A DNA stretch of 64,000 bases from Subsaxibacter sp. CAU 1640 (GTDB lineage: Bacteria > Bacteroidota > Bacteroidia > Flavobacteriales > Flavobacteriaceae): the NCBI RefSeq assembly GCF_023156585.1, contig NZ_JALNMI010000002.1, forward strand, positions 62,001 through 126,000, written 5' to 3'. Below the pieces are notes generated by a model. It was not told the DNA's origin. It saw only the letters and a list, made by a program, of their open reading frames with translations, and did not search any database. The position numbers and the translations under genes are program-made. Shown in pieces: positions 1 through 64,000 of the stretch. The stretch's first letter is position 1. Each line of letters starts with the position of its first letter.

Positions 1-98
1 GACAATTGCAAAGCCAAATTATAGGCATGATTACCAATACCTCCAGGCTGTGGAGGAAATTCAGATGTAATGATTAGAATGCGCTTTTTACTTTTCAA
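1..98 (-). CDS. Glycosyltransferase family 4, N-terminal fragment (partial)
   Basis: The first 32 codons of a gene that runs off the left edge. The reading begins with a TTG whose last bases overlap the stop of the upstream glycosyltransferase (TTGA at 98-95). The translation contains ILIITSEFPPQPGGIGNH, the typical first strand and glycine-rich loop of GT4 (GT-B fold) glycosyltransferases, which add sugars from nucleotide donors to a growing glycan at the cytoplasmic face. The same TTGA junction occurs at 13075-13072 in this cluster, which supports the start. Family assignment rests only on this N-terminal motif; donor and acceptor are unknown. Confidence 0.75.
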   Translation of the reverse strand, partial: MKSKKRILIITSEFPPQPGGIGNHAYNLALQL

Positions 99-1426
99 TT
101 TAAAGTTTCAATTTGTGGGCCCTGTTTTAATTTAATCGTTGCAAGACGCCAAGATTTAATGATTTGAATCACTATAAAGGGGCTAATAAAAATTGCAATG
201 ATAGATCCCAACAACATCATTCCCCTGCTTCTCTTAAAACGATAAGGCATAACTGATGAAGGCATAACTTTAAATAAATTAAGTAGGGCTAATTTGTTTC
301 CGAAATAGTTTCTATAAAAGTACAAAACTGAAGGAATAGGTCTTGGTGCAAACAAGTTTTTGGGACGCAAGGCATCCCAGCTACCCATTTCCCGTAATCC
401 TCCATCTATTGCCTTAAGATGTAAACGTTCTGCAAATGGATTTGAAATATTCAACATATCGCTCAAATATGAACGTAAACCAAACTCACCATCTCCCATA
501 CGCTGCTTCTCAAATTGTCTGTCAAATAATCCGATTTTCTCAAAAACCGCTTTCTTCAATAATACATTTCCTGTGTCCAACTGGTCACTGACTCTTAAAA
601 AAGAATAATTTCCTGGAACTTTTGCACCAACAGCAGATATAGAAACACCAGAAGACAAATCAGCATTAAAATAATCTAAACATTTTAAATGTTCAGATAT
701 CCAATTTGATTTGACCCTACTGTCATCATCAAAAAGCAGTAAATAGTCTCCTCTAGCTATCTGAATTGCCTTGTTTCTTGCCAACCAGAGAGCTTTCTCA
801 TTCTGTTTTATAAGGCTGATATCAAGATTGAACTTTTTATAAAAGTCTTCATCAAGTGGCTCGGATTGGTCAACGATAATGATTTCAAAATTTCTATAAT
901 TTTGACACTCTAAATCTTTAAGAACGTCTTTTAGATAACTATATCTATTTAAAGTAGGAATAACTACACTTACAAGGGGTTTAAGCTCCAAAAGGGTTGA
1001 TTTGAAATTATCGTATCCATTGTGAATGATAGGTTGATCATTTAAATTGACTCGGATGACATCTTTTGACGACACAAAAGCCTTTAGTTCTTTCACAGGA
1101 TTTTTAAAGCTAGCCAATCTCAAAACTAAAGTATATAGAACCCAAGCAGGATGAAAGTTTTTTCTAATGAATCTGTAATTATCTTTCAAACTTACTTCTT
1201 CAACCGTTATATAAGTATCTGCATTGCCTACGTAACCCTTTTGTACTGCCTGCCAAGAAAGATCATACTCGGTTGCTTTCAATGAATCATACCCGTCATC
1301 TTGCACTAACTGCTTCAATATAGTTTTGTCCAGTTGTTCAATTTTCGGAAATACAGATTTCCCCGATTTGGTGTACAGTTGGAAATAGTGGGTAGGCTGC
1401 AAGTACTTTAAAATTGGAAATAGCAT
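95..1426 (-). CDS. Glycosyltransferase family 2 with N-terminal extension
   Basis: A GT-A fold family 2 glycosyltransferase of 443 residues. The catalytic domain starts at about residue 152 (VSVVIPTLNR) and carries the metal-binding acidic cluster DDD at about 233-235, followed by the conserved tail that contacts the acceptor. About 150 residues precede it that I cannot assign to a family. A hydrophobic stretch at about 404-424 probably anchors the C-terminus to the inner membrane. It is co-directional with the whole polysaccharide locus and overlaps the next gene by 4 bases. Role inferred: adding a sugar to the surface polysaccharide; the specific linkage cannot be read. Confidence 0.85.
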   Translation of the reverse strand: MLFPILKYLQPTHYFQLYTKSGKSVFPKIEQLDKTILKQLVQDDGYDSLKATEYDLSWQAVQKGYVGNADTYITVEEVSLKDNYRFIRKNFHPAWVLYTLVLRLASFKNPVKELKAFVSSKDVIRVNLNDQPIIHNGYDNFKSTLLELKPLVSVVIPTLNRYSYLKDVLKDLECQNYRNFEIIIVDQSEPLDEDFYKKFNLDISLIKQNEKALWLARNKAIQIARGDYLLLFDDDSRVKSNWISEHLKCLDYFNADLSSGVSISAVGAKVPGNYSFLRVSDQLDTGNVLLKKAVFEKIGLFDRQFEKQRMGDGEFGLRSYLSDMLNISNPFAERLHLKAIDGGLREMGSWDALRPKNLFAPRPIPSVLYFYRNYFGNKLALLNLFKVMPSSVMPYRFKRSRGMMLLGSIIAIFISPFIVIQIIKSWRLATIKLKQGPQIETLN

Positions 1427-1486
1427 AAAATGGGATATTTCATCAAAAGATCATTTTTATTTCAATTATATACTAGGATAAATATT

Positions 1487-2563
1487 TCAATTCAAAAGTT
1501 CATACTTAATTTGATTATAAATAACCGCTTTATCAAAGGTCTCATGATATAAATTTTCGAAATATGAACCTTTCAAGCTTTTATTAACAATATGTGCAGT
1601 CAATTTTTCATTAAGTTCATCTACGGAAGTTGGATCAAAGGTAAAATTGTTTATTTCGAAACGATCTTTATCAATAAAATTAAGTGCCCCAAACTTTGAT
1701 GATACGATTACCGGTCTACCCAAAGCAATGGCTTCAATAAATACCAATCCAAAAGCCTCATTGAGACTGGGTAACACTAGTACATCCATTTGTTCATAAA
1801 ATGACACCATCTCTTGTACTGATAAAGGGCCTAAAAAAATCACCTCCTTTTGAATTCCTAAAGTATTGATCTTTTTTTCCAGTTTAGGTTTATCTGGACC
1901 ATCTCCTGCTATAAATAATTGAATGTTTTCAAGTCCAGCATTTTTTAAAGAATTAATTGATTTAAAGATAATTTGATGGTTTTTGTCCTCTAAAAGTCTA
2001 CCTGGGCAACCTATTTTGAATGCATTCGGAAATTTATTTTCATACATAGAAGTGTTAGGGAAAGAGCGAAAGTTTAAAATATTTGTCCAAAAGGGTATAC
2101 ATCTTGTATTATTTTCTGGAACACCATAGATGCTATGCATTTCTTCTTTTAAAATTTTAGAATTGGCAATAACAAGTTGTGCCATTTTAAGGAAAAGTGA
2201 TTTTATATAAACCTTAAAAATGTTGGGTTTTCCATGTCCATAAACCGTATGAAACCATACAACATTTTTTTTTATGCCATAAAATTTACCGAACAATAAT
2301 GCTGGGTTGACCAAGCTGAAATTTGAAAGTATGACATCTGGCTTTGTAAGCTTTATGATTTTTCGAATATTGTTATAATTCTGAAAATATCCTGCACGCT
2401 TGTTTCCATACACATTAACCCCATTTAGAGAATAATTTTCTTTCTTGCTTTTTAAATGAAAGTTATACACTTGGTGGCCATCTTCTGCCAGCTTTTCAGA
2501 TAATTCTTGAAAAAAATCTGAAAGCAACCCTTTGTTTCGCGTATAAAATAATAAAATCTTCAA
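1487..2563 (-). CDS. Glycosyltransferase family 4
   Basis: A GT-B fold glycosyltransferase of 358 residues. The N-terminal half begins MKILLFYTRN and has the acceptor-side fold; the C-terminal donor-binding half starts around residue 184 (IGCPGRLLEDK), with GDGP at 220-223 and the family EX7E motif in NEAFGLVFIEAIALG at about 268-282. The start codon is TTG; no ATG exists nearby and the protein begins exactly at the first beta strand, so TTG is well supported. It belongs to the leftward polysaccharide operon, 69 bases downstream of a sulfotransferase-like gene. Substrate unknown. Confidence 0.88.
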   Translation of the reverse strand: MKILLFYTRNKGLLSDFFQELSEKLAEDGHQVYNFHLKSKKENYSLNGVNVYGNKRAGYFQNYNNIRKIIKLTKPDVILSNFSLVNPALLFGKFYGIKKNVVWFHTVYGHGKPNIFKVYIKSLFLKMAQLVIANSKILKEEMHSIYGVPENNTRCIPFWTNILNFRSFPNTSMYENKFPNAFKIGCPGRLLEDKNHQIIFKSINSLKNAGLENIQLFIAGDGPDKPKLEKKINTLGIQKEVIFLGPLSVQEMVSFYEQMDVLVLPSLNEAFGLVFIEAIALGRPVIVSSKFGALNFIDKDRFEINNFTFDPTSVDELNEKLTAHIVNKSLKGSYFENLYHETFDKAVIYNQIKYELLN

Positions 2564-2632
2564 TTATCTAAATTATGGGATTGCACTAAATATTATTTCA
2601 AACTAAAGTACAAAAACTGTAATATATTTGAT

Positions 2633-3424
2633 TTATCTTGCCGCATATACTTCATTGTCTATTTTTATAAAATCTTTTATCAATGCCTCAAAAGTTTCAT
2701 CATTTTGAAAATTTTCATATCTATTGTTAAAACGACTATTTTCAAAACTACTCCCGCCACCATATCGATTCAATATTTTATTGGACTCTTGCAAATCCGA
2801 TATAAAAAATGGCTTTAAATTCATTTTTCTTAAGTCAGCCATCAAATGATTATATCTTACAATATTGATATCGATACTTTCTGAAATTGAATGATGATCA
2901 AACCATATATTTCTAGTAAACTCGACTACTTTTTTATGTTTTCGAAGTTGGTTGGCCATATGGGCATGGTTCAATCTACTTGCCATTACATTCTTTACAT
3001 CCCGGATTATGAGCAATTTTAAATATTCTGTGTCTTTAAAATGTTTTGTATTCAAAATGTACTTACAAGAATCATGATAATCTTTCAGTATTAAGTCTTC
3101 AAATCCAACTATCAATAATATTTTTGAGGAAAACCTGAATTTGACTTGTAAGCCATGATTTCCATCAATTTGATGTTTTATTCTTTGATTGTTGAAAAAT
3201 ATGACAGAGGCACTTGTCGAATCCATCAGAGTTTTCATTAGGAAATGATTACCAGACCTCCGCATTCCGTTAATAAAAACAATTTTTACATTCCTGTGAT
3301 TTAGCTTTAAAACTAGTTTTAGCAAAAAATCATATATAGACACATAGAGTCTGTAGGGTCTACTTTTCCATAGTTTCTTTTTTAAATTGTAAAATGGTAT
3401 TTTCTTGGATAAATCCTGCATCAT
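2633..3424 (-). CDS. Sulfotransferase-like P-loop protein
   Basis: A 263-residue protein with a PAPS-sulfotransferase-type P-loop (NGMRRSGNHF, about 52-61) following a short beta strand, and a second conserved segment (LLIIRDVKNVMASRLN, about 135-150) like the 3'-phosphate-binding RDP..V...S motif of the family. It would move sulfate from PAPS to a sugar hydroxyl in the cytoplasm. It is one of five such genes in this locus and is diverged from the other four. Two adjacent ATGs start the frame (3424 and 3421). The fold assignment is fairly safe; true sulfotransferase activity and acceptor are inferred. Confidence 0.72.
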   Translation of the reverse strand: MMQDLSKKIPFYNLKKKLWKSRPYRLYVSIYDFLLKLVLKLNHRNVKIVFINGMRRSGNHFLMKTLMDSTSASVIFFNNQRIKHQIDGNHGLQVKFRFSSKILLIVGFEDLILKDYHDSCKYILNTKHFKDTEYLKLLIIRDVKNVMASRLNHAHMANQLRKHKKVVEFTRNIWFDHHSISESIDINIVRYNHLMADLRKMNLKPFFISDLQESNKILNRYGGGSSFENSRFNNRYENFQNDETFEALIKDFIKIDNEVYAAR

Positions 3425-3492
3425 TTAAAATTTCATGAAATAAAATTCAGCTTTTAAATTTTCTGGTCAATAGCCGATTTATATAAGAGAGA

Positions 3493-4176
3493 TTAAGTTA
3501 GCCCGTGTCTTGAGAATTTCAACATAATTTGTTGTTCGTCAGATTTTTTTCCAGTAATGTGACCTAGGTCTTTCAAACTGCCTAAAACCTCCAAACTCAG
3601 GCCATATTTATAGGCTAAATTCCTATAAAACTCCAAGGTCCTAAAAACCACAGGGAATCCTTGCCATTGTCCTTCTTTGTTAGAACCAATGTTGACGTTT
3701 GCGTAAAATTTGCCATCTTCGGACAATAGTTTACTCGCCATTTGAAAACAAGCATCAACTATAGTATCATTAAGATGAATCAATACCGAAAATGCAAACA
3801 TGACATCAATCTCATCATCAGCCTTTATTTCATCGAAATGATTAAAATGAATCAGTTTTGGCATTTTGTGTAGTAAATTCGATGCCTTAAGTTCCTTTAT
3901 ACCCTCTTCTAAAACCCCCTTTCTAACCTCTATTCCATAATAGTTAGACACATCCAGATAATCAATTATGGGTATGCCACCCCGTAATGTACCACAACCA
4001 ATATCCATCAGTTTATCGGATGGCTTAAGACCTTGACTCATCAAAAATTTTATTTGAAAGTCTCTCTTCATTTGCCATAGATTGCCAGCTCCCACCAAAG
4101 AATGCCTTTTCTCCTTACTGGTTTTAAAGAGATTACTCAAACTTTGTTTGATCTTAAATAAAGAACTTTGACTCAT
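3493..4176 (-). CDS. Class I SAM-dependent methyltransferase
   Basis: A 227-residue Rossmann-type methyltransferase. Motif I is at about 57-67 (MDIGCGTLRGG), the acidic end of strand 2 appears in YYGIEVRKG, and the strand 4 region is in DVMFAFSVLIHL. About 55 residues of basic N-terminal sequence precede the SAM domain. Its place between a sulfotransferase and a second methyltransferase in the polysaccharide locus suggests methylation of a sugar, or capping of the glycan, rather than of nucleic acid or protein. Target not readable from sequence. Confidence 0.8.
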   Translation of the reverse strand: MSQSSLFKIKQSLSNLFKTSKEKRHSLVGAGNLWQMKRDFQIKFLMSQGLKPSDKLMDIGCGTLRGGIPIIDYLDVSNYYGIEVRKGVLEEGIKELKASNLLHKMPKLIHFNHFDEIKADDEIDVMFAFSVLIHLNDTIVDACFQMASKLLSEDGKFYANVNIGSNKEGQWQGFPVVFRTLEFYRNLAYKYGLSLEVLGSLKDLGHITGKKSDEQQIMLKFSRHGLT

Positions 4177-4229
4177 TTCTTTTTTGTATTAAAGTTGATT
4201 AAATTGTTTTGTTATAATCTCACTTCTGA

Positions 4230-4973
4230 TTATCTCAATTTATAAGCAATAGCCACCAAGTGTGCCGTTTCAACAGGCACATCGTCTAAATTTTTAGATT
4301 GGAATTTGTTTATAACATTGCTCGCCATAGCCTTGATAACTCCCGCTGGATTATTTTTTTTAAATCCCTTTAAACCGTTTAATCTATACTTACCCGTTTT
4401 TACCGCATAATGGACATCTACTTTATGGAAATAGTGCGAAAGCAATGCTTTTAATTGATCTTTGGTATAATGACGTATATGATCTAAATTTCGGTTAATG
4501 CCTTCATTCTTTATGTAATCGCCATTAGGAGTAGTGAAGTAAGCCCATCCACCAGGTTTAATTACCTTTGATATGTTTTCCACAAAAATGGTATCTGCTT
4601 CCACATGCTCAATGACCTCAACACATACTACGGCATCATAGGATGAATCCCGCAATGTACAGGCTGTCATATCTTGAATAATAAGGTCTTTAATATTAGA
4701 GCGTTTTTTTTGGATGGTAGACAATATTGCTTCAGTAAAGCCTAAATTCAATTCGGTTTTAGTACCACCTTCTTGAGGTATGTCCATTAAAGTAAAATCA
4801 GCATCTATGCCAACACTGTAGGGTGATTTTCTTCCCCCGACATCTAGGATATGAAGGTTTCTCAAAGATTTTATATCTTTCTTCACTAACTTTTTAATAT
4901 CGCTTCTAACAGTTTGCAAGTGCACAGGCATCACAGGAAAGGTGAACCACCTAAACCATTCGTATCGTGTCAT
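4230..4973 (-). CDS. Class I SAM-dependent methyltransferase (Methyltransf_11 type)
   Basis: A 247-residue methyltransferase with motif I LDVGG at about 43-47, the post-I acidic region, VCVEVIEHVE at about 116-125 (the strand-4 motif common in small-molecule and glycan methyltransferases) and PGGWAYFTTPN at about 140-150. Residues 1-40 are aromatic and basic. It sits in tandem with the methyltransferase encoded just downstream but differs clearly in sequence, so the two are not a recent duplication. A role in O-methylating the exported polysaccharide is inferred from context only. Confidence 0.82.
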   Translation of the reverse strand: MTRYEWFRWFTFPVMPVHLQTVRSDIKKLVKKDIKSLRNLHILDVGGRKSPYSVGIDADFTLMDIPQEGGTKTELNLGFTEAILSTIQKKRSNIKDLIIQDMTACTLRDSSYDAVVCVEVIEHVEADTIFVENISKVIKPGGWAYFTTPNGDYIKNEGINRNLDHIRHYTKDQLKALLSHYFHKVDVHYAVKTGKYRLNGLKGFKKNNPAGVIKAMASNVINKFQSKNLDDVPVETAHLVAIAYKLR

Positions 4974-5084
4974 TATATCGATTGTGTAATAGAATTAATC
5001 TTATGCAATAATAAAGTTTAAATCCCAATAATCCTTGAGGTATTTTTAAAACATTGGTGCCTTTTTGTTTTAAAAAGCAGAATA

Positions 5085-6278
5085 TTAATATGTGTAAAAC
5101 CTAATAAAAGCTTTTTGCTGTGTTTCCAAATCAAATTCCTTTTTAACGCGTTCAGAAGCCTTATATTTTATTGTTTGAAACTCCTCAACAGGCATGTCAA
5201 CAACTTCCATAATTCTTTTGGCCAAAAGCTCTGGTCGTCTTTTTGGAACAACCCAACCAGTAATGCCGTCAACCACATTCTCATCAAGCCCTTCTGCGTT
5301 GGACACGATACAAAACACTTGCATACATTGAGCTTCTAAAACTGAATTACAAAATCCTTCTTGAACACTATATTGTAGGTAAATATCGGTTTTTTTTAGC
5401 ACCTCTTTAATTTCTGCTGGTGTCAATTTTCCCGCAAACTCTACGCTGCCGGTCAATCCTAATTGATGCACAGCAAACGCCAAACGTTCTAACTCCTCTC
5501 CTTCACCTATAATTGTATAATTAAATGGGATTTTCTTTTCTTTAAGTAGAGCCAAACAATCTAGGGTATAGTTCAATCCCTTTTTCCAATGAAGTCTGGC
5601 TATTGTTGTGATTTTTAAAGAATGATGGTCGACAACAGATTTAGGTTCATTATTTGAAAAAAATTCAACATTAATCGCAGGAGTTATCACATGTATCATT
5701 TCATCTTTTATTCCATATTCCAACAATGTGGTCTTCATTCCTTTAGACAAGACGTGAAACTTAACCTCCTTTTTGAAAAGCAAGTCATAACAACCAGGGT
5801 GTTTCAATGGAGAGAGATATAAATCGTAACCTCTAAAACTAACAGCCATTTTGGCCTTGATAGCCATGGCTACATTTTCCCGTCCGTTAGCCAACATTCC
5901 AAACCCAAAATGGAGCCAATCCAAATCTTCTGAAAATAAAAATTGATTAAGCACTACTGATTTTAAACAATTTACCAAAGGTTTTCCGTCCTTGGCTTCC
6001 AATTGAAACAGTCGATAGCTTGTCAAAGGATATTTAAAAAAAATCTTGAAAAGAGACAAGAGCAAACTATAAAGCAACTTTAGTGTGGACCCGCTATAAA
6101 CTGTACCGCTGACAATCTTGCATGGAAAATCTTTAGCTTTTGGTACTTTATAATCTACAAACAGAGTTACCTTATGGCCATTTTCAATTAACCCTTTTAT
6201 CTTATTTCGAAAAAAAGTTTCTGAATAACTGGGAACTGAAGATAGCACAATACCTATATGTTTAGGTTTCACAGTCAT
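5085..6278 (-). CDS. Glycosyltransferase family 4 (WcaL-like)
   Basis: A GT-B glycosyltransferase of 397 residues resembling the colanic-acid WcaL/AmsK branch: an N-terminal PSYSETFFRNKI segment, then donor-domain motifs HWKKG (about 230-234), GEGEE (about 258-262) and QEGFCNSVLEAQ (about 306-317), with the two glutamates of the EX7E motif. It overlaps the upstream glycosyltransferase gene by 4 bases (ATGA at 6278-6275), indicating translational coupling. The two neighbours are similar in length and layout and may be ancient paralogues acting on consecutive sugars. Confidence 0.88.
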   Translation of the reverse strand: MTVKPKHIGIVLSSVPSYSETFFRNKIKGLIENGHKVTLFVDYKVPKAKDFPCKIVSGTVYSGSTLKLLYSLLLSLFKIFFKYPLTSYRLFQLEAKDGKPLVNCLKSVVLNQFLFSEDLDWLHFGFGMLANGRENVAMAIKAKMAVSFRGYDLYLSPLKHPGCYDLLFKKEVKFHVLSKGMKTTLLEYGIKDEMIHVITPAINVEFFSNNEPKSVVDHHSLKITTIARLHWKKGLNYTLDCLALLKEKKIPFNYTIIGEGEELERLAFAVHQLGLTGSVEFAGKLTPAEIKEVLKKTDIYLQYSVQEGFCNSVLEAQCMQVFCIVSNAEGLDENVVDGITGWVVPKRRPELLAKRIMEVVDMPVEEFQTIKYKASERVKKEFDLETQQKAFIRFYTY

Positions 6279-7468
6279 ATTACCTCATCGTTTTCAATAG
6301 CATTATTGGTCAAAACAGAATGATACAGTGCTACCATGCTTTCTATCATTTGTTTTTCAGTATGTTGCAATTTGATTGTTTTTTTAGCTGCTTCGATAAT
6401 TTTTTCAACTCTTGAATTGGGTAACTGAAGTATCTCCATTATAACATCAGCCATTTTTTTGGAATCTCGTATTGGAATTAAAAAACCGTTATAATTGTCT
6501 GTTATAACTTCAGAAATACCTCCACAACTAGTAGTCAAAACCAATGTCCCTAATGCCATTGCCTCTAAAACAACATTTGGAACACCCTCTTTCAGACTCG
6601 GTAGTAATAGCAAGTCTGCAGATTGAATTTTTGTCTTAACTTTATCAAATGGCAGATTATCCTCAAGATGTACATGATTTGTTAAATTTAGATCAGACAG
6701 ATGGTATAATAGCTCTATATCAGAGTTTCCTCCTATAATTTCATAGTGGAAATCAACCCCCCTTGATACAAGTAAATTACACGCGTCAAGAGCGTAATGA
6801 TAACCCTTCACCCAATGCGGCCTTCCCACGGAAACAATTTTAAAAATTGAATTCGATTTTGAGAAACTATTGGCTTGCAGGTTCAAACCACTGTAAATAA
6901 CTTTTATCAAGTCTTTTTTGGCACCGTACCTCTGTGCTTCATTAGCAATAGCCCATGAAACGGCATGAAAAGCGTCAACTTTTGGAAAACTTTGTCTATA
7001 AGAGTCAGCCAATGCCTCATCAGCAACGGGAGAATAGTTGATATGGGCACCTCTTAAGCTCAATACAAGTCGTATGTTAAATTCTTTTACCCAAACCCAT
7101 TCCTCCAGACTCTTGGCCCATTGCACATGCAAAACGTCCGGTCGATGCCACAAAACTGGATAACTCTTGACTTTTGAATAAAGATTGTTCCCATATAAAT
7201 CCACAATTATACGATCCAACTTTTTTTTGTCTTCATTGCGAAAAAGAAAAAGAAGTAAGTTATACTTTAAAAAATGTAAAAGTTTTGAAAGTTTGTTATG
7301 TCTGTAAGCAACCACCTTTACCGATGTTGCATAATTGATAGTTTTATATTTTGCACCAAAAAGATAAATAGAAATATTTGAGTTAGATAGTCCATTAACA
7401 AGTCTTTCAATAAATGTTGAACTAGGAATTTCTCCGGAGTAAATGGCTATTTTGAGTGATTTATTCAA
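6275..7468 (-). CDS. Glycosyltransferase family 4
   Basis: A 397-residue GT-B glycosyltransferase. The donor-binding half has VGRPHWVKGYHYALDA at about 214-229 and the EX7E motif in EGVPNVVLEAMALG at about 294-307. The start is TTG at 7468; the frame has no in-frame ATG close by and the protein begins right at the first predicted beta strand (KIAIYSGEIP), so the TTG is accepted. It is coupled to the following GT4 gene by an ATGA overlap and shares the HW.KG.. signature with it. Substrate unknown. Confidence 0.87.
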   Translation of the reverse strand: MNKSLKIAIYSGEIPSSTFIERLVNGLSNSNISIYLFGAKYKTINYATSVKVVAYRHNKLSKLLHFLKYNLLLFLFRNEDKKKLDRIIVDLYGNNLYSKVKSYPVLWHRPDVLHVQWAKSLEEWVWVKEFNIRLVLSLRGAHINYSPVADEALADSYRQSFPKVDAFHAVSWAIANEAQRYGAKKDLIKVIYSGLNLQANSFSKSNSIFKIVSVGRPHWVKGYHYALDACNLLVSRGVDFHYEIIGGNSDIELLYHLSDLNLTNHVHLEDNLPFDKVKTKIQSADLLLLPSLKEGVPNVVLEAMALGTLVLTTSCGGISEVITDNYNGFLIPIRDSKKMADVIMEILQLPNSRVEKIIEAAKKTIKLQHTEKQMIESMVALYHSVLTNNAIENDEVI

Positions 7469-7577
7469 TGAATGTATCTATTTTTTAATTCCTATGGCAT
7501 TAAAATAATGTCATCTGTATCACCTAGTTTCAATTAAGCTCACAATTTAGACATTTTAGAATTAGTATTGTTCATTT

Positions 7578-8633
7578 TTAAAGCGTGTCAAACAAAGCTT
7601 TAAAATAGCCACCAAGTCGCATTTTTTCCCTCCACAATGTTCTATTGTCAACCTGAAGTTGATTAAAGGATTGCTCATCCAACGTTTTGTGAAATTCAAA
7701 AACTTTCTGCGCTATTATATGACGCTCATTCGTTTCGACCCAAACGACATGTCGCTTCCAATCAATAGAATCTGACAAAGGCAATATGCATTCTGAATTT
7801 ATTAAAACAGGTATTCGCCCCAAAGCCAGTGTTTCATAGAACCTCACAGAAAAATTTCCTGCACCTCTGTAACAAAGTACGTAATCGGAGGCTACTATAT
7901 TCTCAAAAAACTCTTTCGCAATATGAGATGCCGACCTATGAAAATCAATACCACCTCCATGCTTCTTTCTATATATGAAATTAGTTTTAACTAATGAGGA
8001 ATTCTCAAGTGATTTTAAAAAACGGTATCGCAAATAAGAAGTAGAGATTATAGGCTGGGGGAGCTGCATCCTGAAACCTAATGCATACCCAATATTTCTA
8101 TAGACAACTTTAAAGGTTTCTTTGATGGCATTCAAAATGGAACTGTTAACTTGTCCACAAAAACCCACTGTTGGTGTTTCAGTGTAGGTTCTAGTAATGG
8201 TTGAAGATCGGTTAAACCATTTTGGCAATGGATCTTTTATGAAGACTGGTAACCCTACATGATTAGATGGGAATTTACTTCTGTCCCCTCCCTGCCTTAA
8301 AACTAAAACATTTTTAAAGTCAGGGATTTTATATCCAAAATCACCATTGTTCACAATTAAGACTTTCAACATATATTTCTGGGCCTCAATAATAAAATCG
8401 ATTGCTTGTTGTCTCTTCTCTCTTTGAATATAATAGGTCCATGTCATGGGAAGAATCGCTATATCACTATTTTCTATGGAGTCTACAAAAGTGAAATCAT
8501 GCTCAGAAACACCATATACTGTGATGCGCTCTTCATCGGTAAAACCTTTATGCTTGAAGTAGGGCTGTAATATTGGAGTTAGATAGCCACGCTTATCAAA
8601 GTTTAAATGAGTCTTTGGAAAGTATATTTTCAT
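7578..8633 (-). CDS. Exostosin-family (GT47-like) glycosyltransferase
   Basis: A protein of 351 residues from the ATG at 8633 (an upstream TTG at 8639 is also in frame). The C-terminal part has RFYETLALGRIPVLI at about 264-280, the donor-site signature of exostosin-like GT47 enzymes, and earlier the FCGQ segment typical of the family. Eukaryotic exostosins build heparan sulfate from glucuronate and N-acetylglucosamine; bacterial relatives occur in surface-glycan loci. Here it lies among sulfotransferases and a uronate-making pair, which fits a glycosaminoglycan-like product. No membrane anchor is visible, so it probably acts in the cytoplasm. Confidence 0.78.
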   Translation of the reverse strand: MKIYFPKTHLNFDKRGYLTPILQPYFKHKGFTDEERITVYGVSEHDFTFVDSIENSDIAILPMTWTYYIQREKRQQAIDFIIEAQKYMLKVLIVNNGDFGYKIPDFKNVLVLRQGGDRSKFPSNHVGLPVFIKDPLPKWFNRSSTITRTYTETPTVGFCGQVNSSILNAIKETFKVVYRNIGYALGFRMQLPQPIISTSYLRYRFLKSLENSSLVKTNFIYRKKHGGGIDFHRSASHIAKEFFENIVASDYVLCYRGAGNFSVRFYETLALGRIPVLINSECILPLSDSIDWKRHVVWVETNERHIIAQKVFEFHKTLDEQSFNQLQVDNRTLWREKMRLGGYFKALFDTL

Positions 8634-8665
8634 AATCAAGTATTAGGCAATCTAAAGTTGATAAA

Positions 8666-9502
8666 CTATTGACTCTTTTTTAATTTTATATATAAACTGC
8701 TGCTAAGCATCTCATTAATAACAGGTACATTTTTAAAAGCACTTCCTTTAAAAAGATAGCTTACTTTGCTTTCCACAACCTCAACGTTATTAAATTTCTT
8801 TATAATAGCGTTGGCTCTTTTCACAGTCATCTTATTTAAACCTCCTTCTAAATCCTTGTAATGTTCAAATAATTTATGCCTGTTATGGTATACCGAATGT
8901 ACGCGCATCATATGCTTCTCAGGTATCAATAGATGTATCCAAGGTCTATCTTTTCTAAACGTTCCTCCCATATGTCTACCATATGGGCTACACCATGTAG
9001 GCCCAAACTTAATCATCACCATTCCATCCTTTTTAGTAAGACGGATAATTTCAGATAAAATATACTCGGGATCTTCAAAATGTTCAAATGAATCATGGGA
9101 AAAAACACAGTCAAAAGATTGATCCTCCAACTGTTCAGAGCGTGATACAATAAAATGCAGATTTTTAATCCCGTTCTCTTTTTTAAATTTACTGGCAGCC
9201 ATCTGACCTTCTAGTAAATCAATACCCACTACTTCAGAATTTGCTAAATTGATAGCGAGTGCCACAGAAAAACCTCCTTCACCGCATCCAAAATCTAAGA
9301 TTCGTTTGTTGTTCAGGCTACTAAAATCTTTCATATGGTAGGCGTTTAGGAACAAACGTTCATACTTATTGACATTCATTTCAACATCCACACCTCGTTG
9401 CCTTCTAGGTTTTGGGGGCAAATAGCAACAAGTTTTGAGAACCAACTTTTCAAACCTTGTAAGTTTATTGTACTGCGGAAAATAATCTGACATTGAATTC
9501 AT
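8666..9502 (-). CDS. Class I SAM-dependent methyltransferase
   Basis: A 278-residue methyltransferase. Motif I is RILDFGCGEGGFSVAL at about 68-83, followed by VVGIDLLEGQMAASKF (strand 2), FDCVFSHDSFEHF (strand 4) and a PTWCSPYGRHMGG insertion that is unusual for small methyltransferases and may shape the acceptor site. A second possible ATG lies at 9493. It lies 26 bases downstream of no other gene and just upstream of the exostosin-like gene in the same operon direction. Sugar O-methylation is inferred from position. Confidence 0.82.
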   Translation of the reverse strand: MNSMSDYFPQYNKLTRFEKLVLKTCCYLPPKPRRQRGVDVEMNVNKYERLFLNAYHMKDFSSLNNKRILDFGCGEGGFSVALAINLANSEVVGIDLLEGQMAASKFKKENGIKNLHFIVSRSEQLEDQSFDCVFSHDSFEHFEDPEYILSEIIRLTKKDGMVMIKFGPTWCSPYGRHMGGTFRKDRPWIHLLIPEKHMMRVHSVYHNRHKLFEHYKDLEGGLNKMTVKRANAIIKKFNNVEVVESKVSYLFKGSAFKNVPVINEMLSSSLYIKLKKSQ

Positions 9503-9658
9503 TTAGAAGTGGTTTTATCAGAATGATTTATGTTATGCATGCAATTTTAATTTGTTATATTTTGATTTAAAGTTCAAATATAGGCTTATGCTATCATATT
9601 TTAAATTATATTCTCCAACACTTCATTAGTCTCATTCCAACAGAAAGAAATCTATACT

Positions 9659-10513
9659 TCAATGATCTCTTCGGTCGTAAAAATCGGGAGAAAACAAATC
9701 TAAAATTTTATTGATTCTTAAATATTCTGATTCCTTTAAATGCTGAATTTTACCATCACCATTAAGAAGTTTACTCCTTTTATGTGTTTTAGAAGAAGGA
9801 CTTTCATAATGTTCTTCTAATTTCTTTATCGGTTCAAGATTCAACTCATTGCACATATGCCGAAATAGATTGATGTCCTTTCTTAAATCTTCATATTTAA
9901 TAACGTGATAACTTTTACTTTGTGGTCTCAACAGCTTTAAAGGAATGACATTTTCAATGCACCATCTCAAGGTTAAGACTTCTAGAGGTGTAAAGTGTTC
10001 AGTATTTTTAATATCCAAATGGAAATTATCTCTGATTAATCGAACCAGTTCATTTTGAGATTTAAAAATTTCTAAATTATAAAGCCAAGGAAAGTTAACC
10101 TGTTGTTGCGAGTGTAAGACATCGTAAGGGTTCCTCAATATATGGACGACTGGTATATCAAAATCCCGATTCATATAGGCAGCTGACAGATTTCCACGAA
10201 CAAATTTTATAATGAACCTTTTAGGTATAAAAGGCCATAAGTGGCGTTTAAATTTTCTGTTACTACATTGTGCAATCCAATCACAATCAACCCTATTTGC
10301 AAATACTTTTTTCAAATAAAGGTGGGCAGCGATAGAATCTTCTTTAGTTTGAATCAATTGATCACATAACAGATAACCTCTTGATGTATTTGTTTCATGT
10401 TCTGGTTCAAATAACATACGATAGCGATGTTGCTTTGCAATTGTTTCCGAAATCCAGCTAGTGCCACTTCGAGCAGTTCCTACAATGATAATATGTTTGT
10501 TGTATACACCCAT
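9659..10513 (-). CDS. Sulfotransferase (PAPS-dependent)
   Basis: A 284-residue protein starting almost directly with the P-loop: strand HIIIVG then TARSGTSW at about 13-20, the 5'-phosphosulfate-binding loop of sulfotransferases. The 3'-phosphate motif follows at about 121-135 (VVHILRNPYDVLHSQ). The C-terminal half has YEDLRKD, typical of family members. Its ATG overlaps the stop of the upstream GT4 gene by one base (10513). Together these support transfer of sulfate from PAPS to a sugar of the locus product. This is the most canonical of the five sulfotransferases on this strand. Confidence 0.85.
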   Translation of the reverse strand: MGVYNKHIIIVGTARSGTSWISETIAKQHRYRMLFEPEHETNTSRGYLLCDQLIQTKEDSIAAHLYLKKVFANRVDCDWIAQCSNRKFKRHLWPFIPKRFIIKFVRGNLSAAYMNRDFDIPVVHILRNPYDVLHSQQQVNFPWLYNLEIFKSQNELVRLIRDNFHLDIKNTEHFTPLEVLTLRWCIENVIPLKLLRPQSKSYHVIKYEDLRKDINLFRHMCNELNLEPIKKLEEHYESPSSKTHKRSKLLNGDGKIQHLKESEYLRINKILDLFSPDFYDRRDH

Positions 10514-11595
10514 TACGCAAGCTTTTCATACAACAATTCATGTGCAGCCACAAAACGATTAACAGTAAAATGTTCTTGACAATAGTTTCTCAGCGCTATT
10601 CCTATTTTGGACAATTCTTCCGGACCCAAATTTTTCATGTATAAAATCTTCTCTGTGAGTGCCTTTACATTTGCTGGTTTAAACAATAATTCGGGAAAAT
10701 CCTTAAGAACGTAATTAATGCCTGTAATATCAGAACCCAATAATGGCACCCCCATACTCATAGCTTCCACCAAAGCCATAGGCATACCCTCCTTTCGACC
10801 TTCATCCAGAGTTGGAATTACATATAAATCTGCGTCTGCCAAATAAGGTCTTACATCAGGTTTCTTACCTAAAAAATGTACTTTTGAATCGACATCGAGT
10901 GTTTTAGCCAATTCTTTAAGTTTTTCACCATAGATACTATCGTCATCTCCGACTATGGTTACGGAAATGAACGGGTCATTTATCATACTTATTGAACGTA
11001 TAAGGAATTCAATCCCTTTGACGGGAACCAAATTGGCAACAGTAACAATCCTGAATACTTCAGAAGCACGTTTTTCAAAACCGATTGGACTATAATAACC
11101 TGTATCCAATCCTAAAGGAATGAGTTCTTGTTCTTTTTTGTTAGGAAAATATTGAGACATTTCATCATTAATAGTAATAATGAAATCAGCAAGAAGGCTT
11201 TTTATATACCAATGCTTATTTGCAAATCCCATGGCCTTTTTCGTGTAAATCCATTTGCTTCCACTCATTTTGGATGCCACAGCTTCAGTCCAATCATTGC
11301 TCCATTGCCAAGAATGGACAATATCATAACGTTGCTTTCTAAAAAATTTCACCAACTTTAAAATACGAACTGGCAAAGTGATATAGGGTCGATAAGTGGT
11401 CTTTGTAGAAAACACGTGGACAGGAACTTCTAAAGACTTTATGGTCTCAAAAAAATAACCTTTATCATTTCCACAAGCAATTTCTATATCAAACCTGCTC
11501 TTGTTCAAACCTTTTACCAAATCATAAATAACTTTACCACTTCCCGCGGTGTCAAAATTGGAGGTTGTGAAAAGAATCCTTATTTTTCTTGTCAT
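10513..11595 (-). CDS. Glycosyltransferase family 4
   Basis: A 360-residue GT-B enzyme. The N-terminus (ILFTTSNFDTAGSGK) has the glycine-bearing acceptor loop of GT4. The donor half has IVTVANLVPVKGIEFLIRSI at about 184-203 and a slightly extended EX7E region, DEGRKEGMPMALVEAMSMG, at about 263-281. The gene shares one base with the following sulfotransferase gene, so the two are probably translated together and may act on the same residue. Sugar specificity unknown. Confidence 0.88.
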   Translation of the reverse strand: MTRKIRILFTTSNFDTAGSGKVIYDLVKGLNKSRFDIEIACGNDKGYFFETIKSLEVPVHVFSTKTTYRPYITLPVRILKLVKFFRKQRYDIVHSWQWSNDWTEAVASKMSGSKWIYTKKAMGFANKHWYIKSLLADFIITINDEMSQYFPNKKEQELIPLGLDTGYYSPIGFEKRASEVFRIVTVANLVPVKGIEFLIRSISMINDPFISVTIVGDDDSIYGEKLKELAKTLDVDSKVHFLGKKPDVRPYLADADLYVIPTLDEGRKEGMPMALVEAMSMGVPLLGSDITGINYVLKDFPELLFKPANVKALTEKILYMKNLGPEELSKIGIALRNYCQEHFTVNRFVAAHELLYEKLA

Positions 11596-11677
11596 ATCAG
11601 ATATTGATAAGCCAAAAATAATATTTTAAATGGTATTGACTTACCAATGGAACAAACATTTAAAGTGGCTGAAAAAA

Positions 11678-13075
11678 TCACATGTTTAAAGATTCTTTTT
11701 TCTGCTGCCAAACAGAAAGTGTCAATAGCATACTTACTGCATGAGCGTAAGAAATTGGATTTTCTTCTTTAAATTTTTTATAAATTCCCATTACGGTTTG
11801 AGACCCAATAAATTCAAGAAACTCATCACGAAACAAATAGTCCTTTAATTTCTCATCGTTTAATGATCCTTTAAATTGAAGCTCCCAATTGCGTTGTATA
11901 TACTGCTTACCTATGAATTTATGAAATTGTCGCACTATTTTACTTTGAATTTTGAATGGCAAATTTCGAGGAGGTCTGTTTTTATGATAATTAAACAAAT
12001 TATAAGGCTTTTGATCTTGCCACATGATTTTTGCTACTTTTGGGTTGCGTAGTTTAATATATTCTATTTGGAGCTTTCTATCAGCTAAAAAAGTTTCAGG
12101 CACAGTACAAATAAACTGACACATTCTATCGTCATAATAAGGAAGGTGTATTGGGTGAATGCTCTCAAAGAAAGAAAGATTAACAGAAGTCCACCTCGGT
12201 GCCCAATACATGGATTTAAAAGCGCGTATCTTGGCGCTTTTATTTTCGATAGCAATATTGTCCAGCAGGTTTTGAATTCTCTGCTTTAGATAAGTTTCAA
12301 AATCGCCTTCAAGTTTCCAAGACACCCACAATAGCTTGGCCAACTCCAACCCACTACTTTTCACGATTTTCTTAAAAACCAAATCAACTTCTGATTTACT
12401 TTCGTCTGATGTGGATATACCTCTATCAAACAAGACATCTCCCCAATGTCCTAACGAAAATTCGCCTTGCATTTGTTTTAAAGCTGGCAGAACTGCCATT
12501 TGCCTTGGATGGGTAAACTCTGAATAGCATCCATTGATGTCTGCCATATCATCAATCTCGTCCCATAAATAACTGCGAGGTATAATCATCGGGGAAAATG
12601 GAAAACCAGTAGCGTCAGCAATGGCTTTACCTATACGATGCTCCTTGAATCCACCACTAAAACTGTAACTGTACGTTTCTACTTCTGCTCCTATATGTTT
12701 TAACCCCACAGCTTGACTTCTACTGTCCAAACCTCCTGATAAGGGTAAAATCATATGGCTGTTCTTAGATTGCTCTCTTATAATTGTCTCAAATAAATCC
12801 GTAAACTCATCCAGCGCGGTCTTAAAAGAGATAGACCTAGGTTCATGAAACCAATTAAAGTTTGGGGTTTCATTAATAATCACATTGTTTTCGTTTAACG
12901 AATAGGTATTTCCTGGCTGTAAAACCTTTTTATTGACATAAAAACTATCATCACCTAAAAAAAAGCCAGTCGTAACATAGATACACAGTGCTTTCTTATC
13001 TATTGTATTTGGACAATTCGGCAAGATAGAAAACTCTTGTCTCACAGGTATTATTGGTGAATGGACTGTTTTCAA
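11678..13075 (-). CDS. Asparagine synthase-like amidotransferase lacking a working glutaminase domain
   Basis: A 465-residue protein with the PP-loop SGGLDS at 113-118 of the asparagine synthase (AsnB) synthetase domain, which adenylates a carboxylate and swaps AMP for an amine. The first ~75 residues resemble only the last part of a class II glutaminase domain (the L.PG...L stretch at about 52-60) and lack the N-terminal catalytic cysteine, so ammonia or another amine must come from elsewhere. In Pseudomonas O-antigen loci a related enzyme (WbpS) amidates galactosaminuronate; the uronate genes here make the same role plausible. TTG start overlapping the upstream stop (TTGA). Confidence 0.78.
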   Translation of the reverse strand: MKTVHSPIIPVRQEFSILPNCPNTIDKKALCIYVTTGFFLGDDSFYVNKKVLQPGNTYSLNENNVIINETPNFNWFHEPRSISFKTALDEFTDLFETIIREQSKNSHMILPLSGGLDSRSQAVGLKHIGAEVETYSYSFSGGFKEHRIGKAIADATGFPFSPMIIPRSYLWDEIDDMADINGCYSEFTHPRQMAVLPALKQMQGEFSLGHWGDVLFDRGISTSDESKSEVDLVFKKIVKSSGLELAKLLWVSWKLEGDFETYLKQRIQNLLDNIAIENKSAKIRAFKSMYWAPRWTSVNLSFFESIHPIHLPYYDDRMCQFICTVPETFLADRKLQIEYIKLRNPKVAKIMWQDQKPYNLFNYHKNRPPRNLPFKIQSKIVRQFHKFIGKQYIQRNWELQFKGSLNDEKLKDYLFRDEFLEFIGSQTVMGIYKKFKEENPISYAHAVSMLLTLSVWQQKKESLNM

Positions 13076-14097
13076 TTTATATTGCTATTAGTTGGCACCA
13101 ATTGACAATCAGACAGAATTTTTTTAGGTATATCGATCTCGATAACAGCTTCTTCTCTTCTCTTTAGAACATTAAAAATTCTTGTTTTATAGAGCGCTTG
13201 AAGCTTTTGCTGATTAAAAAGCAGATTATCTTTAAAATATTCTTCAAGTTCTTTTTTTCCATAGGCCTGGTCATTCACCAGGCGAATCCACAATCTCTTT
13301 ATTCTTTGTATATCATTTCCACTTAAATATGTAGAAGAGCGATCTTTAAAATTGTCAAACTTTTTAATGAAATCTTCACTATCATAAATGTGATAATGTA
13401 ACACATGGCCTTTTTTTATAACTTTTGGTTTACTAAAATCTTTTTTAGTATAACGATGTACATTTTCAGGTATAAGATCACTAGCCACATTAAGAATTCC
13501 TTTACCCATAGTATGCCCAAACCAGAACAATCTATTAAAATAAGTGTCTGTATAAGGGTCGTAGAGTTTTATGTAGATTTGATCGAGTTTGGATTTAAAA
13601 TTTTTACGTGTCTTAAAAAGTGTTTCCTCAGCCATCACAAAATCATAATGCATTTTTTGCGACACAACTTCAAGCGTAGAAAGATGCACTATATCAGCAT
13701 TTTTTATTTTGGCATCCCCAAAAAAGTCATCAAATGGAATATGGTCGCGATTTGAAGTAATTAACAACTCATCGGCATCCAAAGAAACCAACCAATCAAT
13801 TCCCTGCTCTTTGCATTTCCGCAATGCGTCAAAGGTATTTAAGCATTGTCTTGCCGTATGATGTTCGTTTGCATTGCCCCAAAATTTCTCCATAAAAGGG
13901 AAGCCACGATATTTTTCTGCTGAAACTGAATTCTGGATGTCTATATTTTGCAAATCATTTAGAGTATCAGCACTGTTATCTTCTGTTCCATCAAGATAGA
14001 TAAAAACTTTGTAAATACCTATTCCCAAATGGTACAACACATTCTGCCGCAACAATCTTGCTTCATTTTTAATGGTCATGACTAATGCTACCTTCAC
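13072..14097 (-). CDS. Glycosyltransferase family 2-like (PF13704 type)
   Basis: A 341-residue GT-A enzyme of the group that begins with a KNE motif: VALVMTIKNEARLLRQNV at about 3-20, then YLDGTEDNS, and the catalytic LVSLDADELL at about 103-112. The family includes GT92-like and core-glycan enzymes. The start is GTG at 14097, with the first strand beginning at once. The C-terminal part (about 230-310) is helical and charged. It is translationally coupled to the asparagine-synthase-like gene by a TTGA overlap, hinting that the two modify or add the same residue. Confidence 0.82.
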   Translation of the reverse strand: MKVALVMTIKNEARLLRQNVLYHLGIGIYKVFIYLDGTEDNSADTLNDLQNIDIQNSVSAEKYRGFPFMEKFWGNANEHHTARQCLNTFDALRKCKEQGIDWLVSLDADELLITSNRDHIPFDDFFGDAKIKNADIVHLSTLEVVSQKMHYDFVMAEETLFKTRKNFKSKLDQIYIKLYDPYTDTYFNRLFWFGHTMGKGILNVASDLIPENVHRYTKKDFSKPKVIKKGHVLHYHIYDSEDFIKKFDNFKDRSSTYLSGNDIQRIKRLWIRLVNDQAYGKKELEEYFKDNLLFNQQKLQALYKTRIFNVLKRREEAVIEIDIPKKILSDCQLVPTNSNIN

Positions 14098-14114
14098 GTG
14101 TCTTTACAAAAAAT

Positions 14115-14969
14115 TTATCGGTAATATTTTAACCGTAAAATTAAGTATTTATAAGACAATTTTTGTCTTTTGGTCAATCTGCTGTTAATTCGATTAAAAA
14201 AGCGGGACACATAGGCTTTGTATAATCCATGGTCTATTTTCCCATCTTTTAGAGCTTGCAGTGCAAATGCTTGATGTTCCTTAAAGTATTGGAGCATATA
14301 ATCCAATCCTTTGTTTGCTAGTTTTGAAATACTCCCATCATCTTTTCTAAAATATGCGGTGGTATGCCTGTTCAATGCAATGAATTTTTGAAAAAAGGCT
14401 TCAAAATAAAATACGCGATCTCCAATAATTCGAAAGTTATAAAATGTACGAACAGTTTTGATCAAACGACGGTCAAACACGGTGGAACTTACATTTAGTA
14501 TTGGGCAAAAAAAGAAACTTTTCAAATCAAAAGTAGCCTTGTCCTTATCTCTAAAAATGGGATGCTCTGCAATACCATAAATCCGACCATTTCTAACTTT
14601 TATGGTCTGGGCAACAGCTATTGGCACTTCTTGCTCTCGCATGAAATTTAATTGTGACTCAAGAAAGTTTAAATCGCAATAATCGTCACTTTCAGCAATC
14701 CATACATAGGTACCTTTGGCCAACTGCAATCCTTTTTGCCACTGTATAAAAGGTGAACCCGAATTGACTTTGTTAACTATGAAATATGAAACTTTTGGAT
14801 GATTTCGATAAATAGATAAAAGTTCAACACTATTGTCTGTAGAAGCATCATCTAAAATAATCACTTCAAAATCTTGATAGGTTTGATCAAAGATGCTGTT
14901 CAATCGTTCTTTTAAGTATCTAGAATGATTGTAATTTGGCAATATAATGGTGACTGTCAAATCGTTCAT
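14115..14969 (-). CDS. Glycosyltransferase family 2
   Basis: A 284-residue GT-A glycosyltransferase: VTIILPNYNHSRYLKERL at the N-terminus, then EVIILDDASTDNS (nucleotide-binding aspartates) and WIAESDDYCD at about 89-98 (metal-binding DXD-like motif). No membrane segment is apparent. It overlaps the upstream Sulfotransfer_2-type gene by 4 bases (ATGA), which in turn overlaps another GT2 gene, forming a coupled GT2 - sulfotransferase - GT2 cassette. Donor sugar unknown. Confidence 0.88.
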   Translation of the reverse strand: MNDLTVTIILPNYNHSRYLKERLNSIFDQTYQDFEVIILDDASTDNSVELLSIYRNHPKVSYFIVNKVNSGSPFIQWQKGLQLAKGTYVWIAESDDYCDLNFLESQLNFMREQEVPIAVAQTIKVRNGRIYGIAEHPIFRDKDKATFDLKSFFFCPILNVSSTVFDRRLIKTVRTFYNFRIIGDRVFYFEAFFQKFIALNRHTTAYFRKDDGSISKLANKGLDYMLQYFKEHQAFALQALKDGKIDHGLYKAYVSRFFNRINSRLTKRQKLSYKYLILRLKYYR

Positions 14970-15718
14970 ATCATCATTTTTGTAACACTCTTAAGATATT
15001 TCTTTATGGCATTTTTAATTCCAAAATGGTAAAATAAAAAAAAGAAATTCTTTAAATAACTATACCTAAAATGGTCTTTATATGAGTAAGGCAAATTTTT
15101 AATATCGTCGGCAAAAAATGTGTCCACCAAACTTTTCTTGTTACGATTATAGAATATTGAATAGTGTTTAAATTTTTTCAAAGACCTTTTCATTTGGTGG
15201 GAAAAAAAACCTTTTTCAAGACCTAATTCTTCCTCCAAATCAGGGAGTTCAGTCTTAAGGTTTTCAAATTTCAAAACTTTGTTATAGTGTAATTTCTGAT
15301 TATGCAGAAACAAATAGTCCGATTGTTGGTTAAGATGGTCTCCTCTATAATATTTATCCTTTACTGTCAATCGTTTTTGAAAAACCCCTTCCCTATTTAT
15401 AAACTGTTTGAAACTACCAAAACCTTTTACTTGCTTCAGCATCCATACATAATCAGAATAACTTCTATCCCAAGGGTCTCGAATAATAATAAAAGTGTAA
15501 TAGTCGTCCCAAGTCTTTTCATCCAAATGCCCTAAATCAAAAAGCTGTTGAGGCGTAGCATGGTGTAAGAATAATTGATGCTTATCACACCACCCGTAAA
15601 GATTTTTATAATCAGCTTTATTAACCTTTTTTTTCAATAAGCCAAAAGCATTCTCAATACTTGTTCCAGCACATTTGGAAATATGGATAAAGATAAGTTT
15701 ATGTTCATGATCGATCAT
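14966..15718 (-). CDS. Sulfotransferase, Sulfotransfer_2 (carbohydrate) type
   Basis: A 250-residue protein with HISKCAGTS at about 12-20, the P-loop form (H..K.AGTS) typical of the carbohydrate sulfotransferase family that includes chondroitin and heparan sulfate 2-O-sulfotransferases, and FIIIRDPWDRSYSDY at about 76-90 for the 3'-phosphate of PAPS. The family acts on sugar hydroxyls in glycosaminoglycans. Unlike the eukaryotic enzymes there is no signal anchor, so it would act in the cytoplasm before export. ATGA overlaps at both ends couple it to two GT2 genes. Confidence 0.85.
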   Translation of the reverse strand: MIDHEHKLIFIHISKCAGTSIENAFGLLKKKVNKADYKNLYGWCDKHQLFLHHATPQQLFDLGHLDEKTWDDYYTFIIIRDPWDRSYSDYVWMLKQVKGFGSFKQFINREGVFQKRLTVKDKYYRGDHLNQQSDYLFLHNQKLHYNKVLKFENLKTELPDLEEELGLEKGFFSHQMKRSLKKFKHYSIFYNRNKKSLVDTFFADDIKNLPYSYKDHFRYSYLKNFFFLFYHFGIKNAIKKYLKSVTKMMI

Positions 15719-16671
15719 TCCTTTACCTTATTATGTACAGTACTATTTTTTAGTTGCCTCTTAACTACGTCTAAAACCTTTAATCCCATTCTATTATTGA
15801 GTTTTAATCCAAATCTTATGATTGCTACAAAGATTGAAGAGTTCCATTTTTTCAGTTCAATCAAACTGTCCTCATATATAGTCATATCTGTTATTAGCAT
15901 CGACTTAAACCTTTTCATATGACTCACCAATAACAAACTTATATATTTATTAATGATAAAATCACCTCTATAATCTGATTTATATAAAACATCTGAAATA
16001 AGACATATAGACTTGTTTTTTTCCATTAACGCGTGGGCATTCACATCAGCTGATAACTTATCATCCCCTGTAACATCATAATAGGTCAAATATTCTTGCA
16101 AACAAAATACAGAATTATGATCAATGGCTACTTTGATATCAAAAACATAGTCTTCCCAGTTACGGTGATTGGGAAACTGCTTATGCTTTATCAAATCAAA
16201 CCGCCACAAACAAGCAGATGTAGCCCAAGCTTTAGATTTAAAAAGGATGTCCGGAAGTATGGCATTTCTAACTGATAACCTTTCTTTCTTCTTGACACCA
16301 ATAGAAGCGCCATTCTGCATATTATAAGATAGAGAATAAGCCATCACAATATCTGGTTGATTTGCCAATGCATTAATTAGTTTTGACAAAAAGTCTTTAT
16401 GCCAATAATCATCGCAATCTAAAAAAGCAATATAGATTCCTTTTGCAATCCTTAACCCTTCATTCCGTGCGGCTCCAGGTCCAGAATTTTTTGATAATCG
16501 AATGTAGTGAACAGCATCAGGTAATTCATTTGGCTCTATATCACTGCAATCATCTACAACAATAATTTCAAAATAATCATAGCTTTGATTATAAATAGAT
16601 TGTAGACAACGTTGCAGCTTTTCAGGTCTATTAAAATAAGGTATGACAATAGAGACTAAAGGTCTGTCCAT
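15715..16671 (-). CDS. Glycosyltransferase family 2
   Basis: A 318-residue GT-A glycosyltransferase with VSIVIPYFNRPEKLQRCL at the N-terminus, IIVVDDCSD, the GPGAARNEGL segment that precedes the DXD, and AFLDCDDYW at about 91-99. The C-terminal 100 residues are helical and basic. Translationally coupled (ATGA, 15718-15715) to the sulfotransferase gene downstream, so the sugar it adds may be the one sulfated by that neighbour. Exact substrate cannot be read. Confidence 0.88.
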   Translation of the reverse strand: MDRPLVSIVIPYFNRPEKLQRCLQSIYNQSYDYFEIIVVDDCSDIEPNELPDAVHYIRLSKNSGPGAARNEGLRIAKGIYIAFLDCDDYWHKDFLSKLINALANQPDIVMAYSLSYNMQNGASIGVKKKERLSVRNAILPDILFKSKAWATSACLWRFDLIKHKQFPNHRNWEDYVFDIKVAIDHNSVFCLQEYLTYYDVTGDDKLSADVNAHALMEKNKSICLISDVLYKSDYRGDFIINKYISLLLVSHMKRFKSMLITDMTIYEDSLIELKKWNSSIFVAIIRFGLKLNNRMGLKVLDVVKRQLKNSTVHNKVKE

Positions 16672-16801
16672 AAAGTATTATCGTTTACAACTTGATTTTT
16701 CCACTCTAAAAGATACTCTAAAAATAATGACTCTTTTCAATATAAATCTCATTGCTACAAGCTTTTCCAAAATACACAAAGAAGAAAACCCTCTGTACAC
16801 A

Positions 16802-17755
16802 CTACCGATAATTTTGTAATTCATTATAAAATCTGTGACCTTTATTGAATTTTGACAAATGCTTCAATAGTTTTAAGTAGAAATATTGCAATTGACCTCT
16901 ATGGGCTTTTATATGGCTCGAGAATTTTTTGAAAAGTGTATTGTCTATTTGAAATCTTGATAAATACAGAGATTTTAATATTTCTTTTTCCAATGCCAGT
17001 AAAGTTGTGGCATCTTTATTCTGCTCCGCGATGTAAAAATAAGCATCAAGCAGAGACAGGCATCTAAATTTATGACTATTGATTGTAGAAATTTCTACTG
17101 AAGACCTAATGGATTTGTCATGCAATCGTCTTAATGTAACTGTTTCATCAATATAAATTCCTAAATAGTCAGAGCATAAAAATTTCAAAAAGAAATTGGT
17201 CTCTTGATTGGATTTTAGAGTTTCTGAAAACTTTACCCCTTCAATAACATGGCGTCTCACCATAAAGTCAGGAGTTAACCAATATACCTTTTGTTTAATG
17301 AAATTAAGTAGATTAAGTTCATTTTTTAGATTTCTCTGATATTTTTTGATTGCAATTTTATCTTCGTTATGAAAATTTAACGTTTTAGTGATGACAAAGT
17401 CTTTTTGAGATGCTTGCATAGCTTCCACCTTAACCTGTAAATAATTAGGTAACATTAAATCATCGCTATCAAACCATTGTATAAATTTGCCACTGCTGAT
17501 CTCAAATCCATAATTTCTAGCTCCATTTCCACCGGAACCATAACCATTGGGCCTTATAGAGTACTTAAAGCGTGGATCTTTTTGAACATAAGATGCAACA
17601 ACTGCTTTTGTGTTGTCAACACTTCCATCATCAATTATCAAACACTCCCAATTTTCGTAAGTTTGATCCCAAATACTATCTAACGTTTGCGGAAGAAGGT
17701 CAGCTCTGTTATATGTGGGAATGATAATGGAAACCAGTTGGTTTGTCAACTTCAT
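16802..17755 (-). CDS. Glycosyltransferase family 2
   Basis: A 317-residue GT-A glycosyltransferase with VSIIIPTYNRADLLPQTL, CLIIDDGSVDNT, a glycine-rich loop before the acceptor segment, and IQWFDSDDLML at about 91-101 carrying the DXD-type motif. A 130-base stretch separates it from the next gene downstream. Upstream lies the divergently read sulfotransferase gene at 17830, so a promoter for this part of the locus could sit in 17756-17829, though I see no clear TAnnTTTG element there. Confidence 0.87.
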   Translation of the reverse strand: MKLTNQLVSIIIPTYNRADLLPQTLDSIWDQTYENWECLIIDDGSVDNTKAVVASYVQKDPRFKYSIRPNGYGSGGNGARNYGFEISSGKFIQWFDSDDLMLPNYLQVKVEAMQASQKDFVITKTLNFHNEDKIAIKKYQRNLKNELNLLNFIKQKVYWLTPDFMVRRHVIEGVKFSETLKSNQETNFFLKFLCSDYLGIYIDETVTLRRLHDKSIRSSVEISTINSHKFRCLSLLDAYFYIAEQNKDATTLLALEKEILKSLYLSRFQIDNTLFKKFSSHIKAHRGQLQYFYLKLLKHLSKFNKGHRFYNELQNYR

Positions 17756-17829
17756 TTATATTTGTTATGGATAGGCAAATTAAGTCAAAATAAAATAAAT
17801 TTGAGACTCGATTGAACGATAAAAGCAAA

Positions 17830-18672
17830 ATGGACATTAAATTGAATCAACAATACATCAAATACAATGTTTTTTTAATAGGTGCCATGAAATGTGGTAC
17901 ATCTACAATTTTTAAATACTTGCAGCAGAATCCACAAATATGCATGCCCATTATAAAAGAGCCAGAATACTTTTCAAAAACCTTGGGACATTCAAAATAT
18001 AAGGATGGAGCTTACCTAGACCTTTTTACTATACAACCTCAACACAAATATACATTCGATGGTTCTACAGGCTACTCAAAATTCCCTTTAGAAAAAGGCG
18101 TTCCGAAAAGGATATTTGAAGCAAATCTAAACCCTAAATTTATATACATTGTACGCAACCCTTTTGACAGAATCGAGTCTCATTATAATTATATGCAGAA
18201 AGATTTAGGATGGAAAAACACAATGACTTCTGACCATTTGATAAACATTTCAAATTATCAATTGCAACTGAAGGAATACCTCAAGTTTTTTAAGAAAGCT
18301 GATATTCTTGTTTTGGATTTTGACGAACTGAGAAGCGACCCTGAAAAAACAATAACTAAAATCCACACTTTCTTGGAAAGTGACCATAGGTTTGAGTTAA
18401 CTGAAAAAATTCAGAACAATAAAACCAAGCTAGTAAACAAAAACGAAATCAGGTTAAAAAAACAGTTGAATGGAAAACTCAAATGGATACCAAAACCTAT
18501 TAAAGATTTTTTCAGGAACCGTCTATTTCTTAAAAGAAAAAAAACACTTACTAGTAAGCAAAAACTCAAAATAAAAAATGCTCTTCAAGAGGACCTATTG
18601 AAATTTGGAGCAGAATTTAATATAAATGTGGAGAAATGGGGTTTTTCATTAAACAACCATTCCAAAACTTAA
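17830..18672 (+). CDS. Sulfotransferase (PAPS-dependent), only rightward gene of the locus
   Basis: A 280-residue protein from the ATG at 17830; an in-frame TTG at 17812 would add six residues. It has FLIGAMKCGTSTIFKYL (P-loop of the heparan sulfate N-/3-O-sulfotransferase-like group), KEPEYFS shortly after, and YIVRNPFDRIESHY as the 3'-phosphate motif. This family sulfates sugars with PAPS. It is oriented against all other genes between 95 and 29905 and its stop overlaps the stop of the convergent GT4 gene by 4 bases, suggesting late insertion or inversion. Confidence 0.85.
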   Translation: MDIKLNQQYIKYNVFLIGAMKCGTSTIFKYLQQNPQICMPIIKEPEYFSKTLGHSKYKDGAYLDLFTIQPQHKYTFDGSTGYSKFPLEKGVPKRIFEANLNPKFIYIVRNPFDRIESHYNYMQKDLGWKNTMTSDHLINISNYQLQLKEYLKFFKKADILVLDFDELRSDPEKTITKIHTFLESDHRFELTEKIQNNKTKLVNKNEIRLKKQLNGKLKWIPKPIKDFFRNRLFLKRKKTLTSKQKLKIKNALQEDLLKFGAEFNINVEKWGFSLNNHSKT

Positions 18673-19763
18673 ATGCAAGATTTCAAAGTATTTTGTAGAG
18701 AATCGATATGGCGTTTCAAACTGAAGTTTGCCATGATATTGAGTTTTCCTTCATTGCCCATATCTTTTGCCAAATTTATGTCATCTGATAGTTTAATCAT
18801 ATGGTTTGCCATAGTCTCTACATCATGTTCCTTGCATAAAAGTCCTGTTTTATTGTGAATAATGACATCAGGAATACCTGCGTGATAAGTAGCGATTACT
18901 GGAAGCCCAGCATAACTTGCCTCTAGTATAGATAAGGGAGTTCCTTCCATATCTCCTGTATGAGAAGTAATTGAATGTTGAACGTACGCTAAAGATTCTG
19001 ATAGAAGCTCTCGATACCTATCTTCAGAGATGACACCTAAAAAAACTACCTTTTCAGAAAGATCTAAATAACTTACAAGGTTTTTGCACGTCTCTAGTAA
19101 TTCTCCATCCCCTGCCATAATTAATCGTGCATCAGAATGTATTTTCAAAACCTTTTCAAAAGCTAAAATTGTATAATAAGGTGCCTTCTTGTCTGTGAAT
19201 CTTCCTACCGATAAAAACTGTTTTTTTAAATACTTTGGTTGGACTTCGATAAACTCTGGTCTAGGTCCATAAACGTTATAAACTAAATTCTCATTAGGGC
19301 AACCTATGTTTATTAAATTCTGCTTCATAGCTTTTGAAACAACAACAATTTTTTTTGCAAGTAAAAAAACCTGCTTATAATTATTGCATTTCTCTAAAAC
19401 GTTGAAATTGCTAGCATCATAGCCATGAAAATGAACAACAAATGGCAACTGGCTTTGATGAAGTAAATTTATAAGACTATGGGCATGAGTCCCATATTCT
19501 ACCAGAATGACATTTATTTTTTTCTCTTTTAAGGATTTTAAAATCAGTTTTTCGTTAAGAGTAATCTTTCCACTTTTAAAAAGTCTAAACCAAAATCGGT
19601 AATAATTTTTGGTACTCTTCGGCACGATGCTTTGCTCTCCTTCAATCTTTATATTGCCTCTTTTACCATAGTAGAAAACAGTGTTTTCCAAATATCGCTT
19701 ATGAGCTCTAATAAAAGTTTCTGAATAAGGATTTTTATTAGGAGAAAAAATGGCAATGTTCAT
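18669..19763 (-). CDS. Glycosyltransferase family 4
   Basis: A 364-residue GT-B enzyme: IAIFSPNKNPYSETFIRAH at the N-terminus (the PYSETFI form also seen in the WcaL-like neighbour), LSVGRFTDKKAPYYTILAF for the donor-binding strand, MAGDGELLE, and the EX7E region in GDMEGTPLSILEASYAG. It ends tail-to-tail over the stop of the rightward sulfotransferase gene and its own start overlaps the upstream methyltransferase stop (ATGA, 19763-19760). Substrate unknown. Confidence 0.88.
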   Translation of the reverse strand: MNIAIFSPNKNPYSETFIRAHKRYLENTVFYYGKRGNIKIEGEQSIVPKSTKNYYRFWFRLFKSGKITLNEKLILKSLKEKKINVILVEYGTHAHSLINLLHQSQLPFVVHFHGYDASNFNVLEKCNNYKQVFLLAKKIVVVSKAMKQNLINIGCPNENLVYNVYGPRPEFIEVQPKYLKKQFLSVGRFTDKKAPYYTILAFEKVLKIHSDARLIMAGDGELLETCKNLVSYLDLSEKVVFLGVISEDRYRELLSESLAYVQHSITSHTGDMEGTPLSILEASYAGLPVIATYHAGIPDVIIHNKTGLLCKEHDVETMANHMIKLSDDINLAKDMGNEGKLNIMANFSLKRHIDSLQNTLKSCI

Positions 19764-20566
19764 GGTCGAAACTTTTTAACCAAATTTTTAAAAGATTTTT
19801 TTGATGCTTTGATGTTTTTAGATTTATCGGTATCGTGATTCGCTATTTCTAAACACATACGTTCTTTCAACCTTTTTACACGCTTTTCTTTTGGTTCCAC
19901 TTTAAGTAATTTCCTTTTAACCTTGGGCGCTTTAGTTTTATAACTTGGTTTTAGCTCTATTACTGCATAGAGGTAGTCATTAATGCCCCATATGTTTTTA
20001 TATTCAAAAAAAACAATTTCTCCATCTATGTCATCTGCAAATTTCTGTATAACAGAAACATCAACATCTTCATCAACAGGTTGCAGCCCTTCTGGCTTAT
20101 GTTGTCGTAAGTTTTCTTGGTGAAATTTAGAGGGGCAAGCCAATAATACTTTTGAATGTTGAGATAATACACCTTTCAATTTTACATGAAAGCTCTTCCT
20201 TTGATCTAAAGGTATATGTTCGTAAACGTCAATCATGCTCACAACATCATATGAACCTTCTGGCAAGCCTTCGATTAAATCATGAACAATAAAATTTAAA
20301 TTCTTTAGGCCATGAAACATCTTGTTGGCCGCTTCAATTAAAACAGGGCTTAAGTCAACACCTGTAACCTTTACATTCGGATATTCTCGGGCAAACTCAA
20401 AAGAACTCCAACCTAATCCACATCCAATATCTAAAACATGCTTTGATTCGGAATCAATATAACTGCCCAGAAACTCAATGGCATTGACCAACCGTTTGTT
20501 GCCTTTGATAAAATCTTTAATCAGTTTATTGTCAAAATTATTATAAAATTCTATTGGGCTTTCCAT
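19760..20566 (-). CDS. Class I SAM-dependent methyltransferase
   Basis: A 268-residue methyltransferase with HVLDIGCGLGWSSFEFA at about 44-60 (motif I), VTGVDLSPVLIEAA (strand 2), and DVVSMIDVYEHIP (strand 4), as in Methyltransf_11/12 enzymes. The last ~55 residues are strongly basic (KVKRKLLKVEPKEKRVKRLK), which could bind an anionic, e.g. sulfated, glycan; that is inference. Overlaps both neighbours (4 bases with the GT4 gene, 1 base with the sulfotransferase), so it is part of a tightly coupled group. Confidence 0.82.
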   Translation of the reverse strand: MESPIEFYNNFDNKLIKDFIKGNKRLVNAIEFLGSYIDSESKHVLDIGCGLGWSSFEFAREYPNVKVTGVDLSPVLIEAANKMFHGLKNLNFIVHDLIEGLPEGSYDVVSMIDVYEHIPLDQRKSFHVKLKGVLSQHSKVLLACPSKFHQENLRQHKPEGLQPVDEDVDVSVIQKFADDIDGEIVFFEYKNIWGINDYLYAVIELKPSYKTKAPKVKRKLLKVEPKEKRVKRLKERMCLEIANHDTDKSKNIKASKKSFKNLVKKFRP

Positions 20567-21312
20567 TATATGTTTATTGCGTATTCTGGATAATAGGATA
20601 CCAGAGACTTAATTTTTCCTATTTGCTCATCACTGAACTTGTAATCAATTTTATTCTCTTTATTATTGAATCTCAATTTATCCTTTTTTGAATAAGAGAT
20701 TTCTAAAGAATCTTTGATTCTTTCTTTAGAATAATTCAATCCATAGAAATTCAGAATATTGTGAATAGTTTTATCATTATCTTTTCTAAAATCATCATAA
20801 TTCACTTCAAGTACAGACAATTCACCCAAGCTAATCTCTTTTTTCCAAGCCGTAAGAAAATTAATATACCAAGGGGCAATAAGATCAATAATAAAATCAA
20901 ATTGCCTTTCTATAGACCAACTCTCAAAACCATCAGCTATAGAGAACATAAACCACTTATTGTTTTCTTCTAATATATGACGATGCATTGATTTTAATGA
21001 TGACAGCAAGTCTCTGTAAAGAAAAACAATTTTAATATTCTCTTTAAGAAATATTTTTTTGTTACTATCATTGGGCTTTATATGTAGTTGTGTTACCGTA
21101 TTTTTATTAGAATTTTCGTAAAAAAAATGATGATCGATATTATGATCATTTGTCCCTCTTATTGGTTGAAATTGTACGAAATCAAAACCAGTTACATTGA
21201 CCAACACATCTGATAAAAAAGTACTTCCAGATTTAGGCAGACAAGCTATTAAAACATGTTCATATTTTCTTTTCTCATTGTAGTCAATATATTTTTTGAA
21301 AAAATATTTCAT
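20566..21312 (-). CDS. Sulfotransferase-like P-loop protein
   Basis: A 248-residue protein with LIACLPKSGSTFLSDVL at about 22-38 (P-loop PKSGST of sulfotransferases) and IVFLYRDLLSSLKSMHRH at about 93-110, matching the 3'-phosphate motif. It is first in line after the ABC exporter genes (5 bases from the Wzt-like gene). The position next to the exporter might mean that it acts late, near the export step, but that is only inference. It is low in GC even for this locus. Confidence 0.75.
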   Translation of the reverse strand: MKYFFKKYIDYNEKRKYEHVLIACLPKSGSTFLSDVLVNVTGFDFVQFQPIRGTNDHNIDHHFFYENSNKNTVTQLHIKPNDSNKKIFLKENIKIVFLYRDLLSSLKSMHRHILEENNKWFMFSIADGFESWSIERQFDFIIDLIAPWYINFLTAWKKEISLGELSVLEVNYDDFRKDNDKTIHNILNFYGLNYSKERIKDSLEISYSKKDKLRFNNKENKIDYKFSDEQIGKIKSLVSYYPEYAINI

Positions 21313-21317
21313 AAGTT

Positions 21318-22610
21318 TTAATGGATGGTATTAGGCATTATAATAGATGGTCTAACCCTATTTAATTGACCTATCGAGTAAAAGTCACCTTGAAGAACTT
21401 CTAACTCAAAAGCCTTTTCTATTCGATCAATGTGATTTTGAGAGTCAGTAGTGTTCGAAGATAGAAGAAATGTCAATGTATAATGACCTCCACGTAATAA
21501 TAACTTTTCAAAATCAATATAGATATATTTTCTTTGTAAAAGTTCATTAATATCTAAATCCATTTCATCAGAAACTGTTAAAGAAAGTACGATATCATTT
21601 CGATCTTTAAATGATACACCTAAAATTAATTTATCATTTACAGGTGACTTTATGTCATACGATAATCTTAATCTCAAAAATTCACCAGAAATTACTGAAT
21701 CCACAATTTGATTTTTTGAATTCATAATTTCAACTTGACTTAATATAATATCACCAGTGCCAGATCGGTCTTTTCTATTTTTCAAAGAAACTATTTCCTT
21801 TTCTGAATTCTTTTTTAAATAAAAATCTACTGCATCATCTACACTTCCTTCATAAGCAGTACTACCATGCTCTAAAACAATGGCACGTGTACAAAGACTT
21901 TTAACGGCAGCCATATTATGACTTACAAAAAGAACCGTTCTTCCTTCACCTTTACTGATATCTTGCATTTTACCAATGGCTTTCTTTTGAAATTCAGCGT
22001 CACCTACTGCCAAAACCTCATCTACCACAAGAATATCTGGCTCTAAATGAGCTGCCACTGCAAAAGCCAATCGTACACGCATACCAGAAGAATAGCGTTT
22101 AACTGGCGTATCAATATAACGCTCACAGCCAGAAAATTCAATAATTTCCTTCTCTTTTGCTTTGATTTCAGCTTTAGTCATGCCCAGAATAGCACCATTC
22201 AGGTAAATATTCTCTCGTCCGGTAAGTTCAGGATGAAAACCTGTACCAACTTCTAATAAAGAAGCGATACGCCCTTTGGTTTTGATTTCGCCAGTAGTGG
22301 GGCAGGTTACCCTAGATAATATCTTTAATAAAGTTGATTTTCCTGCGCCATTTTTTCCAATGATACCTAAAACTTCACCTCGTTGTACCTCAAAATTAAT
22401 ATCCTGTAACGCCCATACATAATCACTATCTGCCTTGGTACTTCGGTCATTAACCGAACCTATTTTTAAATAAGGGTCTTCCTTACCTCGGACACGATGC
22501 CACCATCGATTCAAATCATGGCTCACGGTTCCTGTGCCTACCAATCCCAATCGGTATTGCTTACTGATATGTTCAGCTTTTAAAATGATATCTTTGTTTA
22601 CTTCCAACAT
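21318..22610 (-). CDS. Polysaccharide ABC exporter, ATP-binding protein (Wzt/TagH type)
   Basis: A 430-residue ATPase for export of lipid-linked polysaccharide. Walker A is IGKNGAGKST, the signature YSSGMRVRLAFA, and Walker B DILVVDEVLAVGD, all in the first ~235 residues. The remaining ~190 residues form an all-beta Wzt_C-like domain, which in the known O-antigen exporters binds the modified non-reducing end of the glycan. That supports a capped polymer assembled before export, and four methyltransferases are available in the locus to cap it. Paired with the permease encoded 71 bases upstream. Confidence 0.92.
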   Translation of the reverse strand: MLEVNKDIILKAEHISKQYRLGLVGTGTVSHDLNRWWHRVRGKEDPYLKIGSVNDRSTKADSDYVWALQDINFEVQRGEVLGIIGKNGAGKSTLLKILSRVTCPTTGEIKTKGRIASLLEVGTGFHPELTGRENIYLNGAILGMTKAEIKAKEKEIIEFSGCERYIDTPVKRYSSGMRVRLAFAVAAHLEPDILVVDEVLAVGDAEFQKKAIGKMQDISKGEGRTVLFVSHNMAAVKSLCTRAIVLEHGSTAYEGSVDDAVDFYLKKNSEKEIVSLKNRKDRSGTGDIILSQVEIMNSKNQIVDSVISGEFLRLRLSYDIKSPVNDKLILGVSFKDRNDIVLSLTVSDEMDLDINELLQRKYIYIDFEKLLLRGGHYTLTFLLSSNTTDSQNHIDRIEKAFELEVLQGDFYSIGQLNRVRPSIIMPNTIH

Positions 22611-22643
22611 AATACAATCTTAACCTCTAGCCTAATGACCATT

Positions 22644-22677
22644 CTCCACTGCCTACTGCTACTGCCAACTGTCTATT
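22644..22677 (+). repeat. Degenerate heptamer tandem repeat between exporter genes
   Basis: About five units of roughly 7 bases with the form ctccact, gcctact, gctact, gccaact, gtctatt lie between the permease and ATPase genes. Same period as the repeats at 31953-31987 and 50724-50778, though a different unit. Resembles the short tandemly repeated repetitive heptamers known from cyanobacteria; function unknown. Confidence 0.6.
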
Positions 22678-22681
22678 TTAT

Positions 22682-23548
22682 TTAAACGGTATCTATAAAA
22701 GATTTTTCGGTTTTGTTAAAGATAATAATCCCTACAAGAAATACTACTACACTGACAATTAGTGTATAAATGAAACCCGTCCAACTGAAACTACCTGAAT
22801 TTAATAGCATATATCTAAAGCCCTCAATGATCTGTGTCAAAGGATTGTATTCTACAATGTTAGCCACAATCTCTGGAAACTTCTTTCGCGCTTCTGCCAC
22901 AGGATAAGGTACTGCCGACATATACATAAGTAAACTGACACCAAAAGTAACGACTACAGTGAGATCACGATATTTTGTAGTCATGGAAGAAATAATCATA
23001 CCTATTCCAAGACCAAGTAAAGCCATCATTACCAAATAAAAGGGAAACAATAATAAGTTGCTGTTGACACTAATGTCCTTTCCAATACTCAAATAATAGA
23101 TATAAAATCCTATAAAAATCCCAAGTTGGATTATGAATTTCAGCAAATTGGAAATAGTGATAGACATGGGCATGATCACTCTAGGAAAGTAAACCTTCCC
23201 AAAAATGTTTTCATTTTTCTTGAAGGTATCACTGGTGCCAGTAAGGCATTCCTTAAAATAATTCCATGCCGTAATTCCAGCCAAATTAAATAGAAAAGAA
23301 GGTGCTGCACCTGTTTGAATATTTCCAAGATTGTTGAAAACGAGTGTGAAAATTACCGAAGTCATTAAGGGTTGGATCACATACCATAAAGGCCCCAAAA
23401 CAGTTTGCTTATAAACAGTGGTAATATCCCGCTTTACGAAAAGCAGCAATAAATCACGATACCTCCATATCTCCTTAAAATTGAGATCAACAAGTTTGCT
23501 TTTGGAAGAAATGGTATATAACCACTGATCATCTTGCGTAGTATTCAA
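22682..23548 (-). CDS. Polysaccharide ABC exporter, permease (Wzm/TagG type)
   Basis: A 288-residue ABC-2 type permease with six hydrophobic segments and the amphipathic N-terminal part typical of Wzm (IWRYRDLLLLFVKRDI just before the first helix, then YKQTVLGPLWYVIQP). It would form the inner-membrane channel through which the undecaprenyl-linked glycan passes, powered by the Wzt-like ATPase. Start is TTG at 23548; no ATG is available before the conserved N-terminus. Bacteroidota commonly carry this type in O-antigen or capsule loci. Confidence 0.92.
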   Translation of the reverse strand: MNTTQDDQWLYTISSKSKLVDLNFKEIWRYRDLLLLFVKRDITTVYKQTVLGPLWYVIQPLMTSVIFTLVFNNLGNIQTGAAPSFLFNLAGITAWNYFKECLTGTSDTFKKNENIFGKVYFPRVIMPMSITISNLLKFIIQLGIFIGFYIYYLSIGKDISVNSNLLLFPFYLVMMALLGLGIGMIISSMTTKYRDLTVVVTFGVSLLMYMSAVPYPVAEARKKFPEIVANIVEYNPLTQIIEGFRYMLLNSGSFSWTGFIYTLIVSVVVFLVGIIIFNKTEKSFIDTV

Positions 23549-23667
23549 AACAACGTCTTTTTTGAAGTGGCTAATATACTAAATTCAAATACAATTGAAA
23601 GCGAACAATGAGGGAATAATAAAACCGATAAAAGCAACTTCAATCTGAAACAAGAGAATTACAGGAC

Positions 23668-24648
23668 CTATGAAAAATATTCCCAAGTAATCTCCAAACC
23701 CTCCTTTACTGTATATTCAGGCCTGTACCCTAATAATGTTTCAGCCTTCGAGATATCAGCAAGAGAATCTCTAACGTCTCCCTGACGTTCTGGGCCATAG
23801 ATGGGCTTAATAGATTTATTGGCCGCTTCACTCAAATAGTCCCATAATTGATTTACACTGATACGTTCTCCACAAGCTACATTAAAAACTTGATTACTTG
23901 CTTTTTCAGAAGCAAAAAAACCTCTCACATTGGCTTGTACAGCATTATCTACAAAAGTAAAATCGCGTGTCTGTTCGCCATCACCATTTATTCTTGGCGG
24001 CTCGTCATCTTTTAAAGCCTGCATAAATAGAGGAATAACCGCAGCATAAGCACCATTGGGACTCTGTTTGGGACCAAACACATTAAAGTATCGTAAACCA
24101 ATTACGTCTGTGCCATAGGTTTTTCCAAATACATCAGCGTATAGTTCATTAACGTATTTAGTAACAGCATAAGGAGATAACGGTTTACCAATTTGATCCT
24201 CTACTTTTGGCAAAATTTTACTGTCTCCATAAGTTGAACTTGAAGCTGCATAAACCATGCGCTTCACGGTTGTTGAATCCTTTAGAGCTATTAACATATT
24301 CAGAAACCCTGATATATTGACGTCATTGGTGGTGGCTGGATCGTTAATAGAACGCGGTACAGATCCCAAAGCAGCTTGATGTGATACATAATCAATACCT
24401 TCCATAGCTTTCTTACAGGTATCTAAATCTCGGATATCGCCTTCCATAAGTTCGAAGGCAGGATTGACATGAAACTCTGCAAGGTTTTCACGATAGCCGT
24501 TTGAAAAATTATCGAGGACCCTAACTTTTTTAGCTTTATATGTAAGTAAATAATCAACCAAATTTGACCCAATGAATCCACCACCTCCAGTTACCAAAAA
24601 ACTATAATTGGACAAATCTTCCGAATGATAACATTTTGAAAACATCAT
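23668..24648 (-). CDS. UDP-N-acetylhexosamine(uronate) 4-epimerase (WbpP/TviC type)
   Basis: A 326-residue extended SDR protein: VTGGGGFIGS (NAD-binding GXXGXXG) near residue 19-28, SSSTYGD and SPYAVTKYVNELY with the catalytic tyrosine and lysine. The overall pattern, including FNVFGPKQSPNGAYAAVIP, is that of WbpP and TviC, which epimerise UDP-GlcNAc or UDP-GlcNAcA at C4. It overlaps the dehydrogenase gene upstream (ATGA), and the two together are predicted to produce UDP-GalNAcA, as for Vi antigen. The first two codons are both ATG. Confidence 0.88.
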   Translation of the reverse strand: MMFSKCYHSEDLSNYSFLVTGGGGFIGSNLVDYLLTYKAKKVRVLDNFSNGYRENLAEFHVNPAFELMEGDIRDLDTCKKAMEGIDYVSHQAALGSVPRSINDPATTNDVNISGFLNMLIALKDSTTVKRMVYAASSSTYGDSKILPKVEDQIGKPLSPYAVTKYVNELYADVFGKTYGTDVIGLRYFNVFGPKQSPNGAYAAVIPLFMQALKDDEPPRINGDGEQTRDFTFVDNAVQANVRGFFASEKASNQVFNVACGERISVNQLWDYLSEAANKSIKPIYGPERQGDVRDSLADISKAETLLGYRPEYTVKEGLEITWEYFS

Positions 24649-25937
24649 AAGCGTGCGTCAACTAATTCTTTTGGAAGTAAGGATTTCACGTCAAAAATCA
24701 CACAAGTGTCTGACTTCAATTTTTTAAGATCCAGTCCTAAAAACTCATTATGAGACACAGCTAAAACGATGGCATCGTAATCAGATTTGAGTTCTTCTTC
24801 CGAATTCAATAAATTTAAACCATATTCGTGTTTGACCTCTTCTGAAGAAGCCCAAGGGTCATAGACATCGACATCCACATCGAATGTTTGAAATTCTTCA
24901 ATGATGTCAATGACACGAGAGTTACGGATATCTGGGCAGTTTTCCTTAAAAGTGATGCCAAGTACCAAAGCTTTTGAATCCTTAATCCTAGCTCCTTTTT
25001 TAATCATCATTTTGACAGTCTCTTGGGCCACATAGCTTCCCATGCTGTCATTCATTTTTCTACCTGCTAAAATAATTTCTGGGTTATAGCCAGTTTCAAT
25101 AGCTTTTTGTGCCAAATAATACGGGTCGACACCTATGCAGTGTCCGCCTACCAAACCTGGAGAAAAATTGATAAAATTCCATTTGGTACCTGCAGCTTCC
25201 AAGACGTCTTTAGTGTCAATATTCAACAATCGAAAGATTTTCGATAATTCATTCACAAATGCAATATTGATATCGCGTTGTGAGTTTTCAATGACTTTTG
25301 CTGCTTCAGCAACTTTGATGGAAGGCGCTTTATGAGTACCTGCCGTAATAATAGACTGATACAATTGATCTACCTCTTCGGCGATTTCTGGCGTAGAACC
25401 AGAAGTCACCTTTAAAATTTTGGTTACAGTATGTTTCTTATCACCGGGATTGATACGTTCTGGCGAATAACCAGCATAAAAATCAACGTTGAATACTAGA
25501 CCTGACTCCTTCTCAAGAATGGGCACGCAAATATCTTCAGTCGCACCAGGGTAAACAGTGGATTCGTAAATGACTATATCACCATTAGAAAGTACTTTGC
25601 CGATAGTTTGGCTTGATTTGATTAATGGTGTAAAATCGGGTTTATTCAGCTCGTCTGTAGGGGTGGGAACAGTAATGATATAAATCTTCGAATCCAAAAT
25701 GTCTTTGGCATCATTGGTTACCAATAGTCCCTTATCTGATATGGAATCCGAAATCAATACGGATTTCAGCATATCATTGTCAACTTCCAAGGTCTTATCC
25801 ACTCCTTGTCTTAACTCATTGATCCGTTTTTGATTAATGTCAAACCCTACCACCTGATAATGCTTGGCAAATTCAACAGCTAGCGGTAGACCGACATATC
25901 CGAGGCCGACGACTGTAATCTTTTTTCTACTGTTCAT
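24645..25937 (-). CDS. UDP-HexNAc 6-dehydrogenase (WbpO/TviB type nucleotide sugar dehydrogenase)
   Basis: A 430-residue UDP-sugar dehydrogenase that oxidises C6 of a UDP-N-acetylhexosamine with two NAD. VVGLGYVGLPLAVEFAKHY is the NAD-binding loop, VYPGATED and the central domain follow, and the catalytic cysteine is in VGGHCIGVDPYYLA. The GVDKTLEVD segment near residue 47 is characteristic of the TviB/WbpO/VipA group rather than plain UDP-glucose dehydrogenase. Paired with the 4-epimerase, the expected product is UDP-GalNAcA, giving the glycan its negative charge besides sulfate. Confidence 0.9.
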   Translation of the reverse strand: MNSRKKITVVGLGYVGLPLAVEFAKHYQVVGFDINQKRINELRQGVDKTLEVDNDMLKSVLISDSISDKGLLVTNDAKDILDSKIYIITVPTPTDELNKPDFTPLIKSSQTIGKVLSNGDIVIYESTVYPGATEDICVPILEKESGLVFNVDFYAGYSPERINPGDKKHTVTKILKVTSGSTPEIAEEVDQLYQSIITAGTHKAPSIKVAEAAKVIENSQRDINIAFVNELSKIFRLLNIDTKDVLEAAGTKWNFINFSPGLVGGHCIGVDPYYLAQKAIETGYNPEIILAGRKMNDSMGSYVAQETVKMMIKKGARIKDSKALVLGITFKENCPDIRNSRVIDIIEEFQTFDVDVDVYDPWASSEEVKHEYGLNLLNSEEELKSDYDAIVLAVSHNEFLGLDLKKLKSDTCVIFDVKSLLPKELVDARL

Positions 25938-26527
25938 TTTGAATTAACTATAGATTTTAAAATGTGCCTCAAATCTAAATAAAAACTCCAAGTCTGCACA
26001 TAATTTTTGTTGATTTTGACCTTATCGGGCCAAATAATCGTTCTATTGTAAGTTTCAGGGTCATCTTGTAATGCCAGCAAAGCTTCTTCGTTTTTATATT
26101 TCAAGGTTGCAGGACCAGTGATTCCAGGTTTAACCTTTAAAATGATACTATCTTCTCCATCAAGAACATCAGCAAAGCCTGGAATATCAGGTCTTGGACC
26201 AACAAAACTCATATCTCCGCGAATGACATTGAACAACTGTGGTAGTTCATCGAGTTTGGTCCGTCTTAAAAATGAACCAAATTCAGTCGCGCTTTTTTCT
26301 AAATGTCCCAGTTGATGCACGTCGTTTTTCAAAGTCCTTATTTTGTATATTTTGAAGAATTTTGCATGTTGACCCACACGTAATTGAGAGAAAAGTCCCC
26401 ATTGTCCAGTATCGATAGTCGCTATCAAAATCAATACAAAAATTGGAACAATCAGCATCGGCAATAAAATAAGGCTTAAAACCAAATCAAATAACCTCTT
26501 AAGAATGGATTGGGTTTTGGTAATCAA
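25934..26527 (-). CDS. Initiating phosphosugar transferase (PglC/WcaJ-C type)
   Basis: A 197-residue monotopic phosphoglycosyltransferase: one re-entrant hydrophobic segment at about 12-36, KIYKIRTL, and TKLDELPQLFNVIRGDMSF with the catalytic Asp-Glu pair, then VGPRPD. These enzymes move a sugar-phosphate onto undecaprenyl phosphate, starting synthesis on the inner membrane. It is the short form without the extra membrane helices of full-length WcaJ. TTG start at 26527; overlaps the dehydrogenase start (ATGA). It is the only initiating enzyme in the locus. Confidence 0.9.
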   Translation of the reverse strand: MITKTQSILKRLFDLVLSLILLPMLIVPIFVLILIATIDTGQWGLFSQLRVGQHAKFFKIYKIRTLKNDVHQLGHLEKSATEFGSFLRRTKLDELPQLFNVIRGDMSFVGPRPDIPGFADVLDGEDSIILKVKPGITGPATLKYKNEEALLALQDDPETYNRTIIWPDKVKINKNYVQTWSFYLDLRHILKSIVNSK

Positions 26528-26610
26528 AGGATAAGATTAAACAATAAATTATAATTTCGATGGACAGATAAATAAAAACTTAACAACTTTAATTGATAAG
26601 CTACTTTTCT

Positions 26611-29094
26611 TTAATTTCTCAAAACTTTCTTCACCCGCTCCCAAAGTGAGCGTTTCCCATTGCCTTCATGGTAGGCATTCCCATACGTGCCATAGCCATA
26701 ACCGTAGCCATAACCGTAGCCATAACCGTAGCCATAATTATGATTGGTTTTGTGCTTATAGAAGTTGAGCACAAAACTGATGTTCTTGACCTCTCCTGCC
26801 CTATATTTAGCATTGATGAGGGATAACATTCCTTTCTTGGTGTAATCTAATCTAACCATAAAAATAGTAGCATCTGCATATTGTGTTAACTCCAAAGCAT
26901 CTGTTACGAGTCCAAGAGGTGGTGTATCAAGAACTATCATATCATAACTATCACGAAGCTGCTCAATAAGTAGTTTCAATTGGTCAGACATTAAGAGTTC
27001 CGAAGGGTTGGGTGGTACTGGACCTGATGGAATAACATCGAGGTTTTCAATAAAGGTATGAGTTCGCACCTCATCTAAAGTACTTTCACCGATGAGATAA
27101 TTGACCATTCCCTTATCATTAGTGATTTGAAAATCATCAAATATTTTTGGTTTCCTCAAATCAAGCCCCAGTAAAATTGTTTTCTTCCCAGACAAAGCAT
27201 AAACTGTTGAAATGTTAATTGAGGAAAAAGTTTTTCCTTCACCACTTACGGAAGATGTTATCAATAGAGTTTTGCCTTTGTCTTCTTTTCCTTGTTTTTT
27301 AAAGATAAATTGTAAACTTGAACGAATCGATCTAAAGGATTCAGCCACTGCTGACTTTGGCTTTTCAAAAACCACCAAATTATTTTTGTAATTGTACTTT
27401 CCAATCAATCCCAAAATAGGAATGCTCGACAAACGCTCTATTTCATCTGAACCGTGAATGGTATTATCCAGCAGAAAAATCACAAAAATAAAAAACATAG
27501 GACTAAAAAATCCCACCATTAATGCCATCATATAATTGAGGCTTTTATTAGGTCCTATCAAACCACCTCCAATATCTTTAGCCTCGTCAATAGTGGTAAT
27601 GTCACTAACATTGGCGGCTTTTACAATAGCAGCTTCTCCGCGTTTGGCGAGGTAAATATTATAAGCTTCTTGACTTAAATCCATCTTTCGCTGGATTTTC
27701 AAGTACTCCTGTTGATCTTCTGGCAATTTGCCTAATTCAGCCTCAAGCCTAGCAATATTCATGTTAATATTGTTAAGATTACTGCTGATTGTTTGTTTAG
27801 TTGTGGTAATTGTTTCTAACAGTACATTTTTTTCCGCATCAATTTGTCTGTCGATATCTTTAAAAAGAATATTTCCTTCCTTAACCGTATATTCTTTAGA
27901 TTGACGTTCAATTGCAAGCGCTGTAATTTTACCTACACTGTTCAGAATATTGCTTTCAGAAATGCCTACAGACGTCGGTGCAGCAATTTTGGTATAATCC
28001 GTTTTGGTCCTCAAATAAGTTTCCAAAGAATTTAGATAATTGAGCTTCATCTTTTCTTCTTCTTTGTTTAAATCATAAGCCTTTAGCTTCTCTGATATTT
28101 GTGCCATTTCAGAAGTAATATCAAACAACTTATTTTCTTTTCGGAATTGGTTCATTTCATCGGTGACATCCTTTAAATTGGCATTGACTGCCGCCAAACT
28201 ACTATCAATAAAATTTATGGTATTTGTAGCATAGAGGTTTTTACGCTCCAACTCTGTACGGCTCAAAATAGCAGAAGTAGCATTCAAATAGTCAACAATC
28301 TTTGATTTGTTGCTCCCTGCTAAACTTAATTCCAAAACAGAGGAGGAATTCCCATTGAAGGGCGAAATAGAAACCCCTGTCTGATATTGATTTACAACGG
28401 TATCATAATTAAGAAATTGAAAATAAAACTGATCGTCTGATATCAAGGGTTGCTCGAGTCGTCTTTTAATTGTCCCATGAAAAAAAGGTAAATCAATACT
28501 CTGCCCAAAAATAAACTTGCGTTTGAACTCACCAATTGAAGTAATGACATTGTATTTTTCTTTATTGGCATAACTTTGCACACTGTAACTTTCATTTTCA
28601 AATAGAATGGTAATTTCAAACTGTTGTTCGTTTAGGATACGAATACCAATCGGATGATTTAAAATTTGACCTTTGGTCTTATCCAGGATAATTTCAAAAG
28701 GAGCTTTTTTATAGATGTCCTCTTTACGATATTTACCTTCTTTTAAATATTCCACATAATACTCTAGAGAATCAACCACTAGCTCATTATGTGTTCTTGT
28801 TTTTACAGTGGTAAGCACTTTCCCTACCTTACCGGAAACACCTCCCCAGTTAAAGGAAATACTTGTATTGGATGTAAAAAACGGATTTTGGTCACTTTCC
28901 ACTGAAATCAATGAGCTCAACTTGTAAATATTTTGTTTTCGAACATTGATTAAATAAGCTATGACCAAAGCCAAACCGACACAAATCAGCACAAACTTCC
29001 ACCAGTTTAATACTTTGAACAAGTAGCCCCTAAAATCAAAGGTGGTACCTCTTGGCTCATTTCGATCTTGTTCACTATACTCTAATTCAGGCAT
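26611..29094 (-). CDS. Wzc-like polysaccharide co-polymerase with BY-kinase domain
   Basis: An 827-residue inner-membrane protein: Wzz-type N-terminal domain with a first membrane helix at about 33-50, a long periplasmic coiled-coil part, a second helix at about 535-555, then a cytoplasmic bacterial tyrosine kinase with Walker A GEGKT (about 618-622), Walker A' LGLDLRKP (about 642-649) and Walker B VLDTPP (about 721-726). The tail at about 786-800 is a run of eight Tyr-Gly dipeptides, the expected autophosphorylation cluster. It controls chain length and export with Wza. No Wzb-type phosphatase gene is visible in the window. Confidence 0.93.
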   Translation of the reverse strand: MPELEYSEQDRNEPRGTTFDFRGYLFKVLNWWKFVLICVGLALVIAYLINVRKQNIYKLSSLISVESDQNPFFTSNTSISFNWGGVSGKVGKVLTTVKTRTHNELVVDSLEYYVEYLKEGKYRKEDIYKKAPFEIILDKTKGQILNHPIGIRILNEQQFEITILFENESYSVQSYANKEKYNVITSIGEFKRKFIFGQSIDLPFFHGTIKRRLEQPLISDDQFYFQFLNYDTVVNQYQTGVSISPFNGNSSSVLELSLAGSNKSKIVDYLNATSAILSRTELERKNLYATNTINFIDSSLAAVNANLKDVTDEMNQFRKENKLFDITSEMAQISEKLKAYDLNKEEEKMKLNYLNSLETYLRTKTDYTKIAAPTSVGISESNILNSVGKITALAIERQSKEYTVKEGNILFKDIDRQIDAEKNVLLETITTTKQTISSNLNNINMNIARLEAELGKLPEDQQEYLKIQRKMDLSQEAYNIYLAKRGEAAIVKAANVSDITTIDEAKDIGGGLIGPNKSLNYMMALMVGFFSPMFFIFVIFLLDNTIHGSDEIERLSSIPILGLIGKYNYKNNLVVFEKPKSAVAESFRSIRSSLQFIFKKQGKEDKGKTLLITSSVSGEGKTFSSINISTVYALSGKKTILLGLDLRKPKIFDDFQITNDKGMVNYLIGESTLDEVRTHTFIENLDVIPSGPVPPNPSELLMSDQLKLLIEQLRDSYDMIVLDTPPLGLVTDALELTQYADATIFMVRLDYTKKGMLSLINAKYRAGEVKNISFVLNFYKHKTNHNYGYGYGYGYGYGYGYGTYGNAYHEGNGKRSLWERVKKVLRN
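26695..26736 (-). repeat. 12-bp tandem repeat encoding the Wzc Tyr-Gly tail
   Basis: Three and a half perfect copies of gccataaccgta (plus strand) lie inside the 3' end of the kinase gene and encode the Tyr-Gly run. Because 12 bp is a whole number of codons, slippage would add or remove two Tyr-Gly dipeptides without a frameshift. Confidence 0.9.
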
Positions 29095-29110
29095 TTTTTT
29101 AATATTCTTT

Positions 29111-29905
29111 TTACAAGCGGTTAATGAGTAAAAGCGTAGTGGTAACTAAAGACAAAGCTGAAATAACAGTAGTTAGAGTTTCCCTTCCTGTGGTTCCTGT
29201 TCCCCACGTTTTCTGCTTTAAAGGCTTAACATAAATCATATCATTTGGTTGGATATAATAATACGGTGAATTCATAACACTCATGTCAGTTAAATCTAAA
29301 TGATGTATCTGCTGACCTTGTGGATACTGTCGAACAATCAATATATCCTTTCTATCACCTGTTATTTCGATTTCGCCAGAATTTGCAATAGCTTCAAAAA
29401 TATTGACACGTTCTTGAAACAAAACTTTACTACCAGGACTCCCCACTTCACCGGTTGCAGTGTAACGCAATCCCGCAAGCTTAACGGTAATAAATATATT
29501 GGCAGTCTCTTTAAATTGTTCTTCCAGAAGTTTCTCCTTTATCTGGTTCTCAACTTCTTCCGCTGTAAACCCGAGTACATTAACATACCCTAACTCTGGT
29601 ATTCGGATATTTCCGTGAGCGTCAACAGTGAAACCATCAAAATAAGCGCGCTCAGAAGCACTAGCGTTCAAACTCCCTTCACCGATAGGATTAAAAATAG
29701 TCACATTCTCCTGATCCAACACTTTTATCCTTATATTCAATATATCATTAATCTGAATACGATATGGCTTTTGCTTTTCAACCATGACCTGCAGTGAGTC
29801 GGTCGCCATATCTTTGTTTTGCAAATAAACAATATCCTTATGGGGAATGCAGGAGGTCATAAAACTGATGAAAATCAAACCAATGACCAATAAAACTCTA
29901 TTCAT
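29111..29905 (-). CDS. Wza-like polysaccharide export lipoprotein
   Basis: A 264-residue outer-membrane export protein. I chose the ATG at 29905 because it begins a lipoprotein signal (MNRVLLVIG to FMTSC, lipid-modified Cys about residue 19) and because the longer frame, to 29956, would run through the promoter. The Poly_export domain (YRIQINDILNIRI) is followed by an SLBB domain (GEVGSPGSKVLFQERVN), and a C-terminal hydrophobic helix could form the outer-membrane pore. First gene of the leftward locus; acts with the Wzc-like kinase 17 bases downstream. Confidence 0.92.
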   Translation of the reverse strand: MNRVLLVIGLIFISFMTSCIPHKDIVYLQNKDMATDSLQVMVEKQKPYRIQINDILNIRIKVLDQENVTIFNPIGEGSLNASASERAYFDGFTVDAHGNIRIPELGYVNVLGFTAEEVENQIKEKLLEEQFKETANIFITVKLAGLRYTATGEVGSPGSKVLFQERVNIFEAIANSGEIEITGDRKDILIVRQYPQGQQIHHLDLTDMSVMNSPYYYIQPNDMIYVKPLKQKTWGTGTTGRETLTTVISALSLVTTTLLLINRL

Positions 29906-29927
29906 ACGGAGTGCTCTTGTTGAAGCA

Positions 29928-29957
29928 CAAATATAACGTATCACTATCAATATCAAA
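29928..29957 (-). promoter_or_regulatory. Promoter of the polysaccharide locus
   Basis: On the minus strand TTTG (29957-29954), an 18-base spacer and TATATTTG (29935-29928) match the Bacteroidota housekeeping promoter (TTTG, about 19, TAnnTTTG). It would start transcripts about 15 bases before the wza-like ATG. Confidence 0.75.
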
Positions 29958-30065
29958 ATTTATATTATTTTTTTTACTAAACTCACCCCATCAACTATAA
30001 ACCATTCATTAATCAATTATATCCCTTAAACCAAAAAATCACGTTATTTGCAAAAAAACAATCCC

Positions 30066-31928
30066 GTGAATTATCTAACCGTTGAAAATATTTCCAAATC
30101 TTATGGAGAATTGCAGCTCTTCAAAGACTTGTCATTCAGCATCCATAAGGATGATAAGATTGCATTTGTAGCCAAAAACGGTAGTGGTAAAACCTCCATT
30201 CTCAATATTTTATCGGGAGATGATGTACCCGATGACGGTCAAGTCATCATAAGAAACGGATTAAGACTCTCTTTCTTGCCTCAATCTCCAGATTTTGAGG
30301 AAGAATTGTCCATTGAGCAAACTATTTTCAATTCTGATTTGCCTATTTTAAAGGTAATTGAAAACTATGAAAAAGCGCTTTTGCATCCTGAAGATCAGGA
30401 AGCTTATCAAAAGGCTTTTGAGCAAATGGATATCCAAAATGCCTGGGATTTTGAAGTTCAGTACAAACAGATTTTGTTTCAGCTGAAGTTAGAAAATTTG
30501 GACCAAAAGATAAAAACAATGTCTGGTGGCCAAAAGAAACGCTTGGCACTTGCAAAGGCACTTATCAATAATCCCGATCTCTTGATTCTTGATGAGCCAA
30601 CCAACCACCTCGATTTGGAGATGATTGAATGGCTGGAAAGTTATTTTGCAAAATCGCAGCTAACACTTTTTATGGTAACGCACGACAGGTATTTTTTGGA
30701 ACGTGTATGCAATGAAATCATCGAATTAGACCACGGAAAACTTTACAGCTACAAAGGAAATTATTCTTATTATCTAGAAAATAAAGAGGCACGAATTGCC
30801 AATGAAACTGTAGAAACTGGAAAGGCAAAACAACTTTACAAAAAAGAACTGGAATGGATGCGTCGCCAACCAAAGGCGAGAACTACCAAGTCTAAATCTC
30901 GCATTGATGATTTTCACGTCATCAAAGAAAAAGCACATCAACGACGCAAAGACCATCAAGTTCAGTTAGAGTTGAATATGGAACGTTTGGGCAGCAAGAT
31001 TGTAGAATTCCACAATGTTTCTAAATCTTTTGGCGAAAAAACGATACTCAACAAATTCGAATACGTATTTAAACGAGGTGAACGTATTGGAATTATAGGT
31101 AAAAACGGCACAGGAAAATCTACTTTTTTAAATATGCTCACTAAAAACCTGACTCCAGATTCTGGCAAGATTGTCATTGGTGATACCGTAAAATTTGGCT
31201 ACTATACGCAGTCTGGCATTGAGGTAAAACCCGGCCAAAAGGTCATTGAGGTTATCAAGGAATTTGGTGAGTTTATTCCGTTGACAAAAGGAAGACAAAT
31301 CAGCGCAGGACAGTTATTGGAACGCTTTTTATTTGACAGAAAAAAGCAATACGATTATGTTGAAAAATTAAGCGGTGGAGAACAAAAACGCTTGTATCTA
31401 TGTACTGTTCTCATTCAAAATCCAAACTTCTTGATTCTTGATGAACCTACGAACGATTTAGATATTGTAACTTTAAACGTCTTGGAAGAATTTCTTTTGG
31501 ATTTTCCAGGATGTCTATTGGTAGTGTCGCACGATCGCTATTTTATGGATAAAATCGTTGATCATCTCTTTGTGTTTAAAGGCGAAGGCGAAGTTGAAGA
31601 TTTTCCCGGAAACTACACCGATTACAGAGACTACGAAGCATCAGTGCCTTCTCTTGAATCCTCAAAAACCGAAAATACGGAATCTGCCAGCATTAAACAG
31701 AATGAAGCAAGCAAACTATCGTATAACGAACAAAAGGAACTGAAGTCGTTGGAAAGCAAGATTAGATCACTAGAGTTGGATAAAAAAGCAATGGAAGCAA
31801 AGTTTAATGACACATCTTTATCTCAAGAACAAATAAATAAATTATCAGAAGAATTGCAGATCATTCTCGACGACATCGCAACCAAGGAATCACGATGGTT
31901 TGAGCTTTCGGAAAAAATGGAAGAATGA
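30066..31928 (+). CDS. ABC-F family ATPase (Uup-like)
   Basis: A 620-residue soluble protein with two ABC ATPase domains and no membrane part. First Walker A is AKNGSGKTS, signature MSGGQKKRLALA; second Walker A GKNGTGKST, signature LSGGEQKRLYL; between them is the basic ABC-F linker (about 235-310) that reaches into the ribosomal E site. A charged C-terminal coiled coil at about 545-620 marks the Uup subgroup, linked to ribosome or branched-DNA maintenance. I prefer the GTG at 30066, which begins with the usual NYLTVENISKSYGE; a TTG at 30048 is also in frame. Divergent from the polysaccharide locus. Confidence 0.9.
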   Translation: MNYLTVENISKSYGELQLFKDLSFSIHKDDKIAFVAKNGSGKTSILNILSGDDVPDDGQVIIRNGLRLSFLPQSPDFEEELSIEQTIFNSDLPILKVIENYEKALLHPEDQEAYQKAFEQMDIQNAWDFEVQYKQILFQLKLENLDQKIKTMSGGQKKRLALAKALINNPDLLILDEPTNHLDLEMIEWLESYFAKSQLTLFMVTHDRYFLERVCNEIIELDHGKLYSYKGNYSYYLENKEARIANETVETGKAKQLYKKELEWMRRQPKARTTKSKSRIDDFHVIKEKAHQRRKDHQVQLELNMERLGSKIVEFHNVSKSFGEKTILNKFEYVFKRGERIGIIGKNGTGKSTFLNMLTKNLTPDSGKIVIGDTVKFGYYTQSGIEVKPGQKVIEVIKEFGEFIPLTKGRQISAGQLLERFLFDRKKQYDYVEKLSGGEQKRLYLCTVLIQNPNFLILDEPTNDLDIVTLNVLEEFLLDFPGCLLVVSHDRYFMDKIVDHLFVFKGEGEVEDFPGNYTDYRDYEASVPSLESSKTENTESASIKQNEASKLSYNEQKELKSLESKIRSLELDKKAMEAKFNDTSLSQEQINKLSEELQIILDDIATKESRWFELSEKMEE

Positions 31929-31951
31929 TTCTAGCTTTTGGAAAAAATGGA
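31903..31951 (+). repeat. 19-bp direct repeat across the ABC-F stop codon
   Basis: The 19 bases at 31903-31921 recur at 31933-31951 with one mismatch (agctt followed by tcgg or ttgg, then aaaaaatgga), 30 bases apart. The second copy lies after the stop. It looks like a recent local duplication. Confidence 0.75.
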
Positions 31952-31952
31952 C

Positions 31953-31987
31953 TCTGAACCCTGAATTTTGAACTCTGAATTTTGAAT
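31953..31987 (+). repeat. Five heptamers directly abutting a start codon
   Basis: tctgaac, cctgaat, tttgaac, tctgaat, tttgaat: five consecutive 7-base units of the form YYTGAAY, with the ATG of the methyltransferase gene starting at the next base (31988). Related to the heptamers at 50724-50778. Confidence 0.8.
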
Positions 31988-32758
31988 ATGTTTCAAATCA
32001 TTGAATACATAAAATTTCTCTGGCATTCCAAAAATGAGCACGCGGTCCATTCACCTTTTGTATTCGATTTGATTACCAAATGTTTCTATGACAGAACATT
32101 TTATCCAGAATATAATCAGCTACACTCTTACCGAAAATCTTTATTATCCGATTCTCAAATTATTGAAATAAAAGATTTTGGTTCAGGTTCAAAGGTGTTT
32201 TCATCAAATAAAAGACAAATTAAAGATATTGCCAAAACATCTGGAACATCACATAAAAGATCCAAATTACTTTTCAGGTTGACGAGGTATTTGAATGTGA
32301 ATAATGCTATTGAATTAGGCACTTCTTTAGGCATTGGAACTTATTCAATGGCCTTGGGGAATCAAAATGCTTCAATCATAAGCATTGAAGGCTGTCCCGA
32401 AATTTCAAGATTTACGTCTGATAAATTTAAGAAATTGAACATCAACAATGTTCAGATAGTAAATGATGTATTTTCAAGTGCATTGCAGGATTTTAAACAC
32501 AACAAATTCGATTTGGTTTTTATTGATGGTCATCACGATAAGGACGCGACAATTGAATATTTTCAACAATTGCTTCCGAATGCACACAATGATTCTGTCT
32601 TTATTTTTGATGATATTCATTGGTCTAAAGGGATGACAGAAGCTTGGAACAGCATTAAAAACCATCCGCAAGTGACTGTTACAATCGACACGTTTTTTTG
32701 GGGATTTGTCTTTTTCAGAACCGAACAAGCAAAAGAACATTTCACAATTCGCGTCTAA
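31988..32758 (+). CDS. O-methyltransferase-like class I SAM protein
   Basis: A 256-residue protein from the ATG at 31988 (an upstream TTG at 31982 is in frame). It has AIELGTSLGIGTYSMAL (motif I), ISIEGCPEIS (strand 2 acidic residue) and FDLVFIDGHHDKDATIEYF, the DGHH form of Methyltransf_24 proteins. The first ~40 residues (IEYIKFLWHSKNEHAVHSPFVFDLI) are a conserved flavobacterial extension. Small-molecule or sugar O-methylation is likely, but the substrate is unknown. Not linked in strand or spacing to the polysaccharide locus. Confidence 0.8.
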   Translation: MFQIIEYIKFLWHSKNEHAVHSPFVFDLITKCFYDRTFYPEYNQLHSYRKSLLSDSQIIEIKDFGSGSKVFSSNKRQIKDIAKTSGTSHKRSKLLFRLTRYLNVNNAIELGTSLGIGTYSMALGNQNASIISIEGCPEISRFTSDKFKKLNINNVQIVNDVFSSALQDFKHNKFDLVFIDGHHDKDATIEYFQQLLPNAHNDSVFIFDDIHWSKGMTEAWNSIKNHPQVTVTIDTFFWGFVFFRTEQAKEHFTIRV

Positions 32759-32831
32759 ATCCTAGTGAAATATAGAAAACTCTACCATTTAAAAATTCTA
32801 GATTATTCATCATTTATTGTTAATTATTGAT

Positions 32832-32839
32832 TACATTTG
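32832..32839 (+). promoter_or_regulatory. -7 element ahead of the DEAD-box helicase gene
   Basis: TACATTTG matches TAnnTTTG; no good TTTG lies 19 bases upstream. Use of this site would give the helicase mRNA a leader of about 130 bases, the largest gap in this part of the window. Confidence 0.45.
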
Positions 32840-32974
32840 CCGCTTGAAATTCAGAATGAAAATTTTGAGCTAAATTCCTCAAGGTGAGGATGTGTTACGA
32901 GAAGTTTAGGTTTAAGTATGTCGATTCGCTTCTGTTGTAACACTGATAACATAATCGAATACTTATTAAAACGA

Positions 32975-34870
32975 ATGAGCACATTCCAAAATTTGGGTCT
33001 CAATGAAGACCTATTGAGCGCTATTAATGATTTAGGATTTGAATCTCCAAGCGCCGTTCAAGTACAAGCAATCCCAATTTTACTCGAAGATGACACAGAT
33101 TTGGTGGCATTGGCACAAACCGGAACCGGAAAAACGGCTGCCTTTGGTTTTCCAATGCTTCAAAAAATCAATATTGATAGCAGAACTACTCAAGGCTTAA
33201 TCCTGTCTCCTACCCGCGAACTTTGTTTACAAATCGCCAACGAACTAAAGCTCTACGGAAAATATTGCAAAGGTTTAAATGTGGTTGCGGTTTATGGTGG
33301 CGCAAGTATCAATGAACAATCTAGAGAATTGAAAAGAGGAGCACAGATTGTTGTTGCAACTCCAGGACGTATGAAGGATATGATCAACCGAAATTTGGTG
33401 GATATTTCCAAAATAGAATATGCAGTTTTAGATGAAGCTGATGAGATGTTGAATATGGGATTCTATGAGGATATCACTGACATCCTTTCGCATTCACCTC
33501 AAGACAAAAATACCTGGTTGTTTTCAGCTACGATGCCAAAAGAAGTAGCTTCGATTGCGAAAAAATTTATGCATTCTCCAGTTGAAATTACTGTTGGAAA
33601 TAAAAATGAAAGTACCAAACAGGTTTCTCACGAATACTATCTTGTTAACTCTCGTGATAGATATGCAGCGTTGAAACGTCTTGCAGATGCAAATCCTGAT
33701 ATTTTTTCGGTGATTTTCTGTCGTACAAAAAGAGACACTCAAAAAGTTGCAGAACAATTGATTGAAGATGGCTACAGCGCTGGCGCACTTCACGGCGATT
33801 TGAGCCAAAACCAACGTGATTTGGTGATGAATGCGTTCCGTAAGAATCAAATTCAGATGTTGGTAGCAACAGACGTTGCGGCACGTGGAATAGACGTTGA
33901 TGACATTACACACGTTATCAATTACCAATTGCCAGATGAAATTGAAACCTATACGCACAGGTCTGGTCGTACAGGTCGTGCAGGTAAAACTGGTGTTTCA
34001 ATGGTGATTGTTTCCAAAAGTGAGTTGAGAAAAATCAAGAGCATCGAACGCATCATCAAGAAAGAATTTATCAAGAAAGATATTCCAGACGGAATGGAAA
34101 TCTGTGAAGTTCAGTTGATGTCTTTGGCAAATAAAGTTCATAATACAGAAATCAATCACGAAATTGACAAATATCTAACGAGTATCAACGAACTTTTTGA
34201 AGATACTTCGAAAGAAGAATTGATTAAAAAATTCTTTTCGGTCGAATTCACGCGTTTCTATAATTATTACCAAAAAACGCAAAACCTGAATGTATCAGAT
34301 TCAAGAAGCAATGATTCTGACCGAGGACGTGATTACAGCAGCAATGATAATTCAACTCGTTATTTTATCAATGTTGGTAAAAAAGATGGTTACGATTGGA
34401 TGAGCCTAAAAGATTTCTTGAGAGATATTCTTGAGTTGGGAAGAGACGATGTTTTCAAAGTTGATGTTAAGGATAGTTTTTCATTTTTCAATACCGACAA
34501 TGAACTTCAAGAAAAAGTGTTATCATTTTTTAATGATTATAAACACAATGGTCGTTTTGTAAATGTTGAAGTGAGCGAAGATAAAGGTCGTGGAACAAGT
34601 CGAAGTAAAAGACGTTCTGGTGGCAGACGTTCTTCGGATGGTGATTTTAAACCAAGAAAAGAGAGACGCTCATCAAATGACAGAAGTTCTTCAAATGATT
34701 CAAGAGACAATAAAAGAAGTCGCAGAAGTTCTGATGATTCAAAACCTAGAAGCTCCAAAACCAGCGACAATAAAGATTTAAACAGAAAGCAAAGACGTGC
34801 AATGGGCGATTATAAGCCTGTTGGACCAAGCTTTACGCCTCCACGACGTTCAAGACGCAAGGATTCTTGA
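32975..34870 (+). CDS. DEAD-box RNA helicase (DeaD/CsdA-like)
   Basis: A 631-residue ATP-dependent RNA helicase. Motifs in order: Q-motif region, AQTGTGKT (I), TPGR, LDEADEML (II), LFSATMP (III), VATDVAARGIDV and HRSGRTGRAGK (VI). After the two RecA domains comes a DbpA-type RNA-binding domain at about 450-540 (YFINVGKKDGYDWMSL), then an Arg/Ser/Lys-rich tail. I start at 32975, where the protein begins MSTFQNLGL; the longer frame from 32918 adds unlikely residues. Roles in ribosome assembly and cold adaptation are usual for the family, and the long leader fits. Confidence 0.92.
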   Translation: MSTFQNLGLNEDLLSAINDLGFESPSAVQVQAIPILLEDDTDLVALAQTGTGKTAAFGFPMLQKINIDSRTTQGLILSPTRELCLQIANELKLYGKYCKGLNVVAVYGGASINEQSRELKRGAQIVVATPGRMKDMINRNLVDISKIEYAVLDEADEMLNMGFYEDITDILSHSPQDKNTWLFSATMPKEVASIAKKFMHSPVEITVGNKNESTKQVSHEYYLVNSRDRYAALKRLADANPDIFSVIFCRTKRDTQKVAEQLIEDGYSAGALHGDLSQNQRDLVMNAFRKNQIQMLVATDVAARGIDVDDITHVINYQLPDEIETYTHRSGRTGRAGKTGVSMVIVSKSELRKIKSIERIIKKEFIKKDIPDGMEICEVQLMSLANKVHNTEINHEIDKYLTSINELFEDTSKEELIKKFFSVEFTRFYNYYQKTQNLNVSDSRSNDSDRGRDYSSNDNSTRYFINVGKKDGYDWMSLKDFLRDILELGRDDVFKVDVKDSFSFFNTDNELQEKVLSFFNDYKHNGRFVNVEVSEDKGRGTSRSKRRSGGRRSSDGDFKPRKERRSSNDRSSSNDSRDNKRSRRSSDDSKPRSSKTSDNKDLNRKQRRAMGDYKPVGPSFTPPRRSRRKDS

Positions 34871-35028
34871 TTTTAAAGGATCAAAGGCACAGATAACTAT
34901 GGTAAGCGGTTTGCCAAAGGGCAAAACCAATGGCTAACAGCTCTAACGAAAGTTAATATTTAGTCAAAATTGTAAGGTTTGAAATGTTTTTACGTTTTGA
35001 TTGTTATTTTTATGGTTAATTTTACCGT

Positions 35029-35802
35029 ATGAGACACCTACTTTTACTTTTATCATTTTTATTAACCGCTTCCCTTTGTTTTTCGCAGGAAGAGGAGATA
35101 ACTGTGAAAGGAACTGTCATCAGTACAACCACAACGCAACCTCTTGAAAGCGTAAATATTGTCAATCTTAATCTGGTAAAAGGAACTTCTTCAGATGAAA
35201 ATGGACAATTTGAAATTCGTGCAAAGGCCAATGACACTTTACACTTTTCATATTTGGGTTATAAATCCATCAAGGTTAAAGTCACCAATGACTGGTTGAA
35301 ATTTGGTGATGTCAAAATTGAAATGACAGAGCTTGCGCTCGCGCTGGAAGAAGTAGTGGTGAAACAACTCAAACTTACAGGATATTTGGAGGTAGATATT
35401 GCGCAAGTGCCTATCAAAACCAATTACCGTTACAGCATTTCTGGTTTATCAACTGCTGGTTATGAATCAGGAAATAACTCTAAACAAGGATTGACCAAAG
35501 TGCTTGGCTCCATTTTTAATCCGGCTGATTTATTGCACAATATTTTTGGCAAAAAGCCTAAAGAGATGCGCAAACTACGTCAGATGAAACAGGATGATGA
35601 AATCAGAAATCTGTTGGCAACACGTTTTGACAGAGAAATGCTTATGGTTTTACTTCAGGTTGATAAAGTCGATTTGGATGAGATTGTAAGCCAATGTAAC
35701 TATTCCAAAGATTTCATTGAAACTGCAAATGACCTTCAAATACTAGATGCTATCAACGAATGTTACGAAGAGTATAAGGTTTTGAGCCGAAATCGAGGTT
35801 AG
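35029..35802 (+). CDS. Carboxypeptidase-like regulatory-domain exported protein
   Basis: A 257-residue secreted protein: signal peptide (LLLLSFLLTASLCFS) to about residue 19, then a CarboxypepD_reg-like beta-sandwich at about 24-105 (VKGTVISTTTTQPLESVNI to LHFSYLGYKSIKVKV), as found at the N-terminus of TonB-dependent SusC-type transporters. The remaining ~150 residues are helical and not recognised. No beta barrel follows, so this is a stand-alone envelope protein, probably periplasmic. Function unknown; common in Flavobacteriaceae. Confidence 0.75.
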   Translation: MRHLLLLLSFLLTASLCFSQEEEITVKGTVISTTTTQPLESVNIVNLNLVKGTSSDENGQFEIRAKANDTLHFSYLGYKSIKVKVTNDWLKFGDVKIEMTELALALEEVVVKQLKLTGYLEVDIAQVPIKTNYRYSISGLSTAGYESGNNSKQGLTKVLGSIFNPADLLHNIFGKKPKEMRKLRQMKQDDEIRNLLATRFDREMLMVLLQVDKVDLDEIVSQCNYSKDFIETANDLQILDAINECYEEYKVLSRNRG

Positions 35803-35812
35803 AATCTTGAAA

Positions 35813-36343
35813 TTACCTGTTTTCCAAAATTGTCTTTAAGCTTTCAAGTCCTTCTTCAAAATCTTTTCCGACTGTTTTATCCATATTGAAAAACAAAAAG
35901 AAAATATTCGAAGGCATTTGATTGACACCCGAAAATCCCCAAACAACTTCCGTAGAATCCTCATCAACTTTATGGACTTTGATATAAGCATCCGATTGCG
36001 ATTTCCAAGGTTTAAAAAAGCGTAGTTGACTTTCCACTATCTGATTTTCCACGAGTCTAGTCAATTCTTGTTCGCCCGAACCAACATCCTTGTTACCTTC
36101 CCATTTGTTGATGAATCCAATTTCACCATCAACGCCAACTGTGGTTTGCTTCATATTCGGATCTTTCTTTTTCCACGGCGACCAATGATCCTGATTTTTG
36201 ATGAATTTTAAATAGTGGTACACTTCAGGAAGCGGCTTTTGGATCACTATACTTCTGTTTACGTGATATTTTTTAGGAGCAATCAGGGCAAGAACAATAA
36301 TCAATACAATGATTGAAGCTAGAATATAAATGAAAGTCAGCAT
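35813..36343 (-). CDS. SRPBCC-family protein with N-terminal membrane anchor
   Basis: A 176-residue protein from the ATG at 36343 (a TTG at 36352 is in frame). One hydrophobic helix at about 2-24 is followed by a SRPBCC/polyketide-cyclase-like domain: VNRSIVIQKPLPEVYHYLKF, WSPWKKKDPNM, and the final helix with VGKDFEEGLESLK. Such domains bind small hydrophobic ligands in a deep cavity. The ligand is unknown. It ends 10 bases from the convergent gene at 35802. Confidence 0.78.
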   Translation of the reverse strand: MLTFIYILASIIVLIIVLALIAPKKYHVNRSIVIQKPLPEVYHYLKFIKNQDHWSPWKKKDPNMKQTTVGVDGEIGFINKWEGNKDVGSGEQELTRLVENQIVESQLRFFKPWKSQSDAYIKVHKVDEDSTEVVWGFSGVNQMPSNIFFLFFNMDKTVGKDFEEGLESLKTILENR

Positions 36344-36387
36344 AATAAACAATTTTGTTGGTTAGTGATTCTAATTTAGTGATAATT

Positions 36388-37041
36388 CTATTGATTATAA
36401 AATCGTTTGATGATATCATCATAACTCTTTAGCGAATTTCTTACCCAATCCATTCGTTTTTGAAGCATCTCTTCTTCAGAAAGTTGCCATTTAATATCTG
36501 AAGCCTTCAATTTTGCTGTAACGTGCTGCAGAACAATCGCTGCAGAAACAGAAATGTTCAAACTTTCGGTAAAACCAGCCATTGGAATTTTTAAAAAACA
36601 GTCAGCATTGTCCAACACTTCTTCAGAAAGGCCTTCTCGCTCTCGTCCGAAGAAAAAACAGGACTTTTTGGTAACGTCAAAATCTTGAAGCAGGCAGTCA
36701 TTGCGATGAGGCGTTGCAGCCACAATTTGGTATCCTTTGGATTTTAAATCAGATAGACATTCCTTGGCCGAATGATACCGATTCAAATCGACCCATTTTT
36801 GAGCACCCATCGCAATTTCTCTATCAATGCGTTTTCTGTTGCGTTCCTCAATGATATTGATTTCTTGAATCCCAAAAACATCGCAAGACCTGATAACAGC
36901 ACTCGTGTTGTGCAATTGATAAACATCTTCCGTAGCAACCGTAAAATGCTTGGTACGCTGCGATAATACCTGTAAGTACTTTTCCTTTCGAGATTCCGTC
37001 AGGAAACTCTCCAAATATTCCAAAAGCTTAATGTCTACCAT
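36388..37041 (-). CDS. trmH: tRNA (guanosine-18-2'-O)-methyltransferase
   Basis: A 217-residue SPOUT-class RNA methyltransferase. The N-terminal part has NTSAVIRSCDVFGIQEINII and AMGAQKWVDL; the knotted SAM-binding C-terminal part shows FFFGREREGLS, IPMAGFTESLNISVSAAIVL, the three SpoU motifs in order. The length and C-terminal helix (KRMDWVRNSLKSYDDI) fit TrmH, which methylates the ribose of G18 in tRNA D-loops, rather than the longer rRNA enzyme RlmB. Stands alone, with its own intergenic spacing on both sides. Confidence 0.88.
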   Translation of the reverse strand: MVDIKLLEYLESFLTESRKEKYLQVLSQRTKHFTVATEDVYQLHNTSAVIRSCDVFGIQEINIIEERNRKRIDREIAMGAQKWVDLNRYHSAKECLSDLKSKGYQIVAATPHRNDCLLQDFDVTKKSCFFFGREREGLSEEVLDNADCFLKIPMAGFTESLNISVSAAIVLQHVTAKLKASDIKWQLSEEEMLQKRMDWVRNSLKSYDDIIKRFYNQ

Positions 37042-37106
37042 AATTCAAAATTAGTAAATTTATAAACTGAAATCCTATTCTTGACAAAGGATGCATAGTA
37101 AGTTTT

Positions 37107-37165
37107 GCCACGAATACACTAATGTTTTTTCGTGGGTTTAATCAAATTATTCGTGAATTTGTGGC
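37107..37165 (+). repeat. Inverted pair of AATTYGTG-type octamer repeats
   Basis: gccacgaatacactaatg (37107-37124) and attcgtgaatttgtggc (37149-37165) are opposite-facing copies of a motif made of two octamer-like units of the form AATTYGTG. They lie just upstream of the sirtuin start. Further copies sit at 40822-40839 and 50790-50805. Confidence 0.65.
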
Positions 37166-37184
37166 TATTAAATTCTTATCAATA

Positions 37185-37865
37185 ATGAAAAAACACCTAG
37201 TAGTGCTCACAGGAGCAGGAATAAGTGCCGAAAGTGGCATCAAAACATTTCGGGATGCGGATGGACTTTGGGAAGGCCACGATGTGATGGAAGTTGCCAC
37301 ACCAGAAGGTTTTTTGGCAAACCCTACTTTGGTGTTGGAGTTTTACAATCAACGGCGTAGGCAATTGTTTGAAGTGGAACCTAATTCGGCGCATTATGAT
37401 TTGGCAGCTTTGGAAAATGAATTTAAGGTGTCCATCATCACCCAAAATGTGGATGATTTGCACGAACGTGCTGGCAGTAGTGATGTGACCCACCTTCACG
37501 GCGAACTTCTAAAGTCGCGAAGCATCATCAATGACGAAGAGTTTTATGACTGCAAAATGGACATCAATTTAGGTGATGTCTGCCCGAAAGGTCATCAATT
37601 GCGACCGCACATTGTTTGGTTTGGGGAAGCCGTACCAATGATTGAAAAAGCAGCAGAAGTCTGTGAAACTGCCGATATTTTGCTGATTATCGGTACGTCT
37701 ATGCAAGTCTATCCAGCAGCTGGGCTGATTCATTACGTGCCAAAAGATATTCCTATTTATTTTATCGACCCAAAACCAAGTATGCAGAGCAAAGGCAACC
37801 TCAACGTCATTGCTGAAAGTGCAACCGTTGGAATGAGAAAAGTAATCTCTCTGATTACATCTTGA
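37185..37865 (+). CDS. Sir2-family NAD-dependent protein deacylase (CobB type)
   Basis: A 226-residue class III sirtuin removing acyl groups from lysines using NAD. GAGISAESGIKTFRDADGLW binds NAD, TQNVDDLHERAG carries the Gln-Asn-Val-Asp segment, and HLHGE the catalytic histidine. FYNQRRRQ matches the Tyr-X-X-Arg pair that favours succinyl/malonyl-lysine in SIRT5 and E. coli CobB. The zinc module is reduced: only two cysteines (DCKMD, VCPKG) where four are usual. I start at 37185 (MKKHLVVLTGAG); the frame from 37122 would include the octamer repeat. Regulation of metabolism is inferred. Confidence 0.9.
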   Translation: MKKHLVVLTGAGISAESGIKTFRDADGLWEGHDVMEVATPEGFLANPTLVLEFYNQRRRQLFEVEPNSAHYDLAALENEFKVSIITQNVDDLHERAGSSDVTHLHGELLKSRSIINDEEFYDCKMDINLGDVCPKGHQLRPHIVWFGEAVPMIEKAAEVCETADILLIIGTSMQVYPAAGLIHYVPKDIPIYFIDPKPSMQSKGNLNVIAESATVGMRKVISLITS

Positions 37866-39503
37866 TTATTTATTCAGATTGATTTCCCGTAAATGTTCCA
37901 TCCTATTACGTGCCAAGAAATCATCAATGGTTTCATAATGTTCAATGACGCGTTGGTCCTTGAATTCAAACACTTTTTGCGATAATCCTTGGAGGAAATC
38001 TCGGTCGTGAGATACCAAAATCAAAGTGCCATCAAAATCCATTAGTGCTTCTTTCAACACATCTTTCGATTTCAAATCCAAATGGTTGGTAGGCTCATCG
38101 AGAATTAACAAATTAACGGGTTCCAAAAGCAATTTGACCATCGCCAAACGTGTCTTTTCACCTCCAGAAAGCACACTTACTTTTTTGTCGATATCATCAC
38201 CTTTGAACATAAAACGCCCCAAAATATTCTTGATTTGGGTTCGAATATCGCCTTCGGCAACTTCATCAACCGTTTGAAAAATAGTTAAGCCTTCATCCAA
38301 TAAAGAGGCTTGATTTTGTGCAAAATAACCGACTTTCACGTTGTGGCCCAATGCGCAATGACCTTCTACATCAATTTCACCCATAATAGCCTTAATCATC
38401 GTAGATTTTCCTTCACCATTTCGGCCCACAAATGACACTTTTTCGCCACGGGAAATGGACATATTGGCGTTTTTAAAGACAACCTTGTCACCATATGATT
38501 TGGATAAATCTTTCACGGTCACAGGATAATCTCCTGATCGCTGCGCAGGTGGAAAACGAAGTTTTAAAGCAGAAGTATCGATTTCATCAATTTCGATGAT
38601 TTCGAGTTTTTCCAACATACGCTCTCGGGAATTCACTTGATTAGTCTTGGAATAAGTGCCTTTGAATCGCTCGATGAACGCCATATTGTCGGCAATGAAT
38701 TTCTGTTGTTCATTGTAAGCCTTGATTTGATGGGCTCTTCTATCTTCACGCAATTGCAAATAATGTGAATAGTTTGCTTTGTAATCGTAAATGCGACCCA
38801 TCGTCACTTCAATAGTGCGGTTGGTAATATTATCGATAAATGCTTTGTCGTGCGAAATGACCATAACGGCATTTGCCTTGTTGATTAAAAAATCTTCGAG
38901 CCAAATTACAGATTCGATGTCAATGTGGTTGGTAGGCTCATCCAGAAGTATCAAATCAGGTTTTTGCAACAATATTTTCGCCAACTCGATTCGCATTCGG
39001 TAGCCACCGCTAAATTCGCTGGTCTGTCTTGTAAAATCCTCACGCTTAAAGCCTAATCCACGTAAGGCTTTTTCAACTTCAGCATCATAGTTGATGTCTT
39101 CAAGCGCATAATATTTTTCACCTAAATCTGACACTTTGGTGATGATATTCATATACTCATCAGATTCGTAATCTGTTCGGGTTTCCAACTGTTTGTTCAG
39201 AGCTTCCATTTCATCACGCATGGCGAAAACATGCGCAAATGCCTTGGAGGCTTCTTCGAATACCGTGCAGTTATCTTCAGTCAACAAATGTTGCGGCAAA
39301 TAAGCAATGACTGCATCTTTTGGAAAACGAACATTGCCTCTGGTGGCTTTTTGTTCGCCAGCAATGATCTTCATCATTGTGGATTTTCCCGCGCCATTTT
39401 TGCCCATCAAGGCGATTTTGTCGTTGGGATTGATAGTGAAAGAAACATCACTGAACAAGGTTTGTCCACCAAACTCAACGGCCAAATTATCAACTGAAAT
39501 CAT
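37866..39503 (-). CDS. ABC-F family ATPase (YbiT-like)
   Basis: A 545-residue soluble tandem-ATPase protein. Domain one has GKNGAGKST and EFSGGYRMRIELA; domain two has GRNGEGKST, LSGGEKTRLAMV and LLILDEPTNHLDL. The inter-domain linker at about 235-310 and absence of a long C-terminal coiled coil fit the YbiT branch, distinct from the Uup-like gene at 30066. ABC-F proteins bind the ribosomal E site and rescue or tune translation. Convergent with the sirtuin gene, whose stop ends one base before this gene's end. Confidence 0.9.
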   Translation of the reverse strand: MISVDNLAVEFGGQTLFSDVSFTINPNDKIALMGKNGAGKSTMMKIIAGEQKATRGNVRFPKDAVIAYLPQHLLTEDNCTVFEEASKAFAHVFAMRDEMEALNKQLETRTDYESDEYMNIITKVSDLGEKYYALEDINYDAEVEKALRGLGFKREDFTRQTSEFSGGYRMRIELAKILLQKPDLILLDEPTNHIDIESVIWLEDFLINKANAVMVISHDKAFIDNITNRTIEVTMGRIYDYKANYSHYLQLREDRRAHQIKAYNEQQKFIADNMAFIERFKGTYSKTNQVNSRERMLEKLEIIEIDEIDTSALKLRFPPAQRSGDYPVTVKDLSKSYGDKVVFKNANMSISRGEKVSFVGRNGEGKSTMIKAIMGEIDVEGHCALGHNVKVGYFAQNQASLLDEGLTIFQTVDEVAEGDIRTQIKNILGRFMFKGDDIDKKVSVLSGGEKTRLAMVKLLLEPVNLLILDEPTNHLDLKSKDVLKEALMDFDGTLILVSHDRDFLQGLSQKVFEFKDQRVIEHYETIDDFLARNRMEHLREINLNK

Positions 39504-39575
39504 AATAGAATTTTAAGGCTGCAAAGCTATGAAAATAAGCTTCGAATTCCCTATTAATTTTCACTTGGTCCCAAA

Positions 39576-40826
39576 TTAATTTGAGTCGGATTTAGAATTT
39601 TTCTCCTCTATCCATTTACTCATAAACTTGGTGCTTTGCAAAGAATGGTGTTGGAGCATCATCCCAGTAAAATTCTGTAAACGCAATGTTTTAAGGTTAT
39701 TTGTCAACGTTGAAAGATGCAAGAAGAAATCGGCAATGTAAAGTTGTTTGTCAAATCGAGCATTCAAGACCAAAAATCCGTTTTTGTGCAAACCATTCCA
39801 GAAAATTTTATCATTGTAAAGTTCTATGGCTTTGTTGGCAAATTGTTTGGCATCATCTTCAATAAAACCGTTAGGTTCAAATGTACCAAACATACCTTCA
39901 GCAGCTAAAGACGTCATCACACAAGGCGTACCATTGGCCATCGCATCTATCAATTTCCCTTTTAACCCAGCACCAAAACGCAATGGTGCCAAGCATAATC
40001 TTGCCTCCTGCATAGCCACATTGACATCTTCCGTAAAACCTTTCACCAAAAAACCTTCCTTTTCGTTGTGAAGTTGATTCACTTTTTCTGATGCATAGGC
40101 GCCATATACGTGTAGTTCTACCATCTTCAACTTCTTACGAATCAAGGGCCAAATTTTTTCCTTTAAATACAAAACAGCATCATAATTGGGTGCATGCAAA
40201 AAATTACCAATGACCATCATATGCTGTCTATCCTTAAATTTTGGGAGGTTTCTGATGGTTTCGGGCGATACACTTTCAATCAAAAACGGCAAGTAGTAAA
40301 GCAGCTGTTCATTGACCTTAAATTGATATTTGAGAATACTCATCTCCACTTCTGAAATAATCAAACTCAAATCGCAGCGATAGATACTCGCTATCTCGCG
40401 CTTTGCGGTATCGTTGAAAAGATAATTGACATCGAACGATTCATCATCTTTTAGAGCTTGTTCCCTACCCTTTCTCAAGCAATGTAAATCTTCTGTATCT
40501 AAAATCTTTATGGCATCTGGACAATGTTCTGAAACACGCCAACCGAACTGCTCTTCTACCATAAATCGGTCAAATAGCACGATTGTTGGATTCAGCTTTT
40601 TGATAAAATCATCAAAACTAGCATTGTTCAATTCAATAGACATTTCATCAATTTGAATGCTTTTCAAATCAATGGCATTTTCGTTTTTAGCACTTGTGCT
40701 TGCAAATGTGATATGATAGTCTTGACTTCTAAATGCTTGAACAAGCTGCATCATCCGGCTACCAGCCGCAGAACTTTTAGGTTCTGGCCAGACGTGACCG
40801 ATAATTAAGAGGGATTTTTTTGTCAC
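39576..40826 (-). CDS. Glycosyltransferase family 4, outside the main locus
   Basis: A 416-residue GT-B protein with GHVWPEPKSSAAGSRMMQLV at the N-terminus, MVIGNFLHAPNYDAVLYL for the donor-binding strand, and LAPLRFGAGLKGKLIDAMANG near the C-terminus, the GAG.KGK...A...G form of the EX7E site seen in sugar transferases of the GT1/GT4 (PF13692) type. Start is GTG at 40826, inside an octamer repeat. It lies about 9.6 kb from the polysaccharide locus among housekeeping genes, so it may serve another glycan. Confidence 0.85.
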   Translation of the reverse strand: MTKKSLLIIGHVWPEPKSSAAGSRMMQLVQAFRSQDYHITFASTSAKNENAIDLKSIQIDEMSIELNNASFDDFIKKLNPTIVLFDRFMVEEQFGWRVSEHCPDAIKILDTEDLHCLRKGREQALKDDESFDVNYLFNDTAKREIASIYRCDLSLIISEVEMSILKYQFKVNEQLLYYLPFLIESVSPETIRNLPKFKDRQHMMVIGNFLHAPNYDAVLYLKEKIWPLIRKKLKMVELHVYGAYASEKVNQLHNEKEGFLVKGFTEDVNVAMQEARLCLAPLRFGAGLKGKLIDAMANGTPCVMTSLAAEGMFGTFEPNGFIEDDAKQFANKAIELYNDKIFWNGLHKNGFLVLNARFDKQLYIADFFLHLSTLTNNLKTLRLQNFTGMMLQHHSLQSTKFMSKWIEEKNSKSDSN

Positions 40827-40839
40827 GAATTCACAAATT
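40822..40839 (-). repeat. AATTYGTG octamer repeat supplying a start codon
   Basis: On the minus strand two units, aatttgtg and aattcgtg, lie back to back; the GTG of the second is the start codon of the glycosyltransferase gene (40826-40824). Confidence 0.65.
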
Positions 40840-40885
40840 ATTTTTTTTCAGTAGTACCTTAAACAGGAATTTGAAATTTAGTTGA

Positions 40886-41359
40886 TTATTGCGGTTTCTC
40901 CTCTAAACTGTATTTCAAACGGACTTTTTTCGCCCAATCTATCACTGATTTTATTTGTTCGTCAGATAGCTTTGCTTCAGGATGCCCCCAAGTATAGGAG
41001 GGCAAAGGCATTTCACGCTCTTCAACCATCTCTATCAATTCATCAAACTTGTGGTCTTTACGCTTTATTGAATTATCATTCCAGTTTGAGATATTGAAAT
41101 GCTTTTTACCGTCTTCAATATGTTCTGCCATCCAATAATTTACTGGAGTTATCTGACTATACCAAGGATATCTTGTAACGTCACTATGGCAATCATTGCA
41201 ACTCTCCTTGAGAATCAGCTTTACATTTTCTGGCGGATTTGTGTCTGCATAAAAACTATCTATGGATGCCAAATCACCTTGATTTTTTTCTGGTCTAAAA
41301 AATTGAGCAACCACAAAAATGATCAGCAAAACAAGAAGTATTTTTTTTAAAATTTTCAC
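40886..41359 (-). CDS. Haem-binding domain protein (cytochrome-like, PF14376 type)
   Basis: A 157-residue protein with an N-terminal membrane helix or uncleaved signal (ILLVLLIIFVVAQFF) and one CNDCHSD motif (CXXCH, about 54-58) for covalent haem c, followed by YPWYSQITPVNYWMAEHI, the signature of the haem-binding domain family common in Bacteroidota. It would lie in the periplasm and carry electrons or sense redox or gases. GTG start at 41359. Conserved C-terminal PLPSYTWGHPEAKLSDEQI supports the family. Confidence 0.87.
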   Translation of the reverse strand: MKILKKILLVLLIIFVVAQFFRPEKNQGDLASIDSFYADTNPPENVKLILKESCNDCHSDVTRYPWYSQITPVNYWMAEHIEDGKKHFNISNWNDNSIKRKDHKFDELIEMVEEREMPLPSYTWGHPEAKLSDEQIKSVIDWAKKVRLKYSLEEKPQ

Positions 41360-41396
41360 TTTTGATTAGTTTTATGTCTAAAAATAGAAAAAAGTG

Positions 41397-41963
41397 ATGA
41401 CAACTGACCAATTGTACCAAGAATTAAATTATGTTGACCATTCTCGTGCAAACCGTTTGAAATATGCCAATTTGATGATAGGTCAGCCAGATTTGATTCC
41501 AAAGCTACTGGAAATTTTATTTATGGTAGATGATAAAGTGTCTTGCCGAGCCGCTTGGGTTTTTGAATTTATGTGTGGGGAAAAACTTGAAGAAATCATT
41601 CCTCATCTAGATACTTTTACTGACAATATTCATAAAGTGCATCTTGATCCTGCTGTGAGACCAGTTGCTAAAATTTGTGAATACATTTCAAAAGCTTATT
41701 ATTCAAAAGAAGACAATTCAATTAAGCACGCATTAAAGACGAAGCATAAAGAAAAAATTGTGGAAGCGTGTTTTGACTGGATGATCAACGACGAAAAAAT
41801 AGCTCCGAAAGCTTACTCAATGAATACGTTGTATCTCTTCGGACAAGATATTGATTGGATTCATCCTGAACTGGCAATTATTTTAGAGCGTGACTTCCAA
41901 ATGCAAAGTTCGGGTTTTAAGGCCAGAGCAAAACATATCTTGAAAAAAATTAAAGCTTCATAA
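41397..41963 (+). CDS. HEAT-repeat-like helical protein, function unknown
   Basis: A 188-residue protein from the ATG at 41397 (GTG at 41394 is in frame). It is all helical, with segments such as LIPKLLEILFMVDDKVSCRAAWVFEFMC that look like HEAT/Armadillo units, and no enzyme motif. It lies about 1 kb from purB; I believe related proteins are sometimes labelled adenylosuccinate lyase, but it has none of that enzyme's catalytic segments (no GSSAMPHK.N loop). Likely a scaffold or binding protein. Convergent with the DUF1028 gene, overlapping by 14 bases. Confidence 0.72.
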   Translation: MTTDQLYQELNYVDHSRANRLKYANLMIGQPDLIPKLLEILFMVDDKVSCRAAWVFEFMCGEKLEEIIPHLDTFTDNIHKVHLDPAVRPVAKICEYISKAYYSKEDNSIKHALKTKHKEKIVEACFDWMINDEKIAPKAYSMNTLYLFGQDIDWIHPELAIILERDFQMQSSGFKARAKHILKKIKAS

Positions 41964-42930
41964 CTGCTTCCAAATCTTTTTCAGAAATGTTCAACAAGTT
42001 GCTTTTCACCAATCTCGAAGTTAAAGTTTTCCAATTTTTATCTTTCTTAAAAATAGAAGTTAGAATCGGTTTTGCTCTTTCGAAGTCTTTGTTATTCAAT
42101 AGATTTATAGCATACCAATATTGCATTTCCAAGTTTTCTGGAAATAATGTTTGGGCTTTCAAATAAAGTTCTTCAGCCATTTTGGAATCACCTTTTTCCA
42201 TAGCCAAATCACCTTGGTTCATAAAGTCATAAGCTCTGTGAATTTTAATGAGACGTTCTAATTCTGCAATAGGATCATTACTATCCTCAACTCTTAAATC
42301 CATTATGGTATCTTCCCAAGAATTTCCTGTTGCCTTTCCTTTTACAATAAGAATTGCTGCAGATTGTTTGCCTCTAATGTCTCCTTTCTCTCCTTCAGCT
42401 GCTTTTAATGCTGCCAAAATACGTTCGCTTAAGCTTCCTTTGGTAGACTCAAATGCTTTAGCCATAGCATCCCAAACTGTGTTGCTGAGCATCATATTTG
42501 CCTGAACGGAAAAATTTTTACCTTTTTTATGACCTGATTCTGCAATACATAAACTTCCTGTATGCGTTGACACTTCCCCATTAGCATTCATAAATGCTAC
42601 TTGACGGTACATTTCGCCTGAATCGTTTGCCAGCAATGCATCCAAAGCTTGCTTTGGAGACAAACCTTGTTCCATCAACGACAAACCTTTTGGTCCATAA
42701 CTTGGATTGACCAATGATTGCGTTGCCACAACTCCAACACCAGCTTTTCCATAGGTTACCACACTGCCTACACTGAACCAATGACTTTGAACAGCCACGC
42801 CAATTTCACCTGTCACAGAATCTCTTGCAACTATGGAATAAGTATGTGTAAAAGGTTCAGATTTTTTGAAAGATTGTGAAAAAACACCTAATGTTGAGCC
42901 GAAAAAGAACAGAAAGAAAACGTTTTTCAT
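41950..42930 (-). CDS. DUF1028 Ntn-hydrolase-like exported protein with TPR tail
   Basis: A protein of about 326 residues. I place the start at one of the two adjacent ATGs at 42933/42930, because a signal peptide follows (KNVFFLFFFGSTLGVFSQS); the frame from 43029 would add an unlikely basic extension. Residues about 25-225 are the DUF1028 domain (TYSIVARDSVTGEIGVAVQS, GVVATQSLVNPSYGPKGL), related to Ntn-hydrolases. The last ~100 residues contain two TPR-like helical pairs (MNQGDLAMEKGDSKMAEELY). Periplasmic; substrate unknown. Confidence 0.82.
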   Translation of the reverse strand: MKNVFFLFFFGSTLGVFSQSFKKSEPFTHTYSIVARDSVTGEIGVAVQSHWFSVGSVVTYGKAGVGVVATQSLVNPSYGPKGLSLMEQGLSPKQALDALLANDSGEMYRQVAFMNANGEVSTHTGSLCIAESGHKKGKNFSVQANMMLSNTVWDAMAKAFESTKGSLSERILAALKAAEGEKGDIRGKQSAAILIVKGKATGNSWEDTIMDLRVEDSNDPIAELERLIKIHRAYDFMNQGDLAMEKGDSKMAEELYLKAQTLFPENLEMQYWYAINLLNNKDFERAKPILTSIFKKDKNWKTLTSRLVKSNLLNISEKDLEAVMKL

Positions 42931-43011
42931 CATGACTAATTTTGACTTAAATATAATGAATTTAGTCATTAATCTTCTGTCTCTTGGCTTCCCACTTCTA
43001 ACTTTCTTTGT

Positions 43012-43019
43012 TATCTTTG
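43012..43019 (+). promoter_or_regulatory. -7 element of the purB promoter
   Basis: TATCTTTG is a perfect TAnnTTTG 25 bases before the purB ATG. A matching TTTG at the usual distance is not obvious. Confidence 0.5.
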
Positions 43020-43044
43020 CGTCTTTCAAAATAACAACACAACC

Positions 43045-44388
43045 ATGTCCTTATCTTCACTTAATGCCATTTCACCAATTGATGGTCGCTACAGAAGTAA
43101 AGTCAACGAATTGGCAGCCTACTTTTCGGAAGAGGCCTTAATCAAATACAGAGTTTTAGTTGAAATTGAATATTTTATTGCATTGTGCGAAATCCCTTTG
43201 CCTCAACTTTCTGACTTTGATACTTCTTTATTTGAAAACTTAAGAGACATCTACAGAAACTTTTCAACTGAAGATGCGCTGAACATAAAGGATATTGAGA
43301 AAGTTACCAATCATGATGTAAAAGCTGTTGAATATTTCATCAAGGAACAATTTGATGTGCTCAATATTTCGAAATACAAAGAGTTTATTCATTTTGGACT
43401 GACCTCTCAAGACATCAACAATACCGCGATTCCTTTGAGTATCAAAGAAGCTATGAATGATGTTTATGTTCCTGAATATTTGGTGATTTTGAACCGCTTG
43501 AAAGAATTGATCATCGAATGGAAGAACGTCCCAATGTTGGCACGAACTCACGGACAACCAGCTTCTCCTACTCGATTGGGCAAAGAGATAGAAGTGTTTG
43601 TGGTTCGTCTTGAAGAGCAATTCAATTTGTTGAACGATATACCCAGTGCAGCTAAATTTGGTGGTGCAACTGGGAACTTTAATGCACACAATGTTGCATA
43701 CCCTAAAATCGATTGGAAAAGTTTTGGAAGCAAGTTTGTTCAAGAAAAATTAGGTCTGCAACATTCATTCCCTACCACTCAAATTGAACATTATGATCAT
43801 ATGGCAGCATTGTTTGATGCTTTAAAACGTATCAACACCATTCTCATTGATTTGGATAGAGACATTTGGACTTATGTGTCGATGGATTATTTTAAACAAA
43901 AAATAAAAGCTGGTGAAGTAGGAAGTTCAGCAATGCCTCATAAAGTGAACCCAATAGATTTTGAAAATAGTGAAGGAAATCTTGGGATTGCCAACGCGCT
44001 TTTTGAGCATTTGTCAGCAAAATTACCTATTTCGCGGTTACAGCGCGATTTGACAGACAGTACTGTACTTCGAAATGTTGGTGTGCCGTTTGCCCATACA
44101 ATTATTGGGTTGAAATCTACTTTAAAAGGATTGAACAAATTGGTTCTGAATGAAGCAAAATTTGCGGAAGACCTTGAAAACAATTGGGCAGTGGTGGCAG
44201 AAGCTATCCAGACTATTTTGCGTCGTGAAGGCTATCCAAATCCGTATGAAGCCTTGAAAGGATTAACGCGTACCAATGAAAAAATCAACCAAAAAACAAT
44301 GTCGGATTTTATAGAAACGCTTGATGTTTCTGACGAAATTAAATCTGAACTGAAACAAATAACTCCAAGTAACTACACAGGAATTTAA
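43045..44388 (+). CDS. purB: Adenylosuccinate lyase
   Basis: A 447-residue enzyme of the fumarase/aspartase superfamily that releases fumarate twice in purine synthesis: from SAICAR, and from adenylosuccinate to give AMP. The N-terminus (SLNAISPIDGRYRSKVNELAAYFSE when split) is that of E. coli-type PurB. The flexible catalytic loop is GSSAMPHKVNPIDFENSEGN with the key serine, and TSQDINNTAIP and ARTHGQPASPT form the other conserved regions. A small membrane-protein gene follows one base after its stop. Confidence 0.96.
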   Translation: MSLSSLNAISPIDGRYRSKVNELAAYFSEEALIKYRVLVEIEYFIALCEIPLPQLSDFDTSLFENLRDIYRNFSTEDALNIKDIEKVTNHDVKAVEYFIKEQFDVLNISKYKEFIHFGLTSQDINNTAIPLSIKEAMNDVYVPEYLVILNRLKELIIEWKNVPMLARTHGQPASPTRLGKEIEVFVVRLEEQFNLLNDIPSAAKFGGATGNFNAHNVAYPKIDWKSFGSKFVQEKLGLQHSFPTTQIEHYDHMAALFDALKRINTILIDLDRDIWTYVSMDYFKQKIKAGEVGSSAMPHKVNPIDFENSEGNLGIANALFEHLSAKLPISRLQRDLTDSTVLRNVGVPFAHTIIGLKSTLKGLNKLVLNEAKFAEDLENNWAVVAEAIQTILRREGYPNPYEALKGLTRTNEKINQKTMSDFIETLDVSDEIKSELKQITPSNYTGI

Positions 44389-44389
44389 A

Positions 44390-44593
44390 ATGACTTTTAC
44401 AAGAAATCAATTTATGGTTTGGTTTACAGGATTCATTATCGTGGCATTCTTTGTTGCTGGTATTTTAGATGTCCTGGATTATATCATTGTCAAATTGATT
44501 TTGTTTTCCTGCTTTTCGTTTGTGGTAGCAAATATCTATTTTTTCCTCTTTAAAGAAGACACAAAAAAATCACCCGAAGAAGATTCCAAGTGA
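44390..44593 (+). CDS. Small two-helix membrane protein
   Basis: A 67-residue protein with two hydrophobic helices (about 9-27 and 32-53) and a charged tail of Lys, Glu and Asp. It begins one base after the purB stop, so it is probably co-transcribed and translationally coupled. No family recognised; the link with purine synthesis may be merely transcriptional. The next gene is convergent and 28 bases away. Confidence 0.6.
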   Translation: MTFTRNQFMVWFTGFIIVAFFVAGILDVLDYIIVKLILFSCFSFVVANIYFFLFKEDTKKSPEEDSK

Positions 44594-44620
44594 TTTAATA
44601 ACCTTTTTTGTAATCTAAAG

Positions 44621-45166
44621 TTACTTGAAAAAATCGATAATTTGTTTCAGCTGACCGTCATCTATATTGCTTTGATCTAAAACAGAAGATAGGGTCATTA
44701 ACTTTTGAGGTTCCATATTGTTTCCTAAAATCCTTACAACTGCAAAGCCCATATTATTGGAACTTCCAAACAGGATAAATTCATCAATGTCATCATCCTC
44801 TCCCACATATTTCACCATAAATTTACCATCTGTGGAATTTCCGCCTCGCATCAATTCTTCATATTTGTCGTCATCTAGAATGGTCTTCACTTTAGATAAT
44901 TCATCCTTATAATCAGCCGTAGCAACGCTATCTTTTCTGTAAGCCAACATATTCAATTTTTGAACTGAATTGTAAGCTTCCTTTTGATCTTCAGTTAATT
45001 TTGTTTGATCAATGTTCAACATCGATACAGGAACATCAAGCGACAAAAAATTAGGTTTTTCTTGATTGTCAACAAAATAAGTTTGCAAAGATGGATTTTG
45101 GTTGCAACTGAAAATTGTTGCAACCAAAACCACCAGTACTACAATATGCTTGGTCAGTGAGGTCAT
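44621..45166 (-). CDS. DUF4252 lipoprotein
   Basis: A 181-residue predicted lipoprotein: signal with lipobox (VVLVATIFSC, Cys about residue 21), then a DUF4252 domain (residues about 35-180). It is last in a four-gene leftward operon headed by an ECF sigma factor and follows a second DUF4252 gene by two bases. The family is confined mostly to Bacteroidota and has no known function; the context suggests an envelope component controlled by, or sensed by, the sigma factor. Confidence 0.78.
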   Translation of the reverse strand: MTSLTKHIVVLVVLVATIFSCNQNPSLQTYFVDNQEKPNFLSLDVPVSMLNIDQTKLTEDQKEAYNSVQKLNMLAYRKDSVATADYKDELSKVKTILDDDKYEELMRGGNSTDGKFMVKYVGEDDDIDEFILFGSSNNMGFAVVRILGNNMEPQKLMTLSSVLDQSNIDDGQLKQIIDFFK

Positions 45167-45168
45167 AT

Positions 45169-45744
45169 TTATTGTTTTTTACCTTTACCGGCTTTGTTCA
45201 ATTGATCGCCTCCAGGCACATTCATTTTGTCAGTCATTTTTGAGATTTGTCTCAAATCGATATCACCTGTAAGCGACAATAATACCGTTTCAAACTCACG
45301 TTTTTTACCATTGATAGTGATGTTTTCATCTTTGGTCAACTCTTTAAGACCATTGATGACCATCAATAATTCTTTTACGTGATTTTCATCTTTACCTTCC
45401 TTCACATAGAAGTTTACGGTTTGATTGCCATCTTTCATACGCATCAACTCCTGTAATTTTGAGGATGCCAAATAGGTTTTTACAGTTGAATTCATATCTG
45501 CCGAAGTTTTCTCACTTCCTGTTGTATATACTTTCAACCCTGTAATTTTCTTTGCCATATCCAAAAAGGCCTGATCTTCTGGGTCTTCCATATCTATGTT
45601 AATGGTAGCCAGCATATTGAACATTTTTTGAGTCAATACAAAAGACGATACACCATCCATATCTTCGTATTTATCGAAAACACTTTGTCCAAAAGACATT
45701 ACTGGAGCGATGATAATTGCTAAAAGGATTACTAATTTCTTCAT
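45169..45744 (-). CDS. DUF4252 exported protein
   Basis: A 191-residue protein with a signal peptide (LVILLAIIIAPVMSFG) to about residue 19, no lipobox, followed by a DUF4252 domain: YEDMDGVSSFVLTQKMFNML at the start, then a repeated pattern of strand, helix and a DGNQTVNFYVKEG segment. Probably periplasmic, whereas its downstream paralogue is lipid-anchored, so the two may act as a pair. The basic tail (NKAGKGKKQ) is short. Function unknown. Confidence 0.78.
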   Translation of the reverse strand: MKKLVILLAIIIAPVMSFGQSVFDKYEDMDGVSSFVLTQKMFNMLATINIDMEDPEDQAFLDMAKKITGLKVYTTGSEKTSADMNSTVKTYLASSKLQELMRMKDGNQTVNFYVKEGKDENHVKELLMVINGLKELTKDENITINGKKREFETVLLSLTGDIDLRQISKMTDKMNVPGGDQLNKAGKGKKQ

Positions 45745-45761
45745 AATTTCTAATTGTTTAA

Positions 45762-46286
45762 TTACTTGTTTTTATTTTCTTTATTGGGTTTCTTTAAAAT
45801 CTTATTTGTTGTTTTTGAAAATTCACTGACATATTCCACTTTTTCGGCACCTTTGTCAAATTGCGTGCCAACAATACCCAAAACACTTGCGTTAGAAGTA
45901 CCTTGGTTAAACTTGGTTGACAATAAATCCATAGCTTCTTTTGCTTGGTTATAAGCCAACTGTTCTTCTTCAGATAGATCACTGAAAGTTTTAGGTGCTG
46001 GATTATTGAACTGCATAAAAATTCCAAACATAATGACAATCACAGCTGCGACAGAAATCCATTGGTAGATATAACTACGTTTCTTGGTTTTTAATGGAAC
46101 GTCTTTGGTAAAAGTTTCCTGTTTGGTATTGGCGAAATACTGAAACATTGGTTTGTAAGGTTCCAGATGAGGTTCTATAGTGTCTTGAGCAAAATATTCT
46201 CTCAATTGTTGCTCCTCTTTGAGCGTGGTCTCACCATTGTCGTACTTTTCCAAAAGTCTTTCAATATGTTTGCTATCTAATACCAT
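45762..46286 (-). CDS. Single-span membrane protein, probable anti-sigma factor
   Basis: A 174-residue protein starting 14 bases inside the sigma-factor gene, a strong coupling. The N-terminal ~70 residues are charged and helical (LLEKYDNGETTLKEEQQLREYF, split for length), resembling the short cytoplasmic domains of Bacteroidota anti-sigma proteins; one membrane helix lies at about 75-92; the remainder would be periplasmic. It has no zinc-binding HXXXCXXC motif, so it is not a ZAS-type anti-sigma factor. The role is inferred from place and topology. Confidence 0.65.
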   Translation of the reverse strand: MVLDSKHIERLLEKYDNGETTLKEEQQLREYFAQDTIEPHLEPYKPMFQYFANTKQETFTKDVPLKTKKRSYIYQWISVAAVIVIMFGIFMQFNNPAPKTFSDLSEEEQLAYNQAKEAMDLLSTKFNQGTSNASVLGIVGTQFDKGAEKVEYVSEFSKTTNKILKKPNKENKNK

Positions 46287-46782
46287 ACTTATGCGTATTT
46301 GTTAATTGTTCTCTTATTGTTTTTCTTGCTCTTGATAACGCAACACGAATGGCTGTTTGGTTCATTTCAAGCATTTCTGCTATTTCTTCAAATTCGTATT
46401 GCTCAATATCTCGGAGCTGCAATATTATTTTTTGTTGTTCAGGAAGCGCTTCAATTATTTTCGAAACCCAATCCACACTATCATTCAACTCTACTTGTTT
46501 TTGTAACGACGTGTTGTTGTCCTGATAATTACTGTGAACTATCTTCAGATTTTGAGCTTGTTTTGACTTTAGTCGATCCAAACAAAAATTCTTTGTCATT
46601 GTCATCGAAAAAGCCTCAACATTCTTATAATCTTCAATCTTTTCCTGATTGTTCCACAATTTCAACAGTATCTCTTGTGTAGCGTCCTCGGCTTCTTCTT
46701 TTGAAACCAACAATCGCTTTGCCAATCGAAATACCTTATCTTTAAAAGGCATCACTATATTTACAAAATCTGCCTGTGTCAT
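46273..46782 (-). CDS. ECF RNA polymerase sigma factor
   Basis: A 169-residue extracytoplasmic-function sigma factor. Region 2 spans about 10-80 (FRLAKRLLVSKEEAEDATQE, then ILLKLWNN), region 4 about 112-165 (LPEQQKIILQLRDIEQYEFE, then IAEMLEMNQTAIRVALSRAR) with the helix-turn-helix that reads the -35 element. No region 3. It heads the operon with the membrane protein and two DUF4252 genes. A GTAAC-N16-CGTC element on its strand suggests self-activation. Confidence 0.92.
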   Translation of the reverse strand: MTQADFVNIVMPFKDKVFRLAKRLLVSKEEAEDATQEILLKLWNNQEKIEDYKNVEAFSMTMTKNFCLDRLKSKQAQNLKIVHSNYQDNNTSLQKQVELNDSVDWVSKIIEALPEQQKIILQLRDIEQYEFEEIAEMLEMNQTAIRVALSRARKTIREQLTNTHKYGIR

Positions 46783-46832
46783 TTGATGATTAGTTTTAAA
46801 AACAGGTTAGTTATTCCCGTTTCTATCTTTAC

Positions 46833-46857
46833 GACGAATCACATTCTTTTTTGTTAC
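46833..46857 (-). promoter_or_regulatory. Candidate ECF-type autoregulatory promoter
   Basis: On the minus strand GTAAC (46857-46853), 16 bases, then CGTC (46836-46833), a common ECF promoter layout, with about 40 bases to the sigma-factor start. No TAnnTTTG element was seen for this gene. Confidence 0.5.
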
Positions 46858-46919
46858 AAAAAATTTTTATATCACAATAATGTAAGTAAATTTAGGGTTT
46901 AATAGACTTATCGATAGCT

Positions 46920-48386
46920 ATGAATAAGAAAATTATGACTATGAAAATTTTAAAGATCACCTTAATTTCAGTTTTTGCGTTTGGCTTAATGACAAGCTGT
47001 TTTGAGGACCAAGATGATAACGCGATCGCTTCTAGCGATATCTCCGATTTTGTTTGGAAGGCGATGAATGCAGTGTACTTATATAAAAGCGAAATACCTG
47101 ATTTGGCCGATAATCGCTTTTCTTCGAACGAAGAATATAATGCCTATTTGAATGGTTTTTCAGGACCTGAAGAGCTATTTGAAAGCCTTATTTACGAAAG
47201 AGAAACCGTCGATAGATTTAGCATCATTGTGAATGATTATATCGCTTTAGAGCAAGCTTTAAATGGTGTTTTTAAAAGCAATGGTTTGGAATATAATTTC
47301 TATTACATCCCTGGAAGTAGTACTGAAGCCTTTGGAATTATAAGGTTGGTCCTTAACAATAGCGTTGCCAGTGGATTGAATCTGGAAAGAGGCCAAGTTT
47401 TTACTTCTGTAAACGGAACACCATTGACTGCAAGTAATTTAAATTCGTTACTGGGTCAAGACACTTATACTTTAGAGTTTGCTGATTATGATGATAACGG
47501 CACACCTGAAACCTCTGATGACACCATCACTCCAAATGGTGAATCGATAACATTGACGAAACAACCGTACACTGAAAATCCTGTACATTTAGCGTCTATC
47601 ATTCCCGTGGATGGTGTAAATGTGGGCTATCTAATGTACAATGCCTTCAACGCTAATTTTGTGAACCAACTCAATCAAGCTTTTGCAACATTCCAATCAA
47701 ATAATGTTCAGGATGTAGTATTAGACTTACGATATAATGGAGGTGGAAGAGTTGACGTTGCGGCGTTTTTGGGAAGTATGATTACTGGACAATTTAATGG
47801 CGATGTGTTTTCAAAGCTCATTTACAATGAAAATTTACAATCAAACAACGACACATATAATTTCAGTAGCACTTTAGGATCTGGTGGAGCCGCAATCAAC
47901 AGCTTGAATCTGAACAGAGTATATGTACTAACAACTGACAAGACAGCTTCTGCAAGTGAAATGATTATAAATAGTTTAAAAGAATATATACAAGTCATTC
48001 AAATAGGTGGTACAACTGTTGGAAAATCACAGGCATCGATTACTGTTTATGATTCTCCAGATTTGTCACGAGACAATGTCAACCCAAATCATACCTATGC
48101 GTTGCAACCATTAGTAGCCATATCTGTTAATGCAAATGATGGTCAAGTACCACCAACAGGGATTGAGCCTGAAACTACATTTGAAGTTATTGAAAGCCCA
48201 AGAAACTTTGGAGTATTAGGAGATGTAAATGAACCACTATTGGCTCGCGCCATTCAACATATTTCCGGGAATGGCAGAGTTGGCTTACAGATTGGTCCAA
48301 GTTTAAACGAAATCAAAGGGAAATTAGATTTACAACCTTTGGAAAACGAGATGTACATTGATCCAGAAATTCTATTTAAAAATTAA
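46920..48386 (+). CDS. S41-family (C-terminal processing type) peptidase lipoprotein
   Basis: A 488-residue envelope protease. A lipoprotein signal ends at FGLMTSC (Cys about residue 26); start codons at 46920 or 46941 are both possible. A PDZ-like domain is at about 130-190 (VASGLNLERGQVFTSVNGTP), followed by the S41 core: DVVLDLRYNGGG, TDKTASASEMI with the nucleophile serine, and GGTTVGK with the general-base lysine. Such proteases clip C-terminal or unfolded envelope proteins. Divergent from the ECF operon, with 137 bases between. Confidence 0.88.
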   Translation: MNKKIMTMKILKITLISVFAFGLMTSCFEDQDDNAIASSDISDFVWKAMNAVYLYKSEIPDLADNRFSSNEEYNAYLNGFSGPEELFESLIYERETVDRFSIIVNDYIALEQALNGVFKSNGLEYNFYYIPGSSTEAFGIIRLVLNNSVASGLNLERGQVFTSVNGTPLTASNLNSLLGQDTYTLEFADYDDNGTPETSDDTITPNGESITLTKQPYTENPVHLASIIPVDGVNVGYLMYNAFNANFVNQLNQAFATFQSNNVQDVVLDLRYNGGGRVDVAAFLGSMITGQFNGDVFSKLIYNENLQSNNDTYNFSSTLGSGGAAINSLNLNRVYVLTTDKTASASEMIINSLKEYIQVIQIGGTTVGKSQASITVYDSPDLSRDNVNPNHTYALQPLVAISVNANDGQVPPTGIEPETTFEVIESPRNFGVLGDVNEPLLARAIQHISGNGRVGLQIGPSLNEIKGKLDLQPLENEMYIDPEILFKN

Positions 48387-48396
48387 GTTTTAAATT

Positions 48397-48424
48397 AAAA
48401 TGCCACTCAATGAGTGGCATTTTT
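48397..48424 (+). terminator. Intrinsic terminator after the S41 peptidase gene
   Basis: Arms aaaatgccactca and tgagtggcatttt form a near-continuous hairpin ending in a run of T. It starts 11 bases after the stop and separates the protease from the uptake operon. Confidence 0.88.
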
Positions 48425-48462
48425 TATGACTATTAAGGTTTCACAAGTAGAATCATCTTGTC

Positions 48463-48470
48463 TATCTTTG
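48463..48470 (+). promoter_or_regulatory. -7 element of the uptake operon
   Basis: TATCTTTG (TAnnTTTG) lies 37 bases before the substrate-binding protein gene and after the terminator, so this operon probably starts here. Confidence 0.5.
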
Positions 48471-48506
48471 GATTGTCTTATTTTTGAATATTAAAAAAGA
48501 TTCATC

Positions 48507-49646
48507 TTGAAAAAATTCACATTCATATTTCTGTTTCTTGCCGCTTTCAGTTGTAAAGAAGATAAAGAAGTAAAATTACCTTCTTTTGAATCAGAAGAAA
48601 ATGCTATTTCCTATGCCAAGGGTTTCTCGATAATAAACTTCCAAGATTATTCGGTTCTCGAAATAAAAAATCCGTGGCCGAAGTCTGAAAAAACCTATCG
48701 TTATGCATTGGTAAAACAAGAAAAGTTATCAGTCATTACATTAAATTCAGATGAGTTTGACGGAATTTTAAGTGTCCCAATCGAAAAAATAGTGGTCACT
48801 TCCACAACACATATTCCAGCGTTGGAACTGCTTGGTGAAACCAAAAGCTTGATCGGTTTTCCTGGAACGGATTATATTTCTTCAGAAGATGTGAGGAAGC
48901 GAATAGATAACAATTTAGTTAGGGAATTGGGCAAAAACGAAGGCATCAACACAGAAGTTTTACTTGAACTGCGACCAGATGTTGTAGTTGGTTTTGGGAT
49001 TGATGGCAACAACAAAACTTTTGAAACCATCAAAAAATCAGGCATTCCGGTAATCTATAATGGCGATTGGGTTGAAACGTCACCTTTGGCAAAAGCAGAA
49101 TGGGTTAAATTTTTCGGTGCACTTTACGACAAGGAAAAAGAAGCAGATTCAATTTTCAATCAAATAGAAAAAGATTATGTAGAAGCCAAAAAAATTGCTT
49201 CCGATGTACAGAAAAAGCCAACTGTTTTAAGTGGTGCATTGCACAAAGATGTCTGGTATTTACCAAGTGGCAGCAGCCCTGAAGCACAACTTTTAAAAGA
49301 TGCTAATGTCGATTACTTATGGCAAGATGTTAAAAGTGAAGGAAGTTTAGCATTGAGTTTTGAAGCTGTTTTTGAAAAGGCTAAAAACGCAGAAATATGG
49401 ATTAGCCCCTCTTATTACAATTCGCTGGAAGCTCTTGAAAAAGCAAACGAGCATTACACGCGTTTTGATGCTTTCAAGAACAAAAACATATACTCTTTTG
49501 TCAATACAAAAGGAGCCACTGGTGGTGTCACCTATTACGAGCTGGGAACTGCAAGACCAGATTTGGTGCTGAAGGATTTGGTAAAAATCTGTCATCCAGA
49601 ATTATTGACGGATTACGAGCCTCACTTTTTTAAGAACTTGGAATAG
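48507..49646 (+). CDS. ABC transporter substrate-binding lipoprotein (BtuF/FecB type)
   Basis: A 379-residue periplasmic lipoprotein: signal FTFIFLFLAAFSC with the lipidated Cys at about residue 16, then a two-lobed Peripla_BP_2 domain (IVVTSTTHIPALELLGE, LLELRPDVVVGFG, GIPVIYNGDW). It would bind cobalamin or a ferric siderophore and feed the FecCD-type permease. The start is TTG at 48507, directly ahead of the signal peptide, with no ATG alternative. Between the terminator and the start there are only ~80 bases, too few for a cobalamin riboswitch, so the ligand stays open. Confidence 0.85.
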   Translation: MKKFTFIFLFLAAFSCKEDKEVKLPSFESEENAISYAKGFSIINFQDYSVLEIKNPWPKSEKTYRYALVKQEKLSVITLNSDEFDGILSVPIEKIVVTSTTHIPALELLGETKSLIGFPGTDYISSEDVRKRIDNNLVRELGKNEGINTEVLLELRPDVVVGFGIDGNNKTFETIKKSGIPVIYNGDWVETSPLAKAEWVKFFGALYDKEKEADSIFNQIEKDYVEAKKIASDVQKKPTVLSGALHKDVWYLPSGSSPEAQLLKDANVDYLWQDVKSEGSLALSFEAVFEKAKNAEIWISPSYYNSLEALEKANEHYTRFDAFKNKNIYSFVNTKGATGGVTYYELGTARPDLVLKDLVKICHPELLTDYEPHFFKNLE

Positions 49647-50675
49647 TTGGAGCAAACGAAAACATATCGTTCGTCCTTTATAATCCTCACAATTCTTTTG
49701 GTGTTATTTTTCTTTTTGAACATTAGTCTGGGTTCCGTTTCTATACCTATTTCAGAAACATTTAAAAGTTTATTTGGGTCAATTGAAAATGAATCCTGGC
49801 AATACATCATACAGAATTACCGATTGCCGAAAGCTTTTACAGCAATTTTGGTTGGTTCAGGCCTTGGTATTTCGGGTTTGTTGATGCAAACGCTTTTTCG
49901 AAATCCGTTGGCTGGACCTTTCGTTTTAGGTATCAGTTCTGGGGCAAGTCTGGGAGTCGCCTTGATAATTCTTGGTTCTGGGTTTTTGGGAGGCATTTTT
50001 ACTACGATTTTAGTGTCAAAATGGAGCGTTGTCATTGCTGCGAGCTTGGGTAGTTTTTTGGTACTCTTGGCAGTGTTGGCAGTATCGTCAAAAGTAAGAG
50101 ATACGATGGCAATCCTCATCATTGGTTTGATGTTTGGAAGCATTACTGCAGCCATTATAAGCGTCCTCTCCTATTTTAGTTCTGCGGAAAAACTGCAGCA
50201 ATACATTTTTTGGGGATTCGGAAGTTTAGGAAATTTATCTTGGACTGAATTGTTCATTTTCTTTCTCGTTTATAGCATTGGATTGGTGTTGAGCATCCTT
50301 TCAATCAAAGGGCTGAATACCTTATTATTGGGTGAAAATTATGCCAAAAGTCTGGGTCTTAATTTAAAACAAAGTAGATTCATCATCATCATAGCCACAA
50401 GTTTATTGGCAGGAACTGTGACAGCCTTCGCAGGACCGATTGCTTTTATCGGTTTGGCAATTCCGCATTTAACACGACAGTTATTTCATACATCCAATCA
50501 TAAAATTTTATTGCCAGCCGTATTTTTGTTTGGTGCCATTTTGATGCTCATTTGTGACAGCATTGCACAACTTCCAAATAGCGATTACACCTTGCCAATC
50601 AATGCCATAAATTCTCTGGTTGGAGCTCCAGTTGTGGTTTGGTTACTGGTGAGAAAACGACGGATGATTTTTTAA
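49647..50675 (+). CDS. FecCD/BtuC-family ABC permease
   Basis: A 342-residue polytopic permease with about ten hydrophobic helices and the family segments YRLPKAFTAILVGSGLGISG, LFRNPLAGPFVLGISSGASL, and GPIAFIGLAIPHLTRQL, the latter contacting the ATPase. It starts with TTG at 49647, the base after the stop of the binding-protein gene, so the two are coupled. It imports vitamin B12 or iron chelates through the inner membrane. The ATPase gene follows after 126 bases of repeat-rich sequence. Confidence 0.9.
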   Translation: MEQTKTYRSSFIILTILLVLFFFLNISLGSVSIPISETFKSLFGSIENESWQYIIQNYRLPKAFTAILVGSGLGISGLLMQTLFRNPLAGPFVLGISSGASLGVALIILGSGFLGGIFTTILVSKWSVVIAASLGSFLVLLAVLAVSSKVRDTMAILIIGLMFGSITAAIISVLSYFSSAEKLQQYIFWGFGSLGNLSWTELFIFFLVYSIGLVLSILSIKGLNTLLLGENYAKSLGLNLKQSRFIIIIATSLLAGTVTAFAGPIAFIGLAIPHLTRQLFHTSNHKILLPAVFLFGAILMLICDSIAQLPNSDYTLPINAINSLVGAPVVVWLLVRKRRMIF

Positions 50676-50723
50676 TTAGATTAAGATGTTAGAACCAAGA
50701 ATCAAGACTGATAATTTACAAAT

Positions 50724-50778
50724 TTTGAACTTTTATCTTGAACTTTGAATTTGGAATTTGGAATTTGGAACTTTAAAT
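50724..50778 (+). repeat. Heptamer tandem repeat within the uptake operon
   Basis: tttgaac, ttttatc, ttgaac, tttgaat, ttggaat, ttggaat, ttggaac, tttaaat: eight units, seven of them exactly 7 bases, between permease and ATPase genes. Same family as 31953-31987. Confidence 0.8.
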
Positions 50779-50789
50779 CTATATAAAAG

Positions 50790-50805
50790 ATTCGTGAATT
50801 AGTGA
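50790..50805 (+). repeat. AATTYGTG octamer repeat supplying a start codon
   Basis: attcgtg followed by aattagtg; the GTG in the second unit (50802-50804) is the start codon of the ABC ATPase gene, as at 40822-40839 on the other strand. Confidence 0.65.
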
Positions 50806-51596
50806 CTACAAAAAATGAACATATCGTTTTAAAAACCGAAAACCTTTCGATTGGCTATACATTGAAAAAGGAAAAAAAAGTGATTGCCTCAAATATTAAT
50901 TTGGAACTTCAAAAAGGAAAACTCATTGGGTTGGTTGGTGCGAACGGTATTGGAAAATCGACTCTTTTGAGAACACTTACAAATGTTCAAAAGCCATTGG
51001 AAGGTGTGGTTTATCTAAATTCAAAGTCCGTAGAGTACTACCAGCCTGTGGAACTGGCAAAACAAATGAGTTTAGTATTGACCGAACCTATTGCTTCTAA
51101 AAATCTGTCGGTCTTTGAGTTGATTGCTCTTGGCAGACAACCTTACACCAATTGGGTTGGAAACTTAACCGAAGAAGATATCAGAATCATCAATCAGGCG
51201 ATTTTATTGACTAATATCGATGACCTAAAAAGCAAAAAATGTTTCGAATTAAGTGATGGCCAACTTCAAAAAGTTATGATAGCACTAGCCTTGGCCCAAG
51301 ATACCGATTTGATAGTTTTAGACGAACCCACAACCCATCTCGATATGTACCATAAAGCTTACATCTTAAAACTTCTTCAAAAGCTTACAAAAGAAACAAA
51401 AAAAACCATTCTATTTTCTTCTCACGAAATCGATTTGGCCATTCAACTTTGCGATATGATGATTGTAATGACCAAAAATCAAGTGATTTCAAATCAGCCT
51501 TGTAAATTGATTTCAGAAGGCGTTTTCAATAATTTATTTCCTCAAGACTTAATAGTTTTTGATGAAGAAACCGGAAGTTTTCGCGTTAATAAGTAA
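50802..51596 (+). CDS. ABC transporter ATP-binding protein (FecE/BtuD type)
   Basis: A 264-residue ATPase: Walker A GANGIGKST at about 47-55, signature LSDGQLQKVMIALALA (the usual LSGGQ is LSDGQ here), Walker B LIVLDEPTTHLD, and an H-loop in FSSHEID. It completes the three-gene importer with the binding lipoprotein and the permease. Its GTG start lies within an octamer repeat; the next ATG in frame would remove conserved sequence. The altered signature Ser-Asp-Gly is seen in some relatives and should still be active. Confidence 0.9.
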   Translation: MTTKNEHIVLKTENLSIGYTLKKEKKVIASNINLELQKGKLIGLVGANGIGKSTLLRTLTNVQKPLEGVVYLNSKSVEYYQPVELAKQMSLVLTEPIASKNLSVFELIALGRQPYTNWVGNLTEEDIRIINQAILLTNIDDLKSKKCFELSDGQLQKVMIALALAQDTDLIVLDEPTTHLDMYHKAYILKLLQKLTKETKKTILFSSHEIDLAIQLCDMMIVMTKNQVISNQPCKLISEGVFNNLFPQDLIVFDEETGSFRVNK

Positions 51597-51608
51597 GATT
51601 ATTTTCGC

Positions 51609-51639
51609 TTTGCAAAAGCATTGAAGTAATGTATCTTTG
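51609..51639 (+). promoter_or_regulatory. Consensus Bacteroidota promoter of rmuC
   Basis: TTTG at 51609-51612, exactly 19 bases, TATCTTTG at 51632-51639: a perfect match, 18 bases before the rmuC ATG. Confidence 0.8.
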
Positions 51640-51656
51640 AGAAAGAACTTATTTAA

Positions 51657-53048
51657 ATGAACGACAACATCATTCTCATTATAGCCATTCTTATTTCAGG
51701 AGGAATTGGCACTTACATTGGCTTAACCATTTCAAAATTAAAAAGTAAGAGTGATAGAAGTACTTTGGAAGAACGTAATTCCAATTTAGTGCAGCAACTC
51801 TCTGATGCAAAGCAGCAATCAGAAATTGACCTTTTAAAAGCGCAGCAAAGTTTCAATGAACAACATACTGCTCTTAAAGAAACGCTTGAAAAAATCGAAA
51901 GTGAACGTGAAGACATTCGACGTGAAAAGGAATTTTTGAATTCTGAACTGACACGCAAACAGGCTGATTTTGAGAATCTTTCTGAAAAACATCTAGAACA
52001 AAAGGCTGAAGTCGAAAAGCTACAGGAAAAATTCACCAAAGAATTTGAAAATCTTGCCAATAAAATTTTGGACGAAAAATCGAACAAATTTACAGTTCAA
52101 AACAAAGAAAATATCGATGCCATATTAAAACCACTTCAGGATAAAATTCAAAATTTTGAAAAACGCGTTGAGGAGACCAATAAGGAAGATATCACTCGTA
52201 CTGCGGATTTGCGACGCCAGATTTTAGGTTTGAAGGAACTCAATGAGCAAATGAGTAAAGAAACCACAAACCTCACCAAAGCCTTGAAGGGTGACACCAA
52301 AATGCAAGGAAATTGGGGCGAGTTGGTCTTGGAACGCGTTCTCGAACGTAGTGGACTCCAAAAAGACAGCGAATATTTTATTCAACAAAGTTTCACAACC
52401 GATGAAGGTCGACGTGTGATGCCAGACGTCATCATTTCCTTGCCTGGAGATAAAAAGATGATTATTGATTCAAAGGTGTCTTTAGTTGCCTATGAACGTT
52501 ATATCAATGAAACTGATGAATCAATGCGCAGTTCTCATTTGAAAAATCATTTGGTATCCATCAGAAAGCGTGTGAGCGAGTTGGGCGAAAAGAATTATCA
52601 TCAGTTGTATGAAATGGAAAGTCCAGATTTTGTGCTTTTGTTCATCCCGATTGAATCGGCTTTTGCCATTGCGTCTATGGAATATCCAGCTCTTTATTCT
52701 GATGCGTTTGACAAAAATATTATCATCGTCACACCGACCACACTTCTGGCCGTTTTGAAAACCATCGATAGTATGTGGCAAAACGAAAAGCAAAAGGAAA
52801 ATGCGATTGAAATTGCCACGCAAGCAGGAAGATTGTACGATTCCTTTGTAAATCTTACAGAAGAATTGATAAAGGTTGGAAACCAGATAGGAACGGTTCA
52901 AAAATCGTATGAAAGCGCTATGGTCAAGCTCACAGGTAAAGGCAACCTTATAAAGCGTGTTGAAAATTTACGTGCTCTTGGGGCGAAAGCAAGCAAGGAA
53001 CAAAATGAAAAATTGTTAAAACGCGCCAACGACGCTATAGAAGATTAA
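51657..53048 (+). CDS. rmuC: DNA recombination protein RmuC
   Basis: A 463-residue protein: N-terminal membrane helix (about 4-22), a long coiled coil at about 30-170, and the RmuC domain with GNWGELVLERVLERSGLQ and MPDVIISLPGDKKMIIDSKV, which keeps the core of a PD-(D/E)XK nuclease fold. In E. coli RmuC limits inversions at short inverted repeats. It is followed after 3 bases by a thioesterase gene, so the two share the promoter at 51609. Coiled-coil length is typical of the family. Confidence 0.92.
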   Translation: MNDNIILIIAILISGGIGTYIGLTISKLKSKSDRSTLEERNSNLVQQLSDAKQQSEIDLLKAQQSFNEQHTALKETLEKIESEREDIRREKEFLNSELTRKQADFENLSEKHLEQKAEVEKLQEKFTKEFENLANKILDEKSNKFTVQNKENIDAILKPLQDKIQNFEKRVEETNKEDITRTADLRRQILGLKELNEQMSKETTNLTKALKGDTKMQGNWGELVLERVLERSGLQKDSEYFIQQSFTTDEGRRVMPDVIISLPGDKKMIIDSKVSLVAYERYINETDESMRSSHLKNHLVSIRKRVSELGEKNYHQLYEMESPDFVLLFIPIESAFAIASMEYPALYSDAFDKNIIIVTPTTLLAVLKTIDSMWQNEKQKENAIEIATQAGRLYDSFVNLTEELIKVGNQIGTVQKSYESAMVKLTGKGNLIKRVENLRALGAKASKEQNEKLLKRANDAIED

Positions 53049-53051
53049 ATT

Positions 53052-53603
53052 ATGAGTCATTTTAAAACGGTTGATGAATCTCGTATTTCAATTTCTGAAT
53101 TGATGCAACCGTCGCATTCCAATTTTAACGGAAAAATTCACGGAGGTTATATCCTCAATTTGATGGACCAAATTGCCTTTGCCTGCGCTTCAAAACATTC
53201 CGAAACTTATTGCGTAACAGCTTCTGTAGATACGGTTGATTTTTTGAAACCTATTGAGATAGGCGAATTGGTTACAATGAAAGCATCCATCAATTATGTT
53301 GGCAATACGTCTATGGTTGTGGGCATTCGTGTAGTTGCAGAAAATATACGAACAGGAAAAGTGAAACATTGCAATTCGTCTTATTTTACGATGGTTGCCA
53401 AGAACGATGAAGGCAATTCTGTGGAAGTTCCTGGTTTGATATTGAATGATAAACAGGAAGTGAAGCGTTTTCTAAAGGCTTTAAAGAGAATTGAGACGAA
53501 ACAATCGAGGCAAATGGAATTTGAAAATGAAGATTTCTCGCATATGGACTACCTTCATTATCTCGAAAAACATAAAGTCAAGATTGAATTACCGGACAGA
53601 TAA
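53052..53603 (+). CDS. Acyl-CoA thioesterase (hotdog fold, YciA-like)
   Basis: A 183-residue hotdog-fold thioesterase that hydrolyses acyl-CoA. Conserved elements: LMQPSHSNFNGKIHGGYILN with the GG..L turn and central helix, followed by LMDQIAFACAS, TASVDTVDFLKPIEIGE for the catalytic Asp strand, and a C-terminal basic helix with HYLEKHKVKI. It is translated right after rmuC (3-base gap). Its stop at 53601-53603 abuts the four-fold palindrome array that precedes the SatD-like gene, so no terminator is visible in between. Confidence 0.88.
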   Translation: MSHFKTVDESRISISELMQPSHSNFNGKIHGGYILNLMDQIAFACASKHSETYCVTASVDTVDFLKPIEIGELVTMKASINYVGNTSMVVGIRVVAENIRTGKVKHCNSSYFTMVAKNDEGNSVEVPGLILNDKQEVKRFLKALKRIETKQSRQMEFENEDFSHMDYLHYLEKHKVKIELPDR

Positions 53604-53707
53604 TATCATATTTTTGTGTGATATTTTAAATTATCTCATAAAAATGTGATATATTTGAATATCATTAAAATAAATGATAATTAATCTTATCATTAAAAAT
53701 TAAGATA
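53604..53707 (+). promoter_or_regulatory. Array of four 20-bp inverted repeats at 28-bp period (operator array)
   Basis: Four sites start at 53604, 53632, 53660 and 53688, exactly 28 bases apart. Each is TATC-N12-GATA: the first two are close to TATCnCA-N6-TGTGATA, the third is a perfect palindrome with 7-base arms (TATCATT and AATGATA), the fourth ends on the A of the ATG. The array fills the entire 103-base gap. A perfect -7 element, TATATTTG, is at 53650-53657, between sites 2 and 3, so a protein bound here would block the promoter. Confidence 0.85.
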
Positions 53708-54324
53708 TGACAAGTATTATCACAGGAGATATCATTAAATCCAGGACTCTAAAAAAACCTGGACTTTGGTTATCAACATTGAAAAAAGCGCTGACAACCA
53801 TAGATAGCGATGAATCGAATTGGGAAATTTTTAGAGGTGACAGTTTTCAAATCGAGGTTCCTAACATCACTGAAAGCTTCCAAGTTGCTCTATATATCAA
53901 AGCCTGCGTAAAATGTATCAAAGATTTAGATGTGAGATTGGCGATAGGCATTGGCACCAAAAATTTCGAAGGACAAAAAATCACAGAATCCAATGGTGAA
54001 GCATTCCAATTTTCGGGTGACACTTTGGAAACATTAAAGAAAGAAAAGGTCAATCTGAAAATTAAAACAACTAATAGTCATCTCGATAAAGAGCTTAACT
54101 TATATTTTAAATTGGCTTTGATTGTAATGGACCATTGGACTACAAATTCGGCAGAAATCGTTAAATTGACACTTGAACGACCAACGGCTTTACAAGAAGA
54201 ACTTGGCAAAATTATAGGTATCAACCAAAATGCCATAAGTGGACGTCAAAAAAGAGCTCATTTGGATGCAATACTGGAGTTGGACGCTTTGTACAGAGAA
54301 AAAATAAACACTTTAAAAGGATGA
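53707..54324 (+). CDS. SatD-like protein, possible cyclase-fold sensor with C-terminal HTH
   Basis: A 205-residue protein beginning IITGDIIKSR, the mark of the SatD family, whose function is not established. The layout ITGDI (Asp8), FRGDSF (Asp45), VRLAIGIG (about 79-86) and a later G.AF.FSG..L segment follows the order of class III nucleotidyl cyclases, whose two metal Asp residues sit in the same places; this is my inference. Residues about 155-200 (ALQEELGKIIGINQNAISGR) look like a helix-turn-helix. It overlaps the DUF3307 gene by 4 bases and lies immediately after the operator array, so self-repression is plausible. Confidence 0.75.
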   Translation: MTSIITGDIIKSRTLKKPGLWLSTLKKALTTIDSDESNWEIFRGDSFQIEVPNITESFQVALYIKACVKCIKDLDVRLAIGIGTKNFEGQKITESNGEAFQFSGDTLETLKKEKVNLKIKTTNSHLDKELNLYFKLALIVMDHWTTNSAEIVKLTLERPTALQEELGKIIGINQNAISGRQKRAHLDAILELDALYREKINTLKG

Positions 54325-55022
54325 TATTCTTAAAGTTATTGTTAGCACACATCATTGGAGATTTCTTTCTTCAGCCACAACAATGGGTAGAAGAAAAAGA
54401 GAAGAAGAAACTAAAATCGCCAAAACTATACCTTCACGTTCTGATCCATATACTTTTAATGTTTGTATTGCTTTGGAATTTAAGATTATGGCCAATCATT
54501 CTTGTAATTGGAGTTTCTCATTTTATAATTGACGGCATTAAACTGTCATTTCAGAAGAAAAAAACAAAAAGACTATGGTTCTTTATTGATCAAGCGCTGC
54601 ACGTTGCACTGATTGCAATTATATATTTCATCTATTTTGATGCAAATTTTGATATTGAGAATTACATCACTGAACAAAGTCTATTGTTAATCGTCTGTCT
54701 TTTATTCTTGACAATTCCGGTTTCGATTATTATGAAAACCATTTTCTTGAAATGGGATATTTCAAAATTGACTGAAGGCAATGAATCACTGGAAGATGCA
54801 GGAAAATATATCGGAATTTTAGAGCGACTGTTAGTATTTACCTTTATAATTCTCGACCATTGGGAAGCTGTCGGTTTTTTGATTACTGCAAAATCTGTAT
54901 TCCGATTTGGAGATTTGAAAGAATCGAAGCATCGTAAATTGACCGAATATATTCTGATAGGAACCTTAATCAGCTTTGGCATTGCGATCGTGGTCGGAAT
55001 CATTTTCAATTCAATTGTATAA
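54321..55022 (+). CDS. DUF3307 membrane protein
   Basis: A 233-residue inner-membrane protein with about six hydrophobic helices. The N-terminus, LKLLLAHIIGDFFLQPQQW, and the following HVLIHILLMF are the DUF3307 signature (H..GDF.LQ). A central segment has ILVIGVSHFIIDGIKL, with polar His and Asp in a membrane helix. It is coupled to the SatD-like gene by an ATGA overlap; this pairing recurs in other bacteria to my knowledge. Function unknown. A terminator begins just after its stop. Confidence 0.85.
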   Translation: MIFLKLLLAHIIGDFFLQPQQWVEEKEKKKLKSPKLYLHVLIHILLMFVLLWNLRLWPIILVIGVSHFIIDGIKLSFQKKKTKRLWFFIDQALHVALIAIIYFIYFDANFDIENYITEQSLLLIVCLLFLTIPVSIIMKTIFLKWDISKLTEGNESLEDAGKYIGILERLLVFTFIILDHWEAVGFLITAKSVFRFGDLKESKHRKLTEYILIGTLISFGIAIVVGIIFNSIV

Positions 55023-55045
55023 AAAAAGCCTATCAACGATAGGCT
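55021..55045 (-). terminator. Intrinsic terminator between convergent genes
   Basis: Arms agcctatc and gataggct with a 3-base loop. On the minus strand seven T follow directly, an excellent terminator for the T9SS-domain gene; rightward the T run is weak. Confidence 0.88.
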
Positions 55046-55069
55046 CTAATATTTTGAATTCTTAATGAA

Positions 55070-55375
55070 TTATTGTTTTACAAATCGTTTGGTTTGTGTT
55101 CCTGCTTCAGAAGTGATTCTTACCAAATAAACACCATTGTTCCATTTCGACACATCGATTGTTGAAGTCAAACCGCTCAACTGCTTGGTCAAAATCTTTT
55201 TGCCCAACACATCAAAAACCTCCAGTTTCACTTCGGTATTAGGTAAGGTCAATTCCAACTTTGTACTCGAAGGATTTTGAACAATCTTGAATTCATCAGA
55301 CTGTTTATCAATCTCTTGAGACATCATTGTCATAGAAAAAACCAAAAAAGATGCTATGAGTAGTTTTATCTTCAC
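55070..55375 (-). CDS. Minimal T9SS type A sorting-domain protein
   Basis: A 101-residue protein made almost only of a signal peptide (LLIASFLVFSMTMMS) and a type IX secretion C-terminal sorting domain at about 30-101: VEVFDVLGKKI-like strand (here LEVFDVLGKKILTKQL), then WNNGVYLVRITSEAG and the final TKRFVKQ. Normally such a domain follows a large cargo, absent here. Either this is a small surface or secreted peptide, or a relic of a larger gene. It has its own terminator and spans no frameshift. Confidence 0.82.
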   Translation of the reverse strand: MKIKLLIASFLVFSMTMMSQEIDKQSDEFKIVQNPSSTKLELTLPNTEVKLEVFDVLGKKILTKQLSGLTSTIDVSKWNNGVYLVRITSEAGTQTKRFVKQ

Positions 55376-55442
55376 TCTTAAATTTTAAGCTAATGTAATA
55401 ATTTTTAGCAGATTGCAAATGTATTTCAACGAAAAGATGTAC

Positions 55443-58295
55443 TTATTTGCTTAAATACATCTTACGTCGAGAATACAAATTATAAAATTCATCATCTTTT
55501 AAACTGTCAATGAACAAGATACTTTCTCCAGTACTTTTCATTTCTGGACCAAGTTTTTTGTTCACGTTCGGGAACTTATTGAATGAAAACACTGGTTGTT
55601 TGATTGCAAAACCATCCAAATGAGGTTTGAAATCAAAATCAGTCACTTTCTTTTCACCAAGCATCACTTTGGTAGCGTAATTCACATAAGGTTCCCCGTA
55701 AGCTTTCGCAATAAACGGAACTGTACGTGACGCTCTTGGATTGGCCTCAATAATGTAAACTTTATCATCTTTTATGGCAAATTGAATATTTATCAATCCT
55801 ACCGTTTTCAAAGCCAAAGCAATTTTTTTAGTATGATCTTTTATCTGCTGCAAGACAAACTCACCCAAATTGAATGGTGGCAATGTGGCATTACTATCTC
55901 CAGAGTGGATTCCACAAGGTTCAATATGCTCCATAATGCCTATGATGTAGACATTTTCTCCATCACAAATGGCATCAGCTTCTGCTTCGATGGCACCATC
56001 GAGATAATGGTCCAAAAGTAGTTTGTTGTTCGGCAACCCACGAAGTAAATCAACTACGTGCTCTTCCAATTCCTTTTTGTTGATGACAATCTTCATACCC
56101 TGACCACCCAACACATAGGAAGGTCTTACCAATATAGGAAAATCCAACTTATCGGCCACTGCGAGCGCTTCATCAGCATTGGTTGCCACATCAAATTCTG
56201 GATAAGGAATGTTATTGTCTTTCAACAATTTAGAAAAACTTCCTCTGTCTTCAGCCAAATCCAATGATTCAAATGTAGTTCCAATGATTTTAATGCCGTA
56301 GCGATCTAACTTCTCTGCCAATTTCAAAGCCGTTTGACCTCCCAATTGCACTATAACACCTTCAGGTTTTTCGTGTTGAATGATATCGTAGATATGTTCC
56401 CAAAATACAGGTTCAAAATAAAGCTTGTCGGCAATATCAAAATCGGTTGACACAGTTTCTGGGTTACAGTTGATCATTATGGTTTCATAACCACATTCTG
56501 AAGCGGCCAAAACACCGTGCACACAACAATAATCGAACTCAATACCTTGTCCAATTCTATTCGGCCCAGAACCCAAAACGATAATTTTCTTTTTGTTAGA
56601 AACCACACTTTCATTTGCTGGTTCCAATACGCCATCTGGTGTTTCTACTTCGTTTTCAAAGGTTGAATAGTAATAAGGTGTTTGTGCCTTGAATTCGGCA
56701 GCACAGGTATCAACCAGCTTGTAAACACGCTTGATATTGAATTCATCACGCTTTTTATAAACTTGGCTTTCCAAACAACCCAACATGTGAGCTATCTGCC
56801 TATCTCCGTAACCTTTCTGTTTGGCTTCAAGCAATAAATCGCGATCAATAGTATCAATTTTATAAGTTGAAATTTCTCTTTCAAGGTTGTGAAGCTCTTC
56901 ATATTGCTTCAAAAACCACATATCAATTTTCGTAATTTCGTGGATGCGACTCAAAGGAATTCCCATTTGGATGGCATCATAAATTACAAAAACCCGATCC
57001 CAACTGGCATATGTCAATTTTTCAATAATCTGATCGTAATCTTTATAACCTTTGCCATCGGCTCCAAGACCATTTCGCTTTATTTCCAGAGATTGTGTGG
57101 CTTTATGTAGCGCTTCCTGGAAAGAACGCCCTATTGCCATCACCTCACCTACTGCTTTCATTTGAAGACCAAGCGTTCTATCCGATCCTTCAAATTTATC
57201 GAAGTTCCAACGTGGAATTTTTACCACAACATAATCTAATGTAGGTTCAAATAATGCCGATGTCGATTTTGTGATTTGGTTACTCAACTCATCCAAGGTG
57301 TAACCAATTGCCAATTTTGCAGCAATCTTTGCAATAGGATAACCTGTGGCTTTACTCGCCAAGGCAGAAGAACGCGACACACGCGGATTGATTTCAATAG
57401 CAATGATTTCTTCTTTTTCATCTGGACTCACGGCAAACTGAACGTTACAACCGCCTGCGAAATCTCCAATACTTCGCATCATGTGTATAGCCATATCCCG
57501 CATACGCTGAAATGTGGTGTCCGACAAAGTCATGGCTGGAGCAATTGTTATCGAATCACCTGTATGAATTCCCATTGGATCCATATTTTCTATTGTACAG
57601 ATGATGACAACATTGTCATTTCTATCTCTCAACAACTCCAGTTCATATTCTTTCCATCCAATCAGAGCTTTGTCAATCATTACTTCGTGAATTGGAGACA
57701 CTTCAAGACCTCGCGTCAACAATTCATCGAAATCTTCTTTATTGTGCACAAAAGAAGCTCCTTCTCCTCCTAGTGTGTAGGATGCCCTGATCACGAGCGG
57801 GAAACCAAAATCTTGAGCAATCTCTTTGCCCTTTAGATATGAGTTTGCTGTAGCTTGGGGCGCCATTCCCACACCAATTTTAAGCATCAATTCCCTGAAC
57901 TTTTCTCTATCTTCAGTAATATTTATGGCATCAATGTCAACCCCAATTAATTTTACTCCAAAATCTTTCCAGATACCTTTTTCATCTGCTTGAATTGCCA
58001 GGTTCAATGCTGTCTGACCTCCCATTGTAGGCAACACGGCATCAATTTGCGGATGTTCTTTTAGAATTTTTATGATTGACTTGGTCGTCAATGGCAATAA
58101 ATAGACATGGTCTGCCATTGTTGGGTCGGTCATAATAGTTGCCGGATTGGAATTGATGAGAATGGTTTCGATTCCATCTTCACGAAGTGAACGCAGCGCT
58201 TGAGTTCCAGAATAATCAAATTCACAGGCTTGACCAATGATAATAGGTCCCGATCCTATTATGAGTACAGAATTGATATCTTTATGCTTTGGCAT
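55443..58295 (-). CDS. carB: Carbamoyl-phosphate synthase large subunit, lacking the MGS domain
   Basis: A 950-residue synthase using ammonia from CarA, bicarbonate and 2 ATP to make carbamoyl phosphate for pyrimidines and arginine. Two homologous ATP-grasp halves each start with a GSGP loop (LIIGSGPIIIGQACEFDYSG and VLGSGPNRIGQGIEFDYCC). After FNKFPNVNKKLGPEMKSTGE the protein stops within ~25 residues, whereas E. coli CarB continues about 120 residues as the MGS-like allosteric domain. Thus control by UMP, IMP and ornithine is probably absent. carA is not in the window. Confidence 0.95.
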   Translation of the reverse strand: MPKHKDINSVLIIGSGPIIIGQACEFDYSGTQALRSLREDGIETILINSNPATIMTDPTMADHVYLLPLTTKSIIKILKEHPQIDAVLPTMGGQTALNLAIQADEKGIWKDFGVKLIGVDIDAINITEDREKFRELMLKIGVGMAPQATANSYLKGKEIAQDFGFPLVIRASYTLGGEGASFVHNKEDFDELLTRGLEVSPIHEVMIDKALIGWKEYELELLRDRNDNVVIICTIENMDPMGIHTGDSITIAPAMTLSDTTFQRMRDMAIHMMRSIGDFAGGCNVQFAVSPDEKEEIIAIEINPRVSRSSALASKATGYPIAKIAAKLAIGYTLDELSNQITKSTSALFEPTLDYVVVKIPRWNFDKFEGSDRTLGLQMKAVGEVMAIGRSFQEALHKATQSLEIKRNGLGADGKGYKDYDQIIEKLTYASWDRVFVIYDAIQMGIPLSRIHEITKIDMWFLKQYEELHNLEREISTYKIDTIDRDLLLEAKQKGYGDRQIAHMLGCLESQVYKKRDEFNIKRVYKLVDTCAAEFKAQTPYYYSTFENEVETPDGVLEPANESVVSNKKKIIVLGSGPNRIGQGIEFDYCCVHGVLAASECGYETIMINCNPETVSTDFDIADKLYFEPVFWEHIYDIIQHEKPEGVIVQLGGQTALKLAEKLDRYGIKIIGTTFESLDLAEDRGSFSKLLKDNNIPYPEFDVATNADEALAVADKLDFPILVRPSYVLGGQGMKIVINKKELEEHVVDLLRGLPNNKLLLDHYLDGAIEAEADAICDGENVYIIGIMEHIEPCGIHSGDSNATLPPFNLGEFVLQQIKDHTKKIALALKTVGLINIQFAIKDDKVYIIEANPRASRTVPFIAKAYGEPYVNYATKVMLGEKKVTDFDFKPHLDGFAIKQPVFSFNKFPNVNKKLGPEMKSTGESILFIDSLKDDEFYNLYSRRKMYLSK

Positions 58296-58345
58296 TTGAA
58301 GTGAATGTTTTTTTATAAATTACAAAAATAGGTTTCGAAAGGATA

Positions 58346-58379
58346 CAAAAAAAGGCGCTACACCGAAGTAACACCTTTT
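58346..58379 (-). terminator. Intrinsic terminator after rpmH
   Basis: On the minus strand aaaggtgttac, loop ttcggt, gtagcgccttt (two G-U pairs) followed by a T tract. It separates rpmH from carB, 22 bases past the rpmH stop. Confidence 0.8.
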
Positions 58380-58401
58380 AAATATCAACAATTGTTAATC
58401 A

Positions 58402-58563
58402 TTATTTTTTATGTCTTGATTCAGAAGATACTGACAGCTTCTTTCTTCCTTTTGCTCTTCTACGTGCAAGGACTTTTCTACCATTGGCAGACGCCATTCT
58501 TTCTCTAAAACCGTGTTTGTTTCTTCTCTTTCTTTTTGATGGTTGAAACGTTCTTTTGCTCAT
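58402..58563 (-). CDS. rpmH: 50S ribosomal protein L34
   Basis: A 53-residue gene. The translation begins [20 protein letters not shown] and continues with [20 protein letters not shown], the invariant L34 sequence, ending in [11 protein letters not shown]34 binds 23S rRNA near the exit of the large subunit. It has a perfect promoter at 58635-58665 and its own terminator. In many phyla rpmH lies between dnaA and rnpA; here it sits before carB with no rnpA nearby. Confidence 0.97.
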
Positions 58564-58634
58564 TGTCTTATATCTTTAAAATCGGATTTTTTATCTCAAA
58601 AATAGAGTTTTGGTGGTATCTCCAAAACTGCGGG

Positions 58635-58665
58635 CAAATATACAAAGACTTTTTACTTTGACAAA
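58635..58665 (-). promoter_or_regulatory. Consensus Bacteroidota promoter of rpmH
   Basis: On the minus strand TTTG (58665-58662), exactly 19 bases, TATATTTG (58642-58635): a perfect match, about 70 bases before the rpmH ATG. Confidence 0.85.
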
Positions 58666-58829
58666 CCTAAATTTAAAAATATTTGTACTAATTTTTTTTT
58701 TGACAGCAACACTGCAAAAATTCATTACTTTTTCTGTTTATACGGTGTCCTGAAATATTCAAAATTGTACAAAACTCTTTAAAAAAATTAGTTTCTTTGC
58801 AGTTCGTTAAACGAATAATTCCATAAAAA

Positions 58830-59705
58830 ATGAAATCTCGCTTTCTATGCTTTCTGCTTCTAATAAGTACTATTTCGTTGGCGCAAACAAAACTTGAATA
58901 CAAACTATCTGTTGGAGACAATTTTACCGTTCAACAAGAAGCCAGGCAGGTAATAACCCAAGACTTAAATGGTATAGACCAGATCATTGAAAATGATCTT
59001 TTGGGAATTATGCATTTTAAAGTCATCGATTCTGAAGAAGATACATATACGATGGAAATGACATTCAAACGTTTGAAGATGTTAATGAGTTCGCCTTCTC
59101 TAGGTGAATTGTCTAATTCAGATTCAGATTCTGCAGACTCAAGTGACGTGGCTAACATGCTATTCAAAGGGCTATTGAACGTTCCTGTTATCATTATTAT
59201 GGAAAAAACAGGTAAAATAAAATCAGTAACGGGAGGGGAAAATTTGATAGCAAGTATGTTTGCATCGGCGGGAATGGACCAGCCTGAAATAATCGCTGAA
59301 TCTAAAAAACAAATGGAAAAACAGTTTGGAAGTGCTGCACTTACAAACAGTTTTGAACAAATAACGTATATATACCCAATCGAGCCTGTTGCGGTTGGAA
59401 ACCAATGGACCAATCGTTATGTAGGGAACATGAGTGCCAAAAACATTTGGTCGCTAACTGAAAATTCGGGTAATTCAATAAAAATCGATGGCTCTGCGTC
59501 GACAACTATGTCATCTATTGACGAAAACATCATAATGACATTGTCAGGAAATCAAAAAACCTCTATTAGTGTAGACCCAAGTAATGGATTATTTAAAGAA
59601 ATAACTGTAACAGGTGAGAACTCTGGCAACACGCTGTTTCAGGCTCAAAACATGACTATTCCTACCGACATTAAATCTATCATAACCTATAAAATTTTGA
59701 AATAA
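58830..59705 (+). CDS. DUF6263-type exported protein
   Basis: A 291-residue protein with a signal peptide (FLCFLLLISTISLAQ) to about residue 19. The mature part is beta-rich, beginning LEYKLSVGDNFTVQQEARQV and including TMEMTFKRLKMLM, VIIIMEKTGKIKSV and YIYPIEPVAVGNQWTN, a layout I associate with the DUF6263 family of Bacteroidota. No lipobox and no catalytic motif; likely periplasmic. Its stop is directly followed by the ATG of the next gene, so the pair is coupled. Function unknown. Confidence 0.75.
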   Translation: MKSRFLCFLLLISTISLAQTKLEYKLSVGDNFTVQQEARQVITQDLNGIDQIIENDLLGIMHFKVIDSEEDTYTMEMTFKRLKMLMSSPSLGELSNSDSDSADSSDVANMLFKGLLNVPVIIIMEKTGKIKSVTGGENLIASMFASAGMDQPEIIAESKKQMEKQFGSAALTNSFEQITYIYPIEPVAVGNQWTNRYVGNMSAKNIWSLTENSGNSIKIDGSASTTMSSIDENIIMTLSGNQKTSISVDPSNGLFKEITVTGENSGNTLFQAQNMTIPTDIKSIITYKILK

Positions 59706-60269
59706 ATGTATAATAAAAACATTAAATTAATAATTGCTCTTCTTATCATTGCTTATGCTATCTACCAATTTACGGAAGGTTTTGTTGGGGCAGGTATTAT
59801 GTGGATTCTATTTTCCTTGATTTTTGTATTTCTATATTTTAAGAATGAATTTATACTTCTCGCTTTTTTGAAGTTACGTAAACAAGATTTTGAAGGTGCC
59901 AAAAAATGGTTGAATATGATTAAAAATCCTTCAAGCGCATTGGTAAAAAAACAAGAAGGTTATTATAACTATCTTCATGGAATTATGGTCTCGCAAACCA
60001 ATATGAATGAGGCAGAAAAATACTTTAAAAACGCTGTAAATCTTGGATTGTCCATGGATCATGACATGGCTATGGCAAAATTGAATTTGGCTGGAATTGC
60101 ATTTAGCAAAAGAAGACCTCAAGAAGCAAAAATTCTGATTAAAGAGGCAGAAAAACTTGATAAAAGAAACATGCTCTCAGACCAAATAAAAATGATGAAG
60201 GACAGTATGAAAAAGGCCCAAATTCCTAACCAACATTATGGTGGTCATCGCCACGGAAGGAGAAGATAA
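59706..60269 (+). CDS. Membrane protein with TPR-like cytoplasmic domain
   Basis: A 187-residue protein with two adjacent membrane helices (about 8-24 and 28-48), then helical repeats with TPR character: FILLAFLKLRKQDFEGAKKW, YYNYLHGIMVSQTNMNEAEK, DMAMAKLNLAGIAFSKRRPQ. The C-terminus is rich in His and Arg (HYGGHRHGRRR). It starts on the base after the DUF6263 gene stop. A scaffold or interaction role for the exported partner is plausible; no family member is characterised to my knowledge. Confidence 0.7.
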   Translation: MYNKNIKLIIALLIIAYAIYQFTEGFVGAGIMWILFSLIFVFLYFKNEFILLAFLKLRKQDFEGAKKWLNMIKNPSSALVKKQEGYYNYLHGIMVSQTNMNEAEKYFKNAVNLGLSMDHDMAMAKLNLAGIAFSKRRPQEAKILIKEAEKLDKRNMLSDQIKMMKDSMKKAQIPNQHYGGHRHGRRR

Positions 60270-60286
60270 TCAATGACTTTCGTTCT

Positions 60287-60402
60287 TGCTATTGCATTTT
60301 AGTCAATAGCATACTTTGTTTATTATCGACGAACTACTTGATTTTGAGTTTTTTCTTACATTTTTTATCTGCTTGGCGAAAAATTTTGTTCAGGCAAAAT
60401 TT
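60287..60402. other. Intergenic stretch with two hairpins
   Basis: The 179-base gap holds two stem-loops: TGCTATTG (60287-60294) with CAATAGCA (60304-60311), and AAATTTTG (60381-60388) with CAAAATTT (60395-60402). Neither has a strong T run. The first may be a weak terminator for the TPR-like gene; nothing else is seen here. Confidence 0.5.
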
Positions 60403-60448
60403 CTTTAGTAGCTTTCAATAGCCTTATAATCACATCAAAAAAGTAAAC

Positions 60449-61147
60449 ATGAAAAAAGTGTTTACCATATTTCTTTTAGGATTCTCCCTTTATATGTTTT
60501 CTCAAGAACAAAAGGTTTATTTTGATGACGTCATTCTTGAACACATTAAGAGCTTTAATAAACAATGCGATTTAGCGGTTGAAAATGATAATATCGAGTA
60601 TGTAGATGTTCTTTTTGATTCATTAAACAGAACCTACCTTAAGGGTACCTTAATTTCGGATTTAAGGCTTAAGAAGATATCAGGCGGTTATTTGAAAACC
60701 GAAGATATCAAAACTCCTATTTTGCTTATCTCGAAAAAAAGTTGTTTTGTCACCCATAGAGAGGAAATAAAAGCAATCAATGAAATGGCCAATCAATATA
60801 AAGGGAAATTGGAATTTATTGTTCTCTACTGGGATAAAAAACACTTGGCTAAAAAGGCCACGAAGGGTTACAATAAAAATGTCAATATTGTATATGTAAA
60901 CGAAAGAGACAATAAGCTAGACGTCACTTTAAGTAGCATCAAAAATTCATTTGGTGTCCCTTCCTCATTCTACATAACTCAAAATAAAGAATTATCCAAT
61001 ATCGATAGGAAGTTTTATTTAAAAAACTTAAAGAAGAGTACAAAAAAAGAATTTTACGAGAATACTTATAATGATATTACTGAACTTCTACTTGAAAATG
61101 AAACTAGCAAAAAGGAAAATATAATCTCAACTAGAGGAAATAATTAA
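60449..61147 (+). CDS. Thioredoxin-fold exported protein without CXXC
   Basis: A 232-residue protein with a signal peptide (FTIFLLGFSLYMFSQ) to about residue 18. From about residue 80 the pattern matches a TlpA-like thioredoxin fold: TPILLISKKSCFVTHREEIK (strand, active-site position, helix), LEFIVLYWD (strand) and FGVPSSFYITQ, which carries the cis-proline before the last strands. The active site is SCFVT, so the resolving cysteine is missing and a disulfide reductase role is unlikely. The N-terminal ~75 residues are helical and unassigned. Convergent with cardiolipin synthase. Confidence 0.7.
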   Translation: MKKVFTIFLLGFSLYMFSQEQKVYFDDVILEHIKSFNKQCDLAVENDNIEYVDVLFDSLNRTYLKGTLISDLRLKKISGGYLKTEDIKTPILLISKKSCFVTHREEIKAINEMANQYKGKLEFIVLYWDKKHLAKKATKGYNKNVNIVYVNERDNKLDVTLSSIKNSFGVPSSFYITQNKELSNIDRKFYLKNLKKSTKKEFYENTYNDITELLLENETSKKENIISTRGNN

Positions 61148-61148
61148 A

Positions 61149-62606
61149 TTATAATAGCGGCGCCCAAAGTCTGCAATAAGATTCTTGAAATTTTTGTCCT
61201 TTTGACCTATTTCTCCAACGCTCTAGATCCACTTCTTCGCTATCTTTTAAATCTTCTATAAAATGTGATTTAAGCTCAATAGATTTTTCTTCGTTATAAA
61301 TCATAGCATTAATTTCAAAATTGATATTAAAACTTCTATAATCCATGTTTGATGTTCCTATTGTAGACAACTTATCATCAATTACAATAGTTTTGGCATG
61401 AATAAAACCTTTACAATATCTATAAATTTTAACGTTTGCTTCCATCAAGCATTCTAAATAGGAATTTGTGGCATGTTTTGCAGTCCAAGAGTCAGAGTCT
61501 TTAGGGATAAGTAATCTTACATCAACCCCGCTTCTACCTGCAACTTGCATCGCTGTAATGATTTGATCGTTTGGAATAAAATATGGTGTTGTAATATACA
61601 CATAGTTTTCTGCAGTGACTATCGCCGTAAAAATTACATCCATTATATTTGCCCAATCAGTGTCCGGACCGCTAGCTGCTATTTGTACTGCTAATTTATT
61701 GTTACACTCTTCTTTAGGAAAATACTTTTCTTCAATCTTAAGCTTACAACCAGACACAAATTCCCAGGTCATCAAAAATTGAATTTGGAGTGATTTCACA
61801 GCTTCTCCCACTATTCTTAAGTGCGTATCTCTCCAATATAAATCAGACTCATCATAGTTAACGTATGTATCCGAAATATTGATTCCTCCCAAATACCCAA
61901 TCTTTCCATCTACGATTGCTATTTTTCTGTGATTTCGGTAATTCATTTTTCCTGTAAAGCCAGGAAACAAAACTGGCATAAATGAATGCCATTGGACACC
62001 GCTTTGTGACAATCGCTTTTTAGATTTACGGCTGACACTACTGCCTACATCATCGATACTCAATCGTACCGCAACACCACTTGATGCCTTATCGCAAAGG
62101 ACATCAATAAGTTCACCACCTATTTTATCATCCCTCAAAATGTAATATTCAAGATGTATGTGCTCTTTGGCATTTCTTAAATCTTCAAGCAATAATTTAA
62201 ATTTATTCTCACCATTCTTAATAATCTGCAATTCATTGTTGATGGTTAAAGGTGAATTTTTACTGCTGCTCAAGAGCTTCACCAATTTTATTCGCTCGTC
62301 CAATAGATCGTTTTTCAACTCTCGAACCTCATCTTTTTCGGGTTGAAGCTCACCGTTGATATTTGAAATAATGCTTTGATTTAAGACATGCTTTCTGTTA
62401 AAAATTTTATCTTTTCTATAATCTTGTCCAAAGAGGTAATAAACGATTAGGCCAAAAAAAGGAAAAAACACCAAAACGATAATATAAGATATCGTTTTGG
62501 TGGGATTAATGTTTTTCAGTAAAATGAAAAAAGCTACTATGATTACCAAAACATAGTTGATAATCAGCAACAATACCCAAATATTATTGGTTATAAAGTC
62601 GAGCAT
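61149..62606 (-). CDS. cls: Cardiolipin synthase
   Basis: A 485-residue phospholipase D-superfamily enzyme joining phosphatidylglycerol molecules into cardiolipin. Two N-terminal membrane helices (about 8-30 and 38-60), then the first HKD motif in NYRNHRKIAIVDGKIGYLGG and the second in GFIHAKTIVIDDKLSTIGTS, with the Asn following each motif region (GGIN, SNMD) as expected. It acts at the inner membrane. The ATG shares a base with the stop of the lytic transglycosylase gene upstream, so the two are translated together. Confidence 0.92.
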   Translation of the reverse strand: MLDFITNNIWVLLLIINYVLVIIVAFFILLKNINPTKTISYIIVLVFFPFFGLIVYYLFGQDYRKDKIFNRKHVLNQSIISNINGELQPEKDEVRELKNDLLDERIKLVKLLSSSKNSPLTINNELQIIKNGENKFKLLLEDLRNAKEHIHLEYYILRDDKIGGELIDVLCDKASSGVAVRLSIDDVGSSVSRKSKKRLSQSGVQWHSFMPVLFPGFTGKMNYRNHRKIAIVDGKIGYLGGINISDTYVNYDESDLYWRDTHLRIVGEAVKSLQIQFLMTWEFVSGCKLKIEEKYFPKEECNNKLAVQIAASGPDTDWANIMDVIFTAIVTAENYVYITTPYFIPNDQIITAMQVAGRSGVDVRLLIPKDSDSWTAKHATNSYLECLMEANVKIYRYCKGFIHAKTIVIDDKLSTIGTSNMDYRSFNINFEINAMIYNEEKSIELKSHFIEDLKDSEEVDLERWRNRSKGQKFQESYCRLWAPLL

Positions 62607-63538
62607 TAAGGTTTAGAATAATAGCCTTTTTCTGGAATTTCTATAATGTATTGTTTTCTACTTTTATTGTTCAAATGATCCTCTCTGAGCCATGGGTTAT
62701 GAATTTTCAATATCTTGTAATTTATACCATGTTTCTCTGCAAAGGCCGTAAAATCATTTACTTCAGTATCTACTTTCACTTCATAGGTAGGAATATTATT
62801 GTAGAGATCGGACTTATTGAAATTAAAACCATACGCTTTCGGATTTTTCAAAATTTCTTTTAAAGCGATGATTCGAAATATATAACGCCCTGTTTCCTCA
62901 CCCAAGAGTAAATCATAATAATCTTTGACATTTTGGTCCTTAAGCCGCTTAGAAACACCCGCATTGCCAGCATTATAAGCTGCAGCCGCAAGAGTCCACG
63001 AACCCAAAGATTCTTTTGATTTTAATAAATACTTACAGGCAATTTCAGTCGATTTGGCCAAATGATAACGTTCATCTACATTATCGTTCACCTCCAAACC
63101 ATTTTCTCTTGCAGTCGCAGGCATTATTTGCCAAATACCTCTTGCTCCAGCAGGAGAAACTACATTTGATAATCCGCTTTCAATGACTGCCAAATATTTA
63201 AAATCATCAGGAATGCCATGTTTCTTTAAAATTGGCTCAATGATTGGAAAGTACTTTTGCGCTCTTTTGAACATCAACAATCCATTCGACTGCCAATATG
63301 TATTTACCAACAGTTCTCTGTCCATTCGCTCATAAACATCAGGATCACTCAATGGTACAGCCTCACCTGCAAAATCCAGATTTTCAGGAACAGGAATGGC
63401 ATAGACATTATAATCGTTCACTAATTTCTCTTCAGATGAAATGGTATTGTCTTGTGGTGCTTTCTGTACAGCAAAAATGAAAAGCCCTGACAAACAAATC
63501 AATCCAATAGCCGCTAAAACATTTTTTATAGTATTCAT
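62606..63538 (-). CDS. Lytic transglycosylase (SLT/MltD-like)
   Basis: A 310-residue protein from the ATG at 63538, where a signal anchor begins (IKNVLAAIGLICLSGLFIFA); the frame from 63565 adds nine residues. The SLT domain has LAVIESGLSNVVSPAGARGI with the catalytic glutamate, WQIMPATARENGL, and YNAGNAGVSKRL. After it, about 60 residues include a LysM-like region (FTAFAEKHGINYKILKIHNP). The enzyme cuts peptidoglycan to give anhydro-muropeptides. Coupled to cls, hinting at an envelope-maintenance operon. Confidence 0.88.
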   Translation of the reverse strand: MNTIKNVLAAIGLICLSGLFIFAVQKAPQDNTISSEEKLVNDYNVYAIPVPENLDFAGEAVPLSDPDVYERMDRELLVNTYWQSNGLLMFKRAQKYFPIIEPILKKHGIPDDFKYLAVIESGLSNVVSPAGARGIWQIMPATARENGLEVNDNVDERYHLAKSTEIACKYLLKSKESLGSWTLAAAAYNAGNAGVSKRLKDQNVKDYYDLLLGEETGRYIFRIIALKEILKNPKAYGFNFNKSDLYNNIPTYEVKVDTEVNDFTAFAEKHGINYKILKIHNPWLREDHLNNKSRKQYIIEIPEKGYYSKP

Positions 63539-63579
63539 AATCTTATTTTTTATAAAAGTAAACAAATATTGGTTTCGTT

Positions 63580-64000
63580 TTAATACTTATCCAGTATAAG
63601 TTTTGGTAAATTTTCGTTAAACCACTTACTCTTAAATATGATCATAATATGGGTTCCACCCTTTATAACGATACAATTGCCTCCACACGAATGCGTGAAG
63701 ACAGCATCTTTATCACCATGAATATAAATTGCACCTTCAATTGGCTGGTCTTGATCCCAACAAATCATTTGCTTTAATGCCCAATCCAAATAGCGTTTAT
63801 CGTTCACAGCCAAATATGTTTTATATAAATCAATCCGTTTTGAAATCGCTTCATTGAACGCATATTTTTTGAGAACGTCTAGGTTAGAAAGTAATTGCGT
63901 TGGAGCAAATTTATATGCTTTGAAAAATTTTGCTATTCTCATTCGTTTTGGCAATTCATGCTTGCTCTTCACACTAGAAACAACAATCAGTTTACGCACT
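63580..64000 (-). CDS. Alpha/beta hydrolase, C-terminal part (partial at window edge)
   Basis: The last 139 codons of a gene that continues beyond 64000. The segment has the late part of an alpha/beta hydrolase: RKLIVVSSVKS (strand after the nucleophile), a cap-like helical stretch, IEGAIYIHGDKDAVF with the acid aspartate, and KGGTHIMII with the catalytic histidine. The nucleophile elbow and start lie outside the window; the GTG at 63999 is inside the fold and not the true start. It ends 41 bases upstream of the transglycosylase gene's start and may share its operon. Confidence 0.72.
   Translation of the reverse strand, partial: VRKLIVVSSVKSKHELPKRMRIAKFFKAYKFAPTQLLSNLDVLKKYAFNEAISKRIDLYKTYLAVNDKRYLDWALKQMICWDQDQPIEGAIYIHGDKDAVFTHSCGGNCIVIKGGTHIMIIFKSKWFNENLPKLILDKY

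Follow-up and report, generated by a model that had tools for sequence, protein, structure and literature searches.

A 28-bp palindrome array before the satD-DUF3307 gene pair is a probable autoregulatory operator whose half-sites change with the SatD recognition helix

The intergenic gap before a satD-DUF3307 gene pair of Subsaxibacter sp. CAU 1640 contains an array of palindromes, which is very probably the autoregulatory operator of the two-gene operon and is most likely bound by the SatD-like protein encoded by its first gene. Bench data on binding or expression are not available. The geometry of the array is kept among relatives, whereas the letters of its half-sites are not, and the letters change together with the recognition helix of SatD. 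The array, its conserved spacing, the coupling of helix and half-site, the pairing of the genes, and the predicted folds of the proteins are computational observations. Computation by itself makes a strong case for an operator; that SatD binds it and represses the operon, and what DUF3307 does, are inferences. In the absence of binding data, satD-DUF3307 is interpreted as an autoregulated two-gene operon, which is a known kind of system, with an unusual regulator and a readable record of the joint change of operator and helix.

Organization of the array

The gap between the stop codon of a thioesterase gene and the ATG of the satD-like gene is formed of four 20-bp TATC-N12-GATA palindromes, the starts of which are 28 bp apart. 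Coordinates refer to the window, which is the whole stretch of 64,000 nucleotides that was analysed.

53604 to 53623, no strand assigned: putative operator palindrome 1, TATCATATTTTTGTGTGATA
53632 to 53651, no strand assigned: putative operator palindrome 2, TATCTCATAAAAATGTGATA
53650 to 53657, plus strand: TATATTTG, a candidate for the -7 promoter element of Bacteroidota, whose first two bases are also the final two of site 2
53660 to 53679, no strand assigned: putative operator palindrome 3, TATCATTAAAATAAATGATA
53688 to 53707, no strand assigned: putative operator palindrome 4, TATCATTAAAAATTAAGATA, the last base of which is the A of the satD ATG

The original prediction placed the four palindromes at 53604, 53632, 53660, and 53688, stated that the fourth ends on the A of the start codon, and described the array as filling the gap before the gene pair. 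All three statements hold: the four sites span 104 bp, the last of them ends at 53707, and the thioesterase stop codon at 53601-53603 directly adjoins site 1, so that the array occupies the entire gap. The predicted perfect -7 element is present on the plus strand, but it does not lie wholly between sites 2 and 3 as had been claimed; it overlaps site 2.

The pattern TATC-N12-GATA has five matches in the 64 kb of the window, the fifth of which is at 41074. Shuffles of the window contain 1.06 matches on average (sd 1.11), and none of 100 reaches five. By a rough estimate, four sites in register would arise by chance with a frequency of ~5e-15 per window. The satD array is also the best lag-28 self-match among all 175-bp stretches of the window, taken in 5-bp steps. 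Neither a repeat search of 53400-53900 nor Tandem Repeats Finder run on the window reported the array, as its sites have no more in common than arm letters and spacing. A second exact 28-bp pair was not found in the 3.47 Mb of the window's own genome. Elsewhere in the window, a perfect 12-bp tandem repeat, TAGCCATAACCG, is present in 3.8 copies at 26693-26737. Positions 48507-51596 hold three consecutive genes whose translations resemble a substrate-binding protein, a permease, and an ABC ATPase, and by the look of these translations they may form an iron or cobalamin uptake system.

The even spacing recalls the iterons of plasmids, a likeness raised in the original prediction, and an element of replication or partition could be imagined at this position. 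The sites are palindromes rather than direct repeats, and no direct-repeat family was found in 53400-53900. They lie beside a promoter-like box on a contig of 657,935 bases, and the array recurs before the same gene pair in relatives. The four proteins scanned around the array (RmuC, thioesterase, SatD, and DUF3307) include no Rep family. The iteron likeness is not supported, and such an element is extremely unlikely.

Conservation of the spacing upstream of satD

Sixty whole genomes were searched for two TATC-N12-GATA palindromes separated by any linker from 0 to 30 bp, and 22 pairs were found. An 8-bp linker, which corresponds to the 28-bp period, occurs in 18 of them, distributed in ten genomes, and every one of the 18 adjoins satD. 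The other four pairs have linkers of 1, 7, 7, and 11 bp and belong to genomes without a satD match. The absence of 28-bp pairs elsewhere in the 60 genomes means that no wider regulon is seen for the site type of the window. A control with the reversed pattern gave 13 pairs in the same genomes, the linkers of which were not listed.

SatD matches were present in 32 of the 60 genomes of relatives, the window's own included, and in 100 of 395 genomes across the phylum. From the 101 SatD places listed for the phylum set, 11, mostly weak or partial, were not fetched. Five duplicate loci (L033, L037, L043, L073, and L108) were dropped, as were L111, L119, L121, and L124, which repeat earlier loci.

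Arrays precede satD in most of the closer relatives, but they are written in other letters. The half-sites include TATCA, TATCG, TATTCC, TATTAC, TATWAGC, TATCTG, TGTTAC, and others, each placed opposite its own reverse complement. In 105 satD upstream regions, the mean self-match at lag 28 is 0.486, compared to 0.318 at other lags (sd 0.014 over the other lags); lag 28 ranks first in 81 of these regions and among the top three in 94. The comparison of orthologous upstream regions suggested with the original prediction thus shows that the 28-bp geometry is conserved: the highest self-match falls at lag 28 in 124 of the 190 upstream regions of satD from Bacteroidota and in none of 80 AT-rich control windows. 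Among the 85 regions fetched later, it is the top lag in 41. The idea that the letters TATC and GATA are themselves conserved across the family is false, as half-sites differ between lineages. The width of the palindromes is supported by 352 exact pairs of 5-bp arms at width 20, compared to 63.9 in shuffles. The array finder gives a small bonus to TA at both ends and thereby favours TA-edged sites; the lag self-match test carries no such bonus.

The top period over the 190 regions is 28 bp in 133 (56 counted in) and 29 bp (or 57/58) in 25, and 32 regions have neither. The 29-bp (or 57/58) loci, namely L013, L021, L028, L029, and 21 from L122-L199, belong mostly to more distant SatDs. Seven of the nine fetched loci of family f32, the HTH of which is different, are among the 32 without either period (L185, L186, L187, L190, L191, L192, and L195). 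Some arrays are mixed, with TATC-type and TATTCC-type sites together (L006, L046, L051, L053, L064, and L076), and look as if operators are rewritten one site at a time.

The gap is AT-rich, and a chance assembly or simple AT-rich repeats might be suspected for this reason. Shuffles and AT-rich control windows fail to account for the array, and the reversed pattern, which is a weaker control, also falls short of the true pattern in the 60 genomes. An origin by chance can be set aside for practical purposes.

Structure of SatD and DUF3307

The proteins encoded downstream of the array are listed together with the part of SatD that is discussed below.

53707 to 54324, plus strand: satD-like gene, 205 amino acids, N-terminal palm at ~1-123 with conserved D8 and D45, C-terminal HTH
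54226 to 54255, plus strand: codons of recognition helix 174-183, delimited in the structure model; residues 175, 176, and 179 couple to the half-site
54321 to 55022, plus strand: DUF3307 gene, 233 amino acids, 4-bp overlap with satD (ATGA); product predicted to be all-helical and probably located in the membrane

The Pfam family PF16264 (SatD) matches residues 5-183 of the first protein with 25 bits (E 1.7e-5). The score is under the curated cut-off of 29, and the protein is therefore called SatD-like. As a whole-genome query, PF16264 gave no match in the window's genome or in 14 controls, and it was not used in this way. The structure model of SatD has a pLDDT of 95.6 and places HTH helices at residues 163-183, in line with the C-terminal HTH-like segment that had been claimed for the gene. 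The best sequence match of the SatD profile in the PDB is the HTH of the antitoxin HipB (E 0.0036), and a search with the whole SatD-like protein matched none of the Pfam HTH families.

The N-terminal part of the model has a palm fold like that of class III adenylyl cyclases, GGDEF domains, and Cas10/mCpol polymerases. Foldseek aligned the model with the adenylyl cyclase MA1120 at E 5.6e-4 and with OptS at E 2.7e-2. VIA-align gave a Z of 10.0 to the GGDEF domain of DosC (rmsd 2.8 over 118 residues) and a Z of ~9 to 10 to many cyclase and GGDEF members, which indicates a shared fold and does not prove membership. Residue D8 is kept in 188 and D45 in 189 of 190 SatDs, and D45 is within the RGDSF of a hairpin, where GGDEF would lie. 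Judged from motif position and without a superposition, D8 and D45 may correspond to the metal aspartates of cyclases and GGDEF enzymes. Since both aspartates are kept, the palm is likely to bind a metal and a nucleotide. Catalysis is possible, and there is no enzyme assay to support it.

The second protein belongs to PF11750 (DUF3307) with 111.4 bits (E 3.9e-32), above the curated cut-off of 23. In a 42-row alignment, H10, D14, H39, H43, H67, D71, D90, and H94 are invariant. By inference, these histidines and aspartates resemble a metal site that lies in the membrane or next to it. The model of DUF3307 has a pLDDT of 89.5 and a pTM of 0.67 and has no convincing match among solved structures, with a best E of 2.1 in Foldseek and a best Z of 7.2 in VIA-align. 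Such weak matches are no proof of a new fold.

Half-sites and the recognition helix of SatD change together

The half-site follows residue 179 of SatD, the codon of which is GGA at 54241-54243 in the window and which is preceded by the conserved Ser178. A glutamate at this position goes with TATCG, lysine with TATTCC, arginine with TATTAC, glutamine with TATWAGC, and a small residue (S, T, G, N, or M) with TATCA. The coupling scan used 127 of the 190 loci, selected for at least two in-phase sites, a coherence of at least 5, and a consensus starting with TAT. Among the 205 columns of SatD, residue 179 has the highest mutual information with half-site bases 4-6 taken jointly, and N175 is second. 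It also has the top phi in all three bands of pairs of similar N-domain identity (0.65, 0.61, and 0.34). For bases 5 and 6 taken singly, one of two scores ranks A176 or N175 above 179. All three residues, 175, 176, and 179, are within helix 174-183 of the model. R179 occurs with TAC in all 20 usable loci; L044, in which R179 is combined with TATC-type sites of low coherence, was left out by the filter.

Joint changes were also counted on a tree built from SatD residues 1-150 and DUF3307, which leaves out the reading helix of the HTH. Half-site bases 4-6 underwent at least 43 changes on the tree of the 127 loci. Residue 179 and the half-site change together on 14.8 branches, compared to 5.1 expected, and residue 179 ranks first of 195 variable columns, with columns 199, 176, and 4 fairly close behind. 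Tests of independent pairs on supported branches point in the expected direction and almost never in the opposite one; the informative pairs are too few for significance (2.6 of 7 pairs for K and 5.4 of 9 for small residues lack a base difference; median p at least 0.125).

The residue-179 code was put on record before the phylum set was fetched. The 85 loci fetched later include 34 that are usable, and in 33 the residue is covered by the code. The code agrees with the half-site in 21 of the 33, a number not reached in any of 20,000 shuffles (mean 7.9, maximum 16). Counting one locus for each distinct combination of helix and half-site, 13 of 24 agree, compared to 5.1 in shuffles, which reach this value once in 20,000. 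Without three near-duplicates, L132 (of L109), L135 (of L134), and L136 (of L104), agreement is 19 of 30, compared to a mean of 7.3 and none of 20,000 shuffles. The R179 class has close relatives in the first set and was left out of a further recount; without it and the near-duplicates, 13 of 24 agree (mean 7.6), which 33 of 20,000 shuffles reach.

Of the 91 training loci, 15 depart from the code, as do 12 of the 33 later ones, often with changes at residues 175, 176, or 181. A recognition code of one residue was rejected as too simple. The exceptions are partly regular. Where residues 175-176 are SN or GN, E179 accompanies TATCTG (L024, L115, L134, L135, and L162), and TATCGT is seen where G179 precedes R and then W or F (L093, L102, L149, L153, and L154). 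In L012, which is also G-R-W, the left arms are TATCA and the right arms read TATCGT. Pending binding data, the misses suggest that 175, 176, and 181 may be further contacts. The loci L133 and L148, in which the HTH carries Q174R, have TGTTAC in place of TATTAC half-sites. This would fit a role of Q174 in reading the outer A-T pairs.

Direct demonstration of binding by SatD is lacking, and another host regulator might occupy the array while SatD merely travels with it. The half-site letters track the recognition helix above any other column of SatD, and in 60 genomes exact 28-bp pairs of the window type occur only at satD. Control by another host regulator is therefore unlikely. The possibility of a third, linked regulator that changes in step with SatD has not been formally ruled out.

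Provided that SatD is the protein that reads the array, the satD-DUF3307 operator has been rewritten in nature dozens of times along with residues of the recognition helix, and the loci offer a natural protein-DNA recognition code with more than 100 worked examples, written by two or three helix residues. One regulator with one private target of fixed geometry, in which letters change on both sides, constitutes a natural experiment. How an HTH and its operator can change together without loss of control becomes directly testable.

Promoter overlap and proposed function of the operon

The consensus of the Bacteroidota -7 promoter element is TAnnTTTG. In loci that have two or more sites, 155 occurrences of this element were counted no farther than 130 bp from the start, and 87 of them begin at offset 18 of a site. 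With this phasing, bound SatD would cover the promoter. Since the half-site letters follow its recognition helix, SatD is most likely the protein that binds this array and a repressor of its own promoter, with both binding and repression inferred. The proposal that SatD-like protein binds an operator array of the two-gene unit is thereby supported in its core by sequence comparisons, without bench binding data. The co-change of half-site letters with the helix goes beyond the conserved spacing that had been looked for.

SatD, probably as a dimer, would bind each 20-bp palindrome through its C-terminal HTH. Bases 4-6 of the half-site would be read by residues 179, 175, and 176, and the outer TA probably by glutamines 163 and 174, which are highly conserved. 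As many as four dimers in 28-bp steps could cover the promoter, the -7 box of which begins at the edge of a site, and neighbouring sites might be filled cooperatively. Occupancy of the array would shut off satD and DUF3307, two genes with a 4-bp overlap. DNA binding is most likely tuned by a nucleotide that the palm domain senses or makes, and the output of the operon would be the DUF3307 membrane protein. Direct binding, the dimers, repression, gating by a nucleotide, and an antitoxin-like check on DUF3307 are all inferred. Autorepression is the simplest reading, and activation in its place is not excluded.

The palindromes could also form folds in RNA and act as an attenuator, terminator, or riboswitch. 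Such an element is very unlikely: site 1 and most of site 2 are upstream of the probable -7 box, positions 53400-53900 contain no terminator-like site, the window as a whole yields no Rfam family at its gathering score, and the arms co-vary with the DNA-reading helix of a protein.

Under the autoregulatory interpretation, a protein family that is still poorly characterised gains a role in regulation, and the cyclase-like domain of SatD points to a nucleotide signal. The interpretation also marks DUF3307, which is nearly absent from the literature searched, where one paper has the term, as the probable output of a guarded operon.

Gene pairing and mobility

DUF3307 follows SatD in 210 of 212 loci, some of which are duplicates, and the genes overlap by 4 bp in 64 of 80. 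When the lists for the 395 genomes were compared by hand, SatD was present in 100, DUF3307 in 95, and both in 89, which leaves six genomes with DUF3307 only and 11 with SatD only. In its regulator-first order, its overlap, and its near-obligate pairing, the gene pair has the layout of a HipBA-like type II toxin-antitoxin operon.

The pair is also found in plasmid records of Sphingomonas, Pseudomonas, Pseudoalteromonas, Klebsiella, Escherichia, and Enterobacter. The Pseudoalteromonas locus (L204) has two palindromes 28 bp apart just before satD (2428 and 2456), and the Enterobacter locus has two CAACC-N5-GGTTG palindromes 29 bp apart, as read by eye. Three SatD loci from viral contigs carry DUF3307; GGCC palindromes occur in two viral contigs (L206 and L207) and are 29 bp apart in L207. 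The array was not found in the Sphingomonas plasmid L202, nor did the scan find an in-phase pair in L203 or L208. In L202 (Sphingomonas insulae plasmid, 1-5558), the pair has a defence-like neighbourhood, in which the adjoining genes carry the annotations Pycsar effector, nucleotide cyclase, and TIR protein. No SatD relatives were found in phage records, and a search of viral contigs for DUF3307 with back-translated patterns confirmed none.

The pair is the only annotated cargo of plasmid pEC34A (L208, 3,770 bp), whose other genes serve replication and mobilisation, apart from one that is short and hypothetical. A SatD-like gene and DUF3307 are the main cargo of a 4,424-bp plasmid of Enterobacteriaceae (L209), and five further 3,770-bp plasmid records from Klebsiella match the SatD protein. 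At the level of megablast, none of 5,426 complete E. coli genomes matches the pEC34A pair.

It is possible that SatD is an antidote as well as a repressor and that DUF3307 is a membrane poison, with the array used as in hipBA. This toxin-antitoxin-like extension is weighed as a serious minority view on account of the pairing, the overlap, the probable autoregulation, the carriage on a 3.77-kb plasmid, and essentiality in Streptococcus pyogenes; the patchy presence among genomes and the likeness to the hipBA operators described below point the same way. According to the available part of a transposon meta-analysis, S. pyogenes satD is essential by transposon sequencing in all strains tested, is present in 178 of 249 genomes, and is the only accessory gene in the top quarter of essentiality (PMC11323703). 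To be essential where present yet absent elsewhere is what is expected of an antitoxin. However, the streptococcal gene shares only a family name with that of the window, without a sequence comparison, and there are no toxicity data. Eight SatD and DUF3307 proteins were scanned with PADLOC models without a hit, DUF3307 occurs without SatD in six of its 95 genomes, and the pair in the window sits amid housekeeping-type genes (RmuC and thioesterase).

A description of SatD-DUF3307 with its operators was not found in a literature search that did not cover bioRxiv and covered few subscription journals. As a tentative and more speculative extension of the autoregulated operon, satD-DUF3307 might be an undescribed, partly mobile, self-gated module in which a palm-HTH protein holds a membrane metal-protein effector in check through a 28/29-bp array and a nucleotide, and in which the operator has been rewritten dozens of times with the helix.

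Comparison with known systems

In the window, the alignment to the SatD family PF16264 extends over residues 5-183 and has a sub-cut-off score. Streptococcal satD has been tied to acid tolerance, and the passages available from that work do not mention operators.

SatD shares the palm fold with class III cyclases, GGDEF enzymes, and mCpol/OptS. It differs from them in ending in a DNA-binding domain, in being probably autoregulated, and in having no known catalysis. The Panoptes system (optSE), as far as the accessible text describes it, is a two-gene operon with a membrane effector, in which a nucleotide of OptS links OptS to OptE (PMC12657218). The satD-DUF3307 pair resembles it in the two genes and, if the predicted location of DUF3307 is correct, in the membrane effector. 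By analogy, SatD and DUF3307 may be connected through a nucleotide that the palm makes or senses. DUF3307 does not qualify as a Panoptes effector, which has a SAVED-type nucleotide-binding domain: the Pfam scan found no SAVED domain in the DUF3307 protein, and the model is all-helical.

The best precedent for the array is E. coli HipB, which, according to the available portions of two reports, represses hipBA by cooperative binding to four TATCCN8GGATA operators (PMC3376134, PMC3920265). In the published O1O2 oligonucleotide of hipBA, the spacing of O1 and O2, which is the only hip spacing compared, is exactly 28 bp. The two regulators have similar HTH sequences (GIKQATIS in HipB and gikqnavs in the SatD profile), have palindromic sites with this spacing as their operators, which are putative in the case of SatD, and are encoded by the first gene of a two-gene operon. 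In contrast, HipB is a small HTH protein with an 88-residue chain, whereas SatD, at 205 amino acids, joins a cyclase/GGDEF-like palm at the N terminus to an HTH at the C terminus; HipA is a kinase, and DUF3307 is a predicted helical protein with conserved His and Asp. The half-sites of SatD vary between lineages. The analogy suggests a likeness of working and is not proof of kinship. Operators of the bacteriophage Cro/CI type also consist of several palindromes read by glutamine-bearing HTH helices. The satD sites differ from these in serving one operon, with letters that shift with one helix across the phylum.
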